Part shown: positions 1 through 64,000 of the stretch, one piece after another
Layout: the number at the start of each line of letters is the position of its first letter
Position numbering within the stretch: position 1 is the first letter of the stretch
NCBI GenBank assembly: GCA_022071945.1
Contig: JAJVIN010000050.1
Coordinates: forward strand, 1 to 64,000
DNA from: Thermoanaerobaculia bacterium
GTDB taxonomy: Bacteria > Acidobacteriota > Thermoanaerobaculia > UBA5066
Direction: 5' to 3'
Length of the DNA: 64,000 bases
Translations under genes and position numbers: made by a program
The notes under the pieces: model-generated
Seen by the model: only the letters and a program-made list of their open reading frames with translations
Told to the model about the DNA's origin: nothing
Database searches by the model: none

Positions 1-316
1 CTCCCTTGGTCGTCACGGTGAAGGTCGCCGTCGTGGCGCCCTGAGGGACCACCACCGAGGCGGGCACGGTCGCCTTGTTCGTATCGGCGCTGGCGAGGGT
101 CACCGTCTTTCCTCCCGCCGGAGCGCTGGAGGACAAGGTCACGGTACCGGTCACAGGATTGCCACCCACGACCGTTGCGGGGCTGAGCGAGACCGAGCTC
201 AGGCTCTGGGCACGGCACGGTGGCGCCCAGAAAACCAGCAGAGCGGCGATCGAGAAGAAGACGGCCAGAAAAGAAGACCGCCGGGAACCGGCGGCTGGGA
301 GGTGAGAGAGGTGCAT
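1..316 (-). CDS. Secreted Ig-like repeat protein, N-terminal part (cut by window edge)
   Basis: Reading leftward from ATG at 314-316, the frame is open to the window edge (105 codons). Residues 1-37 look like a signal peptide: Arg-rich start, hydrophobic stretch (LAVFFSIAALLVFW), then an A-Q cleavage-like site. The following residues (SSVSLSPATVVGG, then VTLSSSAPAGGKTVTL and TVPASVVVPQGATTATF) have the pattern of bacterial Ig-like or calx-beta-like repeats common in large extracellular proteins. The gene is therefore probably a large exported or surface protein whose remaining domains lie outside the window. Function beyond export cannot be judged. The divergent neighbour (FGE-fold protein) is also exported. 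Confidence 0.75.
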   Translation of the reverse strand, partial: MHLSHLPAAGSRRSSFLAVFFSIAALLVFWAPPCRAQSLSSVSLSPATVVGGNPVTGTVTLSSSAPAGGKTVTLASADTNKATVPASVVVPQGATTATFTVTTKG

Positions 317-535
317 GAGGCAGGTCCGTTCTTACGCGGCTCGCGCGATTTACGCGGTGTCGGAGGTCGCGGTGAAGCTACTTCCGCCGGCCCGAGAGAG
401 CAATGAAGCAAATGATTCAAAGCGGATGATGCATCTGCTTCTGTCTCGAAAAGGGGCCCGGAACTGCACATGTATACGGATACGTGTCTCTTTCCCTCGA
501 AAGTGTGATGAAGGTCACAGCCTTCCCCGCGCCTC

Positions 536-571
536 GACGGACCGCCGCTGGTCTGACCGCGGCGGTCCGTC
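536..571. repeat. 12-bp perfect inverted repeat in the 317-646 spacer
   Basis: GACGGACCGCCG (536-547) pairs with CGGCGGTCCGTC (560-571) across a 12-nt loop. It lies in the 330-bp spacer between two divergent exported-protein genes. Neither side has a T-tract, so it is not a standard intrinsic terminator; it could be an operator or an mRNA leader structure for the gene starting at 647. I see nothing else convincing in 317-646. Confidence 0.5.
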
Positions 572-646
572 CGAGAACCAAGAAGCCGCCGCCATCGCGC
601 GACGCGGTTGATCACGAGATCTCCCCACCGCATACTTCTCGGGATC

Positions 647-1447
647 ATGAAGGTCAACGTCGCGGTCCTCGCCCTCCTTCTCGGGGTGTTCGCTCCGGCC
701 GAAGGTCAGAAAACGGGCGCTTCCGTGACCCCGCCCCAGCCTGTCCCCAGGACTCTCGCGAACAGCCTCGGGATGGAATTCGTCTGGATCGGGCCGGGCG
801 AGTTCGAGATGGGGTCCCTCCCGGGCGAGACCGAGCGCGACAGGGACGAAGGCCCCGTGCACCGGGTCAGACTGACGAGGGGCTACTACCTGGGCAAGCA
901 CGAGGTCACCCAGGGACAGTGGAAAGCCCTCATGGGCAACAACCCCTCCGGCTTCTCGAGCTGCGGCGCCGATTGCCCCGTCGAGAGGGTGAGCTGGCAC
1001 GACGCCCACGAGTTCATCAGGAAGCTCAACGCCAGGGAGCGCGGACGGCTCTATCGCCTGCCGACGGAGGCCGAGTGGGAATACGCGGCCCGCGCCGGAA
1101 GCAGGGGAGAGCGGCACGGCGACATCGACAGCATCGCGTGGTGCTATCCCAACAGCGGGAACAAGACCCATCCGGTCGGCAAGAAGAGGCCCAACGCCTG
1201 GGGCCTCCACGACATGATCGGAAACGTGTGGGAATGGGTCGAGGACTGGTTCGACTACTACGGCCCGGAACCCGCCGTCGATCCGGCCGGACCTCCCACG
1301 GGCGTCAATCGCGTCAATCGGGGCGGGAGCTGGAACGTCGTCAGTGGGTATTGCCGGTCCGCATTCCGGGCCGGCTACGGCCCGGCCACGCGGATCAACT
1401 ACCTGGGATTCCGCCTGGCCCTCAATCCCCCGCTGAAGCAGGAATAG
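647..1447 (+). CDS. Secreted formylglycine-generating-enzyme-fold (SUMF1) protein
   Basis: The 266-residue protein begins with a signal peptide (MKVNVAVLALLLGVFA, cleavage near AEGQ) and is otherwise one SUMF1/FGE-sulfatase domain. Family landmarks are NSLGMEFVWIGPGEFEMGS, GYYLGKHEVTQGQW, YRLPTEAEWEYAAR, GNVWEWVEDW and the terminal GGSW...CRSAFR...GFRLAL. Human FGE uses two Cys in the GGSY segment; here only the second has a counterpart (the C of GYCRSAFR) and the first position is V. It is thus probably not a classical copper FGE and may be a binding or regulatory member of this broad fold. ATG 647 was preferred to the upstream 608 start because it begins the signal peptide. No sulfatase is nearby. 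Confidence 0.85.
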   Translation: MKVNVAVLALLLGVFAPAEGQKTGASVTPPQPVPRTLANSLGMEFVWIGPGEFEMGSLPGETERDRDEGPVHRVRLTRGYYLGKHEVTQGQWKALMGNNPSGFSSCGADCPVERVSWHDAHEFIRKLNARERGRLYRLPTEAEWEYAARAGSRGERHGDIDSIAWCYPNSGNKTHPVGKKRPNAWGLHDMIGNVWEWVEDWFDYYGPEPAVDPAGPPTGVNRVNRGGSWNVVSGYCRSAFRAGYGPATRINYLGFRLALNPPLKQE

Positions 1448-1489
1448 ACGCGGTTCCCGGGACCGGGAACGGGTGATCGACCCGATCGG

Positions 1490-1924
1490 CTAACCGAGGA
1501 CGGAGTCCAGCGCCGACGTGAGTCCGGCCAGCGCCTTTTTCGCCTTTGCCTTCTTCTCGGCGTCGCCGCCGCCGGCCGCGAGCTCGTCGAGAACGGCCGC
1601 GAGCTCGCGCGCCCTTGCGGCCGCATCCTTGTAGGCCGCAGCCGCCTTCGCGGCGGCCTCCTTCTGCGACTCGGAGTCCGGACTCTTCGCCCCCGGTTCC
1701 GTGCGCTTCACTTCCTGGATCCCCCAGGTCGTCACGTAGAAGTGGTCCTTCTTGGGCGCGTCGGCAATCCACCCCTCACCCTGGAGCTTGTCGACGATCA
1801 TCTCGTAGCTTCCGAAGAGCTTCTCCTGCCTGAGGAGATCGAGCATCGAGACCATCTGCCGGGGATTGCCCCCGGCCGCCTCGAGAAGCTTCGCGAGGAC
1901 CTGGTGAAAGATGTCGCGCGCCAT
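1490..1924 (-). CDS. Small protein with Ala/Lys-rich helical C-terminus, unknown function
   Basis: A 144-residue protein starting MARDIFHQVLAKLLEAAGG. The ATG at 1922-1924 follows a GGAAGGGG ribosome-binding site; longer upstream starts would add low-complexity residues. Residues 1-80 look like a small globular, possibly winged-helix-like unit (LLRQEKLFGSYEMIVDKL, then GEGWIADAPKKDHFYVTTWG). About residues 80-140 are Ala/Lys/Glu-rich and should form a long helix or coiled coil. There is no signal peptide or membrane segment, so it is probably cytoplasmic. I do not recognise the family; a small DNA-binding role is possible but unsupported. It stands alone, convergent with the FGE-fold gene. 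Confidence 0.6.
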   Translation of the reverse strand: MARDIFHQVLAKLLEAAGGNPRQMVSMLDLLRQEKLFGSYEMIVDKLQGEGWIADAPKKDHFYVTTWGIQEVKRTEPGAKSPDSESQKEAAAKAAAAYKDAAARARELAAVLDELAAGGGDAEKKAKAKKALAGLTSALDSVLG

Positions 1925-2073
1925 GGCTGCCCCTTCCAAGTGGTTTGTCCCTACGGTAATCCCGGCCGGGCCTGGCGTCGAGGGGAAGCGCATGGGTCCT
2001 CCCTCGGGGAAGGACCCCGCGCGGCAACCCCTCTCCACGCCCGTCTGGATGAAGGCCCTGACTCAGACCTGAT

Positions 2074-4464
2074 TCAGTGTGCTGCCCTGAGGGACCCTGC
2101 CGTTGACACGACGCCCGTGATCGCGGAGAGGGGGTACGAGGCGTTGCGGTTCTTCACGGCCGCGCCGAAGGAGCCGAACTCGGCGAAGTTCGTCGTGGAA
2201 GCGTAGTCAGAGGAGATCGTGCCCTTCAGGCTGGATCCGACGTACGACAGGAGCGCCATCCACTCCTTCAGCTCCAGAACACCCGGACCCTGCGGGGTCG
2301 CATTGATCCGGTTGCCCAACAAGCCCGGCATGTCGGATGCCGAGATCGAGTCCTTGCCTGTCGCGGACTTGTAGGCCGTGATGGCCGTTCCGAACTCCGA
2401 CTCCACGGCCCCGATCAGGAGGACGGCATACATGTCAGCGGCCACGCGGACGCGGCTCGTGCTCGAAAGGGCCGTCGCCGCGCCCGTGTTGTTGGCATCT
2501 GTGGGGGCGAATCCAGAAACGGTGTCGATGGCGGCAATGGCCCTGGAGAAGAGCAGGGGCTCCAGGATTCCGAGAGAGCCGGCCCCCGCCACGTAATAGC
2601 TGACCGCCGAGTTCTCCAGGGCATGTGAACTGAACATCTGCCCGTCGTTCAGGGTCACCATCGCCACCGCATACGGGTTGTTGGCCAGGAAGGCTGCGTA
2701 CAGGCTCGCCCCGTAGTCCTTGTCGAGCTTCGCGATGGCCCCGAGGGCCTGCTGGGCGAGGACCGAGCCTCCCGTGGCCTTCTGGCTCGTCACCGACAGG
2801 ACGGCGGCAGCCGTCGCGAATTTGAAGAAGGCGTAGCTTTCCGTCGGCTTCAACGTGTAGCGGATCCCGGACAGGTTGAGGTAGTACTGAGAGGCCGCGA
2901 GATTCGTCTGTCCCAGGAGCTGGAGGGCGCAGAGCTTCTTGACGTCCTCGAGCTCGAGGTAGGCGGAAATCAGCGGATAGCCGACGGGTAAGAGCTGCGA
3001 GGTGTCGGGCGAGATGCCGAGTGGCAGGACGTTGTAGATGTCGGCGAAGGTCAGGGGAACGCCCGCCGGGAGGTCCCCACGCAAGACGCCCGTGGCGACG
3101 ACCGCGATCTGAAACGGATTGAAGTCGTAGCCCGGCAGCTTCGAGGGGTCGCCTCCGGCCGCGGCCAGTGTCTGGGCGATGATGCCGTTCGGGACCGTCC
3201 GGACGGCGTCCGCGGCGAGATTGCCCAGTCCGTTCGGGGCCAGGACCGCATTCGCCTCGTTGGAGATCATCGGCTGCGCGGCCACGCCCACCGGGTGATA
3301 GACGCCCTTCGCGAGGTCAGAGGGCTTGTAGTCGGGGAACACCTGCGAGAAGACGGGACCGAGGCCCACGTTAAGGGCCTGGTCGGCCATCTTGACGGCC
3401 GCCGCGACGGCCAGGCTGGGAGAGATGCCGAGGCTCGTCAGCGTCGCGTCCGTCATCGGCACGTTGCTGGAGGCGGAGAGCGAGGTGGATCTCGTTTCCG
3501 CGTTGTAGGTGAGGTCGAGCCTGAAGACATGCGTTCCGAAGGCGCCCGCGTTGATGATCTGGGTGTTCCATGTGCCGTTGGCGACCGTCCGGGCGGTGGG
3601 CAAGGGCGTGTGGGTGTGTCCGGAGGCGATCACGTCGATGCCCCGCACGTGGCGAGCCAGCTCGACGTCCTCGCCCGAGGTGCCCGAGGCGTCCGTGCCG
3701 GAGTGGGACAGCACGATGACGACATCCACGTCCTTGTTGTTGCGCATGTCGTCCACGAGACCCTGAAGCGTTCCGTACTGGCTTGCCGGGTCCGTGAAGG
3801 TCACTGGCCCCGAGGCGGGCGCGGTGATGGCGGCCTCTCTGCCCATCAGTCCGAGATAGCCGACCTTCGCTCCGTTGGGAAGCTCCTCGATCCGGGAGGT
3901 CTGGATCAGCCGGCCCTCACCCACGAAGGGCGCGAGTGTGGTGTCTCCGTTGAGATTCATGTTGGTCGCCACGATGGGCGTGCTGAACCCGAAGGAGGTC
4001 CGGGCGGCGTGGAGGATCTGGGCGAGCCCCGGAGTCGTGTAGTCGAACTCGTGATTCCCGAGCGTGACGCAGTTGTAGTGCATCGCGTCGAGGAAGAAGA
4101 GCGCCAGGGGCTGTTGGCCGAGGGTGAGGTCGTAGAGGGTCCCCATCGTGAAGTCCCCCGAGTCGACCAGGACGACGGGGCCGTCGGCGGTCGCCCGCAC
4201 GTAGCCGACGTAAGACGCGATGCGCGCGTAAGCGCCGGTCGCGCTCATCGCGGTGGTCGCGTTGACGTCGAACCCGACGTGTCCCGCCCCGTTGCAGCGG
4301 TGATGGACGTCGGTCGTCTGCAGGATCGTGATCTTCGCGTCCGCGGCGGCTGGGCCCCTGGAGGGGGCGATCGCCTCCGCGTTCCATGCGGAAAACGGAA
4401 GAGAAACCGCCACGAATAGAACTACGGCAGAGAGAAGGGACCCCGGGCTCTTCTTGGAACGCAT
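2074..4464 (-). CDS. Secreted 5'-nucleotidase / 2',3'-cyclic phosphodiesterase family protein
   Basis: A 796-residue metallophosphoesterase of the UshA/CpdB type that should release phosphate from extracellular or periplasmic nucleotides. After a signal peptide (LLSAVVLFVAVSLPFSAW, ending near NAEA) the dinuclear-metal motifs appear in order: LQTTDVHH, VLVDSGDF, TLGNHEFD, VIVLSHSGTD and IASGHTHTPL. All canonical Asp/His/Asn ligands are present. The C-terminal nucleotidase domain contains GNLAADAVR (compare GNLxxDA) but the protein is about 250 residues longer than UshA, with an Ala/Ser-rich tail of unknown role. The start at MRSKKSP gives a normal signal peptide; the in-frame ATG ten codons upstream would spoil it. 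Confidence 0.9.
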   Translation of the reverse strand: MRSKKSPGSLLSAVVLFVAVSLPFSAWNAEAIAPSRGPAAADAKITILQTTDVHHRCNGAGHVGFDVNATTAMSATGAYARIASYVGYVRATADGPVVLVDSGDFTMGTLYDLTLGQQPLALFFLDAMHYNCVTLGNHEFDYTTPGLAQILHAARTSFGFSTPIVATNMNLNGDTTLAPFVGEGRLIQTSRIEELPNGAKVGYLGLMGREAAITAPASGPVTFTDPASQYGTLQGLVDDMRNNKDVDVVIVLSHSGTDASGTSGEDVELARHVRGIDVIASGHTHTPLPTARTVANGTWNTQIINAGAFGTHVFRLDLTYNAETRSTSLSASSNVPMTDATLTSLGISPSLAVAAAVKMADQALNVGLGPVFSQVFPDYKPSDLAKGVYHPVGVAAQPMISNEANAVLAPNGLGNLAADAVRTVPNGIIAQTLAAAGGDPSKLPGYDFNPFQIAVVATGVLRGDLPAGVPLTFADIYNVLPLGISPDTSQLLPVGYPLISAYLELEDVKKLCALQLLGQTNLAASQYYLNLSGIRYTLKPTESYAFFKFATAAAVLSVTSQKATGGSVLAQQALGAIAKLDKDYGASLYAAFLANNPYAVAMVTLNDGQMFSSHALENSAVSYYVAGAGSLGILEPLLFSRAIAAIDTVSGFAPTDANNTGAATALSSTSRVRVAADMYAVLLIGAVESEFGTAITAYKSATGKDSISASDMPGLLGNRINATPQGPGVLELKEWMALLSYVGSSLKGTISSDYASTTNFAEFGSFGAAVKNRNASYPLSAITGVVSTAGSLRAAH

Positions 4465-4688
4465 GGCCGGATTATGCAGGACATTTCCCGTCAAGTCTTT
4501 ACGCGGATGGCTAGCCGGAAGACACCGTGCGTAAAGGGAGGGGCGCGCGGACGGGACTCCTCTCCAGGCTCTGGTCTTTCGGAGCCCTTTCGTTGTATGA
4601 ACAGCGAAACGCTCCGCCTCCTTCTTCTCCGGTCACAAGGACAGGGTGAGGTCTCCGAGCGAAGCGCCAAAGCGAGGAGTGTGGATCA

Positions 4689-5549
4689 GTGATAAAGGGT
4701 GATGTGGCCAGCGATCACGTGCCGATCGGGGCGCCCAGACGGCAAGTCACGACCGCCATCGACGCCGTGCTCGTGATTGCCAACCTCGCGGTGATGGCGG
4801 GCTGGCTGACGGGCCACCCGCTCCTCGACTCGCCGTCGGAGCCGGTGATGTCGCTCTTCACCGCCCTGTCCCTGCTCATCATGGTGCTCGTGAGGCAAGC
4901 GAGGATCCACGTCGAGACCTGGCCGATGGCCCTCAGCCTTGCCATGAGCGGATTGGTCCTGGGCGGCAACGCCTCCTCGATCCTGATGCTCGCGGTCATG
5001 CCTCCAGAGCTCTGGGCGAGCGTGTCGGGCCTCGTCCTGACCTCGACCATGACATCGATCGGCCTCATCCTTTTCTGCTGCTACGACTTCGTCATCGCGC
5101 TCAGAGAGACGCCAGAATCCGCCTTCATCATGGATGACATGCTCATTCACCTCGCCCTCGTTCCGGGCGGTCTGAGCTTGCTCGGCTACCTTCTGGGGAA
5201 CCCCACCTATCTGAGCGTCCACGCGGATCCCAGGGTCGGGATTTCTCTTCTGGAAATGGTTCTCCTCGGCCTCTATGCCGTGAGCGCGATCGTCTCGAAT
5301 CCGCGTCTATTCCTCTGGCGCTTCCTTTCCTCGGGCTGGACGAACCGGCTCGTCTTCGCGTTCCTGTTCGCCAACCAGTTCGCGGCCCCGGTCGTGGTCG
5401 CCCTGCTCCTCTCCACGCGCGGCTCCGCGGGGCCGGGGATCGAGCTCTTCGTGATGCTCGCGGGGGTCGTCACCACGCTCTCGTTCCTCCTCCTGCAGGC
5501 ACGGCTTCATCGGCGTGTCCTTCGCCCCCTCGAGCCCGCGAACCGCTGA
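4689..5549 (+). CDS. Polytopic membrane protein, unknown function
   Basis: A 286-residue protein with about eight hydrophobic segments, e.g. IDAVLVIANLAVMAGWL, LFTALSLLIMVLV, LVLTSTMTSIGLILFCCYDF, ISLLEMVLLGLYAVSAIV, LVFAFLFANQFAAPVVVALL and LFVMLAGVVTTLSFLLL. No enzyme motif, kinase or transport signature is recognisable. It resembles the membrane half of sensor proteins but no signalling domain follows. The first usable codon is GTG at 4689; GTG 4704 or later starts are possible, so the N-terminus is uncertain. A tiny frame (4597-4692) ends in a GTGA overlap with this start, which may be chance. Confidence 0.65.
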   Translation: MIKGDVASDHVPIGAPRRQVTTAIDAVLVIANLAVMAGWLTGHPLLDSPSEPVMSLFTALSLLIMVLVRQARIHVETWPMALSLAMSGLVLGGNASSILMLAVMPPELWASVSGLVLTSTMTSIGLILFCCYDFVIALRETPESAFIMDDMLIHLALVPGGLSLLGYLLGNPTYLSVHADPRVGISLLEMVLLGLYAVSAIVSNPRLFLWRFLSSGWTNRLVFAFLFANQFAAPVVVALLLSTRGSAGPGIELFVMLAGVVTTLSFLLLQARLHRRVLRPLEPANR

Positions 5550-5712
5550 GCCCCTCGTCTTGGTGCGGGGGGGACGCGCCTTCGAGGCGGGGCAACCGAG
5601 GCGGAATGCCCGGTCTTTGCCGTCCGCGGGGCTGATCGGGGGCCGTTCAGGGGCGTAGAATTCACCTCAGAGATCGAGTTCCGGTACCCCCTCTCGGCCG
5701 GGTCCGGTCCCA

Positions 5713-5775
5713 GGCTTCCGAGGCCGGTCCCCCGGGGGCTTCCGAGCCCGGCTTCCGGGCTTCCGAGCCCGGTTC
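5713..5775. repeat. Three imperfect short direct repeats upstream of the PilZ gene
   Basis: The unit GGCTTCCGAGCCCGGT and close variants begin at 5713, 5737 and 5758 (spacing 24 and 21 bp). Each unit is itself partly self-complementary (CCGGGCTT / GAGCCCGG). They sit directly upstream of the PilZ gene within a 260-bp spacer and could form alternative hairpins or be a replication-slippage tract. Function is unknown. Confidence 0.6.
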
Positions 5776-5810
5776 CACGGGCTTTCGAACGCGAGATCCG
5801 GAGGTGCGCG

Positions 5811-6482
5811 ATGTACGATGATCAGAGACGACGGTCGCCACGGTACGAGGTCCACGACCTCCACGGAAGCCTCTTGTTCAGGCTCGAAGTCAACGTCCTC
5901 AACCTCAGCCTCGCCGGGGCGGCGGTGGAAACCACACGACAGCTCAAGCCGGGCAAGGCCTACACCATAAGGATCGGCGGCGGGGACGGCGGCATGGATC
6001 TGGACGGCACCGTCAAGTGGTGCCACCTGACCAAGACGCGCCGCGGGGAGAACGGAGAGCTCGTCACTGTCTACAACGCGGGGTTGGCATTCGACGGGAC
6101 CTTGACGGAGAAGTCTCACCAGCTCCTCGCGTTCATGCAGGACCACGTCGTCCTCGCGCTGGAAAAGCGGATCGTCGGACGATTCAGGGTGAGGGCCGGC
6201 GCTCCGATCGCCGTCACCACCCGCTACGACTTCGAGGTGCTCAAGCTCTCGATGACGGGGATGCTCGTCCGAACGGCCCTTCTGGCCGAGGTCGAGTCTG
6301 CCTTCGAGATGGAGCTGAAGCTCGGGGACGAGCTCCTGGAGGTCGCGGGCCGCATTGCTTACGCCGAAAAGGTCGGAGGCACCGACGACTCGCCGGACGC
6401 TCACCTCGGTGTCGAGTTTCTCGAGCTCGATGAAGGGCGCCGGCAGATGCTGAAGGACTTCATCTCACACGAGCTCACCTAG
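5811..6482 (+). CDS. Tandem PilZ-domain protein (probable c-di-GMP receptor)
   Basis: A 223-residue cytoplasmic protein. The first PilZ-like unit (about residues 5-115) has the basic RRRSPRYEV arm and NLSLAGAAVE, matching the RxxxR and (D/N)xSxxG elements that bind c-di-GMP. The second (about 120-222) begins RFRVRAGAP and has KLSMTGMLV, where the Asp/Asn of the motif is Lys, so binding there may be weakened. GGAGG lies upstream of ATG 5811. The molybdopterin gene starts 11 bases after the stop, so the two may be co-transcribed. The output is unknown; stand-alone PilZ proteins usually act on partners in motility, secretion or polysaccharide export. Confidence 0.85.
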   Translation: MYDDQRRRSPRYEVHDLHGSLLFRLEVNVLNLSLAGAAVETTRQLKPGKAYTIRIGGGDGGMDLDGTVKWCHLTKTRRGENGELVTVYNAGLAFDGTLTEKSHQLLAFMQDHVVLALEKRIVGRFRVRAGAPIAVTTRYDFEVLKLSMTGMLVRTALLAEVESAFEMELKLGDELLEVAGRIAYAEKVGGTDDSPDAHLGVEFLELDEGRRQMLKDFISHELT

Positions 6483-6493
6483 GGCCCGGGGCG

Positions 6494-8665
6494 ATGAGCC
6501 AGCACCACTTCGGCCAGTGCACCCTCTGCGAGGCGATGTGCGGCATCGACGTGGAGACAGACGGCGAGAAGATCGTCTCGATCAGGGGAGACAAGGAGGA
6601 CCCCTTCAGCCAGGGCTTCATCTGTCCGAAAGCCGTGGCGCTCAAGGACATCCACGAGGATCCCGACCGTCTGCGGAATCCGGTCCGCCGCGCCGGCAAG
6701 ACGTGGAACGAGGTCGCCTGGGAGGAGGCTCTTGGCGAGGCGGCCCGGCGGCTCGTGGCGATTAGGAACGAGTTCGGCCCGCAGTCCGTGGCGGTCTACC
6801 TCGGTAACCCGACGGTCCACAGCCTCGGCGCGCTCCTCTTTGCCCCGCTCTTCGTGCGGGGTCTTCGCTCGAGGAGCCGGTTTTCGGCCACATCCGTCGA
6901 TCAGCTCCCCCACATGCTGGCCTCGCTCGAGATGTTCGGGCACCAGCTCCTCTTTCCGGTCCCGGATCTGGACCGGACGGACCACCTTCTCCTCATCGGT
7001 TCCAACCCGGCAGCCTCCAACGGGAGTCTCATGACGGCCCCCGGTGTCATGCGGCGGCTGGAGAAGCTGAAAGCGCGGGGCGGGCGTCTCGTCGTCGTCG
7101 ATCCGCGCCGCACGGAAACGGCGGAGCTCGCGGACGAGCATATCTTCATCCGCCCCGGCACCGATGCCCTGCTCCTTCTTGCCATGCTCGAGACGCTCTT
7201 CTCGGAGAACCGCGTCCGGCTCGGAACCTGCGAGCCCTTCACCAGCGGGTTCGAGGAGCTGGCGGCCCTGGTCTTGCGATTCCCAGCCGAGAGGGTCGCC
7301 GCCCCGACCGGCGTTCCCGCCGCGACCATCAAGCGGCTGGCCCGGGAGTTCGCCTCTTCCAGGACGGCCGTTTGCCACGGCCGGATCGGGATCTCGACCC
7401 AGGAGTTCGGCGGCCTCTGCGCCTGGCTCGTCAACGCCCTCAACATCGTCACCGGGAACCTCGACGTGCCCGGGGGCGCTCTGTTTCCACGTCCAGCCGT
7501 GGACATCCTCTCGGGCCACCCGGGCCTGCCAGGCCCGGGACACTACGGGAAGTTCCGCTCGAGAGTGAGGGGACTCCCCGAGTTCGGGGGCGAGCTTCCG
7601 GCGGCCGCACTGGCGGAGGAGATCGAGACTCCCGGCCCGGGTCAGATCCGGGCGCTCGTCACTTTTGCGGGGAATCCCGTCCTCTCGACGCCGAACGGCA
7701 CCCGTCTCGATCGGGCCCTCTCGTCCCTCGAGTTCATGCTGTCGATCGACATCTACGTCAACGAGACCACGCGGCACGCCCATCTCATCCTGCCGCCCAC
7801 GACCGCTCTCGAACGCGACCACTACGACCTTATCTTTCCTGCCCTGGCGGTCCGCAACACGGCCAAGCTCTCCCGCGCCGTCTTCGAAAAGCCGGCGTCG
7901 GCCCGGCACGACTGGGAGATCCTCAACGAACTGACCTGGCGCGTGAGCGGCGGCGGAGTGATCGACGAACTCCTGTCCCGGGCTCAGTCCCTCCTCCTTT
8001 CGCAGTTCGGTCCTCTCGGCCTCGTCGAGCTCGGCCTCAGATTCGGCCCGTACGGGGACAAGTTCATTCCTCTGGCGGATGGTCTCAGTCTGAAGAAGCT
8101 AGAAGCCTCTCCCCACGGAGTCGACCTCGGGCCCCTCGAGCCGGGCCTCCCGCGCCGGCTCTTCACCTCCTCTCGCCGGATTCACCTCGCCCCGCCGCTT
8201 TTCGTCGAGGACGTGGGGAGACTCGAGTCCCGGTTCCGGCGGGGCCGGGACCGAAAGCCCGGCAGCCTCGTTCTCATCGGCCGCAGGGACCTGCGATCCA
8301 ACAACTCCTGGATGCACAACAGCGCGAGGCTTGCGAAGGGCCCGCCGCGGGTGACGCTTCTCATCCACCCGCTCGATGCCGAGACACGGGGAATCACAAG
8401 CGGCGACACCGTCGTCATCCGGTCGAGGACCGGTGAGGTTCGGGCACCCGCGGAGGTGACGGACCGGATCATGCGGGGCGTCGTCTCCCTGCCTCACGGC
8501 TGGGGACATGGTCGAGAAGGCGTCCGGCTTTCCGTCGCCAGCCGGTCCCCGGGCGTCAGCATCAACGACCTCACGGACGACCTCTGCATCGACGCCCTCA
8601 CGGGGAATGCGGCGTTTTCCGGAATCAGCGTCCAGGTCGAGCCCGAGACTCCCAAGTCCTCGTGA
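6494..8665 (+). CDS. Cytoplasmic molybdopterin oxidoreductase (FdhF/NarB-like superfamily)
   Basis: A 723-residue bis-MGD enzyme of the DMSO-reductase superfamily. C9, C12, C16 and C44 (CTLCEAMCG ... FICPK) would hold one 4Fe-4S cluster. The central region contains cofactor-binding segments VDQLPHMLASLEMFG, LIGSNPAASNGS and VVVDPRRTETA, and the C-terminal molybdopterin dinucleotide domain begins near LVLIGRRDLRSNNSWMHN. There is no Tat signal, so it should be cytoplasmic. No electron-transfer or membrane subunit is adjacent, and the substrate cannot be named: formate dehydrogenase-like, nitrate reductase-like and uncharacterised soluble reductases all share this architecture. It follows the PilZ gene by 11 bases. 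Confidence 0.85.
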   Translation: MSQHHFGQCTLCEAMCGIDVETDGEKIVSIRGDKEDPFSQGFICPKAVALKDIHEDPDRLRNPVRRAGKTWNEVAWEEALGEAARRLVAIRNEFGPQSVAVYLGNPTVHSLGALLFAPLFVRGLRSRSRFSATSVDQLPHMLASLEMFGHQLLFPVPDLDRTDHLLLIGSNPAASNGSLMTAPGVMRRLEKLKARGGRLVVVDPRRTETAELADEHIFIRPGTDALLLLAMLETLFSENRVRLGTCEPFTSGFEELAALVLRFPAERVAAPTGVPAATIKRLAREFASSRTAVCHGRIGISTQEFGGLCAWLVNALNIVTGNLDVPGGALFPRPAVDILSGHPGLPGPGHYGKFRSRVRGLPEFGGELPAAALAEEIETPGPGQIRALVTFAGNPVLSTPNGTRLDRALSSLEFMLSIDIYVNETTRHAHLILPPTTALERDHYDLIFPALAVRNTAKLSRAVFEKPASARHDWEILNELTWRVSGGGVIDELLSRAQSLLLSQFGPLGLVELGLRFGPYGDKFIPLADGLSLKKLEASPHGVDLGPLEPGLPRRLFTSSRRIHLAPPLFVEDVGRLESRFRRGRDRKPGSLVLIGRRDLRSNNSWMHNSARLAKGPPRVTLLIHPLDAETRGITSGDTVVIRSRTGEVRAPAEVTDRIMRGVVSLPHGWGHGREGVRLSVASRSPGVSINDLTDDLCIDALTGNAAFSGISVQVEPETPKSS

Positions 8666-8914
8666 CGAGCTGGGATCCTCCCGGTTCTCTCGGGGCTCGT
8701 TCCGATGCCGGGCTTCTTGCGAAACCGTCTCAGTAACACTCTGCACCATTTCGTATTTCCGCGTAACCGAGGCGAGACACCGCCAGGGGAACGAGGCGTC
8801 CAGAAGCGTCCTCTCGGGGCTCCGGTAGAGGCTTGGGACGGGTCTCTATCGCGGCACGGTGTTTGATTGCTAGAGTGCGGAATCCAAAAGAAGAGGAAAA
8901 GGGGGAGACCAACA

Positions 8915-9196
8915 ATGAAGAAAACCACCACCGCCGTCGTCGCCACTCTCGCCGCTCTCGCGTTCGCGGGCTCCGCGTTCGCGACCGCTCCGATTCAGAC
9001 CGAGTACAAGAAGGAAAAGAAGGTCGCCACGGCCAACTGCCAGACCTGCCACACGGCCAAGATGCCCAGCAAGAAGGACAACACGACCGAGTTGGCCGAC
9101 TTCGGCAAGAAGGTTGTGGCCGCCAAGGGCAAGGACGGGAAGATCGACTGGACGAAGGTCGAGGTTCCGGCCCCGGCCCCGGCCGAGAAGAAGTAA
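8915..9196 (+). CDS. Small exported monohaem c-type cytochrome
   Basis: A 93-residue protein with a signal peptide (MKKTTTAVVATLAALAFAGS, cleavage near AFA) and one haem-attachment motif C42-Q-T-C45-H46. The mature chain is only about 70 residues, rich in Lys, and ends in VEVPAPAPAEKK. A distal Met ligand may be M50 (TAKMPSK), but the protein lacks the usual full cytochrome c fold length. The ATG at 8915 follows GGGGGAG. A strong terminator follows the stop, so it is a single-gene unit. It could carry electrons for a periplasmic redox enzyme, partner unknown. Confidence 0.8.
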   Translation: MKKTTTAVVATLAALAFAGSAFATAPIQTEYKKEKKVATANCQTCHTAKMPSKKDNTTELADFGKKVVAAKGKDGKIDWTKVEVPAPAPAEKK

Positions 9197-9226
9197 CGGG
9201 CACGACGGCCAGAACAGGAATTGAAG

Positions 9227-9262
9227 CCCCCGGGTTTCCGAACCCGGGGGTTCTTCTTTTTT
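9227..9262 (+). terminator. Intrinsic terminator after the c-type cytochrome gene
   Basis: CCCCCGGGTT (9227-9236) pairs perfectly with AACCCGGGGG (9241-9250) around a 4-nt loop and is followed by TTCTTCTTTTTT. It lies 30 bases after the stop codon at 9196. Confidence 0.9.
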
Positions 9263-9332
9263 CGGGAAACAGAAGGAAACCTTGGATCCTGAAACCTGGA
9301 CGAACTTCCTCACGTAGCTCATTCTCGGAACC

Positions 9333-10595
9333 ATGTCGAAAAAGCTCAGGATCTCCCTCCTCGTCGTCCTGGGTCTCGCCGGCATCGCGGCCGGCGCCAA
9401 GAGCTACATCGCCGGGAAGAACAAGGGAATTCCCGTAGTCGTCGGGACGGTCAAGACCGGCGACGTCGTCTCGAAGGTCACGGCGAACGGAAAGATCCAG
9501 GCGGAAAACCGAGTGGAGCTTTCGGCGCTCGTGATGGGCCAGATCACGAATCTCGTCGTGAAGGAAGGCGACCGCGTCAAGAGAGGCGACTTTCTTCTCC
9601 AGATCGACCGTGGCCGCGCGGCGGCTGACGAGGCCGGCTCCGCGGCTGCCCTGAGGGCGAGCGAGAAGGACCGCGACTCGGCGCGAACGACGATGGAGCA
9701 GGCCGAGAGGGACTTCGTCCGATCCAGGAGCAACTTCGAGGCGAAGATCTCCTCCGAGGCCGAGTTCCAGAAGGCCCGGACGGTCCTGGAGGGAGCCCGG
9801 GACGCCTTCGCGGCCGCACAGCACCGGGTGGATCAAACCAAGGCGAGCCTGGCCGCCAGCCGGGACACGCTCCAGAAGACGACGATCGTCGCCCCCATCG
9901 ACGGCATCATCACGACTCTCCGCGTCAAGGCGGGCGAGGTGACCGTCATTGGCACGATGAACAACCCGGGCACCCAGCTCATGACGATCTCCGACATGTC
10001 GACTGTCCAGGCCGTCCTGATGGTCGACGAGACGGACACGACCGCGGTGCAGGTCGGCCAGAAGGCCCTGTTGACGATCGACGCCTATCCCGGCCAGACC
10101 TTCGAGGGCCGCGTGACGGAAGTGGGGAACTCGCCCATCCTCAGGGACGACCCCGACCTGTCGACGCTGACCACGACGTCCGACGCCATCAACTTCAAGG
10201 TCAAGGTCAACCTGCTGTCGCCCCCGGCCAGGATCCGGCCAGGCTTCTCCGTCACGGCCGACATCATCACGGGAACCAGGAAGAACGTCTCGACCGTTCC
10301 CTTGGCCTCCGTCGTCATCCGGGACTCCCCGAAGGGTGAGAGAACCGAGGCCGGGACCCTGAAGACGGAGGAAGGGGTCTACGCGCTGAAGTCCGGGAAG
10401 GCCTCATTCGTTCCCGTCAAGACTGGCCTTTCGGGCGAGCTTCTGATCGAGCTCCTCGAGGGACCCCAGGCGGGCTCCGAGATCGTGGCGGGACCGTTCA
10501 AGGCGCTCCGCCAGATCAAGGATGGCGACGCGGTCAAGGCCATGACCGACAAAGAGAAGAAGGCCGCCGAGAAGGAAGGCGCCGAAGGCTCGTAG
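9333..10595 (+). CDS. Periplasmic adaptor (MacA/HlyD-type membrane fusion protein)
   Basis: A 420-residue adaptor for a tripartite export pump. An N-terminal anchor (LRISLLVVLGLAGIAAGA) is followed by a beta-barrel/lipoyl half motif (SALVMGQITNLVVKEGDRV), a long Glu/Arg/Ala-rich alpha-hairpin (about residues 95-180), the returning lipoyl half (TTIVAPIDGIITTLRVKAGE) and a beta-barrel (MVDETDTTAVQVGQKALLT). The C-terminal tail is charged (KEKKAAEKEGAEGS). Two permease genes follow with 9-base gaps, so the three form one operon. MacA-like proteins usually link an ABC permease to a TolC channel; no TolC homologue is in the window. The substrate is unknown. Confidence 0.9.
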   Translation: MSKKLRISLLVVLGLAGIAAGAKSYIAGKNKGIPVVVGTVKTGDVVSKVTANGKIQAENRVELSALVMGQITNLVVKEGDRVKRGDFLLQIDRGRAAADEAGSAAALRASEKDRDSARTTMEQAERDFVRSRSNFEAKISSEAEFQKARTVLEGARDAFAAAQHRVDQTKASLAASRDTLQKTTIVAPIDGIITTLRVKAGEVTVIGTMNNPGTQLMTISDMSTVQAVLMVDETDTTAVQVGQKALLTIDAYPGQTFEGRVTEVGNSPILRDDPDLSTLTTTSDAINFKVKVNLLSPPARIRPGFSVTADIITGTRKNVSTVPLASVVIRDSPKGERTEAGTLKTEEGVYALKSGKASFVPVKTGLSGELLIELLEGPQAGSEIVAGPFKALRQIKDGDAVKAMTDKEKKAAEKEGAEGS

Positions 10596-10604
10596 GGAGC
10601 GGCC

Positions 10605-11819
10605 ATGGCGGTCTCCGAGCTTCTGTCCGTCGTTCTCCACGCCTTGCGGCTGAACAAGCTGCGCTCGGGGTTGACGCTTCTGGGGGTCATCATCGGCGTG
10701 ATGACGGTGGTCTCGGTCCTGGCGGTGATCACCGGGCTGAACGACTACGTGATGCAGAAGGTCATCAACCTCAATCCGGATGTGCTGGTCTTCACCAAGT
10801 ACGGCATCATCCGCAGCCGCCAGGAGTTCATGGTGGCGCGTAAGCGCAAGCCGATCACGCTTAGGGACATGAAGATCGTCGCGGCGGAATGCCGCTCGTG
10901 TGGCGCGGTGGGGGCGCAGGGCAATCAGGTCGCCAACGCCCGGTCCGGGCGAAGGAAGCTCTCCGCGGTGCCCGTCACGGGCTACACGGCCAACGCCATC
11001 GGGCTTCTGAACATCGACCTTTCCGCCGGGAGGTTCTTCACCCCTTCTGAAGAACAGCGGTCGGCGGCCGTGGCCATCATCGGCTTCGACGTGAGAGACG
11101 AGCTCTTCCCGGGTGTCGACCCCCTCGGCAAAACGGTCTACGTCCAGGGTTACCCGTTGAGGGTGATCGGGTTGCAGAAGAAGCTCGGCAAGGTGCTCGG
11201 CGAGAACCGCGACAAGGTCATCTTCGTGCCCCTCTCCTTCCTCCAGAAGGTGATGACCTCGGGAGACGGGATCGCGATCATGGTGCGTCCCGCGACCGGC
11301 ATGAAGGGGCTCGACGAGACCGAGGGAGAAGTCCGGATGATCCTGCGGTCGCTCCGCCGGACTCCCTTCCGCGATGACGACCCCTTCGGCGTCGTCGGCT
11401 CGGAAGCCATCCAGGCGCTGTGGCGGTCGATCTCGGCGGGCGCCTTCGCGCTGATGGTCCTGATCTCCGGGATCTCCCTCATCGTCGGGGCGATCGTGAT
11501 CGCCAACATCATGTTCGTCTCCGTCGTCGAGCGGACGCGCGAGATCGGGCTCCGGATGGCGGTCGGGGCGCGCCGGGCGGACATCAAGCGCCAGTTTCTC
11601 CTGGAGTCGGCCGTCCTCGCCTCGCTCGGAGGGGCGATCGGCGTTCTGGCCGGCGCCGCGGTGGCGCTGGCGGTCAGCCAGGTCTTTCCCGCCGAGGTCA
11701 AGCTCTCCTTCATCCTGATCGGTCTCGCAACCTCGACCCTGACCGGGGTCCTGGCCGGGCTGGCCCCGGCCTCCGCGGCGGCGAAACTGACCCCCATCGA
11801 GGCGCTCAGGCACGAGTGA
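10605..11819 (+). CDS. MacB-type ABC permease (FtsX family), first copy
   Basis: A 404-residue permease. It has a first transmembrane helix (LRSGLTLLGVIIGVMTVV), a periplasmic MacB core domain (about residues 45-270), and three C-terminal helices of the FtsX domain including GAIVIANIMFVSVVERTREI and the family signature REIGLRMAVGARRADI. The nucleotide-binding domain that is fused to E. coli MacB is absent, and no ATPase gene is adjacent. It begins 9 bases after the adaptor and ends 9 bases before the second permease, implying a shared transcript and probably a permease heterodimer. Confidence 0.9.
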   Translation: MAVSELLSVVLHALRLNKLRSGLTLLGVIIGVMTVVSVLAVITGLNDYVMQKVINLNPDVLVFTKYGIIRSRQEFMVARKRKPITLRDMKIVAAECRSCGAVGAQGNQVANARSGRRKLSAVPVTGYTANAIGLLNIDLSAGRFFTPSEEQRSAAVAIIGFDVRDELFPGVDPLGKTVYVQGYPLRVIGLQKKLGKVLGENRDKVIFVPLSFLQKVMTSGDGIAIMVRPATGMKGLDETEGEVRMILRSLRRTPFRDDDPFGVVGSEAIQALWRSISAGAFALMVLISGISLIVGAIVIANIMFVSVVERTREIGLRMAVGARRADIKRQFLLESAVLASLGGAIGVLAGAAVALAVSQVFPAEVKLSFILIGLATSTLTGVLAGLAPASAAAKLTPIEALRHE

Positions 11820-11828
11820 GGATCCGGA

Positions 11829-13094
11829 ATGAACGCACTCCTCGCCCTTCTTCGCCGCGGATTCGTCTCCAACGTCGTCTTCGCTTTCACCTCCATCCGG
11901 GAACACAAGCTCCGCTCCGGACTGACGATCCTCGGGATCGTCGTGGGTGTCACGACCGTCATCGCGATGGTGGCGATCGTGACGGGCTTCAACAACAACG
12001 TGATCGGGAACCTCCAGGCCTTCGGGGCCAACCGGATCGAGATCCAGAAGTACGAGGAGCGTTTCGGGCCCCAGCCCCTGACGGATGAAGAAAAGAGACG
12101 GAAGAACCTGACCGTGGAGGACGCGGAAGCTCTCCGTCTGGCGATGCCGGAGGCGACGGTCTCCACCCTCTGCTCCTACGATGACGAAGAGGTCAAGGTG
12201 AAGAACGGGAACCTCGTCACGAATCACCCCTACATCGTGGCGACGGACCAGTTCTACCCGACGGCAACCGCATACAGCATCGGCCGGGGACGGTTCTTCA
12301 CGGCCGCGGAGGTGGAAAGGAACGCCATCGTCGTCGTCCTCGGCTCGGAGGTGAAGGACGCGATCTTCCCGAACGAGGACCCGATCGGCAAGGACGTGAC
12401 GGTCAACGGCCTGAGGTACCGGGTCGTCGGGGTGCTGGCAAAGAAGGGAGCTCAGTTCGGTTACTCGCCCGACAACAAGATCGTCCTGCCTCACGGGACG
12501 TTCGAGAAGCAGTTCTCGGCCCGGGTCAGACTCCACGGCGTGAACTTGAACATCGTCCCGAAAAAGACCGAGGACCTTCAGAACGTGATCGAGAAGTCGG
12601 TGGAGACCTTGCGGGTGAGGCGCCGGGTCCCCTTCAACAAGCCCAACGACTTCGCGATCGTGACGCCTGACCAGCTCATCTCCCAGTTTCGGGCCATCAC
12701 CGGGGGCGTGACGGGGGCGATGGTCTTCATCGCCCTGATCTCACTCGTCGTCGGAGGCGTGGGAGTCATGAACATCATGCTGGTCTCGGTGACGCAGAGG
12801 ACGCGAGAAATCGGGATCCGCAAGGCCGTCGGCGCGCTGAAGCGCGACATCGTCAGCCAGTTCCTCGTGGAGGCGGTGACCCTCACGAGTATCGGAGGCG
12901 TGATCGGGGTGCTTCTGGGAATTCTCATCTCGGTGTCGGTCCGGGCGGCGGTGCCGTCCCTCCCGACCTCGATTCCCCTCTGGTCACCGGTCCTGGGTTT
13001 GGCGGTCTCCATGACCGTCGGCATCTTCTTCGGGGCCTACCCTGCCGTGAAGGCCTCTCGTCTCGACCCCATCGAGGCCCTGAGGTACGAGTAG
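11829..13094 (+). CDS. MacB-type ABC permease (FtsX family), second copy
   Basis: A 421-residue paralogue of the preceding permease with the same layout: first helix (LRSGLTILGIVVGVTTVI), periplasmic core (about residues 60-290), and C-terminal helices with GVMNIMLVSVTQRTREI and REIGIRKAVGALKRDI. Both permeases end in a similar DPIEALRYE/TPIEALRHE tail. An asymmetric permease pair fits a heterodimeric exporter served by a separately encoded MacB/LolD-type ATPase. No ATP-binding cassette (Walker A, LSGGQ) is encoded in either permease or nearby. A 640-bp repeat-rich spacer follows. Confidence 0.9.
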   Translation: MNALLALLRRGFVSNVVFAFTSIREHKLRSGLTILGIVVGVTTVIAMVAIVTGFNNNVIGNLQAFGANRIEIQKYEERFGPQPLTDEEKRRKNLTVEDAEALRLAMPEATVSTLCSYDDEEVKVKNGNLVTNHPYIVATDQFYPTATAYSIGRGRFFTAAEVERNAIVVVLGSEVKDAIFPNEDPIGKDVTVNGLRYRVVGVLAKKGAQFGYSPDNKIVLPHGTFEKQFSARVRLHGVNLNIVPKKTEDLQNVIEKSVETLRVRRRVPFNKPNDFAIVTPDQLISQFRAITGGVTGAMVFIALISLVVGGVGVMNIMLVSVTQRTREIGIRKAVGALKRDIVSQFLVEAVTLTSIGGVIGVLLGILISVSVRAAVPSLPTSIPLWSPVLGLAVSMTVGIFFGAYPAVKASRLDPIEALRYE

Positions 13095-13194
13095 GGTCGA
13101 CGGCCCGCTTCCCTGCATCCCTCTCCTCTTTCGCGCGGCGGGGGCAAAGGCAGGTGAGGCGGGGCCCTGCGGCGCGACGCAGCACCCGGGGGGC

Positions 13195-13390
13195 CCTCTT
13201 AAGAAACTGGATCAGGGCGAGCATCGCTCCGTAAGCAGTCCCTCCCCCGCTCGCGGGGGAGGGTCAGGGAGGGGGCGCCCCGGTCTCCCCGGCAAGCGGT
13301 CGAGGATCGCCCCCACCCCCGCCCTCCCCCGCCCGCACGGGGGAGGGAGACCAGGGAGGGCCTCAGTTTCCTCCCTGCCACACGCGGGCG
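13195..13390 (-). repeat. Dispersed intergenic repeat, copy A
   Basis: The reverse strand of this segment matches 28905-29105 over most of its length. Shared blocks, in order on the minus strand, include CCGCGTGTG, CTGGTCTCCCTC, TCCTCGACCGCTTGC, GCCCCCTC, CTGACCCTCCCCCGC, GCGGGGGAGGGA, CGGAGCGATGCTCGCCCTG and the end AAGAGGGCCC/AAGAAGGGCCC. The repeat holds internal C/G-rich hairpins (e.g. CCCTCCCCCGC/GCGGGGGAGGG). A frame beginning MLALIQFLKR opens at its right end but conservation does not behave like protein. No transposase or target duplication is visible. The remaining parts of 13095-13737 hold the 44-bp repeats and the gltB promoter, listed separately. Confidence 0.8.
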
Positions 13391-13431
13391 AAGCCCTCGC
13401 ACGTTCCTCATCCGCCGCAGCCGCGGCACCT

Positions 13432-13535
13432 TCTCCCTGAGGGAGAAGGGGGAGAGGGAGCCTCGACATCTCGCCTCTCCCTGAGGGAGAAGGGGGAGAG
13501 GGAGCCTCGACGTCTCGCCTCTCCCTGAGGGAGAA
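13432..13535. repeat. 44-bp tandem palindromic repeats
   Basis: A 44-bp unit starting TCTCCCTGAGGGAGA begins at 13432, 13476 and 13520 (the third copy is partial). Each unit carries the palindrome TTCTCCCTGAGGGAGAA or a close form, then GGGGGAGAGGGAGCCTCGAC and (A/G)TCTCGCC. The first two units differ at one or two bases. No unique spacers separate them. They could be slippage-derived hairpins between the exporter operon and gltB. Confidence 0.85.
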
Positions 13536-13600
13536 CAGAGGGGGCCGCGTAACGAACTGACCCCACCCGCGTTAGCGGTCTGTCGGGATGTGTCCTTTTT

Positions 13601-13628
13601 TTGACACACTTGACGCGGGTGTTACGAT
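13601..13628 (+). promoter_or_regulatory. Sigma70-type promoter for gltB
   Basis: TTGACA (13601-13606) is followed after 16 bases by TACGAT (13623-13628), a good match to the housekeeping consensus. Transcription would start near 13635, giving a roughly 100-nt leader before the gltB ATG at 13738. A T-run lies immediately upstream (13594-13602). Confidence 0.6.
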
Positions 13629-13737
13629 CGCGCCGTGGAGACGATCTTCCGGGCACATCTGGCCGAGGACTTCCGAAAGCGGAGGCCTGTGGCGGTGTGC
13701 CGCGCACGGGGGATCCTTAACGTACAAGAGGGGTGAC

Positions 13738-18345
<4,608 letters not shown>

Positions 18346-18347
18346 CG

Positions 18348-19835
18348 ATGGGTAAACCGACCGGATTCCTCGAGTTTCATCGCGAGCTCCCGGCCAACCG
18401 GACACCGTCCGAGCGCGTCAGCGACTGGGAGGAGATCCACGTCCACGTTCCGACCGATACGCTGAAGCGCCAGGGCGCGCGCTGCATGGACTGCGGCACC
18501 CCCTACTGCCACACGGGCAAGCTCATTGGCGGCATGGCCTCCGGCTGCCCCATCAACAACCTCATCCCTGACTGGAACGACCTGATCTTCCGCGGACAGT
18601 GGAAAGAGGCGGCGGTTCGCCTTCACCAGACCAACAACTTCCCGGAGTTCACGGGCCGCGTCTGTCCCGCCCCGTGCGAGGGGTCGTGCACGCTCGGCCT
18701 CAATGACGATCCCGTCACGATCAAGTCGATCGAGTGTTCGATTGCCGATCACGCCTTCGAGGAAGGCTGGATCGTGCCGGATACGCCGGGAACGAGGACC
18801 GGCAAGCGGGTCGCGGTCGTGGGGTCCGGGCCCGCCGGCCTTGCCGCCGCCTCCCAGTTGAACCACGCGGGGCACACGGTGACCGTGTTCGAGCGCGCGG
18901 ACAGGGTGGGCGGACTTCTGATGTACGGCATCCCGAACATGAAGCTCCCCAAGTCGATGGTGGAGCGCCGCGTCCGGTTGATGGCCAACGCGGGGATCCG
19001 CTTCGTCACGGGCGTCGAGGTGGGGCGCGACATCACCGCCAAGAGCCTCCTGTCGGACTGGGACGCCGTCGTCCTGTGCTGCGGCGCCGCACAGGCTCGC
19101 GACCTGGCCATCGAGGGGCGAAACCTCTCGGGGATTCACCTCGCGATGGAGTTCCTCCACGCCAATACCAAGAGCCTGCTCGATTCGTCGCTGGCGGATG
19201 GTGCCTATATCAGCGCATCGGGCAAGAGCGTGGTCGTCATCGGCGGGGGCGACACGGGCACGGACTGCGTCGGAACGGCCCTCAGACACCGCGCGAGGAA
19301 CGTGACCCAGCTCGAGATCCTCCCCAAGCCGCCCGCCAGCCGGGCTCCCGACAATCCGTGGCCCCAGTGGCCCAAGGTCTACAAGCTCGACTACGGCCAG
19401 GAAGAGGCCGCTGCCCTGCAGGGAGCCGATCCGCGCGCCTACTCCATCCAGACGAAGCGATTCGTGGGGGACGAGAGTGGCCAGGTCCGTGAGGTCCACA
19501 CGATCGACATCGAGTGGAAGAAGAGCCCGGACGGCCGGATGCACATCGTCGAGCTCCCCGGCACGGAGCGCGTCTTTCCGGCCGAGCTCGTCCTTCTCGC
19601 TCTCGGGTTCGTCGGACCCGAGAAGAAGGGGCTCGTCCACGAGCTCGGGCTGAAGCTCGACGAGCGCGGCAACGTCGTGACCGATGGCGAGAAGATGACG
19701 AGCGTTGCCGGAGTCTTTGCCGCCGGAGACATGGTTCGCGGCCAGTCGCTCGTGGTCTGGGCGATCCACGAGGGGCGAAAGGCCGCTCGCGGAGTCGACC
19801 GCTACTTGATGTACGGTCAGAGCTACCTGCCATGA
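18348..19835 (+). CDS. gltD: Glutamate synthase small (beta) subunit
   Basis: A 495-residue FAD/NADPH subunit that passes electrons from NADPH to GltB. The N-terminal Cys clusters ([30 protein letters not shown]) hold the 4Fe-4S centres. The FAD site is [15 protein letters not shown], the NADPH site is [14 protein letters not shown], and a second flavin motif [14 protein letters not shown] lies near the C-terminus. ATG 18348 is chosen; a TTG at 18342 would overlap the gltB stop and is the alternative. The stop overlaps the ATG of a response regulator gene (ATGA), indicating translational coupling. Confidence 0.96.
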
Positions 19836-20224
19836 GCGACGCGATCTGGACGGCGGGCGAGGTTCCCCACGTCCTCTTCGTCGGAGACGAGAGCGGCTGC
19901 CGGGATGAGCTGACGGCCGCTCTGGGAGCGGGCTGGGCCATCCAGCCCGCGAATGACGGGATCCATGCGATGGACCTCCTGAAGCACCCGAATCGGCCCG
20001 CGTCGATCGTCGTCGTCCTGGATCTGTCGATGCCCGTCCTCGAGGGCTTCGGTTTCGAGAAGGCCCGCCGCGCGGATTCCGAGCTCAGCCACATACCCGT
20101 CGTCCTCGTGACTTCCCATGCCGCCGACGAGAGGGTCAAGAAATTCGGCGCCCGCGCGTACGTGAAGAGACCCATCGTCGTGGGGGATCTCGCGGCGGTC
20201 GTCCGGGAGCTCGGAGAGGGCTGA
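19832..20224 (+). CDS. Single-domain response regulator coupled to gltD
   Basis: A 130-residue CheY-like receiver. Conserved residues are D19/E20 (acid pocket), D64 as phospho-acceptor (VVVLDLSMP), T94 (VLVTSH) and K112 (YVKRPI). No output domain is attached. Its ATG overlaps the gltD stop by four bases, so its synthesis is probably coupled to glutamate synthase. No histidine kinase lies next to it. It may relay a signal to a partner protein or act as a phosphate sink; a link to nitrogen or redox status is suggested only by position. Confidence 0.85.
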
Positions 20225-20249
20225 GAAACCGGCCCAGCCCCGCGGTTTC
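20224..20249 (+). terminator. Possible weak terminator after the glt operon
   Basis: GAAACCG (20224-20230) pairs with CGGTTTC (20243-20249) across a 12-nt loop, right at the stop codon of the response regulator, followed by only a short T stretch (TTG). It could end the gltB-gltD-regulator transcript, but the stem is short. Confidence 0.35.
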
Positions 20250-20284
20250 TTGACGCGTGCCGGCGGCGTGCCGAGAATGCCCCG

Positions 20285-22297
20285 ATGCCTGCCCAGAACG
20301 CGAGGAGGGCCGCCCGGCTCTTGGCCGGTAAGGAGCCCGCCTCGCGAGAGGCGCCCGGCTCCTCAGCGCCACTTCGATACCGCCTCCTGATCGCGGCAGC
20401 GGTCGTCTTCGCGGTCTTTCTCGGGTTCCATCGCTGGCCGGTCGTCACCTCGGAACCCGGCGGGTCCTTCACCGACCCCGATGCTCTCTTCCACGTCCGG
20501 CGGGTGGTGCGGACCATCGAGAGCCGGACCCTCCTTCCGCCCGTCTTCGATGCCTTCGAGAACTTCCCGGAGGGAGGGCGCGCCGTCTGGCCTCCTCTCC
20601 ACGATGCGGTCCTGGCGGTTGCGGCCCGGCTCGGCGGATCGACGCCCTCGGAACCTCGGAAGGGACTCCTTTTCACCGCGGCCGTTCCAGTCGCGGAGCT
20701 GGCCGCCATCGTCGCCTTGGTGGCGCTCCTGGTCGGGAAGGCGGGGAGCGAGAGCGGCGCCGCTCTGGCCGCGTGGCTCGCTGCCCTGACACCGGCCTTC
20801 GTCCGCCGCTGTTCGTTCGGTGAAGTCGACCACAACGCGACGGAGATCCTGGGCTGGGTCCTGCTGTTGCTTCTGGCCATCGGCCTGTCACGTCGAAAGA
20901 CCCCGGCCTGGCGAACGGATCTTCTGCTGGCGGCGAGCTGGGGTGGAGCCGTCCTTCTGGCGCTCGGGTTCCAGGCTGGGCTCATCCTCGCTGCCGGTGT
21001 CCTCTCGGCGGGCGTGGCGGTTCTCGAGTTCAGCGACCGCGAGTCCGGGGGGCTCTTGCTCTCTCGGCTGTCGTTCGGGTATGCCCTGGCGGCGGTGAGC
21101 CTCCCGTTCCTGGCCGCCCTGCGCGTCCAGCCCGATCCGGCCGATCCGTGGCGTCTGGGTCCGGTCTACTCGCTGATTCTGGCCCTTGCGGCGGGTGCGT
21201 CCGGGCTGGTTTCGGCCGTCTTCGGCCTTCGTGCCGGGGTGCTCGGACGTGCGCGGCACGCCCTCGCGGGGCTCGGCATCCTGACTGGCGCGGCGTGCGC
21301 CGCCCTCTCGCCATCTGGCGCCTGGACGGGCCTCTTGCGAGGGCTCGGATTCGTCGGCTCGCGCGATCCGTGGCTCTCGACAATCGACGAGTTCCAGCCG
21401 CTCGTCTTCTCCCGGCTGAGCCTCTTCGCGACGGCGCCCGCGCTGCCCGCCGGGCTCGCCGCCCTGACTCTGATCCTGGCGTGGAAGCAGAGACGGTCCT
21501 CGATTCGAGCCTGGCTCGTGCCGGCGACGGTTTTGATACTCCTCGCGGTCCTCGCGATCGCGCAGAAGCGGTTCGTGCCCGTCGCGGCGGTGTTCGGGGC
21601 CCTGACGGCAGGGGTGGCCTGGAAGGACCTCGCGCTCGAGACGGTGCGGCGCCGCGCGTTGCTCGGTGTGGCGGGCGTGTGCCTCCTGACCACGGCCGAC
21701 TACACACCGTCTTATGTCCTGGGAACGCTGGGACAGGCGCTCGGAGGGGAGACGACACCCCGGGCGGTCGCCCGGGCGATCGCGGAGGTGACGCCGCTGC
21801 AACCGGCGGAGCCTTCCTGGGGGATCCTGGCGCCGTGGGACTTCGGGCACGTGATCCTCGGCCGGAGTGGACGCGCGGTCGCGCTCAACAACTTCGGCAA
21901 CTGGCACCCCGGCTTCGCGCGAAAGGCGCGGATCCTCCTGGAGGGTTCGCCGGTCCGGGCCGTGGCCGAGATGGAGGCGCTGAGGCTCCGCTACATCGCG
22001 GTGACGTGGCCGGGGAACGTCGTGCCCTCCGCCGTGACGTCTCTCGGGCTGAGCGAGGCGGCGTTCGAGCCCGTCCCGCCCATTGGGGACGGCCTGCCGG
22101 TTTCGGGGACGGGTTCCGCGCTCGAGCGAACGCTCACCGTGCGTCTCTTCGTCCGGGACGGACGGCCGTACGAGTTCGACTCACCCGCCGATCGGGCGGC
22201 GCTCCTCCGTTTCCGCAAGGTCTGGCAGATGCCGCCCGCCCCGGACGCTCCGTTTCCCGACGCGAAGCTCTTCGAGCTGATGCCGGCCGGGGGATGA
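20285..22297 (+). CDS. STT3/PglB-like membrane glycosyltransferase (GT-C fold)
   Basis: A 670-residue protein: short cytoplasmic N-terminus, about a dozen hydrophobic helices (residues 31-480), and a soluble C-terminal part. Features match oligosaccharyltransferase-type GT-C enzymes: an Asp motif in the first external loop (D64-P-D66, SFTDPDALFH), a DH..E motif (D182-H183 to E187, FGEVDHNATE), the KRFVPVAAVFGA helix, and W518-D519-F520-G521 (ILAPWDFGHVI), which aligns with the WWDYG peptide-binding signature but lacks its first Trp. It is therefore either a divergent protein or lipid glycosyltransferase. No glycan-assembly genes adjoin. It converges on gatD with a 7-base gap. Confidence 0.75.
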   Translation: MPAQNARRAARLLAGKEPASREAPGSSAPLRYRLLIAAAVVFAVFLGFHRWPVVTSEPGGSFTDPDALFHVRRVVRTIESRTLLPPVFDAFENFPEGGRAVWPPLHDAVLAVAARLGGSTPSEPRKGLLFTAAVPVAELAAIVALVALLVGKAGSESGAALAAWLAALTPAFVRRCSFGEVDHNATEILGWVLLLLLAIGLSRRKTPAWRTDLLLAASWGGAVLLALGFQAGLILAAGVLSAGVAVLEFSDRESGGLLLSRLSFGYALAAVSLPFLAALRVQPDPADPWRLGPVYSLILALAAGASGLVSAVFGLRAGVLGRARHALAGLGILTGAACAALSPSGAWTGLLRGLGFVGSRDPWLSTIDEFQPLVFSRLSLFATAPALPAGLAALTLILAWKQRRSSIRAWLVPATVLILLAVLAIAQKRFVPVAAVFGALTAGVAWKDLALETVRRRALLGVAGVCLLTTADYTPSYVLGTLGQALGGETTPRAVARAIAEVTPLQPAEPSWGILAPWDFGHVILGRSGRAVALNNFGNWHPGFARKARILLEGSPVRAVAEMEALRLRYIAVTWPGNVVPSAVTSLGLSEAAFEPVPPIGDGLPVSGTGSALERTLTVRLFVRDGRPYEFDSPADRAALLRFRKVWQMPPAPDAPFPDAKLFELMPAGG

Positions 22298-22304
22298 CGC
22301 CCAG

Positions 22305-23696
22305 CTACTTCCAGTGGCCCCGGATCCACTCCTGGGTTTCGGGAAGGCCGCCCTGCATGATGAGGTAGCCGTTGTGCGGCTCGCGGGCCGTGATCTCGTG
22401 AGAGACCGGGGTCCGCATCATCCTCATCACTTCGTTCCGGTCGTCGGTGTGGGCGAGAACCCACGAGAGTTTCATCAGGGCCGTCTCGGGCAGCATGTTT
22501 TCGAGAGGCACGATGCCGATGTCGAGGAGATCGCGTCCGGTGTCGTAGACGTACATCTGGGCGAAGCCCCAGAGGGTCTGGACCGTCATCACGACGTGAA
22601 CCCCCGCCTCCACCGCCCGCTTGATGGCGGGGTAGAGGGGCTTGTTGATGTGCCCGAGTCCCGTGCCGGCGATGACGATGCCGCGGTAGCCCTTTTCCAC
22701 GAGCGCGTCCACCAGATCGGGACGCATGCCCGGGTAGTAGTAGAGGATCGTCGTCCGGTCGTCGTAGACAGCGTCGACCTGCACCTTTCGCGACCGGTCC
22801 CGCTTCCGGAAGTCCCGCGAGAGATAGGTGAACCCGTCGCGGCCGACCATCGCGATCGGGATGTCTCCGATGGTCCGGAAGGTCGACCGGTAGGAGCTGT
22901 GCATCTTGCGGCAGCGGGTCCCTCGGTGGAGAAGCCCGTACCGGTCGGAGGTCGGGCCGAACATGCAGATCATCACCTCCGCGATGTCGCAGTACGCGGC
23001 CGCCCGGACGGAGTGGATGAGGTTGAGGGCGGCGTCGGACGAGGGGCGGTCGCTCGAACGCTGCGACCCGACGAGGACGATCGGCACCGGAGTGTCCTGG
23101 ACCATGAAGGAGAGGATGGCGGCGGTGTGTCCCATCGTGTCCGTGCCGTGGCCGATGACGATCCCGTCGGCTCCGGCCTCGATCTCGTCGCCAATCGCCC
23201 GGGCCAGGACGACGTAGTTCTCCATGGCCATGTTCTCGGAGAAGACGCCGAAGATTTTCTTGGTGGTCAAATTACAGATGTCCGCGAGCTCGGGCACGGC
23301 GCCGTAGAGCTCGCCGGGGCTGAACGCGGGGATGACGGCGCCGGTCCGGTAGTCGAGGCGAGAGGCGATGGTCCCACCGGTCCCGAGGAGCGTCACCTTC
23401 GGGAGGTTCGGCCGTGCGGGGAAATCCTTTTCCGGGATCTTGTAGACCGCTTCCTTGTAGCCGGTCTCGACGACGCCCGTGATGCGGCTCGCGTGGACGC
23501 CGACGTTGTAGCCGTTCTTCAGCTTCAGGACGACGTGCAGGTCGTCGAACGTCTCGCTTCTGGGCAAGATGACGCCCGTAAAGACGCTGCCCGCGTCGTT
23601 CGTGAGCTCCACCTCGCTCCAGACCCTCACTCCGAGCCGGGCGAGAGTTTCTCGGGCGAGACCCTTGTACCCCTTCAGCGGGTCGACGGTACTCAC
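22305..23696 (-). CDS. gatD: Glu-tRNA(Gln) amidotransferase subunit D (archaeal type)
   Basis: A 463-residue asparaginase-like glutaminase that would supply ammonia for Glu-tRNA(Gln) conversion. The N-terminal ~95 residues form the GatD-specific beta-barrel (VELTNDAGSVFTGVILPR). The asparaginase domain has LLGTGGTIAS with T109, GHGTDTM with T185/D186, and K264 (RCRKMHSS): the full catalytic set expected for this family. The start is GTG at 23694-23696, overlapping the gatE stop by four bases (GTGA), so the two subunits are translationally coupled. GatDE is the archaeal route and is rarely reported from bacteria. A simple L-asparaginase is excluded by the N-terminal domain and the partner gene. 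Confidence 0.93.
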   Translation of the reverse strand: MSTVDPLKGYKGLARETLARLGVRVWSEVELTNDAGSVFTGVILPRSETFDDLHVVLKLKNGYNVGVHASRITGVVETGYKEAVYKIPEKDFPARPNLPKVTLLGTGGTIASRLDYRTGAVIPAFSPGELYGAVPELADICNLTTKKIFGVFSENMAMENYVVLARAIGDEIEAGADGIVIGHGTDTMGHTAAILSFMVQDTPVPIVLVGSQRSSDRPSSDAALNLIHSVRAAAYCDIAEVMICMFGPTSDRYGLLHRGTRCRKMHSSYRSTFRTIGDIPIAMVGRDGFTYLSRDFRKRDRSRKVQVDAVYDDRTTILYYYPGMRPDLVDALVEKGYRGIVIAGTGLGHINKPLYPAIKRAVEAGVHVVMTVQTLWGFAQMYVYDTGRDLLDIGIVPLENMLPETALMKLSWVLAHTDDRNEVMRMMRTPVSHEITAREPHNGYLIMQGGLPETQEWIRGHWK

Positions 23697-25663
23697 GCTT
23701 CACCTCCCGTGGCCGAAAGCAGGACTTCGAGAATGGCGATGACGTCGCGCGCGGGGACCTTGCCGCGTAAGGAACGCATGGCGAGCCCGGTGGCGTGGCG
23801 CAGGAGCCGGCCGGGAGAGGAGTCGTGGCCCGTGGTGTGAGCCCCGGCGACGACGCCGAGGAGGCTGTCCCGCCAGGCGGGCGGCGGGTCGCCGAGTCCG
23901 AGATCCGAGAGGGTCGCCTCGAGCGGGTCGAGAGGGCGCCGGCCAGTCTCGCGCGCGATGCGCTCCCACGCCTCCTTCAGGACGGGCTTCTGTGAGAAGA
24001 ACCGGAACATCTCGACCCAGCGTTCGTGGGGGACCGCCTCGACGGGGACGCCCTTCCGTTTGAGGAACTTGAGTTTCTCGCCCACGAAGAAGCCGGCGTC
24101 GCGCTCGTTCGCGCCGGCCGCGACGAGCTTCTCGACGAGGGTGGCTCCCCCCCGGCGAATCAGGAAGTGCGCCGTGTTTTTCGGGATTCCGAGCGCATCC
24201 CACCGCGCCTCGCGATCCCAGGGACGTGCTGGCAAGGAGGCCCGAAGGCCCTCCACTCTCTCTCGCGTCACCCGCGTGGGCGGGCTGTCGGTATCGGGGT
24301 ACATGCGGTCGGGGCCGGGCAGGATCCGCTCGAAGTCGGTCGAGCCATCCTCGAAGGGCTGCCGCGTCTCGTTCGGAACGCCGCCCACGGCATCGATGTA
24401 CCGGAGGCGGATCTCGGCCACGGCGGTTCTCGTGTCTTCATCGGGTCCCCAGACCACGACGACGGCATCGTCCGGCCCGCAGCGGAGGCGGCCGCGCACC
24501 TTGCGCAGCTCGGCGAGCCAGCCGGAGTAGTCCGGCCACTTCTCGCTGTGAAGCAGGATCGGGCTCTGGTCGAGGCCCGCGATGACGCGGATGCGGCCGG
24601 CCAGCTCGTGAGCGAAGGTCAACTCGGGCTGGGTCGGCCAGGCGAGGGTTCCGGCGAGGCCCTTCAAGCGAGCCGCCCTCACGCAGAAGGGACCGCTCCC
24701 GAGCTCGAAGCCCGGCCGGCGCTTCTCCCCGGCCACGAAGCGGTCCCAGCCCTCGCGGGTGAGAAACGAGAGGGGAGACGCCGTGAACAGGGCGGTCACG
24801 TCGGCGCTGTCGACCTCGATCGATCTCGCATCCACGAATCCGCGGCGGATGAGCTCGTCCTTCAGCTTGAGGAGATTGACTTGCCGGATGGCTTCTCCGT
24901 GCACGAGGCGCCTGGCCCAGCTCGCCTTCGGGACTCCCTTGATCTCGACGCGCCGGCCGCCCCTGACGGAAACGTTCACGTCCTGGCGGCTCGCCCCGAT
25001 TCCGACCCTCACGTGTCCGGTCGAGCGGCAAACGCGTCCGACGAGAAGGATGGCCTCCTCCACTTCCTCGGGAGTCAAGAGGTCGGGGCCCGTCACGGTC
25101 TCGATGAGGGGCATGCCGAGACGGTCGGTGCGCCAGACCACGAGATGGCCCTTGTCGGAGACTTCACGGCAGGAGTCTTCTTCAACGCTCACCTGGGTGA
25201 TCGAGATCGTCCGCCCTCGAAACGGGAGCCGGCCATTCACGCCGACGATGGCCGTGCGCTGGAAGCCCGTCGGAATGGAGCCGTCGAGGTACTGCTTGCG
25301 GGCGATGTGGACCTCGTCGACGATGTCGCAGCCGAGCATCAGGCACTGCTCGATGGCGATGTCGACCGCCTGCTGGTTCACGAGGAACGGAGGGGTGTCG
25401 TCCATCTCGTACGTGCAGACGTTGTCCTCGTGCAAGAGGTAGACGATGTTCTTCTTGGTCTTGAACTCCATCAGCGCCGTGCCGTCATACTCCCCGAGCT
25501 CCGAGAGGGTCGGGCGCATGTGCCTGAGGACCTCTCCGTCGTGGGTCTCGGTGTAGAGGCCCGCCGGACAGCGGCAGAACATCTTGTTGGGCGTGAGGAG
25601 TTGCTGGTGGACTTCGAGGCCGGCGATGAGACCGGCCTCCCTGTAATCGATCGATCCCGCCAC
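23693..25663 (-). CDS. gatE: Glu-tRNA(Gln) amidotransferase subunit E (archaeal type)
   Basis: A 656-residue GatB/GatE family kinase-amidotransferase that would phosphorylate Glu-tRNA(Gln) and accept ammonia from GatD. The N-terminal catalytic part starts AGLIAGLEVHQQL and contains KQYLDGSIPTGFQRT, ITQVSVEEDSC and RTDRLGMPLIE. An inserted AspRS-like GAD domain (about residues 275-420) separates it from the family segment RILPGPDRMYPDTDSPP, which distinguishes GatE from GatB. The helical and YqeY-like tail ends near residue 656. The GTG start follows GGGAGG with good spacing. It is first in a two-gene operon with gatD. Confidence 0.94.
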   Translation of the reverse strand: MAGSIDYREAGLIAGLEVHQQLLTPNKMFCRCPAGLYTETHDGEVLRHMRPTLSELGEYDGTALMEFKTKKNIVYLLHEDNVCTYEMDDTPPFLVNQQAVDIAIEQCLMLGCDIVDEVHIARKQYLDGSIPTGFQRTAIVGVNGRLPFRGRTISITQVSVEEDSCREVSDKGHLVVWRTDRLGMPLIETVTGPDLLTPEEVEEAILLVGRVCRSTGHVRVGIGASRQDVNVSVRGGRRVEIKGVPKASWARRLVHGEAIRQVNLLKLKDELIRRGFVDARSIEVDSADVTALFTASPLSFLTREGWDRFVAGEKRRPGFELGSGPFCVRAARLKGLAGTLAWPTQPELTFAHELAGRIRVIAGLDQSPILLHSEKWPDYSGWLAELRKVRGRLRCGPDDAVVVVWGPDEDTRTAVAEIRLRYIDAVGGVPNETRQPFEDGSTDFERILPGPDRMYPDTDSPPTRVTRERVEGLRASLPARPWDREARWDALGIPKNTAHFLIRRGGATLVEKLVAAGANERDAGFFVGEKLKFLKRKGVPVEAVPHERWVEMFRFFSQKPVLKEAWERIARETGRRPLDPLEATLSDLGLGDPPPAWRDSLLGVVAGAHTTGHDSSPGRLLRHATGLAMRSLRGKVPARDVIAILEVLLSATGGEA

Positions 25664-25787
25664 GCGGCCTCCCGCCGCGCCAGGGGCGCGGCCGAGAGAT
25701 CAAGATACCACCGCCCTCCCGGAAATCGGGCGCGATCAGAGTCCGCCAGATTCGGCTGTCTCGCGGCATACTTGCGTTCGAAGGGTC

Positions 25788-26660
25788 ATGATCGCCTGGT
25801 CCCATCCGTGCTCTGCCGGGTTCACGATCCGGGGCGAGCACTCTCGCCCCTCCGGCAGACCGGTCATTCACTTCCTGCACGGCAACGGCTACTGCGGCCG
25901 GGTCTACTGGCCCTTTCTGAAGCGCCTGGAGGCTGACTTCGACATTTTCATCAGCGACATGCAGGGGCACGGGGACACGGACCATGCGGGCCGGTTCCGA
26001 GGCTGGAACAGGACCGCCGAACTCGCGCTGGAAGCCTGGTCGAGCCTGTCTTCCCGGTTCGGCGGCGTCCCCCGCCATGCCGTGGCTCACAGCTTCGGAG
26101 GCGTCATCACGAGTCTGATGCTCGCGCAGCGACCGCAGGAGTTCGTGCGAGCAGTCTTGCTCGATCCCGTTCTCTTCACACCCGTGATGATCGGCGTCAT
26201 GGAAGTGTCGGATGTGGTGGGTCTCATGCACCGGAACACGAAGGCCCGAAGGGCGCGGCAGCGCAGGTGGCACTGGCCGGATCGCGAGGCGGCCCGGGCG
26301 TACCTCTTCGAGCGGGGCATGTTCCGGGGCTGGACGCCGGAGTCCCTGCAGGCGTACGTGGATTTCGCCCTGAAAGAGAGCGAGGGGGGCGGAGTGGAGC
26401 TGAAATGCCGGCCCAGCCGCGAGGCCGACATCTTCGGGTCGTTTCCGCGGGGGCTGTGGCGGGAGCTGGCCCGCGTGGCGACGCCCGTCCACATCGAGTA
26501 CGGAGAGCGGAGCTTCAGGTTCGTCGGGCAGGCGGCGAGACGATGGCAGTCTGTGAGCCCTCTCGTGACGGCCGCGATGGTTCCGGGAGGACACTGCTTC
26601 ATGCAGGAAGATCCGGACTCCGCGGCCCGGCGGGTGAAAGAGCGGCTCCAGGCGGCCTAG
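25788..26660 (+). CDS. Alpha/beta-fold hydrolase
   Basis: A 290-residue cytoplasmic protein with the classic hydrolase layout: oxyanion segment FLHGNGYCG (residues 29-37), DMQGHGDTD, nucleophile elbow AHSFGG (S102), and catalytic His H269 in PGGHCFMQED. The acid residue is probably E240 or D126. A lid region (about residues 130-215) is basic and aromatic. The substrate is unknown; esterase, lipase-like or haloalkane-type activities are all possible. It is divergent from gatE and convergent, with a three-base gap, with the response regulator. Confidence 0.88.
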   Translation: MIAWSHPCSAGFTIRGEHSRPSGRPVIHFLHGNGYCGRVYWPFLKRLEADFDIFISDMQGHGDTDHAGRFRGWNRTAELALEAWSSLSSRFGGVPRHAVAHSFGGVITSLMLAQRPQEFVRAVLLDPVLFTPVMIGVMEVSDVVGLMHRNTKARRARQRRWHWPDREAARAYLFERGMFRGWTPESLQAYVDFALKESEGGGVELKCRPSREADIFGSFPRGLWRELARVATPVHIEYGERSFRFVGQAARRWQSVSPLVTAAMVPGGHCFMQEDPDSAARRVKERLQAA

Positions 26661-26663
26661 GGC

Positions 26664-27296
26664 TCAGCTGTCCGTGGAAAGCTCTGGGTAGTTCCGCTTC
26701 AGGCACTCCTCGCAGAGCCCGTGGCTGACGGTCGCCTCCGAGTTCTCGGCGATGTACTCCTCGACCCGGTGCCAGAACCCTTCATCGTCGCGGATCTTCT
26801 TGCAGAACATGCACATGGGGATGATGCCGCGCAGGGTGCGGATCTCGGACAGGGCCCTCTCGAGCTCGAGCGTCTTCTTCCTGAGCTCGGCGACGGATAC
26901 GCGAAGGGCCAGGATGTCCCCGTGCCGGGCCAGCGCGATCGCGATGGAGCGGTCGAGAGTCGCGGCGTCTGGAGGCTTCGTCATGTACGCGGCCGCGCCC
27001 GCCTCGGAAGCTCGCCGGGCCAGGTCCGCCGACTCGTGGGCGGAGAGGATCACGACAGGTGTCGGACAGAGCTCCTGGATTTTCTGGGTCGCCTCGATGC
27101 CGTCCATCTCGGGCATTTCGATATCCATCAGCACGACGTCCGGCCGCCCGGCCAGCGTGACTTCGACTGCTTCCTTTCCCGTCGATGCCTCGACGAGGTT
27201 GCGGATGCCGAGGGACGAGAGCGTGCGGACGATCATCTCCGAGACGAGGTAGTCGTCCTCCGCGACGAGTACCTTGATGTTCTTCGAATAGGCCAT
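26664..27296 (-). CDS. Response regulator with C-terminal Cys2-Cys2 domain
   Basis: A 210-residue protein. The receiver (1-120) has D14/D15, phospho-acceptor D58 (VVLMDIEMP), S85 and K107. A coiled-coil linker (about 130-155, LRKKTLELERALSEIRTL) leads to a small domain, GIIPMCMFCKKIRDD...HGLCEEC, where C162, C165, C195 and C198 (with H192) could bind zinc. This module is widespread at the ends of bacterial sensor proteins but its output is not defined. The start ATG lies one base after the stop of the histidine kinase, so they form a two-gene operon and a probable cognate pair. Confidence 0.87.
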   Translation of the reverse strand: MAYSKNIKVLVAEDDYLVSEMIVRTLSSLGIRNLVEASTGKEAVEVTLAGRPDVVLMDIEMPEMDGIEATQKIQELCPTPVVILSAHESADLARRASEAGAAAYMTKPPDAATLDRSIAIALARHGDILALRVSVAELRKKTLELERALSEIRTLRGIIPMCMFCKKIRDDEGFWHRVEEYIAENSEATVSHGLCEECLKRNYPELSTDS

Positions 27297-27297
27297 G

Positions 27298-28821
27298 TCA
27301 GGCGGGCTCCGGTTCCGCGGCGTCGAGCTCACTCTCGAACGAGATCGTCGTGAGGGCGCCTCCGTCGTTCGACAGGCTGAAGAGCCCGCGCAGGCTCTTT
27401 CGCACGATGCCGCGGATCAGATCGAGTCCCGTGCCCGATTGTGACGCAGGGTTTGCCAAAAGCTCCTTCGGGAACCCCGGACCGTCATCCTTGAAGGCCA
27501 GGGTGCGCCGTCTTCCGGCGGCCTCGATGCGGACCTTGATCTGCACGGGCCGTCCGGGCTCGGAGCCGTGCTTGAGGCTGTTGATGGCCAGCTCGTTGAT
27601 CACGAGAGCGAGGTGATGCGCCTCGCTGCTGCTCACCATTCCGGGCGCGGACTGGACGTGGATCCCGGCTGGGCACGGATGGGGCGCGCCCTTGAACGTG
27701 CTCCTGAGAATCCCCTCGCACAGGACGGTCAAGGGGAGGGGCCTCCAGCCAGAGCCTGACAGAAGCTGGTGCACCATCGAGAGCGCTCGCAGACGGGCGG
27801 CGAGGTCGCTCAGGATGGGCAGGATCGGTTCCAGCCCCAGAGCGGCCGCGCGGTCCTCTTCCTTGTGGACGACGGCGAGGATGGCGACGAGGTTGTTCTT
27901 GACGCGGTGGTTGACCTCTTTCAGGAGGGTCGCCTGGGTTTCGGCGTACTGGCGCAGCGCCATCTCCGCCCGAATCCGGGCGAGAGTGCCGCCGGCCATG
28001 GCCGCGATTGCCTCGGCGCCCCTCTTCGTTGATTCGGAGAAGCTCCCCTTTCGGTGTGAGCCGAGGTGCATCGTGGCGACGAGCTCTCCGTCGTGGAGGA
28101 TGGGAACCACGATGAGAGCCAGCAGTCCCTCGCGTTCCCTGATGGTATCCAAGGGTCTGAGATCGCTGTACAGACCGCAGATCGTCTCGCCGGTGCGGGC
28201 TCTCTGCATCAGTTCCGAATCAGCCGGCTGCTGGGTGACCCTCTGGATGAAGGCCTCCGAGCACCCCCGGTGAGAGATCAGCGTCAGGGTCTTCGCAGTC
28301 TCGTCTAGAACGTACAGACCTCCACAGTCGATCTCCGGGATCCGGCAGGCCCCCTCGAGAAGACGGCTCATGGCCTCGCCCAGATCGCTCGTTGAGGCCA
28401 TCGCGAGCGCGACATCTCTCTGGATGCACAACAGAGCCTCGGCGTTCTTCCGGTCAGTGATGTCCCTGACGACCGCCAGGAACGCGGGACGGTCCCGATA
28501 CTCGATCGCCCGGCAGCTGATTTCGACCGGGATCCGGAGGCCCTGGCGCGTCACGTGCTCGGACTCGAAGACCGACAGCCCGTTTCCCCTGACGGCTTCG
28601 ATGCGCTCCTGGAACATGCGGGCCGCTTCCGGCGAGTCGATGTCCTGAACTCTGAGCGCAGCCAGTTCTTGCGGCTCATAGCCGAGCCGCTCCCGGATGA
28701 TGCGGTTTGCCTTCAGGATCCGGCCCTCCGAATCGACGATCATGATCCCGTCCCCGGCGTTTTCGAACAGGGACCTGTACTGGGGGCCACTCCCTTCCCG
28801 AGCCGTGCTGCTGGATGCCAT
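27298..28821 (-). CDS. PAS-GAF sensor histidine kinase (HisKA_2/HWE-like)
   Basis: A 507-residue soluble kinase. A PAS domain (about 15-125, SLFENAGDGIMIVDSEGRI) is followed by a GAF domain (about 145-290) and a phosphotransfer helix with H in EVNHRVKNNL, typical of the HisKA_2 group. The ATP-binding part has NELAINSLKHG (N-box), DDGPGFP and GTGLDLIRGIV. No membrane helix is present, so it senses a cytosolic cue. The ATG at 28819-28821 follows GGGAGG; longer starts extend into the repeat-bearing spacer. Its partner is almost certainly the downstream regulator. Confidence 0.88.
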   Translation of the reverse strand: MASSSTAREGSGPQYRSLFENAGDGIMIVDSEGRILKANRIIRERLGYEPQELAALRVQDIDSPEAARMFQERIEAVRGNGLSVFESEHVTRQGLRIPVEISCRAIEYRDRPAFLAVVRDITDRKNAEALLCIQRDVALAMASTSDLGEAMSRLLEGACRIPEIDCGGLYVLDETAKTLTLISHRGCSEAFIQRVTQQPADSELMQRARTGETICGLYSDLRPLDTIREREGLLALIVVPILHDGELVATMHLGSHRKGSFSESTKRGAEAIAAMAGGTLARIRAEMALRQYAETQATLLKEVNHRVKNNLVAILAVVHKEEDRAAALGLEPILPILSDLAARLRALSMVHQLLSGSGWRPLPLTVLCEGILRSTFKGAPHPCPAGIHVQSAPGMVSSSEAHHLALVINELAINSLKHGSEPGRPVQIKVRIEAAGRRRTLAFKDDGPGFPKELLANPASQSGTGLDLIRGIVRKSLRGLFSLSNDGGALTTISFESELDAAEPEPA

Positions 28822-28904
28822 TACCTGCCTCCCGGACCGTCCGCCCATCATGCTACGCCTGTCTGGCCAGGAAGTGACCACCTCTTCCGTTCAGGGCGAA
28901 GGCC

Positions 28905-29105
28905 GCGTGTGCTGGAAGCCCTCTCTGGTCTCCCTCACACGCACCGGCGGGAGTGGGCGGGGCTGGGGGCACTCCTCGACCGCTTGCAACGAAGGCGGGG
29001 GTGCCCCCTCTCTGACCCTCCCCCGCTCAGGAGGTCTGAGCGGGGGAGGGAACACCAGCGGAGCGATGCTCGCCCTGCTCCCGTTTTTCAAGAAGGGCCC
29101 TCCCC
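28905..29105 (+). repeat. Dispersed intergenic repeat, copy B
   Basis: This segment is the opposite-orientation partner of 13195-13390. It fills most of the 312-bp spacer between the sensor kinase and the SulP gene. It contains the hairpin CCCTCCCCCGCTC / GAGCGGGGGAGGG (29014-29050) and ends in TTCAAGAAGGGCCC. Differences from copy A include a few short indels and changes in the loop of the central hairpin, with the stem kept complementary. Confidence 0.8.
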
Positions 29106-29133
29106 ATCCTGCCGCTGGTCCGGCGGAACAGGA

Positions 29134-31341
29134 TCAGAGCAGGGAACGAATCTCGTCGTTCGCCGAGACCAGGCGGGCCGACAGGAGCTTCACGACGAAC
29201 CGGTGAAAGCTGTGCGCGACGTCGGGGTGCTCCGCCTCGAGCCGGGAGAGGGACTCCGTCGTGAGTTTGCGGACGCGGCTGGCGCCGTCGGAGACCACGT
29301 CGGCCGAACGGGGCTGGCGTGTGTAGATCGCCATCTCGCCGACCACGGTCCCTCTCGTGCAGGTCCGGAGCCTTTTCAGATGTCCATCGCCCACGTGAAT
29401 GAAGACCGAGAGCGATCCGCGCTCGACGAAGTAGAGGGCGCCTCCCGGGTCCCCCCTGCGAAAAAGGGGTTCTCCGGGACCGAACTCCTGAATCTCGCAG
29501 CTCTGGAGCAGGATTCGCGACTGTTCAGGGGTCAGGTGGGCCGCCAGAAGCTCCTCGACCGTCCTCCTGTCGGAGTCAGGGGAGACGGACAGACGGTTCT
29601 CGGCGAGAAGCCGGTCCTCCAGCCACTCGAAGCCGTGGTCGAGGTCCGGAAACGTCTCGAGGGAAGGGCGGGGCAGGAACTGCGCGACCTGCAGGCTCTT
29701 CTGAACCGGGTCGGGAAGGCCGCTGAAGAGGAGGCGAGTCTCGAATCGCTCGCAGATCTGCTCGAGCTTCCGGAAACTCCAGACCGCCGACGAATCGAGC
29801 CCCTGCACCATCCGGAAATCGAGGAGGAGGTACTTCACTCCTCCCCCGGAGAGGATCTTCCGGCACGTCTCGACGACGACGCTGGCCGTGCCGAAGAAGA
29901 GATAGCCCTGCAGGACGAGAGCACGGGCCGCCACCCCTCGCTGCCTCAGAAGCGCCACCTCGGGAAGGGCACGGTCCTTGTTGGAGAAGTGCGTGCCGAC
30001 GGCGAACGTGTGCTTGACGCAGCCCGCCTTGCTGTAGCTGTAGACGAAGAAGACCGACGCGGCCACGAGCCCGAAGGCGACCCCCGTCAGGAGGCCCTGG
30101 AAGATGATGAGGCCGAGGATGGCCACGATCACCCCGTACTCGAGGAGAGGAAGCCGGAAGAACGTCTCGTAGACGCATTCCACGAGAAGCGACAGCCCCG
30201 AGAAGATCAGCAGTCCGGCCAGGACGGGGCGCGGCACGAGACCGAGAAGGGGCAAGAGGAAGATCGAGACGGCCACGCACACCAGGGCCGAGAAGATCCC
30301 GGCCATCCTCGAGAGCGCTCCGGCCTTGTAGTTCAGGAGACTGCGGGCGATCGAGAGATACCCGACCGTCCCGCCCAGGACACCCGAGACGACGTTGCCG
30401 ATGCCGTTGATCCGCAGCTCCCGGTCGAAGTCCACGTCGTGCTGGGTCGCGAGCTCGAGACCCGTCGCGTTGAGGAGGATCGCGATCACGACGACGAGAG
30501 CCATCGCCAGGAGGTGTTGCCATTCGGGCAGGATCGCCTCCCACTTGACGTCCGTGAAGACGGGGATCGACGGGATCGCCCGGCCCGAGGTCAGATCGAA
30601 GACGAGCCCGCCCGCGCGGGCTGATTCGAAGGAGCCGCCCGTCCTCCAGAAGGCCAGGTGAAAAACCCCTGTCCCGGCGACGATCACCGCGGGCATGACG
30701 ATGTGATGCCGTTCGTAGCGACGGAGCAAGATCGGGACCGTGGAGACGAGAGCCGCGGTCAAGATGCTGCTCTGCGGAAGGTCCTTCAGGGCGGCGAGAG
30801 ACGCCAGGCCGCTCGCCTGTCCCGTCAGGACCCTCAGCCCGCCCGTGAGGATCAGAAAGCCCGTCCCTCCCAGGAATCCCGCGGCAAGAGGGTAGGGGAT
30901 GAAACGCACGAGATGGCCATAGCGCATGGCCCCGATGACGAAGACGATCAGCCCCACGCCCAGGGCGCTCCCCGCCAGAAGGACGAGGACGGTGGAGAGA
31001 ACCTCTGCTCCGCTCGCTCCATCCCTCACGAGCTGGGCGCCCACGCCACCCGCCATGAGGGCGAGAATCGCCACCGCGTTGGAGTTCGGTCCGGCGATCC
31101 CGAATCGAAACGAGCTCCCGAGAGCCGAGACCAGAACGAGGACCCAGGCGGCGATCAGCGTGGTCCGGAGCCCCGCGGCCAGGTGCGGGGCCAGCTCGGG
31201 TCCGCTGAAGATCAGCGCGCCGTAGCTGAGGGCATCGGTCAGCGTGACGAGGGCGGCGAGGGATCCGGCAAAGACGTTGGAAAGCACCTGAGTGCCGCTC
31301 CTCGGAGCGGATGCCTCGCCCGGAGAAGATCCGACAGCCAT
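29134..31341 (-). CDS. SulP-family anion transporter fused to STAS and cyclic-nucleotide-binding domains
   Basis: A 735-residue inner-membrane protein. Residues ~20-430 form the SulP transport core with many helices (e.g. GSSFRFGIAGPNSNAVAIL, YPLAAGFLGGTGFLILTGG and GLELATQHDVDFDRELRING). A STAS domain follows (about 480-570, YLFFGTASVVVE ... LLLDFRMVQGLDSSA). The C-terminus is a cNMP-binding beta-roll (about 605-725) with FGPGEPLFRRGDPGGALY and VVGEMAIYTRQPRSADV, the latter resembling the phosphate-binding cassette. Transport of sulfate, bicarbonate or dicarboxylate gated by a nucleotide is plausible; the substrate is unknown. It is divergent from the amylase gene. Confidence 0.9.
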   Translation of the reverse strand: MAVGSSPGEASAPRSGTQVLSNVFAGSLAALVTLTDALSYGALIFSGPELAPHLAAGLRTTLIAAWVLVLVSALGSSFRFGIAGPNSNAVAILALMAGGVGAQLVRDGASGAEVLSTVLVLLAGSALGVGLIVFVIGAMRYGHLVRFIPYPLAAGFLGGTGFLILTGGLRVLTGQASGLASLAALKDLPQSSILTAALVSTVPILLRRYERHHIVMPAVIVAGTGVFHLAFWRTGGSFESARAGGLVFDLTSGRAIPSIPVFTDVKWEAILPEWQHLLAMALVVVIAILLNATGLELATQHDVDFDRELRINGIGNVVSGVLGGTVGYLSIARSLLNYKAGALSRMAGIFSALVCVAVSIFLLPLLGLVPRPVLAGLLIFSGLSLLVECVYETFFRLPLLEYGVIVAILGLIIFQGLLTGVAFGLVAASVFFVYSYSKAGCVKHTFAVGTHFSNKDRALPEVALLRQRGVAARALVLQGYLFFGTASVVVETCRKILSGGGVKYLLLDFRMVQGLDSSAVWSFRKLEQICERFETRLLFSGLPDPVQKSLQVAQFLPRPSLETFPDLDHGFEWLEDRLLAENRLSVSPDSDRRTVEELLAAHLTPEQSRILLQSCEIQEFGPGEPLFRRGDPGGALYFVERGSLSVFIHVGDGHLKRLRTCTRGTVVGEMAIYTRQPRSADVVSDGASRVRKLTTESLSRLEAEHPDVAHSFHRFVVKLLSARLVSANDEIRSLL

Positions 31342-31544
31342 TGCCGGTCACAGGATACGACACCCGCAAGAAGACCTGCATTTCGCAGTACGGGGCCCGC
31401 GCGGCGGCATCCCCGATCAGTTTCGGTGGATCAACAATTGATCCTTATGGGTGGGTCGACTCGAAAGCCGGGTCAGGACGGAGCCCATGCGCTGCCGGTG
31501 CGATATTCCTGTAATAGCTTTGTTTTCAGGTATATACGACAAAA

Positions 31545-31560
31545 TTGAAAACGCGTTAAC
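31545..31560 (+). promoter_or_regulatory. Possible LacI-type operator upstream of the amylase gene
   Basis: TTGAAAACGCGTTAAC is partly palindromic around a central CG and resembles operators of LacI-family sugar repressors. It lies just downstream of an AT-rich TATATACG (31531-31538) that could be a -10 box, in an otherwise GC-rich region, and about 95 bases before the amylase start. I see no regulator gene adjacent. In 31342-31655 nothing else is evident. Confidence 0.3.
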
Positions 31561-31655
31561 GCTGGCATGGCTTGTGCTTTTCGTCACATCTGGAGGCGCG
31601 TGCCTTCCGGGGGGAACTCTCGGGAAGGTCACGAAAGCGGGGCGGGAGGATGACG

Positions 31656-34600
31656 ATGAGAGAGTGGATGCGCAAACAGACGGGGTGGCTGGCGGCACTG
31701 ATCCTGGTGCTCCTGCATGCGGGCCAGGCCGCCGCGCAGATCGCGGCGGCGCACGTGTATCACAATCACATGCCCAACTTCTGGCCGTACTACGACACGT
31801 CGGCGTACGCCGCGACGGCTATCGGAGCGCCCGTCCGCTACATGTACGACGGCTCGGTCATACAGTTGAAGAACAGCCCTCCGGCCGGTTACAGCTACTA
31901 TCTCCCTCCCGCCCTCGGGGGCGGAATCATGCCGCACGACGACCTGGTCACGTACTACAGCCACAATGCGAAGTACGGGGCCTACCAGTACTGGCCCTGG
32001 CAAGTGGCCCAGGATATGAACGCCAATGCCAACACGGGCCAGGTCCACGTCACGATGTCGGGCGCCGTCGTGAACAATGTCAACAACATCATCCAGACCG
32101 GGACGATATCCGGGAACTACAACAACCCGAGCTGGGGCCAGCCCTGGGCGGGCGCCTTCAGTAGCCTCCGGACGCCGGGCGGCAACCGCAGCCTCGACCT
32201 GATTCACTTCACGGGACACCACTCCATGGGCCCGCTGGTCGGGAGCGAGTACTTCCTGAAGGACCTGATCTACCAGAACGCGACCCTTGCCCAGAACTAT
32301 TTTCTGGGCGGGAACTTCGTCTCCTCGAAGGGGTTCTTTCCGACCGAGCTCGGCTTTTCCGAGAGACTCATCCCGACCCTCGCCAAGCTCGGGATCAAGT
32401 GGTCGGTCCTCGGGAACAACCACTACTCCCGGACGCTGCGTGACTACCCGTACGACACCTACTACCCGAACAAGGACACGCTCGTTTCGCCTCCGAATCG
32501 CGCCGACCTGCAGAACGTGAGCAGCGTGGGGAGCTGGGTGACGCAGCAGATGGCTCACGAGCAGCAGCAGATCGTCAACAAGTACCCCTTTGCCTCGACT
32601 CCCCACTGGGTTCGCTACGTCGATCCCTCGACCGGGGCGGAGAGCCGGGTGGTGGGGATCCCGGTCGACCAGTCGGGATCCTGGCTCGAGGGCTGGGAAG
32701 GACAGGCGACGGCCTCGGACCTCGTGCCGTTCCAGGGCCTCGTCCCGCAGAAGCAGTTCTTCGTCATCGCCCACGACGGGGACAACTCGTCTGGCCGCGC
32801 CGGCTCGGAGAGCACATGGTACAACGGCCGCTCCGTGACCTGCACGAATGGGGTCCAGTGCCTGGGAATCGACGAGTACCTCATCTCCAACACGCCTCCC
32901 GCGTCGGACGTCGCGCACGTCCAGGATGGATCCTGGATCGACACGCGGGACTCCTCCTCCGACCCGAGCTGGTTCCACTGGCACCTGCCGTTCGGCATCT
33001 GGAAGGGGCAGTTCAGCGAATTCAACCGGGTCACGGGGATGAACCTCGCGCCCAAGACGAACCTCGACGGACTCCAGGAAGGAATGACGGTCTCCCTCGA
33101 GTACGGCTGGCACTACCTGGAGCGGAACTTCGCCCTCCTGCAGGCCGCCCTCAACTTCGCCAAGACCGCCGAGCAGATCTGGCTCGAGAAGAACCCGAAC
33201 CACTGGAAGCCCACGACCGCCCTCGACAACCAGATCACCTACCCCGGCAACCAGCTCAACCCCTGGATGATCTCCTACCCGGTGAAGGGCGACGCCAACA
33301 ACAACTACGCGGGCGGCGCGAACCCGGCCGAACTCGGCTGGTACTTCCTCTTGCCGGCGATGGACTCCGGCTTCGGGTACTACGACGAGAACAAGGACGA
33401 CTCGGTCAAACCGACCCTGGCGTTCAACAACTCCCTCTACTTCTCCAAGCCCTACGTCCAGGCGAACATCGCGAGCGACAAGACGGGGCCGTCGGTCTGG
33501 TGGCCGCAGCGCTGGCCCTACAACCCGGGAAGCGTGAACGCGGACAAGTCTGAGGGGTGGACGGTCCACCACTTCGATCACAACTTCGCGGTCTACACGT
33601 ACGCCTTCGACGTGAGCGGCATCCAGACGATCAGGGTCAGGATCCGGACGCACACGAACAAGAGGGCCGACGCGACGGACAACACCTTCCGGGTCTATGA
33701 CCCGGTGGCGCTCCAGGCAGCAGGCGTGCCGAACGTCGACCCCTCGCGGGTGGGCGCGTGGCAGGACTACACGATGACCCGCCGCGACCTGCGGCCCGTC
33801 ATGAACGGCGTCGACTGGGTCCAGCCGACGAAATCGACGCTCCAGGTCCTCCCGGCCCAGGAAATCGGCGACCTCTACTACGCCTACATCGGCGCCTACC
33901 GTGACCAGCTCCTCGACTACTACGTCGAGGCGACCGACTGGAGAGGCAACGTCACGAAGTCCGAGATCCAGACGGTCTACGTGGGAGCCGGCCGCTACAA
34001 CCTCGTGGGCGGGAAATACGTCGAGGACTACAACGGCGCCATCAAGGGAACCTATCCGTTCCTCGTCGTCGACACCCAGTCCCCGACGGTGCCGGCCAAC
34101 CTCGCGTCCGGCACCCAGACGGACCGGAGCGTGACCCTCAACTGGACTCCGTCGGCGGACAACGTTGGCGTGACGGGCTACCGGATCTTCCGCGACGGCG
34201 TGCAGGTCGCTACCTCGCCATCCGCGAACTTCACCGACACCGGCCTTTCCCCGTCGACCAGCTACGCCTACACCGTCAAGGCCCACGACGCCGCCGGCAA
34301 CGTTTCGAGCGCCAGCGCGGCGCTGAGCGTTACGACCCGGCCGCCTGACACGACGCCCCCGTCGATCCCCACCGGCTTGACGAAGGGAACGGTCACCGCG
34401 GGCTCCGTGTCTTTCTGCTGGACCGCTTCGACCGACAACTACGACGTCGCGAGCTACGACGTCTTCAGGAACGGAACGAAGATCGGCTCGAGCGCGACGA
34501 CGTGCTACACGGACAACTCCGTCAGCCCCTCGACCACGTACAGCTACAGGGTTTCGGCCAAGGATGCCGCCGGAAACTCCTCCGCCCAGAGCGCGGCGCT

Positions 34601-36071
34601 CTCGGTCACCACCGCCGCCGGAAACGTTGCGACCGTCTACTACTACCGGACCGACTGGCCGTCCGTGAACGTCCACTACAGTCCCACGGGCGGGAGCTGG
34701 ACCTCCGTCCCAGGCGTCGCGATGGACGCCGCCTGTACGAACTACAAGGTGAAGGTCATCAACCTCGGGAGCGCCACGGGCCTCCAGGCCGTGTTCAACA
34801 ACAACTCGGGAACCTGGGACAACAACGGCGGCCAGAACTACACCCTCGGGACGGGCATTTCCCTGGTCAAGAATGGCGTCGTGACGGCCGGCTCCAACCC
34901 GTGCAGCACCTCGGTCGACACCGAGCCTCCCACTGTTCCTGGAAACCTGACGGCCGGAACCGTGACGTCGAGCTCGGTGCCGATGTCCTGGCAGGCGGCC
35001 ACGGACAACAAGGGCGTGACGGGCTATCAGATTCTCAGGAACGGAGCCGTCCGCGCCACGACGGCGTCGCTCTCCTTCACGGACACGACGGTCGCGGCCA
35101 ATACGGCCTACACCTACAACGTCAAGGCCTATGACGCCGCCGGCAACTACTCGGCCGCGAGCAACACACTTGCCGTGACGACTCCGAAGGTTCCGGACAC
35201 CACGCCCCCGACGGTCCCGACGGGCCTGAATTCCGCCAACGTGACCGCGACGAGCGTGATGATCCGCTGGACGGCCTCGACGGACGACTCGGGCACGGTC
35301 GTCGGCTACAAGGTCTTCCGTGGAGGCACGCAGGTCGGGACGGCCACCACCACGAGCTTCACGGATTCGGGGCTCACGGCCGCCACGGCCTATAGCTACA
35401 CCCTGAAAGCCTACGACGCGGCCGGGAACACATCCGCCGCCAGCGCGGCTCTCTCGGTCACGACCTCGAGCGCCGTCCAGAACAAGGTGACCGTCTACTA
35501 CAAGAAGGGCTTCCCGAACACCTGCTTCCACTACGCCCCGGCTGGCGGGTCGTGGACCACGGTGCCGGGTCCCCAGATGTCGGCATCGGACGTCTCCGGC
35601 TACCTCGAGATCACCGTGACGATCGGCACGGCCACCTCCATACAGGTCGCCTTCAACAACTGCAGCGGACAGTGGGACAGCAACAACGGCGCGAACTACT
35701 CATTCGGCGTCGGGACGTGGAACTACGACGCCCTGAGGAATCCTAAGATCGCCTCTGGTGTTCCGACGGCGCCGGCGAACGTCGCCGTGACGTTCAATGG
35801 GAACGCCACGACCTCCTGGGGACAGAACGTCTTCGTGGTGGGCGACATCCCGCAGCTCGGGGCGTGGAACGTCGCCAATGCGATCCCCCTGTCGTCGGCG
35901 GCGTACCCGGTCTGGTCCGGCACGGTCCAGATCCCGTCGAGTACGCCCGTGCAGTACAAGTACATCAAGAAGGATGGAAACGGGAACGTGGTCTGGGAGA
36001 ACGGGGGTAACCGTTCGTTCACGACTCCCTCGTCCGGGACCGTGACCCGGAACGACAGCTGGCAGAACTGA
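31656..36071 (+). CDS. Secreted multidomain amylase-like glycoside hydrolase (GH57/GH119 type) with FN3, CBM25 and CBM20 modules
   Basis: A 1471-residue exported enzyme. After a signal peptide (LAALILVLLHAGQAAAQ) the catalytic region begins with the H-x-H motif H36-N-H38 (AHVYHNHMPNFW) and contains a probable nucleophile E231 (FFPTELGFSERL) and acid D374 (IAHDGDN), as in clan GH-T. Binding modules follow: FN3 (about 806-895 and 898-985), CBM25 (990-1085), FN3 (1088-1178 and 1180-1270), CBM25 (1275-1365) and terminal CBM20 (1376-1471). This order suggests raw-starch binding and resembles Bacillus GH119 alpha-amylase. ATG 31656 has GGAGG six bases upstream. Substrate and exact family are inferred. 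Confidence 0.88.
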   Translation: MREWMRKQTGWLAALILVLLHAGQAAAQIAAAHVYHNHMPNFWPYYDTSAYAATAIGAPVRYMYDGSVIQLKNSPPAGYSYYLPPALGGGIMPHDDLVTYYSHNAKYGAYQYWPWQVAQDMNANANTGQVHVTMSGAVVNNVNNIIQTGTISGNYNNPSWGQPWAGAFSSLRTPGGNRSLDLIHFTGHHSMGPLVGSEYFLKDLIYQNATLAQNYFLGGNFVSSKGFFPTELGFSERLIPTLAKLGIKWSVLGNNHYSRTLRDYPYDTYYPNKDTLVSPPNRADLQNVSSVGSWVTQQMAHEQQQIVNKYPFASTPHWVRYVDPSTGAESRVVGIPVDQSGSWLEGWEGQATASDLVPFQGLVPQKQFFVIAHDGDNSSGRAGSESTWYNGRSVTCTNGVQCLGIDEYLISNTPPASDVAHVQDGSWIDTRDSSSDPSWFHWHLPFGIWKGQFSEFNRVTGMNLAPKTNLDGLQEGMTVSLEYGWHYLERNFALLQAALNFAKTAEQIWLEKNPNHWKPTTALDNQITYPGNQLNPWMISYPVKGDANNNYAGGANPAELGWYFLLPAMDSGFGYYDENKDDSVKPTLAFNNSLYFSKPYVQANIASDKTGPSVWWPQRWPYNPGSVNADKSEGWTVHHFDHNFAVYTYAFDVSGIQTIRVRIRTHTNKRADATDNTFRVYDPVALQAAGVPNVDPSRVGAWQDYTMTRRDLRPVMNGVDWVQPTKSTLQVLPAQEIGDLYYAYIGAYRDQLLDYYVEATDWRGNVTKSEIQTVYVGAGRYNLVGGKYVEDYNGAIKGTYPFLVVDTQSPTVPANLASGTQTDRSVTLNWTPSADNVGVTGYRIFRDGVQVATSPSANFTDTGLSPSTSYAYTVKAHDAAGNVSSASAALSVTTRPPDTTPPSIPTGLTKGTVTAGSVSFCWTASTDNYDVASYDVFRNGTKIGSSATTCYTDNSVSPSTTYSYRVSAKDAAGNSSAQSAALSVTTAAGNVATVYYYRTDWPSVNVHYSPTGGSWTSVPGVAMDAACTNYKVKVINLGSATGLQAVFNNNSGTWDNNGGQNYTLGTGISLVKNGVVTAGSNPCSTSVDTEPPTVPGNLTAGTVTSSSVPMSWQAATDNKGVTGYQILRNGAVRATTASLSFTDTTVAANTAYTYNVKAYDAAGNYSAASNTLAVTTPKVPDTTPPTVPTGLNSANVTATSVMIRWTASTDDSGTVVGYKVFRGGTQVGTATTTSFTDSGLTAATAYSYTLKAYDAAGNTSAASAALSVTTSSAVQNKVTVYYKKGFPNTCFHYAPAGGSWTTVPGPQMSASDVSGYLEITVTIGTATSIQVAFNNCSGQWDSNNGANYSFGVGTWNYDALRNPKIASGVPTAPANVAVTFNGNATTSWGQNVFVVGDIPQLGAWNVANAIPLSSAAYPVWSGTVQIPSSTPVQYKYIKKDGNGNVVWENGGNRSFTTPSSGTVTRNDSWQN

Positions 36072-36136
36072 CCCGTGGCGGGCGGCTCCGCGCCCGGCTC
36101 GCCGGGAAGGTGCCTCCCCCGAATGGACGAAAGAAT

Positions 36137-36164
36137 CGGCCGGGCTCCGCGAGGGGCCCGGCCG
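36137..36164. terminator. Hairpin between convergent amylase and malic enzyme genes
   Basis: CGGCCGGGC (36137-36145) pairs with GCCCGGCCG (36156-36164). It lies about 65 bases beyond the amylase stop and about 95 beyond the malic enzyme stop. The flanks lack a strong T-tract, so termination efficiency is doubtful, but the position suits a shared terminator. Confidence 0.45.
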
Positions 36165-36258
36165 TTGGCTGTCAGGGAAACCGGGAGGGGAGAGCCCCCT
36201 GCGGCGGCCCCGTCCTCATCGTCACGGGGAAGCCGCAGGGTCCGGAAGGGGAGCTGTC

Positions 36259-37971
36259 TCAGGGCTCGTATCTGATGGGCAGGTACTCCGGGAACCACAT
36301 GGCTCGCCGGATGGTCTTTTCAAGGTTCAGGAGAATGTCCGGATCGGCGTGTCCTTCGCTCACGGCCCGGCGGACGACGGCGCAGGCCACGGCGTGCGAG
36401 CAGTCGCGGATCGTGGGGAGCTGCGGGTAGACCGCGGATTCGGCGAGATCCTCGTTCGTGACTTGGTGGGCGAGGGCCTTGGCGGCATCGAGGAACATCC
36501 CGTCCGTGACGCGGCGCGCCTTCCCGACGCAGGCTCCGAGGCCGACTCCGGGGAAGATGAAGGCGTTGTTGCACTGTCCGATCCGATACCGGCGTCCGTT
36601 GTGCGTGACCGGGGCGAACGGGCTCCCGGTGGCGACGATGGCCCGTCCATCGGACCAGTGGATGGCCTGCTCGGCGGTGCACTCGCTCTTTGACGTGGGG
36701 TTGGATAGCGGGAAGATCATCGGCCGCTCGTTGAACTTCGCCATCATGCGGACGGCGTTTTCCGTGAACGTCCCTGGCGTGGCCGAGACCCCGATCAGGA
36801 TCGTCGGCTGGACGTGCGCGATCGTCTCCTCGAGGGAGATCTTCGAGCGATCCTTCACGTCCCAGCTCTGGGTCTCGGAGGGGTCGCGGGCGTAGATGGC
36901 CTTGAAGTCCTCGAGGCCCGTGCGGGCGCTCGTGACGAGGCCCTTGGTGTCGACCGTCCAGATCCGCCGCCGGGCTTCGTCGGCGGGCAGGCCTTCCTCG
37001 ACGAGGGCCGAGACGAACAGGTCGGCTATACCGTGAGCCGATGCGCCAGCACCCGCGAACAGGAGCCGCTGGTCGCGCATGCGCTGACCGGTGATGCGGA
37101 GGCCCCCATAGAGGCCGGACAGGACGACGGAGGCCGTTCCCTGGATGTCGTCGTTGAACGAGAAGACCTTGTCCCTGAAGCGCTCGAGCTGCTTGATGGC
37201 ATTGGCTTTCAGGAAGTCCTCCCACTGCAGGAGGACGTTCGGGTAGACCTTCTGGACGGCGGCGACGAAGTTGTCGATGAAGAGCTGGTAGTCCTCGCCC
37301 CGGATCCGCTTGTGCCGGAGGCCCAGGTAGAGGCGGTCCGCCAGTCGCTCCTCGTTGTCGGTCCCGACATCGAGAGTGATCGGGAGGGTACTGTAGGGAG
37401 AGACGCCGGCGCAGATCGTGTAAAGACAGAGCTTGCCGATCGGGATTCCCATCCCGCCGGCGCCCTGGTCGCCGAGCCCGAGGATCCTCTCGCCGTCCGT
37501 GACGACGATGACGGAAGGGTTCCTCGTGTGATAGTTCTTCAGGACGCCCTCGATGTTGTGCCGCTGGTCGTAGCCGACATAGAGGCCGCGTCCCCGGCGG
37601 TAGATGTGCGAGTACTTCTGGCACGCCTCGCCGACTACGGGCGTGTAGACGATCGGAAGCATCTCGTCGATGCGCTCGTGAACGAGCCTGAAGAACAGGG
37701 TTTCGTTGCGGTCATGGAGGCTCGTGAGGTAGACGAACTTCTCCAGGGGGGTCGGCTTGGCGAGGAAGTTCTCGTAGACCCTTTCGAGTTGTTGTTCGAG
37801 AGAGCAGATCGCGGGCGGCAGCAGGCCGTGCAGGTCGAGTTCGTCCCTCTCTCGCGCCGTGAAGGCGGTCCCCTTGTTCGTGAAGGGGTCCATGAGCACG
37901 GCCTTTCCCTTGAGAGGCGTCGAGATGTACTGCTCCCAGGTTGCCGGATCGACTTTGATACAGAACGACAT
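36259..37971 (-). CDS. maeA: NAD-dependent malic enzyme
   Basis: A 570-residue enzyme that decarboxylates malate to pyruvate, of the long MaeA/SfcA and eukaryotic type. Landmarks are TPLEKFVYLTSLHDRNETLF, LPIVYTPVVGEACQKYS, VVTDGERILGLGDQGAGGMG (metal and catalytic region), FNDDIQGTASVVLSGL and LFAGAGASAHGIADL (dinucleotide fold). The C-terminus holds FPLSNPTSKSECTAEQA. NAD rather than NADP is inferred from the subfamily. The ATG at 37969-37971 follows GGAGGG six bases upstream. It faces the amylase gene. Confidence 0.94.
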   Translation of the reverse strand: MSFCIKVDPATWEQYISTPLKGKAVLMDPFTNKGTAFTARERDELDLHGLLPPAICSLEQQLERVYENFLAKPTPLEKFVYLTSLHDRNETLFFRLVHERIDEMLPIVYTPVVGEACQKYSHIYRRGRGLYVGYDQRHNIEGVLKNYHTRNPSVIVVTDGERILGLGDQGAGGMGIPIGKLCLYTICAGVSPYSTLPITLDVGTDNEERLADRLYLGLRHKRIRGEDYQLFIDNFVAAVQKVYPNVLLQWEDFLKANAIKQLERFRDKVFSFNDDIQGTASVVLSGLYGGLRITGQRMRDQRLLFAGAGASAHGIADLFVSALVEEGLPADEARRRIWTVDTKGLVTSARTGLEDFKAIYARDPSETQSWDVKDRSKISLEETIAHVQPTILIGVSATPGTFTENAVRMMAKFNERPMIFPLSNPTSKSECTAEQAIHWSDGRAIVATGSPFAPVTHNGRRYRIGQCNNAFIFPGVGLGACVGKARRVTDGMFLDAAKALAHQVTNEDLAESAVYPQLPTIRDCSHAVACAVVRRAVSEGHADPDILLNLEKTIRRAMWFPEYLPIRYEP

Positions 37972-38080
37972 CAGTCCCTCCTTCTCACTGGGGACTTGGG
38001 ATCAGAGGCCGGCCATGGAAACGATAGCACCGCGGAGGGTGCTTTTCCCAGGTTTGTGAGGGGGAAGCGGGACGGATCCG

Positions 38081-38422
38081 CTACTTCATCAGAAGCCGGA
38101 CGAAGCCACAGACCTTTAACAGTTGATCATTGTCCATTCGATCGATGATGTTCCGGACGACGGGAGACATGATCCGGAGGGCGCCCGATATCGCGAGACC
38201 GGCCGACTGCCTCACGAGGAACCCCATCCCGGCGAGGTCGAGAGGCTTCAGGTAGAAGTAGTCGAATCCGGCCTCGGTCAATTCCATGACGAGGTCCCCG
38301 AACTTTTGCTGGTGCTCGGAAGGGTTTCCAGAGGCCTCGATGGTGTCGAGAAGATCGAGGGCCTTCTTCCTGAGGGCGGCCGAATAGACGAAGCGCAGGG
38401 AGGGTTTGGCGGCGGCGGGCAT
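38081..38422 (-). CDS. Small helical protein, unknown function
   Basis: A 113-residue protein starting MPAAAKPSLRFVYSAALRKK. It is mostly predicted helix, with FGDLVMELTEAGFDYFYLKPL and a weakly hydrophobic segment GMGFLVRQSAGLAISGALRI that might associate with membrane. A GGAGG precedes the ATG at 38420-38422. It is divergent from the CBS gene (111 bases apart). I do not recognise the family; similar short hypothetical proteins occur in several bacteria. Confidence 0.65.
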   Translation of the reverse strand: MPAAAKPSLRFVYSAALRKKALDLLDTIEASGNPSEHQQKFGDLVMELTEAGFDYFYLKPLDLAGMGFLVRQSAGLAISGALRIMSPVVRNIIDRMDNDQLLKVCGFVRLLMK

Positions 38423-38497
38423 CGGAGGTCCTCCTCGAGGGGCAGCATTCCTCGGCAAGTAGAGCACGTCCGGGGGAACGGAGCGTGAAGAGACGAG

Positions 38498-38527
38498 TTG
38501 ACATCGATACTCGTTCTCGGGTCTGAT
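38498..38527 (+). promoter_or_regulatory. Possible promoter giving a leaderless CBS-protein mRNA
   Basis: TTGACA (38498-38503) and TCTGAT (38522-38527) are 18 bases apart. The expected start of transcription coincides with the ATG at 38534, and no Shine-Dalgarno sequence is visible before that ATG. Confidence 0.35.
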
Positions 38528-38533
38528 TCGCCC

Positions 38534-38971
38534 ATGCCGACAGTGAAGGACGTCCTTGCCTCGAAGAAGTCTCTCGGAGTCATTACCGTCCTTCCGGACT
38601 GCAGCGTTCGCGACGCCTGCAGGCTGATGAGGGACCGCCGCATTGGAGCCCTCCTCGTCTCCGACGGGGACGAACTGGAGGGGATCTTCACCGAGCGTGA
38701 CGTGATGAACCTCGTGGTGGCCGAGGAGAGGGACCCCGCAACGACGAGGGTCTCGGAGGTCATGACCCGGAAGGTCGTCGTCGTGCGGCCCGAGAGGCGG
38801 GTCGACGAGGTCGAGGCCATCATGCGCCAGGAGCGGGTCCGGCACGTTCCGGTGGTGGGCGAGAAGGGGCTGATCGGCATGATCTCGATCGGCGATGTGA
38901 ACGCCTTCAATGCCGCCGAGGATCACCAGACCGTCGAGTACCTGACGCAGTACATCCAGGGAAGAGCCTGA
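38534..38971 (+). CDS. CBS-domain pair protein
   Basis: A 145-residue cytoplasmic protein made of two CBS motifs (about residues 10-65 and 75-132): ITVLPDCSVRDACRLMRDRR, GALLVSDGDELEGIFTERDV, then VVVVRPERRVDEVEAIMRQE and HVPVVGEKGLIGMISIGDV. Such pairs bind adenine nucleotides and adjust partner proteins by energy charge. No effector domain is attached, so the target is unknown. ATG 38534 lacks an obvious ribosome-binding site. Confidence 0.9.
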   Translation: MPTVKDVLASKKSLGVITVLPDCSVRDACRLMRDRRIGALLVSDGDELEGIFTERDVMNLVVAEERDPATTRVSEVMTRKVVVVRPERRVDEVEAIMRQERVRHVPVVGEKGLIGMISIGDVNAFNAAEDHQTVEYLTQYIQGRA

Positions 38972-39123
38972 TCGCTTTCTGAGTGGTCGTGGCAAAGCGC
39001 CCTGGGTCGCGTCGACCCGGAAGGAGGGGCATAAACTAGGAGGCCCTCCCTTCCGGGAGCACAGATCCATCTGGCGGCCTTTCCCGCGGGTTTCCCGGCG
39101 GGAGACGCCAGCAAGGAGAGACC

Positions 39124-40269
39124 GTGATCGACGAGACCCTGACCATGATTCCGGGCCCCACGCCCGTCCACCCTCGAATCCTCGACGCTCTCGCCCGGCC
39201 GACCGTATCCCACGTGGCCCCCGTGTTCGTGGAGGCCTTCAAGAGCGCCCTTGCCGATTTCAAGAAGCTCTGCCAGAGCTCCCTCGGGCAGCCCTTCATC
39301 GTGGCCGGGAGCGGCACTCTGGCCATGGAGATGGCCCTCGTGAACTCGGTCGCCCCGGGAGAGCCAATCCTGGTCGTTTCTCAGGGCTACTTCGGAGACC
39401 GGTGGGGCGATCTCGCGGCTGCGTTCGGCATCCCGTGTGACGTTCTTCGGGCGGAGTGGGGCCGTGCCGTGCCCGCCGGCGAGGTCGCGGCCCGGCTGGC
39501 ATCGAAGACCTACTCCGCGGTGACGGTCACGCACGTCGACACCTCCACGGGTACGTGCGCCCCGGTGGAAGCCTATGCCGGGCTCCTGAAGGGGCGAGAG
39601 GAACTCTTCATCCTGGATGGCGTCTGCGCCACGGGCGGTGTGGACGAGCCCTGTGATTCGTGGGGCGTCGACATCCTGCTGACGGGTGCGCAGAAGGCGA
39701 TCGCGGCCCCTCCGGGCCTCGCCCTCTGCCTCTTCTCGCCGCGGGCGATGGAGAAGCGCAAAAGCCGGTCCTCCGTTCCCGCCTATTACGCTGACATTCT
39801 CCGGTGGCTCCCCATCATGGAGGACCCGTCGCGCTACTTCGCCACGCCCCCCGTCAACGAGATCGTGTCGCTGGCCGAGGCGCTCCGGCTCCTGCACAGC
39901 GAGGGGCTGCCGGCTCGTTTCGCGCGTCACCGGCGGTTGGCGTCGGCCGTTCGCGCCGGCCTCACGGCCCTCGGTCTCGAGTACGTGACAGAGGAATCCT
40001 CGCGCGCCGACACGCTGTCGGTCCTCCGGTATCCCGAAGGCGTCGTGGACCTCGCCTTCCGGAAGGAGGCCGCAAGCCGAGGGGTCGTCTTCGCGGGCGG
40101 CCTGGGGCCGATCGCGGGCAAGGCCTTCCGCTTCGGGCACATGGGGAACATCGGAACCGGCGAAGTCGCCCGGGCCCTGACCGTCATCGAGGAGAGCCTC
40201 CGCGCGGCCGGGATATCCATCGTTCCCGGGACCGCCCTCGCCGCCGCGGCTCCCTTCCACTCGGCCTGA
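39124..40269 (+). CDS. Class V PLP aminotransferase (alanine-glyoxylate / serine-pyruvate type)
   Basis: A 381-residue aminotransferase. Family segments are TMIPGPTPVHPRIL, FIVAGSGTLAMEMAL, THVDTSTGTCAPVE, FILDGVCATGG and the PLP lysine in TGAQKAIAAPPG; it ends with AFRFGHMGNIGTGEV. These match alanine-glyoxylate or serine-glyoxylate aminotransferases used in glycine/serine and glyoxylate metabolism; the amino donor cannot be fixed from sequence alone. The start is GTG 39124 after AAGGAGAG. A bipartite hairpin separates it from the convergent RNB gene. Confidence 0.9.
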   Translation: MIDETLTMIPGPTPVHPRILDALARPTVSHVAPVFVEAFKSALADFKKLCQSSLGQPFIVAGSGTLAMEMALVNSVAPGEPILVVSQGYFGDRWGDLAAAFGIPCDVLRAEWGRAVPAGEVAARLASKTYSAVTVTHVDTSTGTCAPVEAYAGLLKGREELFILDGVCATGGVDEPCDSWGVDILLTGAQKAIAAPPGLALCLFSPRAMEKRKSRSSVPAYYADILRWLPIMEDPSRYFATPPVNEIVSLAEALRLLHSEGLPARFARHRRLASAVRAGLTALGLEYVTEESSRADTLSVLRYPEGVVDLAFRKEAASRGVVFAGGLGPIAGKAFRFGHMGNIGTGEVARALTVIEESLRAAGISIVPGTALAAAAPFHSA

Positions 40270-40270
40270 A

Positions 40271-40331
40271 GCCGGAAGGAGACCCTGGATGGGGCGGAGG
40301 TTGACCTCTCCGCCCCTGGACGGCTTCCGGC
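40271..40331. terminator. Bipartite hairpin between convergent genes
   Basis: An outer stem GCCGGAAG (40271-40278) / CTTCCGGC (40324-40331) encloses an inner stem GGGGCGGAG (40291-40299) / CTCCGCCCC (40308-40316). It sits exactly between the stops of the aminotransferase (40269) and the RNB gene (40338), suited to act on both transcripts, but there is no T-run. Confidence 0.5.
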
Positions 40332-40337
40332 GCGCGT

Positions 40338-41813
40338 TCAAGCGCGCTGGTGGGCGAAGTCGATGAAGCCCCGCTCGACGTCGGTGTCGACGAGCCTCAC
40401 GGTCACCCGGTCGCCCACGTCGAGGCCGTTCGCGCCACGGACGACCCGTCCCTCGACGGGCGGGTGGAGGATCCTTACCCACGTCCCTTTTTCGGCCGCA
40501 CCCGTGATGATCCCGTCGAAGGTGTCGCCCACGCGGCCCGAGAGGACCAGAGCGGCGGCGGACTTCTTCAACCTGCGCTCGACCTTGCTGGCGTCGTTTT
40601 CCTTCAGGGTGCAGTGCCGGGCGAGGGCGGCGAGTTCCTCAGCGGTGTAGGGGCACGGAGCCCCGGAAAGGGCGGCCTTCAGGAGTCTCTGGGTGATGAG
40701 GTCGGGGTAGCGCCGGTTGGGAGCCGTCGAGTGGGTGTAGTCCTTCGCGGCAAGCCCGAAGTGTCCGGGGGAGTTCTGTCCAGGGACCTCCACCGCGTAC
40801 TCGCCGGGGCCCATCAGCTTGACGATCGAAAGGGAGAGATCGGGGAAGCGAAGAGGATCCGCCGCTTTTCGTCTGCCGAGGAAGGAGGCGAGAGCCTTGC
40901 TGTCGGGTTCGGCCGGGAGCTCCTCGCCCAGGGAGGCGGCGAGCTCGACGATTCGCCTCCAGCGGGCCGGTTCCCTGACGACTCGTCGAATCGAGGGGAC
41001 GCCGCGAGATTCGAGGAACCGGGCGGTGGCGCCGTTGGCGGCGATCATCAGGTTCTCGATCAGCTCCTTGGCGCGATTGGTCCGCTCGGGGCGCAGATCG
41101 ACGAGCGACGCTCCGGAGAAGACGGGCCGCGCCTCGAGGGAGTGGAGCGACAGGGCTCCGTTCTCGTACCGGATCTGTTTGAGATCCCGGGCGACTTCGT
41201 CCTGCGCACGCAGCTGCTGTGCGATCTCGGGCAGGGCAGCGATGGCCTCTGGCGCCTGTCCCGAGCCGTCGAGCCAGTCTCCGACGGCTCCGTACGTCAG
41301 CCTTGCGTGGTTCTTGACGACGGCGCGGTAGACATCGAATCCGAGCATGGCGCCGTCGGAGCTGATCTCCATCGCGACGACGCAGGCGAGCCGTTCCTCT
41401 CCCTCGTTCAGGGATGTCAGATCGTATGAAAGCCGCTCCGGGAGCATCGAAAAGACGCCTCCGGGCGTGTAGACGGAGGTCGTGTTCGTCCGCGCGTGGG
41501 AGTCGGTCGCGGAACCGCGCCGGGCTCGCGCGTCGACGTCGGCGATGCCCACGAGAATCCGGACGGCCCCCGAGGCGAGAGGCTCGGCGACCGAAACCTG
41601 ATCCAGGTCCCTCGACTCGTCATTGTCGATCGAGAACCACGGGAGGTGCGTCAGGTCGCGAACGGCTCCACCCTCCGCCGGCAATTCGCCGCGGAGCGCC
41701 TCGACCTCCGCGAGAACCTCGGGTTCGAATTCGGGTGAAAAGCCTCTCTCGAGCATGGCATCCCGAGCGATTTCGCGAAGGCGGGACCTGTGATCGGGGT
41801 TCTGCTGGCTCAT
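40338..41813 (-). CDS. RNB-family 3'-5' exoribonuclease, short form
   Basis: A 491-residue RNase II/R relative. The RNB catalytic domain holds FSIDNDESRDLDQ, whose Asp residues coordinate magnesium, plus VGIADVDA, YTPGGVFSMLPERLS and YTHSTAPNRRYPDLITQRLL. A C-terminal S1-like barrel follows (VGDTFDGIITGAAEKGTWVR). The usual N-terminal cold-shock domains are missing, leaving only about 60 preceding residues. It probably degrades RNA from the 3' end, or trims specific transcripts. The start MSQQNPDH was chosen over an upstream ATG because upstream residues do not look like protein. A small membrane protein is divergent. Confidence 0.88.
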   Translation of the reverse strand: MSQQNPDHRSRLREIARDAMLERGFSPEFEPEVLAEVEALRGELPAEGGAVRDLTHLPWFSIDNDESRDLDQVSVAEPLASGAVRILVGIADVDARARRGSATDSHARTNTTSVYTPGGVFSMLPERLSYDLTSLNEGEERLACVVAMEISSDGAMLGFDVYRAVVKNHARLTYGAVGDWLDGSGQAPEAIAALPEIAQQLRAQDEVARDLKQIRYENGALSLHSLEARPVFSGASLVDLRPERTNRAKELIENLMIAANGATARFLESRGVPSIRRVVREPARWRRIVELAASLGEELPAEPDSKALASFLGRRKAADPLRFPDLSLSIVKLMGPGEYAVEVPGQNSPGHFGLAAKDYTHSTAPNRRYPDLITQRLLKAALSGAPCPYTAEELAALARHCTLKENDASKVERRLKKSAAALVLSGRVGDTFDGIITGAAEKGTWVRILHPPVEGRVVRGANGLDVGDRVTVRLVDTDVERGFIDFAHQRA

Positions 41814-41877
41814 GCGGCGAGTATCGCCCAGCGCGGGGGCCGGCAACGGGCTATCCTCCCGCCAAGGAGCACCCCAC

Positions 41878-42243
41878 ATGAACAGGGCAACCGTGAGCAT
41901 CCGGATCTTCGGTGTCTACTTGGTCTTGCTCGGCCTGGCGGCGATGGCATCGCCGAATCTCGTTCTGTCTCCGTTCGGGCTACCCCCGACGTCCGAGGTC
42001 TGGTTTCGTGTCATCGGGGTCCTGGCGGCCGTGCTGGGCTACTACTACCTCGAGGCGGCTCGCGCGGGGCTCACATCCTTCTACCGCGCGACGATCGCGG
42101 GCCGGAGCTTCGTCTTCGTGGCGTTCATCGCCTTCGTGCTCCTCGGATTCGTGAAGCCCGTCCTGATCGTCTTCGGGACCATCGATCTGGCGGGAGCCGC
42201 CTGGACGGCGTTCTGTCTCTGGGGCGGTGGGAAAGACCAGTAG
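41878..42243 (+). CDS. Small four-helix membrane protein
   Basis: A 121-residue hydrophobic protein with about four membrane segments (IRIFGVYLVLLGLAAMA, VWFRVIGVLAAVLGYYYL, FVFVAFIAFVLLGF and VLIVFGTIDLAGAAWTAF). An AAGGAGC precedes the ATG at 41878. I recognise no defined family; short proteins of this type are commonly annotated as hypothetical. It is divergent from the RNB gene. Confidence 0.7.
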   Translation: MNRATVSIRIFGVYLVLLGLAAMASPNLVLSPFGLPPTSEVWFRVIGVLAAVLGYYYLEAARAGLTSFYRATIAGRSFVFVAFIAFVLLGFVKPVLIVFGTIDLAGAAWTAFCLWGGGKDQ

Positions 42244-42401
42244 AGGCTGGCGCGGGGTGACCAGGCCATGTTCGATGCTCTGATGCGGGCTCGAGAAGGT
42301 CTCCCCGGAAGATCCGACGAGATACTCCGGGGGCGCCCGAGTGGAGGCGAGGGGAGCGTGGAGACGGAGCCGGAGGCGGCCCCGTGCGATAGGATGACTT
42401 C

Positions 42402-42641
42402 ATGAACGCCGCCTCAATCTCAGTCGACTCCGAAGTCACCGAATTGATCGCGCGCCACTTCCCAGGAGTCACCCCCCGCCTGGGCGCCGTCGAGGACCCG
42501 GAAGCAGCCGCTCACCTCACCTACGTCATCGTTCCCGTGAGTGTTCGCGGTCAGGAAAGCGAAGCCCGGCTCGAGGCCCTGCGCAAGGAACTCCGCGTGC
42601 GCGGACTGTCTGGAATCACTGTCGAGCTCGACTACAGCTAG
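42402..42641 (+). CDS. Small hypothetical protein
   Basis: A 79-residue acidic protein (MNAASISVDSEVTELIARHF ... SGITVELDYS) with no signal peptide, membrane helix or Cys. It looks like a small alpha/beta protein ending in a beta-strand. An AGGATGA sequence precedes ATG 42402. The family is not recognised and it stands alone. Confidence 0.5.
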   Translation: MNAASISVDSEVTELIARHFPGVTPRLGAVEDPEAAAHLTYVIVPVSVRGQESEARLEALRKELRVRGLSGITVELDYS

Positions 42642-42835
42642 CCCGGCCTCACGAGGATTCGGGGATCGGATCAGAACTGGCGGGAGTCCGGCGCCTGCAC
42701 CCTGGGGGCTCGCGCAGGGACGCCGGCGCCTCTTGCGCGGACCGCGGGAAGACGCCGTGCCATGAGGGGGATTCTGGCAAGCGGCGCCGAAGCCCCCGCT
42801 GGGTTCGCGGCACGAGGCCGTGCTAGGGTCGCACG

Positions 42836-43495
42836 ATGTTCGCCGGACACGCCGCCGTCGCGCTGGCAGCCAAGCCCCTCCTCCCGCGCCGGTCGCTGGG
42901 AGTTCTCTTTGCCGCCACGTACCTGATCGACCTGATCTGGCCAGTCTTCTTGCTTCTCGGGTGGGAGCGGGTCGAGATCGAGCCGGGGAATACCGCCTTC
43001 ACTCCGCTGGCCTTCGTCCACTATCCCTGGACCCACAGCCTGCTGACGGTCGCCGCCTGGAGCCTCCTGTTCTCCCTGGCGGCGATGAAGGGAGCCGTGA
43101 AGCCTGTACGGGACCTTCTCTTGCTCGCCTCCATCGTCGCGAGCCACTGGGTTCTCGACCTCCTCTCTCACCGGCCAGATCTTCCGCTCGCCCCTGGAGG
43201 TTCGGCGCTTCTTGGCCTCGGTCTCTGGGACTCCGTTCCTGCCACGTTGATTGTCGAAGGGGGACTGTTTCTGACCGGAATCCTCATCTATGTCCGGTCC
43301 ACCCCCTCGAGGGACCGGACCGGGATCCTGGCCTTGTGGTCGCTTCTGATCCTCATCGGCGGAATCTGGGTTTCGGGGCCCTTCTCGCCGCCCCCTCCGA
43401 GCGCCGGAGCGATCGGGGCCGTCGGGCTCATGATGTGGCTCCTTCCCGTCTGGGCGTGGTGGGCCGACCGGCACCGGGCGCCGCGGGGTGCCTGA
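42836..43495 (+). CDS. Integral membrane protein resembling DUF457/YdjM-type metal-dependent hydrolases
   Basis: A 219-residue membrane protein with about six hydrophobic segments. Histidine-rich positions near membrane faces (FAGHAAVALAAK, YPWTHSLLT and SHWVLDLLSHRPDLPL) match the pattern of membrane-bound metal-dependent hydrolases, where His and Asp would bind a metal. Activity in that group is poorly defined. The ATG at 42836 has only a weak upstream site. It is convergent with the GspG-like gene. Confidence 0.7.
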   Translation: MFAGHAAVALAAKPLLPRRSLGVLFAATYLIDLIWPVFLLLGWERVEIEPGNTAFTPLAFVHYPWTHSLLTVAAWSLLFSLAAMKGAVKPVRDLLLLASIVASHWVLDLLSHRPDLPLAPGGSALLGLGLWDSVPATLIVEGGLFLTGILIYVRSTPSRDRTGILALWSLLILIGGIWVSGPFSPPPPSAGAIGAVGLMMWLLPVWAWWADRHRAPRGA

Positions 43496-43596
43496 GTTGC
43501 CGTGGCCAGAGGCACTCCCTGGGTCAATGCCCTCGTGGACTCAAGAGCCGCAAGAGTGCCTGTGCCCGGATCCATCCTCCAGGGCGGGCAGGGATG

Positions 43597-44220
43597 TCAG
43601 GGGGCAGTTGCCGGAACGTCCTGGATAGTCAGGAAGTTGCCGTTGCAGAAGACGATGTCCGTCGTGGTCTCGTCACCGGATACGACACCCCTCCGCGCCT
43701 TGCATCCCGACGAGAGGAGAAGCGAGATGACGGCATCGGAATTCTGGTAGATGGAGTCGTTTCCGGGACTGAGGATCACGAACGTCCTGCCGTCCGCCGA
43801 CGTTGCGTAGCGGTACGACTGTCCCCATGGGTCCTTGGATGAAGGCGGGTTCTCGGTTCCAAGAGCCGGGGCAATGGCCCGGTATGCCTCGGGCCAGTTG
43901 CCGGACGGGTAGCGGCCGTGATCGATGGCGTAGTCACGCAGGGCGTCAGAGAGACGCTGGATGTCGCGCTTGGCCGTCATGAGCCTCGAAAGCGGCGGCG
44001 GTCCGGCGTCGACAGGGCGTGATACCCCTGTGGCCGGCGGTCTGGCCCGGGGTGGGAGGATGCCCCGGACATAGGCGAACGTTCCGCCGCCGGCGACGAG
44101 AAGGACGCCCAGGACTGTCATCCACAGCCTGGAGTTTCCCCGTTGCTGGACGGCCTCGAAGTGAGGAACGCTGACGGAGTTCGCCTCTCCTAGCCCTTCT
44201 CCGACGTGAAGCGTCGACAT
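43597..44220 (-). CDS. Membrane-anchored protein with GspG-like (T2SS pseudopilin) domain
   Basis: A 207-residue protein: a 33-residue hydrophilic start, one membrane helix (MTVLGVLLVAGGGTFAYV), a Pro/Arg-rich linker, and an external domain. The segment DIQRLSDALRDYAIDHGRYP, then KDPWGQSYRYATSADGRTF and ILSPGND, closely follows the C-terminal half of type II secretion pseudopilin GspG. It lacks a prepilin leader, so it is probably a single-pass anchored protein, not a polymerising pilin. Four Cys occur near the end. It lies in frame with, and 69 bases downstream of, the stop of a TonB-receptor remnant. Confidence 0.65.
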   Translation of the reverse strand: MSTLHVGEGLGEANSVSVPHFEAVQQRGNSRLWMTVLGVLLVAGGGTFAYVRGILPPRARPPATGVSRPVDAGPPPLSRLMTAKRDIQRLSDALRDYAIDHGRYPSGNWPEAYRAIAPALGTENPPSSKDPWGQSYRYATSADGRTFVILSPGNDSIYQNSDAVISLLLSSGCKARRGVVSGDETTTDIVFCNGNFLTIQDVPATAP

Positions 44221-44289
44221 GTTCGATGCACGGTCCCCGCCGAGCAGGGCCGCCCGCTCCTCCTCCGTGTCGTGGTTGTGCTGCGGGTT

Positions 44290-45423
44290 CTACTGGTAGG
44301 TCCCCGACGGATAGCTGCTGACGGCTCCCTCGAAGTTCCCGACGAGCTTCGAATAGACGTAGCTCGCCTGGAGGTAGAGGTCCTTGCTGGGCCGATGCTG
44401 GACGGCGACCTCGACGCCGCGGTAGTAGCGATTTGCCCTCACCGTCTCGCACGGGATGGGCACCTCGTTCGTCGGGTAGTCCGCGAAGCAGCGAGGGTCC
44501 GCCGGATCACGGAACTCTCCCCACCGCCCTCCCTCGCCCGGATTCACGAGGGCGCACGTCTGGTAGTTGTCCGGCGGAAAGAGATCATAGATCCCCTGAC
44601 TGGGCCAATATCGATCGCAACGGTCCTCCAGAGCGCGGCCCCGCGACCGGTACGTGCCCCTCACACCGACCGACCAGCTGGACCCGAGCTGGGCCTCGGC
44701 TCCGGCCGAGACCTCGTCCTGGTAGCTCCCCTTGAGCCCCTCGGTAACGTAGACTCCGAAGTTGACCGCGCCTCCGAGACCGACGAGATCCGGTCCCGGC
44801 GACAGGTTCCACGCGAAAATCCTGTACTCGTTGCTCATCATGAGGGCCTGGAACTGCAAGGGGATGGCCTGGTAGTACCTCCCGTAGGAGGCGAAGAGCT
44901 TCGTTCGTCCCTTGCCGCCGAAGTCCCAGGCCACGGAAAGGCGGGGCGACCACTGATCCGTCAGCTCCAGGACGACGTCTCCGTTCGTGTGGACGAACTC
45001 CTGGAAGTCGTATCTCAGCCCAGCCTTGATCGTGAGGTTCGACAGGGGGCGCCAGGTATCCTGGACGAACGCCGAGGCGTTTCTCGTTCGGAAGTCCGAG
45101 CGGACGGCCGAGGCGGGCTGGAAGGTCGCACAGTCGTACCAGGGAACGGGACCGAAGTCACCTTGTCGTCCATCCCAGAGCTGCTTGCAGTTGAGAGGAT
45201 ACGCAGCGAGATACTGGTGCCAGACACCGAGGACAGTCCCGCCGTCCGGGCTATAGGAAGGGAAGATGGCCTCGCCCTGGTTGTACCAGCTCGTCCGGTT
45301 CGGATTCTCGAGATCGTAGCTGCCGCCCAGCTTGACCTCGTGGTTCCCGAGGGTGACGCTCCCACTGAGCTGCCAGGCATTTCGCCGGTACTTTTCGTCC
45401 GTCAGAAGGCCATTGAAGTCATT
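44290..45423 (-). pseudogene. TonB-dependent receptor (Oar-like) remnant, middle barrel only
   Basis: About 378 residues from NDFNGLLTDEKYRRNAW to SSYPSGTYQ show the beta-barrel pattern of large TonB-dependent receptors: VTLGNHEVKLGGSYD, SAFVQDTWRPLSNLTIKAG, GLRYDFQEF, LFASYGRYYQAIPLQ and YRGVEVAVQHRPSKDLYLQA. The signal peptide, carboxypeptidase-like domain, plug and terminal strands are missing: upstream is overlapped by the LOG-family gene on the other strand, and the frame stops early after a strand that normally continues. It therefore looks like a decayed receptor fragment. Confidence 0.7.
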
Positions 45424-45659
45424 ACCAGCGAGAGGTCCGGAACCAGGCGCGAACTGGCGCCGTGCAAGCCCGTTACGGGGGCGGGCGCGAAAATCCTTCG
45501 ATTCGGCTCTAGGGGCGTCGCGTTCTCGCCCAAACCGGCTCATCGACGAGGGGCCACCCGATGGGGCGTGGCCGTCTTCCGCTTTCCTCGCACGCGCGGC
45601 TCGAATCGATCCCCGATGAGACTCGCCGTCCGTTATTGTCTGGCGTCCAGGAGGTCTCC

Positions 45660-46259
45660 TTGCAGCGTCTTTGCGTCTTCTGCGGTTCAAGCCCGGGGTT
45701 GCGTCCGGAGTATCTCGAGGCGTCCCGGGACCTGGCACGGGTCCTGGCAGCGCAGAGGATCGAGCTGGTTTATGGCGGTTCTCGCGTCGGTCTGATGGGA
45801 GCGCTCGCTCAGGCCATGCTCGAGCACGGCGGACAGGTCACCGGTGTGATCCCGGAGGCACTGGTCGAGAAGGAGCTGGCCTTCACGGATGCCACCAGGC
45901 TCCACGTCGTCGGGTCCATGCACGAGCGGAAGGCCCTCATGGCGGACCTCTCCGACGGTTTCATCGCATTGCCAGGCGGGTTCGGGACACTCGACGAGTT
46001 CTTCGAGGCCGTGACCTGGGTTCAGCTGGGGATTCACCGGAAGCCCTGCGGGCTCCTGAACGTCTGCGGGTACTTCGACTCCTTGGCGGTGTTTCTCGAT
46101 CACGCCACGGAACGAGGCTTTATCCAGCGAGCTCACCGGGCGATCGTCTTGATGGCCGGGAACGGCGAGGAGCTTGTCTCGAAGCTCCGGACGTTTCTTC
46201 CCCCGGCCGTGGACAAGGCGGCATGGGCTCTCGAGCAGAACGGGCCGTTGAGAGCCTAG
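45660..46259 (+). CDS. LOG-family nucleoside 5'-monophosphate phosphoribohydrolase
   Basis: A 199-residue cytoplasmic protein with the LOG/lysine-decarboxylase-like signature: CVFCGSSPG, YGGSRVGLMG, MHERKALMADLSDGF and PGGFGTLDEFFE. Members remove ribose 5-phosphate from N-modified or plain nucleoside monophosphates, producing cytokinin-like bases in some organisms. The start is TTG 45660, five bases after AGGAGG; upstream ATG codons give non-protein-like residues and overlap the receptor remnant. Confidence 0.88.
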   Translation: MQRLCVFCGSSPGLRPEYLEASRDLARVLAAQRIELVYGGSRVGLMGALAQAMLEHGGQVTGVIPEALVEKELAFTDATRLHVVGSMHERKALMADLSDGFIALPGGFGTLDEFFEAVTWVQLGIHRKPCGLLNVCGYFDSLAVFLDHATERGFIQRAHRAIVLMAGNGEELVSKLRTFLPPAVDKAAWALEQNGPLRA

Positions 46260-46394
46260 GCCTCCTTCCGAGTGCCAAGGCGGGGGACGAGCGTAAATCC
46301 GAGTGGGTTTCTCTCCACAAACGGGGCCTCTGGACGGTCGGACGATTGACTCGACCGCCATCGGCCGTCTTCCGTCACGCTCTAACTCCCCCTG

Positions 46395-46417
46395 CCCCCT
46401 CTTTACAAAAGAGGGGG
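46395..46417. repeat. C-rich/T hairpin downstream of the LOG gene
   Basis: CCCCCTCTTT (46395-46404) pairs with AAAGAGGGGG (46408-46417) over a 3-nt loop. It lies about 135 bases past the LOG stop, just before the gene remnant. It lacks a T-tract on both strands and resembles scattered bacterial hairpin repeats. Confidence 0.5.
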
Positions 46418-46434
46418 TTCTCGGGCCAGATCAA

Positions 46435-46599
46435 ACGACTGCCGGTTTCTCCGCGACGACCCTCGCGAGCACGGTCGAGAGCATGTCGATGTGCTCTCTC
46501 TCCTCGGCATCGAGTTCCCGGTAGAGCTTCCACTCCGTCGAGCCCGCCGGGAACACCCGCCCGGCGTCGAGGAAGAAGCCGCGCGCCCGCTACTCGAGG
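46435..46599 (-). pseudogene. Remnant: decayed copy of the 3' end of the Nfn-ferritin fusion gene
   Basis: This 165-bp stretch aligns without gaps to 49076-49240, the last codons and stop of the Nfn-ferritin fusion, with 11 mismatches by my count (about 93% identity). On the minus strand it would encode RARGFFLDAG, a region near STEWKLYREL, DAEEREHIDM and the end AEKPAVV, then its own stop (TGA rather than TAG). A TAG replaces the Lys codon just before RARGFF, and similarity ends abruptly at 46599. It is a dead partial copy lying on the far side of the serine hydrolase gene. The rest of 46260-46693 contains no gene I can support. Confidence 0.85.
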
Positions 46600-46693
46600 A
46601 GATCTGGTGACTCTCGCCTTTCTGCGGATCACGACGGGGGCGGACATCCTGCGCCAGCCCCTGGCCCCGGACGCGACCCTCAGCCCTACGCCG

Positions 46694-48805
46694 CTACTCG
46701 ATCCGCGGGCCCTCGACATCACCTCCAGGCTGGCGCAAGACGAGCCTGACGACCCTTCCCCCTTCCTCGACGAACCCGATCGACACGACCGGCACCTCCT
46801 TCAGGCGGAAGAGGCCCGAGGCCTGCGGCACCAGAGTGCGTGTCGGCCCCAGGGCGATCCTCATCCGGACCGTCTTGCCGGTCAGTGTCACCTCGGCCGT
46901 CCCGGCGGGGAGCTTGTACCTCCCTGCCAGCCTTCCGAGATAGGCCGGGTCGAACAGCTTTGCCGGGGGCCGCTTGTCGAAGACGACGGGTGGGGAGACG
47001 GCGTCGAAGGAGGCCTCGAGCGCCGCGACCGTGCCCGACACGTCGGTCCGGAAGAGGAGCTTTGTGTCGTTGAAGGTCTTGTCGCCGCCGGCGGTCGCTC
47101 CGGCGTTCCAGACGTCGTAGTGCCACCGCTCCAGAGGCACCTCGAAGCCGTTATAGACGAGGGTCAACGATTCTCGGCGCGTGTCCGCGACCTCGATTCT
47201 CAGGACGCCGTAGCCCGGGTGGCCGTAGTCTCCCGCGTAGTCGCCGACGGCATGGGACGGCCTCGTCCCCGCAACGCGGGCCACGACCTTCTTCGGCCTC
47301 GCCTCCTCGTCGTCGACCTTGCCAGCCTTCAGCCTCCCAAGGCCCTGGGCCAGCCAGTCGTGGGAGGGAAGGTCGAGGACCCGGTCGGCGACGACGTTGG
47401 TCACCCACCTCGATAGTCCGGGCCGTCCGTTGGTGAAGACGACGATGGCGAGGTCGGCCTGGGGGAAGAGCGTGACCTGCGTGAAGAACCCGTCGATCCC
47501 GCCGCCGTGGTCAAGGCGGCTCTTGCCCTGGTACACGTCGACGAACCACCCGTGGGCGTAGGCGGTGGGTCCTTCGCCGATGACTACCTGGGGCTTCCAT
47601 ACCTCCGCGAGCGTCGTGGGGTCGACGAGCTGGCGGTCCCCTGCCTTGCCGCGCGAGAGGTTGAACCGAAGCCACAGGAGCATCTCGTTCACGCTCGAGC
47701 TGACCGAGCCCGCCGGCCCGACGAGGTCGGTCCGGCGGAACGGGATCGGCCTCGGCGTGCCGTCCTCGTTCGCCCCGTATGGGAGAGCGTAGTCCGGGTC
47801 CTTCCGCGAGTCGACGACCGAGAGGGTCGTGCGCGTCATTCCGAGCGGTGCGAGGAGGCGCGTCTTCATGAGCTCCTCCCACGTCGTGCCGGCCACCTCC
47901 CCGGCGAGGTAACCCGCTGCCGCGTACATGAGGTTGTTGTACTGGAACGTCGCCCTGAGGTCGGCGGTGAGGTCGAGGTGGGCAAGCCGCTCCACGAGTT
48001 GGCGGCGGGTCCCCTCGTTGTTGTTGTACCAGACGAGGTCGTGCCTCGGCAGGCCCGAACGGTGCGTCAGGAGGTCACGCACGGTGAGCCGCTCGGAGAT
48101 CGAGGGGTCCTTGAGGGCGAACCACGGCAGGTAGGTCCGGACCGGATCGTCCCAGCCCAGCTTCCCCTCATCGACGAGCATCGCCACGAGGGTGGCGGTC
48201 ATCGCCTTGGTCGTCGAGCCGATGGCGAAGAGTGTGTCGGCCGTGACCGGTAGCTTCCTCGCGAAGTCGCGGAACCCGAGGCCCCTGGCGAGGACGATCT
48301 CCTGGGCTTGGATCGCCCCGATGGCCAGGCCCGCGACCTGGAAGTCGACGACGGCCTTCTCGAGGACGGCGTCGAGTCCCTCGAGGCGCTTCCGCGCGAG
48401 GCTCGGCGGCCCTTCGCCCATTCGGAGACGGAAGGGCGCGCTGACGCCACCCGTGGTGACGGTGCCTGAGACCGACTTCCCGTCGGCGGAGAAGGTGCCC
48501 GCGAAGCACGGCTTCCCGGGGACGCTGGGGGCGCAGAAGGCGACGCTCGCGCCGCGCTCCGTCGTTGTGGCCGGTCCGAGCGCGACATCGGCCAGCGCGA
48601 CACTCCTGGCTCCGAGCGCGGGGATCGAGATCTCGCCTGTCACGGCGCCGTCCGCGGCGAGGGCGAGGTCGACGGCGATCGCAAGCTGGCCCGCCGGCAG
48701 CTGGATCGCCCCCCGGAAGCGACCCGGGACCGGCGGAGGTGTGGCCGCCCCGCAGACGGATGCAACCAGAAGGGCGACGAGCACGGAAAAGGGGGCTGGT
48801 TTCAC
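46694..48805 (-). CDS. Exported serine hydrolase, beta-lactamase class C fold
   Basis: A 703-residue protein with signal peptide (VLVALLVASVCGAA). An N-terminal ~130-residue beta-rich domain precedes the serine hydrolase domain, whose motifs are S197-T-T-K200, Y289-N-N291 and H433-G-G435. A C-terminal region (about 520-703, YKLPAGTAEVTLTGKTVRM) resembles the accessory domains of D-aminopeptidase or esterase members. It probably acts on peptides or esters outside the cytoplasm; beta-lactam hydrolysis is not implied. The start is GTG 48803-48805 with GGAGG about ten bases upstream. The gene lies between the Nfn fusion and a partial copy of that gene's 3' end. Confidence 0.87.
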   Translation of the reverse strand: MKPAPFSVLVALLVASVCGAATPPPVPGRFRGAIQLPAGQLAIAVDLALAADGAVTGEISIPALGARSVALADVALGPATTTERGASVAFCAPSVPGKPCFAGTFSADGKSVSGTVTTGGVSAPFRLRMGEGPPSLARKRLEGLDAVLEKAVVDFQVAGLAIGAIQAQEIVLARGLGFRDFARKLPVTADTLFAIGSTTKAMTATLVAMLVDEGKLGWDDPVRTYLPWFALKDPSISERLTVRDLLTHRSGLPRHDLVWYNNNEGTRRQLVERLAHLDLTADLRATFQYNNLMYAAAGYLAGEVAGTTWEELMKTRLLAPLGMTRTTLSVVDSRKDPDYALPYGANEDGTPRPIPFRRTDLVGPAGSVSSSVNEMLLWLRFNLSRGKAGDRQLVDPTTLAEVWKPQVVIGEGPTAYAHGWFVDVYQGKSRLDHGGGIDGFFTQVTLFPQADLAIVVFTNGRPGLSRWVTNVVADRVLDLPSHDWLAQGLGRLKAGKVDDEEARPKKVVARVAGTRPSHAVGDYAGDYGHPGYGVLRIEVADTRRESLTLVYNGFEVPLERWHYDVWNAGATAGGDKTFNDTKLLFRTDVSGTVAALEASFDAVSPPVVFDKRPPAKLFDPAYLGRLAGRYKLPAGTAEVTLTGKTVRMRIALGPTRTLVPQASGLFRLKEVPVVSIGFVEEGGRVVRLVLRQPGGDVEGPRIE

Positions 48806-49071
48806 GGCTCTGCCTCCAGAGGTCGCGCGGCGTAGGAGCCCGCGTTGTCCGTCGGCCGGCACGAGATCGGAATCAGTATACGTTCCGTCCGAACGTACGA
48901 GCGTCTCAGTCCGGCGCGGCCGTTTCCCCCTTGCCGCCGCGTCCAGCTTCTCCGCGAAGAAAGCCGAAACTCCTGACCTGAGGCTCGTCCGCTGGGCGAG
49001 CGAAGGTAACAAGAAGAGCGCCGGGCTGATCCCACCCCGGCGCTCCGCTCGCTGGTTCTTGCGACCTCGGG

Positions 49072-52053
49072 CTAGACGACCGCCGGTTTCTCCGCGACGA
49101 CCCGGGCGAGCACGGTCGACAGCATGTCGATGTGCTCTCTCTCCTCGGCCTCGAGTTCCCGGTAGAGCTTCCACTCCGTCGAGCCCGTGGGGAACTGCCG
49201 CCCGGCGTCGAGGAAGAAGCCGCGGGCCCGCTTCTCGAGGTGAACGGCGAGCCGCAGGAGGGCCGCGCCGGTCATCTCCTTCATCTCGGCTCCGGCGAAG
49301 ATGGCGACCTGAGTGGGCGAGAGATCCGGGTTGACCGCCGCGCCCGGCGCCTCGATGTGGTACCGGCTCGCGAGCGTCACCATGTGTCCCTTCTCCATCT
49401 CGGAGAGTTCGCGGAACAGGTGCGCGAGGTCGGGGTCCTCCGCCTCGATCTCCTTGGCGCCGCGCGCATAGAACGAGACGCCTCCCAGTTCGATCTCGAA
49501 CGCGTGCCGGATGGCCTCGATGGCGGCCTCGCTCTCGATCTTCGTGTCGTGTCCCGCGGCGAGCTTGCCCCCGCAGGCCGGGCAGAGCCCGTACGGGAAG
49601 GCGAAGCCCTCGGAGACCTTCAGGCACGACTCGCACGTCCAGACGAGCTTCTCCCCGGCGCAGCAGATGTGGTCCTCGTCACCCGCCTCGAAGGGACGGT
49701 GGCACTTGCCGCAGGCCGCCACCGTGGGAACCGGTGCGGCGCTCTTGGGGGTCTCTTCTTCCTCCAGGACGACGGGCCACTCCTTCGTCGTGAGGTACTT
49801 CTCGATGGCCCTCGCCGCGCGCCGTCCCGCTCCGAGCGCGAGGATGACTGTCGCTCCGCCCGTGACGATGTCCCCGCCGGCGAAGACGCCGGGGATCGAC
49901 GCCGCCTGTGTCTTCGGGTCGACGTTGATGTAGCCCTCGCCGCGAACCGAGAGATTCGGTGTCGTGCGGGAGATGACGGGGTTGGCGCGGGTCCCGAGCG
50001 CGTAGATCACGGTCTCGCACTCGAATGTCTCGAACTCGTCCGTCGGGACGGGCCGGCGCCTTCCGGACTTGTCCGGCTCGCCGAGCTTCATCTTCTGGAC
50101 GACGATGGCCTTCACGTTCCCCTTCTCGTCGACCTTGATCTCCGTCGGACCGACGAGCCAGTGGAAGTGGATCCCCTCTTCCTTGGCATGGCGGAGTTCC
50201 TCCACACGGCAGGGCGCCTCGGCCTCGGTCCGGCGGTAGAGGCAGTGAACCTCCTCGGCGCCGAGACGTCGCGCGACGCGGAGGCAGTCCATCGCCGTGT
50301 TGCCCGCTCCGAGGACGACGACCCTCTTGCCCATCGCGACCGGAGTGTCCTCGAAGGGGAACCGGTCACCCCCCATCAGGTTGATGCGGGTGAGGAACTC
50401 GTTGGCGCTGTAGACCTGGCCCGCCTGTTCACCCGGGATTCCGAGGAACATCGGGAAGCCCGCTCCCGTGCCGATGAAGACCGCGTCGTATCCCATCTCC
50501 TTCATCAGCTGTTCGATCGTGAAGGTCTTGCCGATCACCTTGTTCGTCTCGAACTTCACCCCGAGCTTCTGGAGGGCATTGACCTCTCGGTCGATCGTCG
50601 TCCGGGGGAGACGGAAGGACGGGATGCCATAGCGCAGGACGCCTCCGATGACGTGGAGCGCCTCGTAGATCGTCACGTCCGCGCCCTTGCGGGCCAGGTC
50701 ACCCGCGCAGGCAAGTCCCGAGGGTCCGGAACCGACGATCGCCACCTTGCCGAGCGTACCAGCGTTCTCAGGCGGGTGGACCTCGGGCAGGGGAGCGCTG
50801 TCGCCCACGAAGCGCTCGAGGCGCCCGATGGCGACCGGCTCCATCTTCTTCTCGAGGATGCACTGAATCTCGCACTGCGACTCTTGGGGACAGACGCGCC
50901 CGCAGACGGATGGGAAGAGGTTGCTTTCCTGGATGACCGAGAGCGCCCCGGAGAGATCTCTCACGAGGAGGTGCCTGATGAACCTCGGGATGTCAATGGC
51001 CACGGGGCATCCCGCGATGCACGTCGGCCGGGCGCACTGTATGCAGCGCTCGGCCTCGACGAGGGCGTCGGCCATCGTGTAGCCGAGGTTGACCTCCTCG
51101 AAATTCCTCGAGCGCTCCTTGGCGTCGCGCTCGGGCATCTTCATCGCGTGCTCGGGCAGCTCCTTGAACTTCTTGTAGTTCCGCTTGTTCAGCTCGAAGA
51201 GCTGCTCTTCGATCGAGCAGACCTTGTTGAAGTCGTCCTTTGCCGTCGTTTCCTGGCTCTTGAAGCGCTCCTGCCGGAGCTGGAGTTCGGGAAAGTCGAC
51301 CAGGTGGCCGTCGAAGTCGGGGCCGTCGACGCAGGCGAACTTCGTCTGCCCGCCCACCGTCACGCGGCAGGAGCCGCACATACCGGTCCCGTCCACCATG
51401 ATGGCGTTGAGCGAGACCATGGTCTTCACGCCGAACGGACGCGAGACCTCCGAGCAGGCGCGCATCATCGGCAGGGGACCGATGGCGACGACGAGGTCTG
51501 GCTTCTCCTTCTCGAGGAGTTCCTTCAGGGCGAGGGTGACGAAGCCGGGCTTTCCGTAGGTCCCGTCGTCCGTGCAGACAATCAGGTCGTCGCAGTACCT
51601 CTTGAAGCGGTCCTCCCAGAAGACGAGGTCCTTCGACCGGAAGCCGATGATGCCGGTCGTCCGGTTTCCGGCCTCCTTGAAGGCGCGAAGCTGAGGGAAG
51701 ACTGGGGCGACCCCCAGGCCTCCGCCCACCAGGACGACATGGCCGATCTTGCCGACATGGCTTTCGAGGCCGAGGGGGCCGACGAAGTCGGAGAAGGAGT
51801 CCCCCTCCTTGAAGTCCCGCATCATCTCCCGCGTCGTCTTTCCGAGGGCCTGGACGACGATCGTGACCGTACCCCAATCCCGGTCGTAGTCCGCCACGGT
51901 CAAGGGGATCCGCTCGCCGCCCTCGCGCAACCGGACCATGACGAAGTGTCCGGGCAGGGCGGCCTTGGCAACGTCCGGTGCATGGACGTCCCAGAGAAAG
52001 GTGACGTCGGAGAACTGCTCGCGCTTGACGATCTGATACACGTTTTCCCCCAA
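49072..52053 (-). CDS. NfnA-NfnB fusion with zinc ribbon and ferritin-like C-terminus
   Basis: A 993-residue cytoplasmic protein. Residues 1-275 match the FNR-like NfnA/SudB subunit, with 2Fe-2S ligands D221, C226, C229 and C241. Residues ~280-755 match NfnB/GltD: 4Fe-4S Cys motifs (CIQCARPTCIAGCP; CGRVCPQESQCEIQC), FAD site IVGSGPSGLACAG, NADPH site VLGAGNTAMDC and GVFAGGDIVTGG. Residues 781-827 contain C-x2-C pairs (781/784, 807/810, 824/827). Residues ~840-993 form a rubrerythrin-like helical bundle with E887-x2-H890 and E971-x2-H974. Nfn enzymes perform flavin-based electron bifurcation between NADH, ferredoxin and NADP; here a diiron peroxidase-like partner is fused on. Confidence 0.9.
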   Translation of the reverse strand: MGENVYQIVKREQFSDVTFLWDVHAPDVAKAALPGHFVMVRLREGGERIPLTVADYDRDWGTVTIVVQALGKTTREMMRDFKEGDSFSDFVGPLGLESHVGKIGHVVLVGGGLGVAPVFPQLRAFKEAGNRTTGIIGFRSKDLVFWEDRFKRYCDDLIVCTDDGTYGKPGFVTLALKELLEKEKPDLVVAIGPLPMMRACSEVSRPFGVKTMVSLNAIMVDGTGMCGSCRVTVGGQTKFACVDGPDFDGHLVDFPELQLRQERFKSQETTAKDDFNKVCSIEEQLFELNKRNYKKFKELPEHAMKMPERDAKERSRNFEEVNLGYTMADALVEAERCIQCARPTCIAGCPVAIDIPRFIRHLLVRDLSGALSVIQESNLFPSVCGRVCPQESQCEIQCILEKKMEPVAIGRLERFVGDSAPLPEVHPPENAGTLGKVAIVGSGPSGLACAGDLARKGADVTIYEALHVIGGVLRYGIPSFRLPRTTIDREVNALQKLGVKFETNKVIGKTFTIEQLMKEMGYDAVFIGTGAGFPMFLGIPGEQAGQVYSANEFLTRINLMGGDRFPFEDTPVAMGKRVVVLGAGNTAMDCLRVARRLGAEEVHCLYRRTEAEAPCRVEELRHAKEEGIHFHWLVGPTEIKVDEKGNVKAIVVQKMKLGEPDKSGRRRPVPTDEFETFECETVIYALGTRANPVISRTTPNLSVRGEGYINVDPKTQAASIPGVFAGGDIVTGGATVILALGAGRRAARAIEKYLTTKEWPVVLEEEETPKSAAPVPTVAACGKCHRPFEAGDEDHICCAGEKLVWTCESCLKVSEGFAFPYGLCPACGGKLAAGHDTKIESEAAIEAIRHAFEIELGGVSFYARGAKEIEAEDPDLAHLFRELSEMEKGHMVTLASRYHIEAPGAAVNPDLSPTQVAIFAGAEMKEMTGAALLRLAVHLEKRARGFFLDAGRQFPTGSTEWKLYRELEAEEREHIDMLSTVLARVVAEKPAVV

Positions 52054-52305
52054 AGAACCGGGACGCGAAGACTATACGGTTCCTCCCGAGGGAGGGCTAT
52101 GGAACAAATGATTCAGAGCCCGAGACTCACGAGGGTCCGGGGGCCGATCGCCACGCCTGGAGCCGGAAGAGCTCGCGGCCAGAGGAGGCGGCGGACGGGT
52201 ACCACGGAGCAGCAGCGAGGCAGGAAGACCAGTTCTGGCTGAGATCCCACGGGAAGCCGGTCTCGAGGAATCCGGCTCGCCGCGACTCTCGAATCCGAGA
52301 GCTGT

Positions 52306-52524
52306 TCAGCCTTTTTCGTCCCGTGGGGCCTGGCGAGGCAGGGGCGAGCTCCCCGCGGGGCGGACGGACTCCTTCGCGGGCCAGCGCGGAACGTGGGGAA
52401 GGCCGTCCCCGAAGGTCACCTTGCCATCGAGCACGCACCCGCGCATGCCGGGGTCGCAGTAGGCCCCATTGAGCCTCTGGCAGAGCCCATCGAACTCGTG
52501 CGGACAGCCCCAGGTCCCCGACAC
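52306..52524 (-). CDS. Cysteine-rich small protein, probable metal binding
   Basis: A 72-residue protein beginning VSGTWGCPHEFDGLCQRL, with Cys in CPHEF..CQRL..YCDPGMRGC. The spacing of four Cys and a His suggests a small zinc- or iron-binding fold; similar short proteins are known as uncharacterised in many bacteria. The start GTG at 52522-52524 has no clear ribosome-binding site. It lies 252 bases upstream of the Nfn fusion on the same strand, without an evident shared role. Confidence 0.6.
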   Translation of the reverse strand: MSGTWGCPHEFDGLCQRLNGAYCDPGMRGCVLDGKVTFGDGLPHVPRWPAKESVRPAGSSPLPRQAPRDEKG

Positions 52525-52672
52525 GACCCGAGCATACCAGCGCGGTCGGACCCAGCCTCGGAGTGGCTTGTCCCGTCGCGGGAGCCAGCGTACCGCGAGC
52601 TTCTCGCTCAGGCGTCCGCCTGAAGGACGTGGTCCGAAGGTGTTGAATCGGGCGGCCGTCTCCTTGCCCTAT

Positions 52673-55600
52673 TCAGTCTTGCGGGGATTCATGTGGCGGA
52701 CCCGGTTCCTTCAAGACGAAGACCTCCGGGTTTCCCGACAGGTTGTCGTTTCGCGTGACGAAGGAAACGAGACGGCCGTCTCCCGAAAGGACGCGCACGG
52801 CGATCTCGACGTTCTGGAAGGGACCATCCCCGAGGCCCAGTCCGTTCGACCCGAAGATGTCGTTGATCTGGAAGTACTGCCGCCCGTCGACATCGAAGGC
52901 ACGCGAGGCGAGCGTGCGGCCCTTCTCGTCCAGGGCCCGGACCGAGGCCTTCAAGGGCTGACCGGAGGTCTCCACCAGGATGAGGTTCGTTCTCTTTACC
53001 GGTGACTTCTCGGCCCCGGCGAAGCGCCGCTCTTGCCCGGTCTTGTCCGCGATGCCGGAGGAATCGGCCAGGATCCCCTCGACGGGCGCCGACTTGCGTC
53101 CCCTCGATGGATCCGCCGGGTCGACGAGAGACGAGACGGCGGACATGGCAACCACCCGTCCCACGTCTCCCTTGATCTCGATCCACCCGAAAGAGCGCGC
53201 GGTGATGCCGAAGAAGCTCGACAGGACGTCGAGCCCCATCTCTTTCGACAGGGCGCCCCGGGCCGGGATGGTCACTTCTTTCGTCACGCTCTTGCGTGCG
53301 TTGGCGTCGTCCGCGTCGACGTAGTGGTACGTCAGGTTCAGGCTCGCTTCGGTGGAAGTGCCGTTGGCGATTGCGAGACTCGTGGTGAAGGTGCTGTTGA
53401 AGGCGCCGGGAAGCCGGGCGGCGCCCGGGATGATGAGTGTCGCGGGCACGGGGACCGAGGGAAGCAAGAGGCGCGGGACTCGGCCACGGATGGCCGCGAA
53501 GCTCGAGGAGGCGTTGTCGATGACGGTCGCAAGGGCAAAGACCCGGCCGTCCCCGGATGAAACCGAGACACGGGCCGAGCCCCCGGAAATGGAGGCCGAG
53601 GGCGCCACGCTCTTGCCGATTCCGTTGATCTGGATCTTGCTGTACGGGGGAACGGTTTTCGTCGTGGAGCCGATGATGGCGCCGTCGGGTCCGAGGACGG
53701 TGATCGTCGCGGTGGCCTCCGCGCCCGTGGTCTCGGACAGGATGATGTTGGCGCGGCTGGCCGTGTCGTCGTCGATCCCGGGAAGGACGAGGTCTCCCTC
53801 GCCCTTCCCGATGCCCGATCCGAAGGCGGACGTGGGGATCTCGGTTCCGAAACGGGTCTTCGGATCCCCATCCGTCTCCGCCTCGACGACCGTTCTCAGG
53901 CCGAGAACCTGAGGAACTGTGGAGCGGATCTGGACGAGTCCCGATCCGGTCGCCTGGAAGAACCCGTAGACGAGGTCAATGAGGCGTGTAGTGCTCGAGG
54001 GCGGCAGGACCCTCTCGGTCCTGAGGACCCCCGCCCCGGTGAGGCCGTTCTCGGAGTCGGGTGTGTAGATGAGGGTGACGGGGACGTCTTCCGGCCAGCT
54101 GTTCGTGAGCCATCCATCGGAGACGAATAGGGTGCGGCCCCCGAGCCCGGTGGCGTTGACGGCGCTGGGCACGATGAGGGAGGTGCCTCCGGACGGCACG
54201 GCGGAAGGCACCGGGAGTGACTGCTTCGCCGTGCCTTCGTTGCTCGTCACCGGCAGCCGCGGGAAGAGAGTCACGCTGAAGAAGCAGTTGCTCTCAGGCT
54301 CGGACGTACATCGATAGTGAGCCTGGAGGGGAGCCTGGAATCGTCCGTACTCCGACGGGATCGTCTCGAGCCCGTAGGTCGTGCTCATCGTGGAGGGATC
54401 CACCCGCCAGTCCGGTTTCGGCGAGGCTGCCGAGATCCACGGGGCAGGATTGAGAGGGCGCGGCGCAACCCAGAGCGGCTCCGTCGAGACGGCGCCCCAG
54501 CCGCGGTTGGCGCGCCTCTGGCCCAGCGGGGTGAAACCGAAGACATTGACGTCCAAGGGCGTTGATGGGTAATTCGGAACGAACAATGCAACGTTCGTGG
54601 CAGTGGCGTCAGCCCCAGTGACGCTCGCTATCGCAAGGGAGAAGACGGCTCTCGAATCGAGCGAACTCCCATCGGACAGAAGGGTCCGCAGATCGATTCG
54701 GTACACTCCCGGAACGAGCTTGTCCGTTGCCTTGATGGGGACTTCCTTCGCCTCCCCGGGCTCGAAGCGTAGTGGCCCGGGATCGATCGAAACGGCATCG
54801 CTGTTCAGCTCGAACCGGACGTCCCCTGGTTGTTCCCCGATGTTCTTGAGGGTGACCGACCCGATAGGCGTCCCTGGCGGCACGGTCGAGGTGAGCGAGT
54901 TGAGGACGAAGCGGAGCACGACGAACGCGGCTGGCTTGAGGATGACTCGGACAGCCCATGCCCTCCATGCCGATGTGGAGCCGTCGCCGAACTTCAGCCG
55001 GGCGCGCAGATAGATGATGTGTTCCTTTCCGGGGAGAGGGGGCGGCAGAGGGGGCGGCAGGCTCATGACGGGAGAGGTCGTGTAGTGTCTGGAAAACGGG
55101 TTTGCGAATCCAGGGTCTTGACTGGCCTCGTACTGGATGCCGAAAGGACCGCAAGTGCCAGCGTCGGGAAGGGGAGCGAAATACCCCGACGACTCGTACG
55201 GGGGGACGGGCGAGGGAATGAAGAACAGGAGGTTCTCCGAACACCCTCGGCTCTCGTCCGTGAGCACGTGCCCGGTCGAACCGGGAATGTGGACGAGATC
55301 CGAATCCCCGTCACCGTCCACGTCTCCAGACGCGACGAACCCTCCAGGACCAGAATCGGGAAAGAGTACCGGGCCTGGCCCGAAGGCTCCTGTTCCGTCG
55401 CCGGAGTGGACTGCGATTCCTCCGAGCCCCGACTGGGTGTGGTTGGTGACGGCCAAGTCATGGCCTCGAGTCCCACCCCAGGGCCCGAACGCGAAGTCCT
55501 TCGGGAGCGATCCGGCCGGGGAGAAGACGGCGCCTCCGAACCCTCCGCCGCCGGCACCCGCGAGGAAGGAAGAGACCGTGCCAGCGGTTTGGTTGATGGC

Positions 55601-56356
55601 GATCAAGTCTTCCCAGCCGTCTCCATTCACGTCGTGGTTCGCGATCTTGGCCGTGCCCGCGCCTGCCGTGAGCGTCTGCGCCGCCGCCGATGTTCCCCGG
55701 CGAAAAACACTGACCGTGCCGTCCATGAAGTTGGCGGTGGCCACGCCGTGTGGACCGGTTCCGTCGAGGTTGACAGGGGTGATCCAGTTCGGACCCTTCC
55801 CACAGTCGGCGAACGTCGGATGCCCGAGTGTTCCTCCTCCCTGGTTCAGGAAGATCGCGATTCGGTTGAGAGTGTAGACGGTGACGAGCACGTCATTCTT
55901 CCCGTCTCCGTTCCAGTCCACGATCGCCGCCGCCGATGGGCCTCCCGCGAGGGAATACGTGACGCTCTGAATGGCCGCCTGCCGTTTGAGATTCCCCCCG
56001 GAGTTGAGGAGGACGACGATATTTCCGGGATTGAAGTTCACGGCCACCACGTCGTTCTTGCCGTCGCCGTCGAGGTCTCCGAGAGCGATGTTCGCGATGC
56101 CCGGCACGCCAGAGGGAGTCCTGGCGGCCGTGCCGGGGACTCCCCGCTCGAGGGGCACGCTCGCGATGTCGCCGCCCGCGAGACCCGCCCAGAGGACGTG
56201 CCGTCCCGAGTCCAGCCGCTCGATCGCGACCGCCGTGGCATTGGCGCCGAGCGAAAACGTGGCGGACTCCTTGAAGGTCCTCTGGGCCGAAAGCGGATTC
56301 GCCCCCAGGCAGAAAAAGACCGCCACCGGGAGAACCCCGTGCCGTGACTCGAACAT
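52673..56356 (-). CDS. Large secreted FG-GAP/VCBS repeat protein
   Basis: A 1227-residue exported protein. After a signal peptide (GVLPVAVFFCLGANPLSAQ) the first ~350 residues carry FG-GAP/VCBS repeats with calcium-loop motifs: LGDLDGDGKNDVVAVN, VDWNGDGKNDVLVT, NHDVNGDGWEDLIAIN and SGDVDGDGDSDLVHIP. These fold into a beta-propeller. The middle and C-terminus are beta-rich with Ig-like or IPT-like character (PGDVRFELNSDAVSIDPGPL) and end GNPEVFVLKEPG. ATG 56354-56356 follows GGAAGGAG. It is probably a surface adhesion or scaffold protein. No anchor is visible at the end. Confidence 0.85.
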   Translation of the reverse strand: MFESRHGVLPVAVFFCLGANPLSAQRTFKESATFSLGANATAVAIERLDSGRHVLWAGLAGGDIASVPLERGVPGTAARTPSGVPGIANIALGDLDGDGKNDVVAVNFNPGNIVVLLNSGGNLKRQAAIQSVTYSLAGGPSAAAIVDWNGDGKNDVLVTVYTLNRIAIFLNQGGGTLGHPTFADCGKGPNWITPVNLDGTGPHGVATANFMDGTVSVFRRGTSAAAQTLTAGAGTAKIANHDVNGDGWEDLIAINQTAGTVSSFLAGAGGGGFGGAVFSPAGSLPKDFAFGPWGGTRGHDLAVTNHTQSGLGGIAVHSGDGTGAFGPGPVLFPDSGPGGFVASGDVDGDGDSDLVHIPGSTGHVLTDESRGCSENLLFFIPSPVPPYESSGYFAPLPDAGTCGPFGIQYEASQDPGFANPFSRHYTTSPVMSLPPPLPPPLPGKEHIIYLRARLKFGDGSTSAWRAWAVRVILKPAAFVVLRFVLNSLTSTVPPGTPIGSVTLKNIGEQPGDVRFELNSDAVSIDPGPLRFEPGEAKEVPIKATDKLVPGVYRIDLRTLLSDGSSLDSRAVFSLAIASVTGADATATNVALFVPNYPSTPLDVNVFGFTPLGQRRANRGWGAVSTEPLWVAPRPLNPAPWISAASPKPDWRVDPSTMSTTYGLETIPSEYGRFQAPLQAHYRCTSEPESNCFFSVTLFPRLPVTSNEGTAKQSLPVPSAVPSGGTSLIVPSAVNATGLGGRTLFVSDGWLTNSWPEDVPVTLIYTPDSENGLTGAGVLRTERVLPPSSTTRLIDLVYGFFQATGSGLVQIRSTVPQVLGLRTVVEAETDGDPKTRFGTEIPTSAFGSGIGKGEGDLVLPGIDDDTASRANIILSETTGAEATATITVLGPDGAIIGSTTKTVPPYSKIQINGIGKSVAPSASISGGSARVSVSSGDGRVFALATVIDNASSSFAAIRGRVPRLLLPSVPVPATLIIPGAARLPGAFNSTFTTSLAIANGTSTEASLNLTYHYVDADDANARKSVTKEVTIPARGALSKEMGLDVLSSFFGITARSFGWIEIKGDVGRVVAMSAVSSLVDPADPSRGRKSAPVEGILADSSGIADKTGQERRFAGAEKSPVKRTNLILVETSGQPLKASVRALDEKGRTLASRAFDVDGRQYFQINDIFGSNGLGLGDGPFQNVEIAVRVLSGDGRLVSFVTRNDNLSGNPEVFVLKEPGPPHESPQD

Positions 56357-57140
56357 CAGCGTCTCCTTCCGCCCGGCCGGTCCAGGCGCTTTTTTTCGGA
56401 GGATGGCAGGCTTGAATGCCGGCCGCAAGCCGTGCGCTCGCCCGCCGAGGGGCTTCGCCGTGCCTTCCGGAGCCCGTCACGTCAACGCTTTCTCACTCCC
56501 TTTGAGCCGCGATTTCGTTTCGGCTGCCGTGGTTCACCACGGAAGGCCGCTGCGGGTTCGCGGACGGGGACCAGAAGGCTGAGTTGTCGTTCCCGTTGGC
56601 CTCGATGCGGGCGATGGGATCAAGGATCTTCACCTTGTTTGTTGTGATCCATCGAGGTTTCCGATTTGCCTTGAGAACCAAGAGAGCTAGCAAGTTCCAG
56701 GCCGACGCGGCCCGTCCTCGACGATGCCGGGCGGGCTGGCGGCGCCGTGACGAGCCATCCAAGACACCCGGTGAAGTGAGAAAAACGGGCCGCCGCGACT
56801 GTCAGGATTGAGAGGTGGCCCGGGCATACACCGTCGGCCGGAACGCGCCGGGGGTCACGTTCTGTGAGCGAGCTCTCATCCCCGCCGCGCTGGCATGAGC
56901 TGTGCTGCGGAGATCGCGTCTCACACAGTCGCCGATCGCCGTGGCCGATATCAGTGCCACGCATGGAGGAAGTGTCCGGATGCAAGGGGAAAGGCCATTT
57001 TGTCGAGCCGCTGGTCCGAGTTCAGCGGGGAGTTCCCGGGAAGGGGTGTCCTCGGCGGAGGGAGCCTCCCGTCGAATGGCCGGGGCAGGGGCAAGGCCGC
57101 GCGCTCGCCAGCGTCCTGCCCAAGTCCTCGCTCGAGAATC
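56357..57140. other. 784-bp spacer without a supported gene
   Basis: Several overlapping frames exist in both directions but none has a family match, ribosome-binding site or protein-like composition. An AT-richer patch (about 56620-56700, TTTGTTTGTTGTGATCC) may hold the promoter of the divergent surface protein or of the halogenase-like unit. Nothing more can be supported. Confidence 0.5.
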
Positions 57141-57425
57141 ATGACGGCGGACACCCTTCCGAGTTTCCCGCGGGGTGCCGGTGTTTCCCGCTGGGTCGAG
57201 CGGGCCCGTCCGTCTCTCCCGCGTCCCGGTGGAAACACCATCCACGACCCTGTCGTGGAAGTCGAAGTTTCGCGCCGCGGGCGCCTGGACACCGCCGCGG
57301 ACCGGGGCCGGGTCCTCGTAGACCTCTGGGATTCCCGCATCTTGTGGGGGAAAGAGCCGTCGTTCTCCGCGATCAGCCGGCGGATCCGGAAACTGAACGA
57401 AACACGGGACGCGGAGGCCGAATGA
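57141..57425 (+). CDS. Small protein overlapping the halogenase-like gene, unknown function
   Basis: A 94-residue frame from ATG 57141 (MTADTLPSFPRGAGV) whose stop overlaps the next start by four bases (ATGA). The second half, VVEVEVSRRGRLDTAADRGR then LWDSRILWGKEPSFSAISRR, reads like a compact alpha/beta protein. No ribosome-binding site is obvious and the family is not recognised. The tight overlap is the main reason to list it; an accessory to the flavoprotein is possible. Confidence 0.4.
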   Translation: MTADTLPSFPRGAGVSRWVERARPSLPRPGGNTIHDPVVEVEVSRRGRLDTAADRGRVLVDLWDSRILWGKEPSFSAISRRIRKLNETRDAEAE

Positions 57426-58918
57426 CCCTGAGGCGGGTCGACATCGCGATCCTGGGCTCGGGATTCGGGGGAGCGCTCCTGGCGCTCGTCGCCTCGAGGC
57501 TCGGCTATTCCGTGGCCCTCCTCGAACGGGACCGGCACCCGCGTTTCGCCCTCGGGGAGTCGACGACACCGCTCCTGAACCTTGTTCTGCGCCAGCTCGC
57601 CACGCGCTACCGCCTGCCGTTTCTCATCGACCGGACGAAGTACGGACCGTGGAAACGCGCCCGGCCCGATCTCCCGGTGGGCGTGAAGCGGGGCTTCACC
57701 TTCATCGGAAACGAGGCTGGCCGGTTTCCCTCCGATGCACCCGGCGGAATCCTGATGGTTGCCGCCAGCGGGAGCGACGAGATGGCCGACACCCACTGGG
57801 AGAGAGCAAGCTTCGACGCCTGGCTCTCGGACCACGCGCGCCGGGAGATCGAGGCGGCGGGCGGGATCTTTCGCGAGGAGTGCGACATCCGGCTGGTCTC
57901 TCTCGACGAGCCGGTGAGACTCGATGCGGACTGTCCCGGGGAGCGTTTCCAGATCGAGGCCGGCGTTCTCGCCGACGCGACCGGTTCCTCAGGGTTCCTG
58001 GCCCGCGAACTGTCGATTCCCGAAGACGTCGAGGGCCCTCAGCTCCGTACCTGGTGCGTCTACGGACAGCTCGAGGGAGTGCCCAGGGCGACGCCCCTGC
58101 TTGACTCGCTCGGTTATCGGACCGGCCGGTTCCCCTTCCCGGCCGATGACGCGGCCCTCCACCACGTGTTCGAGGGAGGGTGGTGCTGGAACCTCCGGTT
58201 CGACGACGGCCGGACGAGCGCCGGCTTCGTCTTGGATTCCGGGGTGTCCCCTGGACCCTGCGACCTGGAGCCCGCCGATCTGTGGCGGGAATGGGTGGCC
58301 CGGCATCCGCTGCTGGGCCGGTTCTACGGGTCCGCGAAGCCCCTGGTGCCCTTCGGCCTCATCCCGAGGCTTGCGCGGCGGCTGGCCCGGGCCGCCGGAC
58401 CAAACTGGGTGCTCCTGCCCCATGCGGCGGCCTTTGTCGATCCGCTTCTCTCGGGCGGGCTGTCACACACGGCACTCGCAATCGAGAGACTCGGCAGGGT
58501 CTTCCGCCGGGGAATCCGCCGGAGCGCCCTTGCGGAAGACCTCGCCCTCTATGGCGGGGACCTGCTGGGAGAGACGAGAGGCCTGACCCGGTTGATCGCC
58601 GGTTGCCGCAAGTCGTTCGGCCGCTTCGACGTCTTCTCGGCCTTCGTCATGTCCTACTTCGTTTCCGCCAGCTCTCTCGAGAACGCCCGGCGCCAGGAAA
58701 CGCGAAACGGCTGGGATCCCGGCTTCCTCCGCCTGCGGGAGCCCGCGTTCTTGCATGTGCTCGGAAAGACCCTGGACGATCTCGACCACGTTCTCGCGGG
58801 AGAAGGACCGGGTCCGGCAGGCTTCCTGACGGATCTTCGTGAGCGCCTCGCTCCGTGGAACGCCGAGGGGTTCTGCGATCCCGCCGCCGGGAACCTCTAC
58901 GCAGCGGGGGGCGGGTGA
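57422..58918 (+). CDS. FAD-dependent halogenase-like monooxygenase
   Basis: A 498-residue flavoprotein related to tryptophan-halogenase/PHBH-type enzymes. The Rossmann motif is ILGSGFGGALLA (G12-x-G14-x2-G17), followed by LGESTTP typical of this group. K89 (GVKRGFTF) could correspond to the catalytic Lys of flavin halogenases, and W254-C-W256 (GGWCWNLRF) to the WxWxIP motif, which is incomplete here. A second flavin segment FVDPLLSGGLSHT lies near residue 340. It would act on an unknown small molecule or carrier-bound substrate with reduced FAD. It overlaps a short upstream gene. Confidence 0.82.
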   Translation: MTLRRVDIAILGSGFGGALLALVASRLGYSVALLERDRHPRFALGESTTPLLNLVLRQLATRYRLPFLIDRTKYGPWKRARPDLPVGVKRGFTFIGNEAGRFPSDAPGGILMVAASGSDEMADTHWERASFDAWLSDHARREIEAAGGIFREECDIRLVSLDEPVRLDADCPGERFQIEAGVLADATGSSGFLARELSIPEDVEGPQLRTWCVYGQLEGVPRATPLLDSLGYRTGRFPFPADDAALHHVFEGGWCWNLRFDDGRTSAGFVLDSGVSPGPCDLEPADLWREWVARHPLLGRFYGSAKPLVPFGLIPRLARRLARAAGPNWVLLPHAAAFVDPLLSGGLSHTALAIERLGRVFRRGIRRSALAEDLALYGGDLLGETRGLTRLIAGCRKSFGRFDVFSAFVMSYFVSASSLENARRQETRNGWDPGFLRLREPAFLHVLGKTLDDLDHVLAGEGPGPAGFLTDLRERLAPWNAEGFCDPAAGNLYAAGGG

Positions 58919-59081
58919 TGATCACAGACGCCCCCCGACTCCGCCATCCCTTGACGAGGTCCATCCCTCTCAACGCAAGCCCGACCGTCACTCCGCCGAG
59001 GGTTCTTCCTCCATCCCATCAAGGTCGCGGCGTGCTGATCTCAGTCCCACCTGTTGCCCAGAAAGGAGCAAACCCTTGACC

Positions 59082-62000
59082 ATGAAACCGCCCGTCTCGA
59101 GATGGATCTTGCTTTTTACGGGAACCCTGTTGCTGTCCGCCGGAGCGGAGCGCGCCCTGGCTGGACCTGCCGCGCAGACCTCGAAGGTCCCCCTTTACTT
59201 CGAGCCTAACCTCGGGCAAACGGCCCCGGGGTTCGAGTTCCTGGCTCGAGGCGAGGGGTATCTGGCCCTCGTGAAACGCGACGGGATCACCCTTCGGTTG
59301 ATGTCGGGCCGCTGCGGCGAGCCCGCGCGCAAGGGACCACTCTCCCGCGATGGCGGTGCGAGCGGGCCGGAAACGCCGGCGCAAGAGGCACCGTGCGCCA
59401 CGGAGACCGCCACCCTGCGAATCGAGGGGGGAATGCCGCACGCCCGTGTCATACCGGAGCAGAAGCTCGAGGGAATCAGCAACTACCTGATCGGGAACGA
59501 CTCGTCGAAGTGGCTGACGCACATCCCGCAGTACGGCGCCCTCCGTATCGAGGAGGTCTATCCCGGGATCGACCTCGTGCTGAGGCCGAGCGGGTCGAAC
59601 CTGCGCTACGACTTCGAGATCTATCCGGGCGCCGACCCGGGGAAGATCCAGATGAGGCTCGAGGGTGCCGGGAGGACCGAACTCTCCGGGGAACGGCTGG
59701 TCCATCACATGAAGGGAGGCCAGCTCGAGCAGCGGGACCTGCGCGTTTCCCAGGGCGCGGAGAGCGTCGCGCGAGCCAGGTTTCTCGCGACGCCCGACGG
59801 CCGGATCGGCTTCGACGTGCCGGCGTGGAACCGGCGCGAGAAGCTGGTGATCGACCCGACCTTCTCGTGGGGGACCTACCTCGGAGGCTATGGTCCGGAG
59901 GCCGTCAGGGGAATCGCGATCGACGGCTCGGGGAACGCCTACGTGACGGGGCTCGCGAACAACCCGGTTTTTCCGACGACGGCGGGCGCCTTCGACACGG
60001 TCCACGGGGGCGGCTACGACGTCTTCGTCACGAAACTGAACCCCGCGGGCACGGCCCTCGTCTACTCGACCTTCCTCGGTGGGGCCGTCAACGACCACGG
60101 AATCGACATCGCCGTGGATGCCTCCGGCAGCGCCTACGTGACGGGAGAAGCGGGAGGCCCGGACTTCCCGGTCACCGCGGGCGCCTTCGACACCGTCCAC
60201 GGCGGCGACTACGACGTCTTCGTCACGAAGCTCAACGCGGCGGGCACGGGACTCGTCTATTCCACGTTCCTCGGTGATGCGGGCAGGGATTCCGGCTTCT
60301 CGATCGACCTGGATGGCTCCGGCAACGCCCACGTGACGGGAACCACGACGAGCGCGGCGTTCCCCACCACGGCGGGGGCGTTCGACACGTCCTACAACGG
60401 TGGCGGAGACGCCTTCGTCACGAAGGTGAATGCCACGGGGACGGGGCTCGTCTACTCGACCTTCCTCGGCGGAATCGACCTCGAGTCCGGAAGAGGGATC
60501 GACCTCGACGCCTCCGGGAACGCGTACGTGTCGGGCGAGACGATGAGCCCCGGCTTTCCCATCGTGGCGGGAGGGTTCGACACCACCCACAACGGGGACT
60601 ACGACGTCTTCGTGACGAAGCTGAACGTGACTGGCACGAGCCTTACCTACTCGACGTTCATCGGGGACGCCGGCGGAGACTACGGCCGGGCGATCGCCCT
60701 CGATGCGACCGGGAACGCCTACGTCACGGGCTATACGGGAAGCGCTAGCTATCCCACTACGGCGGGGGCGTTTGACACGACCCAAAACGGAGACTTCGAC
60801 GCTTTCGTGACGAAGCTGAACGCGGCGGGCACGGCCCTCGTCTACTCGACCTTCCTCGGTGATTCGGGGATGGACTTCTCATACGGGATCGCCGTCGATT
60901 CCGCCGGGCGTGCCCACGTGACGGGTTACACCGCGAGCACCGGATTCCCCGTCACGGCCGGGGCCCTCGACACGGTCCACAACGGAGACTTCGACGTCTT
61001 CGTCACGAAGCTGGACGCCGCGGGCGCGGCCCTTGCCTTCTCGACGTTCCTCGGCGGGTGGGGCTACGAGGGAGGGTACGGGATCGCAGTTGACACCTCG
61101 GGCAACGTCTTCGTGACGGGGCAGACGCAGAGCGACACGTTCCCCGTCACCGGGGGAGCCTACCAGACGGCGATCGGGGGGAACCTCGACGTCTTCGTGT
61201 CGAAGATCAATCCAACCGGTGACTTCTTCTCCTTCTCCACGTTCCTGGGCGGGCCCGGGTCCTCGTCCGAATCCTCGTTCGCGCGAGCGATCGCGGTGGA
61301 CGGCTCCGGGAACGCCTACGTGACGGGCTCGACGGGCAGCGCGGGGTTCCCCGTGACCGCGGGCGCCTACGACACGGCGTACGGCCAGGGCGTCGACGCC
61401 TTCGTCACCAAGCTCAACCCGGCGGGCACCGGGGTGGTCTTCTCGACGTACCTCGGAGGATCGGACCGGGATGAAGCATACGGCATCGCCGTGGATGCCT
61501 CGGGAAACGCCTACGTCGCCGGCTCGACCGAGAGCGCCGGCTTCCCCACGACGGCCGGTGCCCTCGACACGACGCACAACGGGAACTGGGATGCTTTCGT
61601 GACGAAGCTGAATCCCTCGGGCTCCGGGCTCGTCTTCTCCTCGTTCCTCGGTGGCGTCGACTCGGACCAGAGCCGCGGGATCGCCGTGGACGCCTCCCTG
61701 AACGTCTTTGTGACCGGCGAGACGTGGAGCGCGTCATTCCCCGTGACCGCGGGGGCGTACGACATCTCGCACAACGGCAGCGTCGACGTCTTCGTGTCGA
61801 AGATCGCCCCCACCGGCGACTTCTTCACCTACTCCACGTTCCTCGGCAGCCCCGCCCAGGACGACGCGGGTTCGATCGCGGTCGATGCGGCGGGAAACGC
61901 CTACGTGACGGGCTTCACCTACTCTTCGCTCTTTCCCACGACGGCCGGTGCCTACGACACGAGCTACAACGGTGGCGGGGACGCTTTCGTCACGAAGCTG

Positions 62001-64000
62001 AACGCCGCGGGGAGCGGGCTCGATTACTCCACGTTCCTGGGAGGCGGCGACGTCGATTACGGCAAGGCCGTCGCGGTCGATGCCTTCTGGAGGGCCTACA
62101 TCACGGGCTGGACGCTTGGTCTGGGGTTCCCGACCACGGCCGGCGCTTACGACACGAGCCACAACGGGGGCTTCGACGTGTTCGTGACGAAGCTGAACGC
62201 GGCGGGCAGCGCCCTCATCTATTCCACGTTCGCGGGTGGCTCGACCGATGACATAGGGCGGGGCATCGCCTTGGACGGCCCGGGGAACGCCCATGTCACG
62301 GGCTCGACCACCAGCACGGGCTTCCCCGTCACCGCCGGGGCGTTCGACACGGGCTACAACGGTAACGGCGACGCCTTCTTCGTGCAGCTGAACGCGGCGG
62401 GCGCGGGCCTCCTCTATTCCACGTTCCTCGGTGGCACTCTCAACGACACTGCTCACGCGATCGCGCTCGGCGCCGGCGGCAGCGTCTGGCTGGCGGGCGA
62501 AACGGGGAGCCAGGACTTCCCGGCGACACCCGGCGCCTTCCAGAACAGCGCTCCCTCCAGCATGAACTCCGGCTTCGTGACGCGGTTCATCGCCAATGCC
62601 GCCCCGGTGCTCACACCCGTTGCCTCTCTCACCGTCCCCCGAGGGGCGACGACCAACGCCCTCATCGCGACCGTGACGGACCCCGATACAGCGCCACCAG
62701 CCCTCGCCGTCTCGGCCGCGGGTGCCCCGGCCGGGATCATCGTGGCGAACTTCGTCCTGACGCCCACGGGGCCCGGGACCTACAACGTCACGGCCGACAT
62801 CATCGCGGCCTGCAACGCCGCGGCGACGGGAACGGTGAACCTCGAGGCTACCGATGGCATCGCGGCTCCCGTGACCGGGTCCTTCACCCTCAACACGACG
62901 GACGCCTCCGCGACCGCCACCCTCACGGGTGGGGCGACCCTCTGCCTGGGTGACACCACGACTCTCTCCGTCGCGCTGACGGGAGTCGCGCCGTGGAGCC
63001 TGACGTGGTCCGATGGATTCGTTCAGAGTGGCATCTTGGTCTCACCGGCGACCCGGGTCGTCAGCCCCGCGGTGACGACGACCTACACGATCTCGGCGGT
63101 GTCGGGCGCGAATGCATGCGGGGGAACGGCTTCGGGGTCGGCCCTCGTGACGGTCAACCCGCGTCCCACTTCCACGCTCACGGGAGGGGCAACCCTCTGC
63201 GCGGGTGATGGCGCCACGCTGTCGGTGGCACTCACGGGAACGAGCCCGTGGAGCCTGACGTGGTCCGACGGTTTCGTTCAGAGCGGCATCTTGGTATCGC
63301 CGGCCTCACGGGCCGTCAGCCCCGCGGTGACCACCACCTACACGATCACCCTGGTGACCGATGCCACCGGGTGCTCGGGCACCGCCTCGGGGTCGGCCCT
63401 CGTGACGGTCAACCCACGCCCCGCGGCAACGGTAACGGGAGGCGGGACGATCTGCGCCGGGACGGTGTCCACGGTTACCGCGGCCCTCACTGGAACTGCT
63501 CCCTGGACGGTCACGTGGAACGACGGCCTTGTGCAGATCGTGGTGGCCAGCCCGGCGACGAGACAGGTGAGCCCGACCTTCAACCAGACGTTCGCCGTGC
63601 TGTCTCTTTCGGACGCAAAATGCGCCGGTGGAACCTCGACGGGAGTGGCGGCCTTCGTGGTGAAGCCGGTTCCCTCGGCGGTGATCACTGCGGCCAACGG
63701 CATCTGCTTCTCGTCAACGGGCAACTCGGCCTCGGTTCCTGACGGCGGAATCGGCACGACCTACGCCTGGGGAATCACGGGCGGAACGATCACGTCGGCA
63801 ACGAACACGAAGGACGTCACGTACACGGCGAACGCGTCGGGGAACGTGGTCCTCACCGTCACGGTGACGAAGGACGGGTGTCCGAACGTGGGGACGAAGA
63901 CGATTCCCATCCAGACGCTTCCTCAGGCCCCGGCGCCGCTGATTCCGGCGGACGGGTTGGTCTACAGCGGAGCGTTCGTGTCGTGGGCGCACGCGGGAGG
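59082..64000 (+). CDS. Giant exported SBBP-repeat protein, 3' end beyond window
   Basis: At least 1639 residues, open to the window edge. A signal peptide (WILLFTGTLLLSAGAERALA) is followed by a conserved N-terminal domain (YFEPNLGQTAPGFEFLARG; ISNYLIGNDSSKW; IEEVYPGIDLVLR; DFEIYPGADP), then 14 SBBP beta-propeller repeats and at least three 84-residue Ig-like repeats. The N-terminal domain and repeats are typical of large surface proteins in Acidobacteriota and related phyla. A TTG six bases upstream (59076) is an alternative start with better spacing to AAAGGAG. It is probably a surface or secreted adhesin; the C-terminal sorting signal is outside the window. Confidence 0.9.
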   Translation, partial: MKPPVSRWILLFTGTLLLSAGAERALAGPAAQTSKVPLYFEPNLGQTAPGFEFLARGEGYLALVKRDGITLRLMSGRCGEPARKGPLSRDGGASGPETPAQEAPCATETATLRIEGGMPHARVIPEQKLEGISNYLIGNDSSKWLTHIPQYGALRIEEVYPGIDLVLRPSGSNLRYDFEIYPGADPGKIQMRLEGAGRTELSGERLVHHMKGGQLEQRDLRVSQGAESVARARFLATPDGRIGFDVPAWNRREKLVIDPTFSWGTYLGGYGPEAVRGIAIDGSGNAYVTGLANNPVFPTTAGAFDTVHGGGYDVFVTKLNPAGTALVYSTFLGGAVNDHGIDIAVDASGSAYVTGEAGGPDFPVTAGAFDTVHGGDYDVFVTKLNAAGTGLVYSTFLGDAGRDSGFSIDLDGSGNAHVTGTTTSAAFPTTAGAFDTSYNGGGDAFVTKVNATGTGLVYSTFLGGIDLESGRGIDLDASGNAYVSGETMSPGFPIVAGGFDTTHNGDYDVFVTKLNVTGTSLTYSTFIGDAGGDYGRAIALDATGNAYVTGYTGSASYPTTAGAFDTTQNGDFDAFVTKLNAAGTALVYSTFLGDSGMDFSYGIAVDSAGRAHVTGYTASTGFPVTAGALDTVHNGDFDVFVTKLDAAGAALAFSTFLGGWGYEGGYGIAVDTSGNVFVTGQTQSDTFPVTGGAYQTAIGGNLDVFVSKINPTGDFFSFSTFLGGPGSSSESSFARAIAVDGSGNAYVTGSTGSAGFPVTAGAYDTAYGQGVDAFVTKLNPAGTGVVFSTYLGGSDRDEAYGIAVDASGNAYVAGSTESAGFPTTAGALDTTHNGNWDAFVTKLNPSGSGLVFSSFLGGVDSDQSRGIAVDASLNVFVTGETWSASFPVTAGAYDISHNGSVDVFVSKIAPTGDFFTYSTFLGSPAQDDAGSIAVDAAGNAYVTGFTYSSLFPTTAGAYDTSYNGGGDAFVTKLNAAGSGLDYSTFLGGGDVDYGKAVAVDAFWRAYITGWTLGLGFPTTAGAYDTSHNGGFDVFVTKLNAAGSALIYSTFAGGSTDDIGRGIALDGPGNAHVTGSTTSTGFPVTAGAFDTGYNGNGDAFFVQLNAAGAGLLYSTFLGGTLNDTAHAIALGAGGSVWLAGETGSQDFPATPGAFQNSAPSSMNSGFVTRFIANAAPVLTPVASLTVPRGATTNALIATVTDPDTAPPALAVSAAGAPAGIIVANFVLTPTGPGTYNVTADIIAACNAAATGTVNLEATDGIAAPVTGSFTLNTTDASATATLTGGATLCLGDTTTLSVALTGVAPWSLTWSDGFVQSGILVSPATRVVSPAVTTTYTISAVSGANACGGTASGSALVTVNPRPTSTLTGGATLCAGDGATLSVALTGTSPWSLTWSDGFVQSGILVSPASRAVSPAVTTTYTITLVTDATGCSGTASGSALVTVNPRPAATVTGGGTICAGTVSTVTAALTGTAPWTVTWNDGLVQIVVASPATRQVSPTFNQTFAVLSLSDAKCAGGTSTGVAAFVVKPVPSAVITAANGICFSSTGNSASVPDGGIGTTYAWGITGGTITSATNTKDVTYTANASGNVVLTVTVTKDGCPNVGTKTIPIQTLPQAPAPLIPADGLVYSGAFVSWAHAG
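59870..62590 (+). repeat. 14 coding SBBP repeats, about 62 codons each
   Basis: The unit reads GIAVDASGNAYVTG, then FPTTAGAFDT, then DVFVTKLNAAGT and LVYSTFLGG. Thirteen full units and one degenerate final unit (FPATPGAFQ) are present. Asp and Gly positions that could bind calcium are maintained throughout. The DNA repeats have diverged, so the array is not a recent expansion. Confidence 0.9.
62919..63675 (+). repeat. Three coding Ig-like repeats, 252 bp each
   Basis: Units begin at about 62919, 63171 and 63423 (TLTGGATLC, TLTGGATLC, TVTGGGTIC) and share WSLTWSDGFVQSGILVSPA, SPAVTTTYTI and ALVTVNPRP. Units 1 and 2 are nearly identical in places (e.g. TGGTCCGA around 63007 and 63262), which suggests recent duplication; unit 3 has diverged. 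Confidence 0.85.

Follow-up and report, generated by a model that had tools for sequence, protein, structure and literature searches.

A putative bacterial GatDE amidotransferase encoded beside GlnRS and GatCAB in a genome of the Acidobacteriota

The amidotransferase GatDE is regarded in the literature as purely archaeal. In a review (PMC9499178), GatDE is described only from archaea and GlnRS is said never to occur there; the co-evolution of GatDE and tRNA-Gln is given as the reason for this lack, and A1-U72 is named as the archaeal tRNA-Gln recognition pair for GatDE. A survey from 2014 (PMC4206432) knew of no bacterium in which the two routes to Gln-tRNA-Gln occur together. It presents Bdellovibrio and Deinococcus as organisms with GlnRS, AsnRS and a seemingly redundant amidotransferase, which in their case is a GatCAB serving Asn. 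No paper reporting GatDE in bacteria was found in the literature, with subscription papers mostly outside the coverage of the search. In contrast to the archaeal-only view, the sequences analysed here point to a broad clade of bacterial GatDE.

The genes in question lie on a contig (JAJVIN010000050.1) of a Thermoanaerobaculia bacterium (GCA_022071945.1), the first 64,000 nucleotides of which were analysed and are referred to as the window. The gene gatE (23693-25663, minus strand) encodes a protein of 656 amino acids and gatD (22305-23696, minus strand) one of 463 amino acids. According to the ORF coordinates, the stop codon of gatE and the GTG start codon of gatD overlap by four bases (23693-23696, minus strand), which suggests translational coupling of both genes. 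GatE exceeded the cut-offs of the curated models NF003107 (462.2 bits; cut-off 456) and TIGR00134 (374; 319.55) and matched PF02934; the product would be the kinase/transamidase subunit of Glu-tRNA amidotransferase. GatB of GatCAB, which is present in the same genome, shares its catalytic domain with GatE and catalyses the same type of reaction. However, the window protein carries a GAD insert, and it remained far below the cut-offs of the GatB models (TIGR00133: 108.5 bits; cut-off 314.8), unlike what is expected of a GatB of GatCAB. GatD, the asparaginase-like and presumably ammonia-producing subunit, scored 492.8 bits against TIGR02153 (cut-off 324) and 494.6 bits against NF003217 (310), and possesses the domains GatD_N (PF18195), Asparaginase (PF00710) and Asparaginase_C (PF17763). 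Its core resembles type I and type II L-asparaginases (TIGR00519, 364.9 bits; cut-off 260.5), but the GatD-specific models score higher, the N-terminal GatD barrel is present and gatE is located directly upstream. With both proteins above the curated cut-offs and the genes overlapping, the original prediction of a true GatD-GatE pair holds.

By sequence, the best solved relatives of the window proteins are the archaeal GatDE crystals 1zq1 (P. abyssi) and 2d6f (M. thermautotrophicus, with tRNA-Gln), which agree with them in the two subunits, the domain order and the active-site positions. The AlphaFold model of GatE (pLDDT 78.8) also matched 2d6f best (Z 34.1 over 515 residues) and showed, in comparison to the crystal, the same order of a catalytic cradle, a GAD insert and a helical, YqeY-like tail. 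The insert of the model resembles the GAD domain of AspRS (Z about 12), and the tail matched YqeY weakly (Z 6.9). In Pfam, GatB_N was found in all 20 aligned GatE, GatB_Yqey in 15 and GAD in 8 (E 0.1); in the window GatE, GatB_N was the only one of these three. Judged by fold, the GAD insert comprises about residues 279-429 and was thus present as predicted. The segment RILPGPDRMYPDTDSPP (about residues 446-462), which had been assigned to this insert, lies outside it, because it is positioned just past the insert and aligns with a segment of GatB.

The residues H19, E161 and E188 of GatE are invariant in an alignment of 20 of 20 bacterial GatE and correspond to H15, E157 and E184 of M. thermautotrophicus, which we take to be metal or active-site residues. 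T109, T185, D186 and K264 of GatD, presumably the asparaginase catalytic set, show the same invariance across all 16 bacterial GatD that were aligned; both the barrel and the asparaginase set expected for this protein were found. Unlike the archaeal enzymes, the window type shows the signature SIPxGFQRT (109 of 113 rows), which is absent from the sequences of both archaeal crystals, and a C-terminal GatD tail of ~25 amino acids, with the alignments to 1zq1 and 2d6f ending at query positions 442 and 438, respectively. The tail motif occurs in 73 of the 82 bacterial GatD with a length of 440 amino acids or more. In comparison with three relatives, dN/dS was about 0.2-0.33 in gatE and about 0.1-0.2 in gatD, pointing to purifying selection on both genes. 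Across 85 loci, the distances of GatE and GatD were correlated (Mantel r 0.87; 0 of 999 permutations).

Among 396 Acidobacteriota genomes, GatE surpassed its cut-off in 56, and the best 80 matches in the genome collection span 17 named bacterial phyla. Most genomes with relatives were metagenome-assembled. In the Acidobacteriota, gatE was paired with gatD in 29 of 30 loci. Among the other loci, gatD was found in 61 of 80, in 58 of these 61 in the order gatE-gatD on one strand; in several of the 19 loci without gatD, the sequence ends near gatE. When the flanking proteins of 80 loci were clustered, none of the families near gatDE proved to be common to many loci: the largest cluster comprised 9 loci (by eye, a PQQ-like repeat protein) and the next one 5 close relatives. 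The neighbours in the window did not recur in the surroundings of gatDE in 14 further loci; at least two pairs of these loci represent the same place (L073/L257, L074/L258). The lack of a conserved further neighbour fits a self-sufficient enzyme.

In the GatE tree, the clade of the window protein mixes Acidobacteriota and Myxococcota. Together with the flanking genes, which are unshared in the relatives examined, this supports lateral transfer, as had been proposed, here among bacteria. A transfer from archaea was not borne out: bacterial GatE plus two Thermoplasmatota stood apart from three other archaeal GatE and appear to form a clade of their own, in a tree with five archaeal sequences only and with an unreliable root due to the very long branch of the outgroup GatB. 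Regarding archaeal relatives, a scan of viral contigs with the P. abyssi protein yielded none, and tblastn on plasmids led to a single archaeal location, in Natrinema thermotolerans, with a gatE that lacks an annotation and seems to be frame-broken.

The host genome (Acidobacteriota, 96% complete, 0.27% contaminated) carries GatA, GatB, GatC, GlnRS (778.6 bits; cut-off 425.8), GluRS, AsnRS, AsnA and AsnB, with the genes for GatA, GatB and GatC on contigs other than that of gatDE. Since the search for gatA, gatB, gatC and glnS detected all of them, GatDE coexists with GatCAB in this bacterium, which the original prediction had considered, and does not replace it. It is hardly conceivable that an archaeal contig was introduced by binning or assembly. 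The origin of most relatives from metagenome-assembled genomes would be in line with such an artefact, but the contig appears neither archaeal nor chimeric by its bacterial neighbours (a Pfam search confirmed GltB, GltD and the PAS/GAF kinase), its matching GC and GC3 values and the low contamination, and the pair also recurs in other Acidobacteriota, including a single-contig genome (G097).

Within the Acidobacteriota, GatE goes with GlnRS. GlnRS was above the cut-off in 51 of the 56 genomes with GatE versus 189 of the 340 without it, and was present in all 33 GatE-containing genomes without detectable GatB (32 full, one fragment). GlnRS did not reach the cut-off in 142 of the 302 genomes with GatB and without GatE, whereas none of those with GatE and without GatB lacks it (p 5e-9, ignoring descent). 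The assumption that GatDE stands in place of GlnRS finds no support in these counts or in the host itself. It is also very improbable that an ordinary lateral copy of archaeal GatDE performs the archaeal job in place of GatCAB or GlnRS, and for the window genome, with GatCAB plus GlnRS, this was already disfavoured. The separate bacterial clade and the GlnRS of all 33 genomes argue against such a copy, whereas sequence and fold family agree with it, as do a few genomes outside the Acidobacteriota that possess GatE and no full GlnRS match, e.g. the complete chromosome CP070718 (G412), in which only GatE and GlnRS were scored.

An accessory role outside routine charging is possible, if doubtful. 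GatDE might, for example, serve as a bypass under inhibition of GlnRS or during a shortage of glutamine, or might amidate another aminoacyl-tRNA or acceptor. This would explain the patchy, mobile occurrence beside GlnRS: in the family of the window genome, GatE was above the cut-off in G000 and G176 but not in G055 or G098, each of which is 99% complete, and the laterally mixed tree, the unshared neighbours and the association with GlnRS point in the same direction. However, the entire tRNA-binding architecture is retained in the model, and no neighbour indicates another pathway.

It appears unlikely that bacterial GatDE changed its substrate and amidates Asp-tRNA-Asn from a non-discriminating AspRS, leading to tRNA-dependent Asn synthesis. 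AsnB and AsnA were both below the cut-off in 9 of 30 genomes with GatE and without GatB versus 0 of 20 with neither (p 0.006, ignoring descent; the nine genomes fall in four families). Nevertheless, an Asn synthetase is present in 21 of the 30 genomes and in the window genome, and the lost Asn synthesis may be plain auxotrophy. One of the nine genomes, G216, has retained AsnRS as well as one AspRS of bacterial type, and no GatB was found in 2.396 of its 2.817 Mb searched. In the host AspRS, the position corresponding to E. coli Leu30 is occupied by His, presumably the non-discriminating state in Pseudomonas, but the AspRS of G216 has Met there. A precedent is GatCAB in Deinococcus and Bdellovibrio, as reported in PMC4206432, whereas PMC9499178 describes archaeal GatDE for Gln alone. 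A bolder version, of distinctly low probability, is that GatDE took on another misacylated tRNA in general, most temptingly Asp-tRNA-Asn, and that certain bacteria of the Aminicenantes type, which lack AsnA, AsnB and GatCAB, would make all their asparagine on tRNA by means of an enzyme of archaeal type.

Our preferred reading, with a rough probability of 45%, is a laterally spreading bacterial GatDE clade, encoded by a stand-alone gatE-gatD bicistron, that would rescue Glu-tRNA-Gln beside GlnRS. GatD would release ammonia from Gln or Asn, which would pass via a channel to GatE, where the glutamyl group of Glu-tRNA-Gln would be activated and amidated. The substrate would be made by GluRS, either the single enzyme or, in some genomes, a second one. 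Because GlnRS charges tRNA-Gln directly, GatDE would act as a second route or clean-up, converting Glu-tRNA-Gln to Gln-tRNA-Gln and averting mistranslation. The model scores, the fold match to 2d6f, the invariant active-site positions and the apparent purifying selection are consistent with this second route, and so are the correlated GatE and GatD distances, the lack of a conserved further neighbour and the presence of GluRS in 80 of 80 genomes examined. A GluRS2-clade enzyme, found in 7 of 30 genomes with GatE and without GatB and with the anticodon-reading Arg changed in 5 of these 7, also fits this reading.

Other observations speak against a second route. GatDE is never the sole Gln-tRNA route in the 33 Acidobacteriota with GatE and without GatB, and a working Gln route should sometimes permit the loss of GlnRS. 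Both host tRNA-Gln genes and the tRNA-Gln(CTG) gene of G216 have U1-A72, and the archaeal pair A1-U72 (PMC9499178) is absent from these three genes; GatDE would thus need to accept bacterial U1-A72 tRNA-Gln. By tree reading, however, the GluRS2-clade enzyme is no commoner with GatDE (7 of 30) than in genomes with neither GatE nor GatB (4 of 20), and it was rejected as the GatDE partner. At the position of E. coli R350, which we take to be the GluRS discrimination residue, Arg occurs in 23 of 23 rows of genomes with neither GatE nor GatB and in 6 of 7 controls, i.e. genomes with GatB and without GlnRS, which must misacylate (four short or divergent matches, L251-L254, were left out of the alignment, and G280 has a gap). 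As the controls also carry Arg, this residue is unable to mark specificity here and was rejected as a marker. The host GluRS has Arg at the C36-reading position, as do 6 of 7 GluRS rows of the obligate misacylators.

In comparison to Bdellovibrio and Deinococcus, the window genome adds a second amidotransferase, of the GatDE type, and it differs from archaea by placing this enzyme beside GlnRS and GatCAB. With a putative bacterial GatDE beside GlnRS on U1-A72 tRNA, the archaeal-only and one-route views become directly testable, and the bacterial clade may offer enzymes for asking what purpose a second route to Gln-tRNA, or to Asn-tRNA, serves.

The gene gatE (23693-25663, minus strand) overlaps the downstream gatD (22305-23696, minus strand) by four bases, according to the ORF coordinates in the window. 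GatE (NF003107, 462.2 bits, cut-off 456; TIGR00134, 374, cut-off 319.55) and GatD (TIGR02153, 492.8, cut-off 324; NF003217, 494.6, cut-off 310) exceeded the cut-offs of their curated models, whereas GatE scored far under the cut-offs of the GatB models, which confirms the gatE-gatD pair of the original prediction. In Pfam searches, GatD showed the GatD barrel and both asparaginase domains, and the sole match of GatE was the GatB/GatE catalytic domain; among 20 aligned bacterial GatE proteins, GatB_Yqey was detected in 15 and GAD in 8 (at E 0.1). The AlphaFold model of GatE (mean pLDDT 78.8, pTM 0.77; residues 30-91 poor) matched the crystal structures of GatDE from M. thermautotrophicus with tRNA-Gln (2d6f, Z 34.1 across 515 residues) and from P. 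abyssi (1zq1, Z 30.3). Residues 279-429 resembled the GAD domain of AspRS (Z ~12), and the tail weakly matched a YqeY protein (Z 6.9).

The pair is bacterial, as had been supposed from its context. It lies in an Acidobacteriota genome (G000; 6.17 Mb, 69 contigs, 96.21% complete) with 0.27% contamination, and its GC (gatE 0.678, gatD 0.652, window 0.662) and GC3 are in line with the neighbours. G176, from the same family, carries a gatDE stretch with exactly the sequence found in RHKY01000019.1 (Acidobacteria bacterium ACB1 of the phylum Acidobacteriota). The dN/dS against three relatives was ~0.2-0.33 for gatE and ~0.1-0.2 for gatD; judged by sequence, the pair looks functional. Convergent with gatD, an STT3-like membrane protein (20285-22297, plus strand) is encoded, which reached 106.6 bits with the archaeal oligosaccharyl transferase model TIGR04154 (cut-off 450) and had no match in the Pfam search. 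In a large protein (31572-36071, plus strand), a weak match to GH57 was accompanied by three fn3, two CBM25 and one CBM20.

TIGR00134 exceeded its cut-off in 56 of 396 Acidobacteriota genomes, and a scan of the genome collection yielded at least 570 confirmed GatE loci. The best 80 of these covered 17 named bacterial phyla, with two loci labelled Thermoplasmatota and 15 without an NCBI phylum; archaea are under-sampled here, since the scan patterns favour the bacterial form. Of 30 Acidobacteriota loci, 29 had gatD adjacent to gatE in the same orientation; among 80 other loci, 61 contained gatD, and in 58 of these it followed gatE on a shared strand. GatE and GatD distances were correlated across 85 loci (r 0.87, 0/999 permutations).

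In a quick tree of 56 bacterial-type GatE (two from Thermoplasmatota), three other archaeal sequences and one GatB, a long branch (SH-aLRT 98) parted the bacterial type from P. abyssi, M. thermautotrophicus and Natrinema, the last being represented by a fragment of 448 aa on a long branch. This Natrinema gatE-like gene (L383, ~3001-4890 of the N. thermotolerans megaplasmid CP031304.1) is unannotated and its reading frame seemingly broken, 448 aa being the longest piece from the start. Acidobacteriota and Myxococcota are intermingled in the clade of the window GatE, and one family (f29) holds two GatE far apart in the tree (L033 in G016, L013 in G068), which points to replacement or to independent acquisitions. 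The tree therefore supports lateral spread of GatE among bacteria, and to this extent agrees with the lateral transfer originally proposed.

The original prediction held that GatDE may replace or coexist with GatCAB, and would have taken absence of GatCAB, or its limitation to Asn-tRNA, as support. A search of G000 for gatA, gatB, gatC and glnS found all of them, which speaks for coexistence and against replacement in this genome. GatA (544 bits) and GatC are encoded on contig C25 and GatB on C29; on C5, GltX adjoins GlnRS, and a tRNA-Gln(CTG) gene is also present. Further genes encode a GluQRS-like protein, one bacterial-type AspRS, LysRS, AsnRS and both asparagine synthetases, AsnB and AsnA. 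G000 thus combines the direct routes to Gln-tRNA and Asn-tRNA with both GatCAB and GatDE.

GlnRS exceeded the cut-off in 51 of the 56 GatE-containing Acidobacteriota, with fragments in two more; the three without it (G012, G303 and G338) are 75, 84 and 76% complete. Among the remaining 340 genomes, including G090 with an incomplete GatE that scored under its cut-off, GlnRS exceeded its own in 189 (p 9e-8, shared descent ignored). In counts made by hand from the profile results, likewise ignoring shared descent, all 33 GatE genomes without detectable GatB (a single TIGR00134 match) possessed GlnRS (32 over cut-off, a fragment in G276), whereas 142 of 302 genomes with a GatB-type match and no GatE lacked GlnRS over cut-off. 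GatCAB is thus often accompanied by absence of GlnRS, and GatDE in Acidobacteriota is not. In 24 genomes outside this set, GlnRS was over cut-off in 15, partial in two, and missing or a small or distant piece in seven, including one archaeon; this count concerns GlnRS alone. One of the seven, the complete Phycisphaerales chromosome CP070718.1 (G412, L110), encodes GatE, and its GlnRS-like sequence is limited to one small C-terminal piece. It is a candidate genome in which GatDE could be a real route to Gln-tRNA.

GluRS was present in all 80 chosen genomes (30 with GatE only, 18 with GatE and GatB, 20 with neither, 12 others). A residue other than Arg at its anticodon-reading position occurred solely where GatE or GatB was present (0/23 rows without either), but this residue is a weak test, because Arg was kept in 6 of 7 control enzymes that must misacylate. 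GluRS2-clade enzymes also occur in four genomes without GatE or GatB (G002, L202; G018, L189; G032, L209; G045, L205), all with Arg there, unlike most of the clade. Of the 80 genomes, 63 had AsnB and 14 had AsnA above the cut-off; both were missing in 9/30, 3/18, 0/20 and 1/12 of the four groups, respectively. In one of these nine, G216 (Aminicenantes by a matching contig), the 85% of the genome read contained AsnRS, LysRS and one AspRS, no GatB, and no GatA apart from a distant amidase. A tRNA-dependent asparagine role of GatDE is possible there; auxotrophy fits as well.

A passage of PMC9499178 (2022) describes GatDE as now restricted to archaea, GlnRS as lacking in all archaea and A1-U72 as recognised by GatDE; a passage of PMC8007984 likewise places GatDE in archaea only. 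Both tRNA-Gln genes of G000 (CTG, TTG) carry U1-A72. Literature searches found no report of bacterial GatDE among the papers covered, and automatic database names may well label such genes GatD/GatE already. Neither the bacterial GatDE clade nor its link to GlnRS was described in the literature found. Since GatD and GatE retain all components of a tRNA amidotransferase, amidation of misacylated tRNA is their likely activity, most parsimoniously with Glu-tRNA-Gln as substrate. As GlnRS accompanies it, bacterial GatDE is best interpreted as an additional route to Gln-tRNA or a clean-up step, which would perhaps be used conditionally.

Follow-up and report, generated by a model that had tools for sequence, protein, structure and literature searches.

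The window analysed here, a stretch of 64,000 nucleotides from a Thermoanaerobaculia bacterium, carries on its minus strand one uninterrupted frame (49072–52053 in its long reading from a TTG at 52053). A GTG at 52041 is better supported by the sequence as the start than this TTG: six relatives share the position, with GTG, ATG or TTG there and a purine-rich Shine-Dalgarno-like stretch ahead of each, and the protein is therefore best read as 989 residues. Along the chain, NfnA is followed by NfnB, a flexible linker, an eight-cysteine double ribbon and a ferritin-like four-helix bundle (Table 1).

Table 1. Features of the Nfn-ferritin gene, in window coordinates.
Feature	Coordinates	Strand	Basis
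Complete gene	49072..52041	minus	989 aa + stop, GTG start; single open frame
GGGGGA, Shine-Dalgarno-like, ahead of GTG start	52046..52051	minus	sequence; comparable purine-rich stretch in relatives
NfnA-like domain, aa 1-275	51217..52041	minus	ERxPxT flavin motif, NAD-binding fold, DGTGMCGSC...C [2Fe-2S] site; motifs invariant in 41 homologues
[2Fe-2S] ligands D217, C222, C225, C237	51331..51393	minus	invariant 41/41
NfnB/GltD-like domain, aa 300-755	49777..51144	minus	two [4Fe-4S] motifs, FAD and NADPH Rossmann folds; Fer4_20, Pyr_redox_2
Both [4Fe-4S] ligand motifs, RCx2Cx4Cx3CPV and GRVCPQExQCx3C	50860..51045	minus	first 41/41, second 40/41
Variable linker, aa 756-776	49714..49776	minus	length 17-43 residues across homologues
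Eight-cysteine double ribbon, aa 777-825	49567..49713	minus	C777, C780, C793, C794 and C803, C806, C820, C823
Ferritin-like four-helix domain	49096..49536	minus	putative diiron ligands E851, E883, H886, E936, E967, H970

Searched as a whole, the protein matches the Pfam models DHODB_Fe-S_bind, Fer4_20, Pyr_redox_2 and, in part, Rubrerythrin, in this order. The closest solved structures are both Nfn subunits of Thermotoga and Pyrococcus: the NfnA-like domain aligns to the Pyrococcus NfnI beta subunit (5jca_S) and to Thermotoga NfnA (4ylf_A), and the NfnB-like domain matches 4ylf_B with E=1.1e-147. The single frame, the Pfam order and these structural matches bear out an earlier note on this DNA, which had read NfnA and NfnB as one chain. 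Fused Nfn (“pattern B”) had already been described (PMC6405883).

The motifs for the a-FAD, [2Fe-2S] and [4Fe-4S] sites of bifurcating Nfn have been defined previously (PMC6405883). Across 41 homologues, ERxPxT, the [2Fe-2S] motif DGTGMCGxCRx10CV with its Asp ligand, and RCx2Cx4Cx3CPV are invariant, while GRVCPQExQCx3C is kept in all but one (L053). In that homologue (L053/L042, genome G230) an in-frame gap of ~43 codons deletes the second [4Fe-4S] motif, through either a real loss or an assembly collapse in that MAG. Bifurcation is not universal among Nfn homologues (PMC9973337); judged by its motifs, assignment of this part to Nfn is well supported, as a putative ferredoxin/NAD(P)H bifurcase. 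In the homologue alignment, the linker that follows has a column identity of 40% versus 70–84% in the domains, and its mean pLDDT is 33–44 in a full-length AlphaFold2 model; it is predicted to be disordered. The same model places the tail relative to the Nfn part without confidence (pTM 0.51), and these two values make an interdomain electron path unreadable from it.

The CxxC pairs noted earlier behind NfnB form a set of eight cysteines that is invariant in 41 fused proteins. Profile matches of this ribbon (pattern CxxC...CPxCGG) in the PDB include HypA zinc ribbons (E=0.007) and the rubredoxin domain of rubrerythrin (E=0.03), so that its sequence appears to resemble HypA as much as rubredoxin. 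A zinc ribbon could not carry electrons, which weakens the case for electron passage through this element.

Searched alone, the last 240 residues match Rubrerythrin above the Pfam gathering score (E=1.9e-07). Structure prediction, proposed earlier as a check on the C-terminal bundle, returned for the module alone a four-helix ferritin fold (AlphaFold2, pLDDT 85.8), which compares with ferritins and COG1633 proteins at a VIA-align Z of ~14 over ~137 residues. The two ExxH motifs that had been pointed out in the bundle are E883xxH886 and E967xxH970, and the helix glutamates E851 and E936 complete the putative diiron set. All six residues are invariant in the 41 fused proteins and in 59 modules, and together with the eight cysteines they are kept in split homologues down to ~30% identity. 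This E, ExxH, E, ExxH pattern is that of the bacterioferritin/COG1633 type, and the predicted 4Glu+2His site resembles those of ferritin, bacterioferritin and COG1633 proteins. Rubrerythrins typically have an ExxE on helix C, with an extra Glu ligand three residues past the helix-C ligand. That position is A939 here, an alanine in 41 of 41 fused proteins and 59 of 59 modules. The description “like rubrerythrin” is thus right only in part; membership of the classical rubrerythrins was rejected on the missing ExxE and its invariant alanine.

The complete layout is already on record among annotators. Residues 5–991 of 993 (long reading) match positions 1–1004 of 1006 of the NCBIfam model NF009413 with 1638 bits. 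This lies below the curated equivalog cut-off of 1895 bits, Rhodopseudomonas members scoring ~2130, and on this score the protein is a divergent relative with the same architecture and no certified NF009413 equivalog. The earlier statement that no enzyme of this layout had been described does not stand: NF009413/PRK12775 models it end to end, and one member, AadN, has published genetics (PMC9973337). Literature searches on PRK12775, on Nfn with rubrerythrin and on such fusions found no description of the tail and no biochemistry of any family member.

Scanning genomes with the tail as the seed gave 80 loci of 196 confirmed relatives. The survey for the same fusion that the earlier note had called for succeeded: 43 of the 80 loci hold the full-length fusion, in hosts that include Acidobacteriota, Anaeromyxobacter and other Myxococcales, Rhodopseudomonas, Telmatospirillum, Thiocystis and others (Myxococcota and Proteobacteria among them). 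Apart from a few cut contigs, most of the remainder are split: a fused Nfn gene (~780–860 aa) precedes a ribbon-ferritin gene of its own (~213 aa). This split arrangement occurs chiefly in Burkholderiales, and in distant Acidobacteriota as well. Nfn is fused to the module or directly upstream of it in every assessable locus of the 80, two loci stopping at a contig edge. Fused and split forms interleave in a tree of the Nfn part, implying that fusion or fission occurred more than once, within the limits of a midpoint root and some weak nodes. Overall the module is rare, being present in 2 of 398 genomes sampled from the phylum of Rhodopseudomonas. Although split versions do occur in other lineages, a sequencing or assembly error that joined separate genes has practically no chance of being the explanation, refuted as it is by the full-length fusion in 43 independent cases, among them the complete chromosome of Anaeromyxobacter oryzae and genomes of the genus Rhodopseudomonas, and by an NCBIfam model of equal length.

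The neighbours of these genes recur. A nifJ/PFOR gene is found at 24 loci, nearly always together with a DHOD-like gene, and the order in Betaproteobacteria is Nfn, ribbon-ferritin, nifJ (PFOR), DHOD-like and often ferredoxin. The family neighbours 4-hydroxybenzoyl-CoA reductase genes in both Rhodopseudomonas and Rhodoferax; in the Rhodoferax-like genomes these genes precede split versions. Two Rhodoferax-like loci (L097:4893-7019 and L105:5995-8121) have the ribbon-ferritin module fused to an AMP-binding, acyl-CoA ligase-like enzyme, adjoining Nfn and 4-hydroxybenzoyl-CoA reductase genes. Defluviicoccus, with split genes, carries nifV and nifW upstream; nifV-like genes lie likewise in two Rhodospirillales genomes, and a FixC-like flavoprotein gene is downstream in two of these three (split Nfn and ferritin beside nifV-type genes at L121, L090 and L118; nifW at L121; FixC-like at L121 and L090). 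Downstream of the Thiocystis violacea gene (L086:8100-10848) lie genes similar to those for an electron-transfer flavoprotein alpha subunit and for an acyl-CoA dehydrogenase. On gene content, the theme common to the loci is low-potential ferredoxin, predicted to be made or used by the neighbours.

The genome of the window also encodes a separate two-gene Nfn, three COX1-family oxidases and two other rubrerythrin-family matches. Its PFOR and DHOD-like genes, the same pair that follows the Nfn-ferritin genes in Betaproteobacteria, lie at L186:3835-8452 (G000:C15), away from the Nfn-ferritin gene. Within the window, 18342–19835 encodes another GltD/NfnB-like protein (Fer4_20 and Pyr_redox_2). A direct repeat of 168 nt, 93% identical, occupies 46435–46602 and 49076–49243; the former duplicates the 3′ end of the Nfn-ferritin gene, with one in-frame stop, and the repeats flank a serine hydrolase gene of the Beta-lactamase family (PF00144, 46694–48805), as if this gene had been inserted with, or had caused, a partial duplication. 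Among Acidobacteriota, a COX1-family match occurs in 14 of 14 genomes with the module (one weak) versus 21 of 30 with Nfn only, a weak association (Fisher p=0.02; p=0.08 by family) in a test that ignores relatedness; it fits, and does not prove, an oxygen-protection role of the tail.

Rhodopseudomonas palustris needs AadN (RPA0678), published in 2023, to grow anaerobically on benzoate and 4-hydroxybenzoate, and an AadN variant rescued nitrogen fixation; the paper handles it as a pattern B Nfn and its text does not mention the ferritin tail (PMC9973337). In a Rhodopseudomonas-genus genome (G801), a trifunctional gene (L175:14281-17388) follows hbaA, hbaBCD, boxC and boxB, and its product has the same full architecture with ~63% identity to the window protein. 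From this neighbourhood, its position and a Cys38 in the long ORF reading, we infer strongly that it is AadN. If so, the published work concerns the three-part protein, and R. palustris is a tractable organism for the question of the tail.

Residue 38 of the long Rhodopseudomonas ORF is encoded by TGT, which one T to G change turns into Trp, and lies four codons ahead of the Met (codon 42) to which the starts of all homologues align. In close relatives the upstream length apparently differs by a non-multiple of three bases, and in a homologue from Xanthobacteraceae a strong Shine-Dalgarno sequence immediately precedes the conserved Met. The mutation published as the C38W suppressor may hence lie in the 5′ leader and alter expression, not the protein. 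Calculated anti-Shine-Dalgarno pairing of the Rhodopseudomonas leader gave no difference in duplex energy between the Cys38 and Trp38 alleles.

Taken together, we put at about even odds (probability roughly 0.5) a reading of the protein as an Nfn-type ferredoxin/NAD(P)H bifurcase whose tethered diiron module probably clears O2 or peroxide in the vicinity of oxygen-sensitive, ferredoxin-dependent enzymes. The invariant cofactor motifs and the genetics of a relative suggest the core reaction, in which electrons would be exchanged among NADPH, NAD+ and ferredoxin through flavin-based bifurcation or confurcation; the R. palustris relative is thought to feed low-potential ferredoxin to benzoyl-CoA reductase. 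For the tail, we infer that the putative 4Glu+2His site would reduce O2 or H2O2 with electrons that the ribbon would relay from the Nfn chain or ferredoxin. In bacteria that also use oxygen for respiration, this would shield the O2-sensitive clusters of Nfn and its partner enzymes. There is a precedent in a hydrogenase-rubrerythrin chimera that reduces H2O2 (PMC11926857). We count the Nfn motifs, the AadN phenotype, the linkage to Nfn, the ferredoxin neighbours, the invariant ligands and the COX1 association in favour of a protective tail, and the lack of published biochemistry, A939, a ribbon as close to HypA as to rubredoxin, the low pTM and the weakness of the oxidase association against it.

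The tail might instead be a sensor or regulator, in which zinc ribbons and an iron- or O2-responsive ferritin-like domain switch Nfn off or change its partner and no peroxide is turned over. Tethering by a variable linker and the zinc-protein-like ribbon scores would suit such a role, as would the second-best relatives of the ferritin part, frames of ~330–400 aa that look like MbfA iron exporters, MbfA being a ferritin-like domain appended to another protein. We regard this as possible but doubtful, as the complete, invariant 4Glu+2His site is typical of catalytic diiron proteins and the split form is an independent protein that regulation in cis would not need. Iron oxidation or storage by the module, or reduction by the Nfn part of ferric iron bound there, would accord with the structural likeness to bacterioferritin and ferritin. 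It is unlikely given the constant linkage of the module to Nfn, in many cases next to low-potential ferredoxin systems, and given that the neighbours identified in the loci read included no conspicuous genes for iron transport or storage.

Slightly less credible still is a diiron oxygenase, with Nfn as reductase and a tail that, like BoxB, would carry out hydroxylation or epoxidation of a substrate, a role that fits the legacy name “polyprenylphenol hydroxylase” and a Rhodopseudomonas gene placed directly after boxC and boxB. The neighbours elsewhere are nif or PFOR genes and not oxygenase substrate pathways, and “hydroxylase” is a legacy name that refers to the FNR-like portion of the model. 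Moreover, the phenotype published for AadN is an anaerobic one (PMC9973337). Finally, we think it very improbable that the diiron module serves the bifurcase as an internal electron sink of high potential, with the tail using one electron of each pair to reduce O2 or H2O2 and thereby driving the other to ferredoxin. Were this true, trace oxygen would, within one polypeptide, power the supply of reduced low-potential ferredoxin to nitrogenase, benzoyl-CoA reductase or enzymes related to these.

On the preferred reading of a protective diiron module, a functional tail would give a bifurcating enzyme its own protection against oxygen or peroxide, which would bear on the operation of nitrogenase and benzoyl-CoA reductase in hosts exposed to oxygen. 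The hosts of the family have genes for oxygen respiration, and the loci adjoin oxygen-sensitive PFOR, nif and anaerobic aromatic degradation systems.

Among known systems, NF009413/PRK12775 (“trifunctional 2-polyprenylphenol hydroxylase/glutamate synthase subunit beta/ferritin domain-containing protein”) matches the window protein in length and domain order; the protein nevertheless scores under its cut-off, and the model name is a legacy label for an inferred function. AadN, known by genetics only, differs in its hba-box neighbourhood. NfnAB/NfnI of Thermotoga maritima and Pyrococcus furiosus (4ylf, 5jca) share both subunits and all cofactor motifs, but are two chains and lack the ribbon and ferritin module. 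The pattern B Nfn of Clostridium autoethanogenum has the same NfnA-NfnB order in one chain (PMC6405883) and stops after NfnB, where the window protein continues. COG1633 ferritin-like proteins (PDB 2fzf, 2oh3), bacterioferritin and MbfA come closest to the tail in both sequence and fold, yet have neither the eight-cysteine ribbons nor Nfn. The [FeFe] hydrogenase-rubrerythrin chimera CperHydR follows the same plan of a redox input enzyme, rubredoxin-like centres and a diiron site (PMC11926857), although its input is a hydrogenase with no sequence kinship to the Nfn part.
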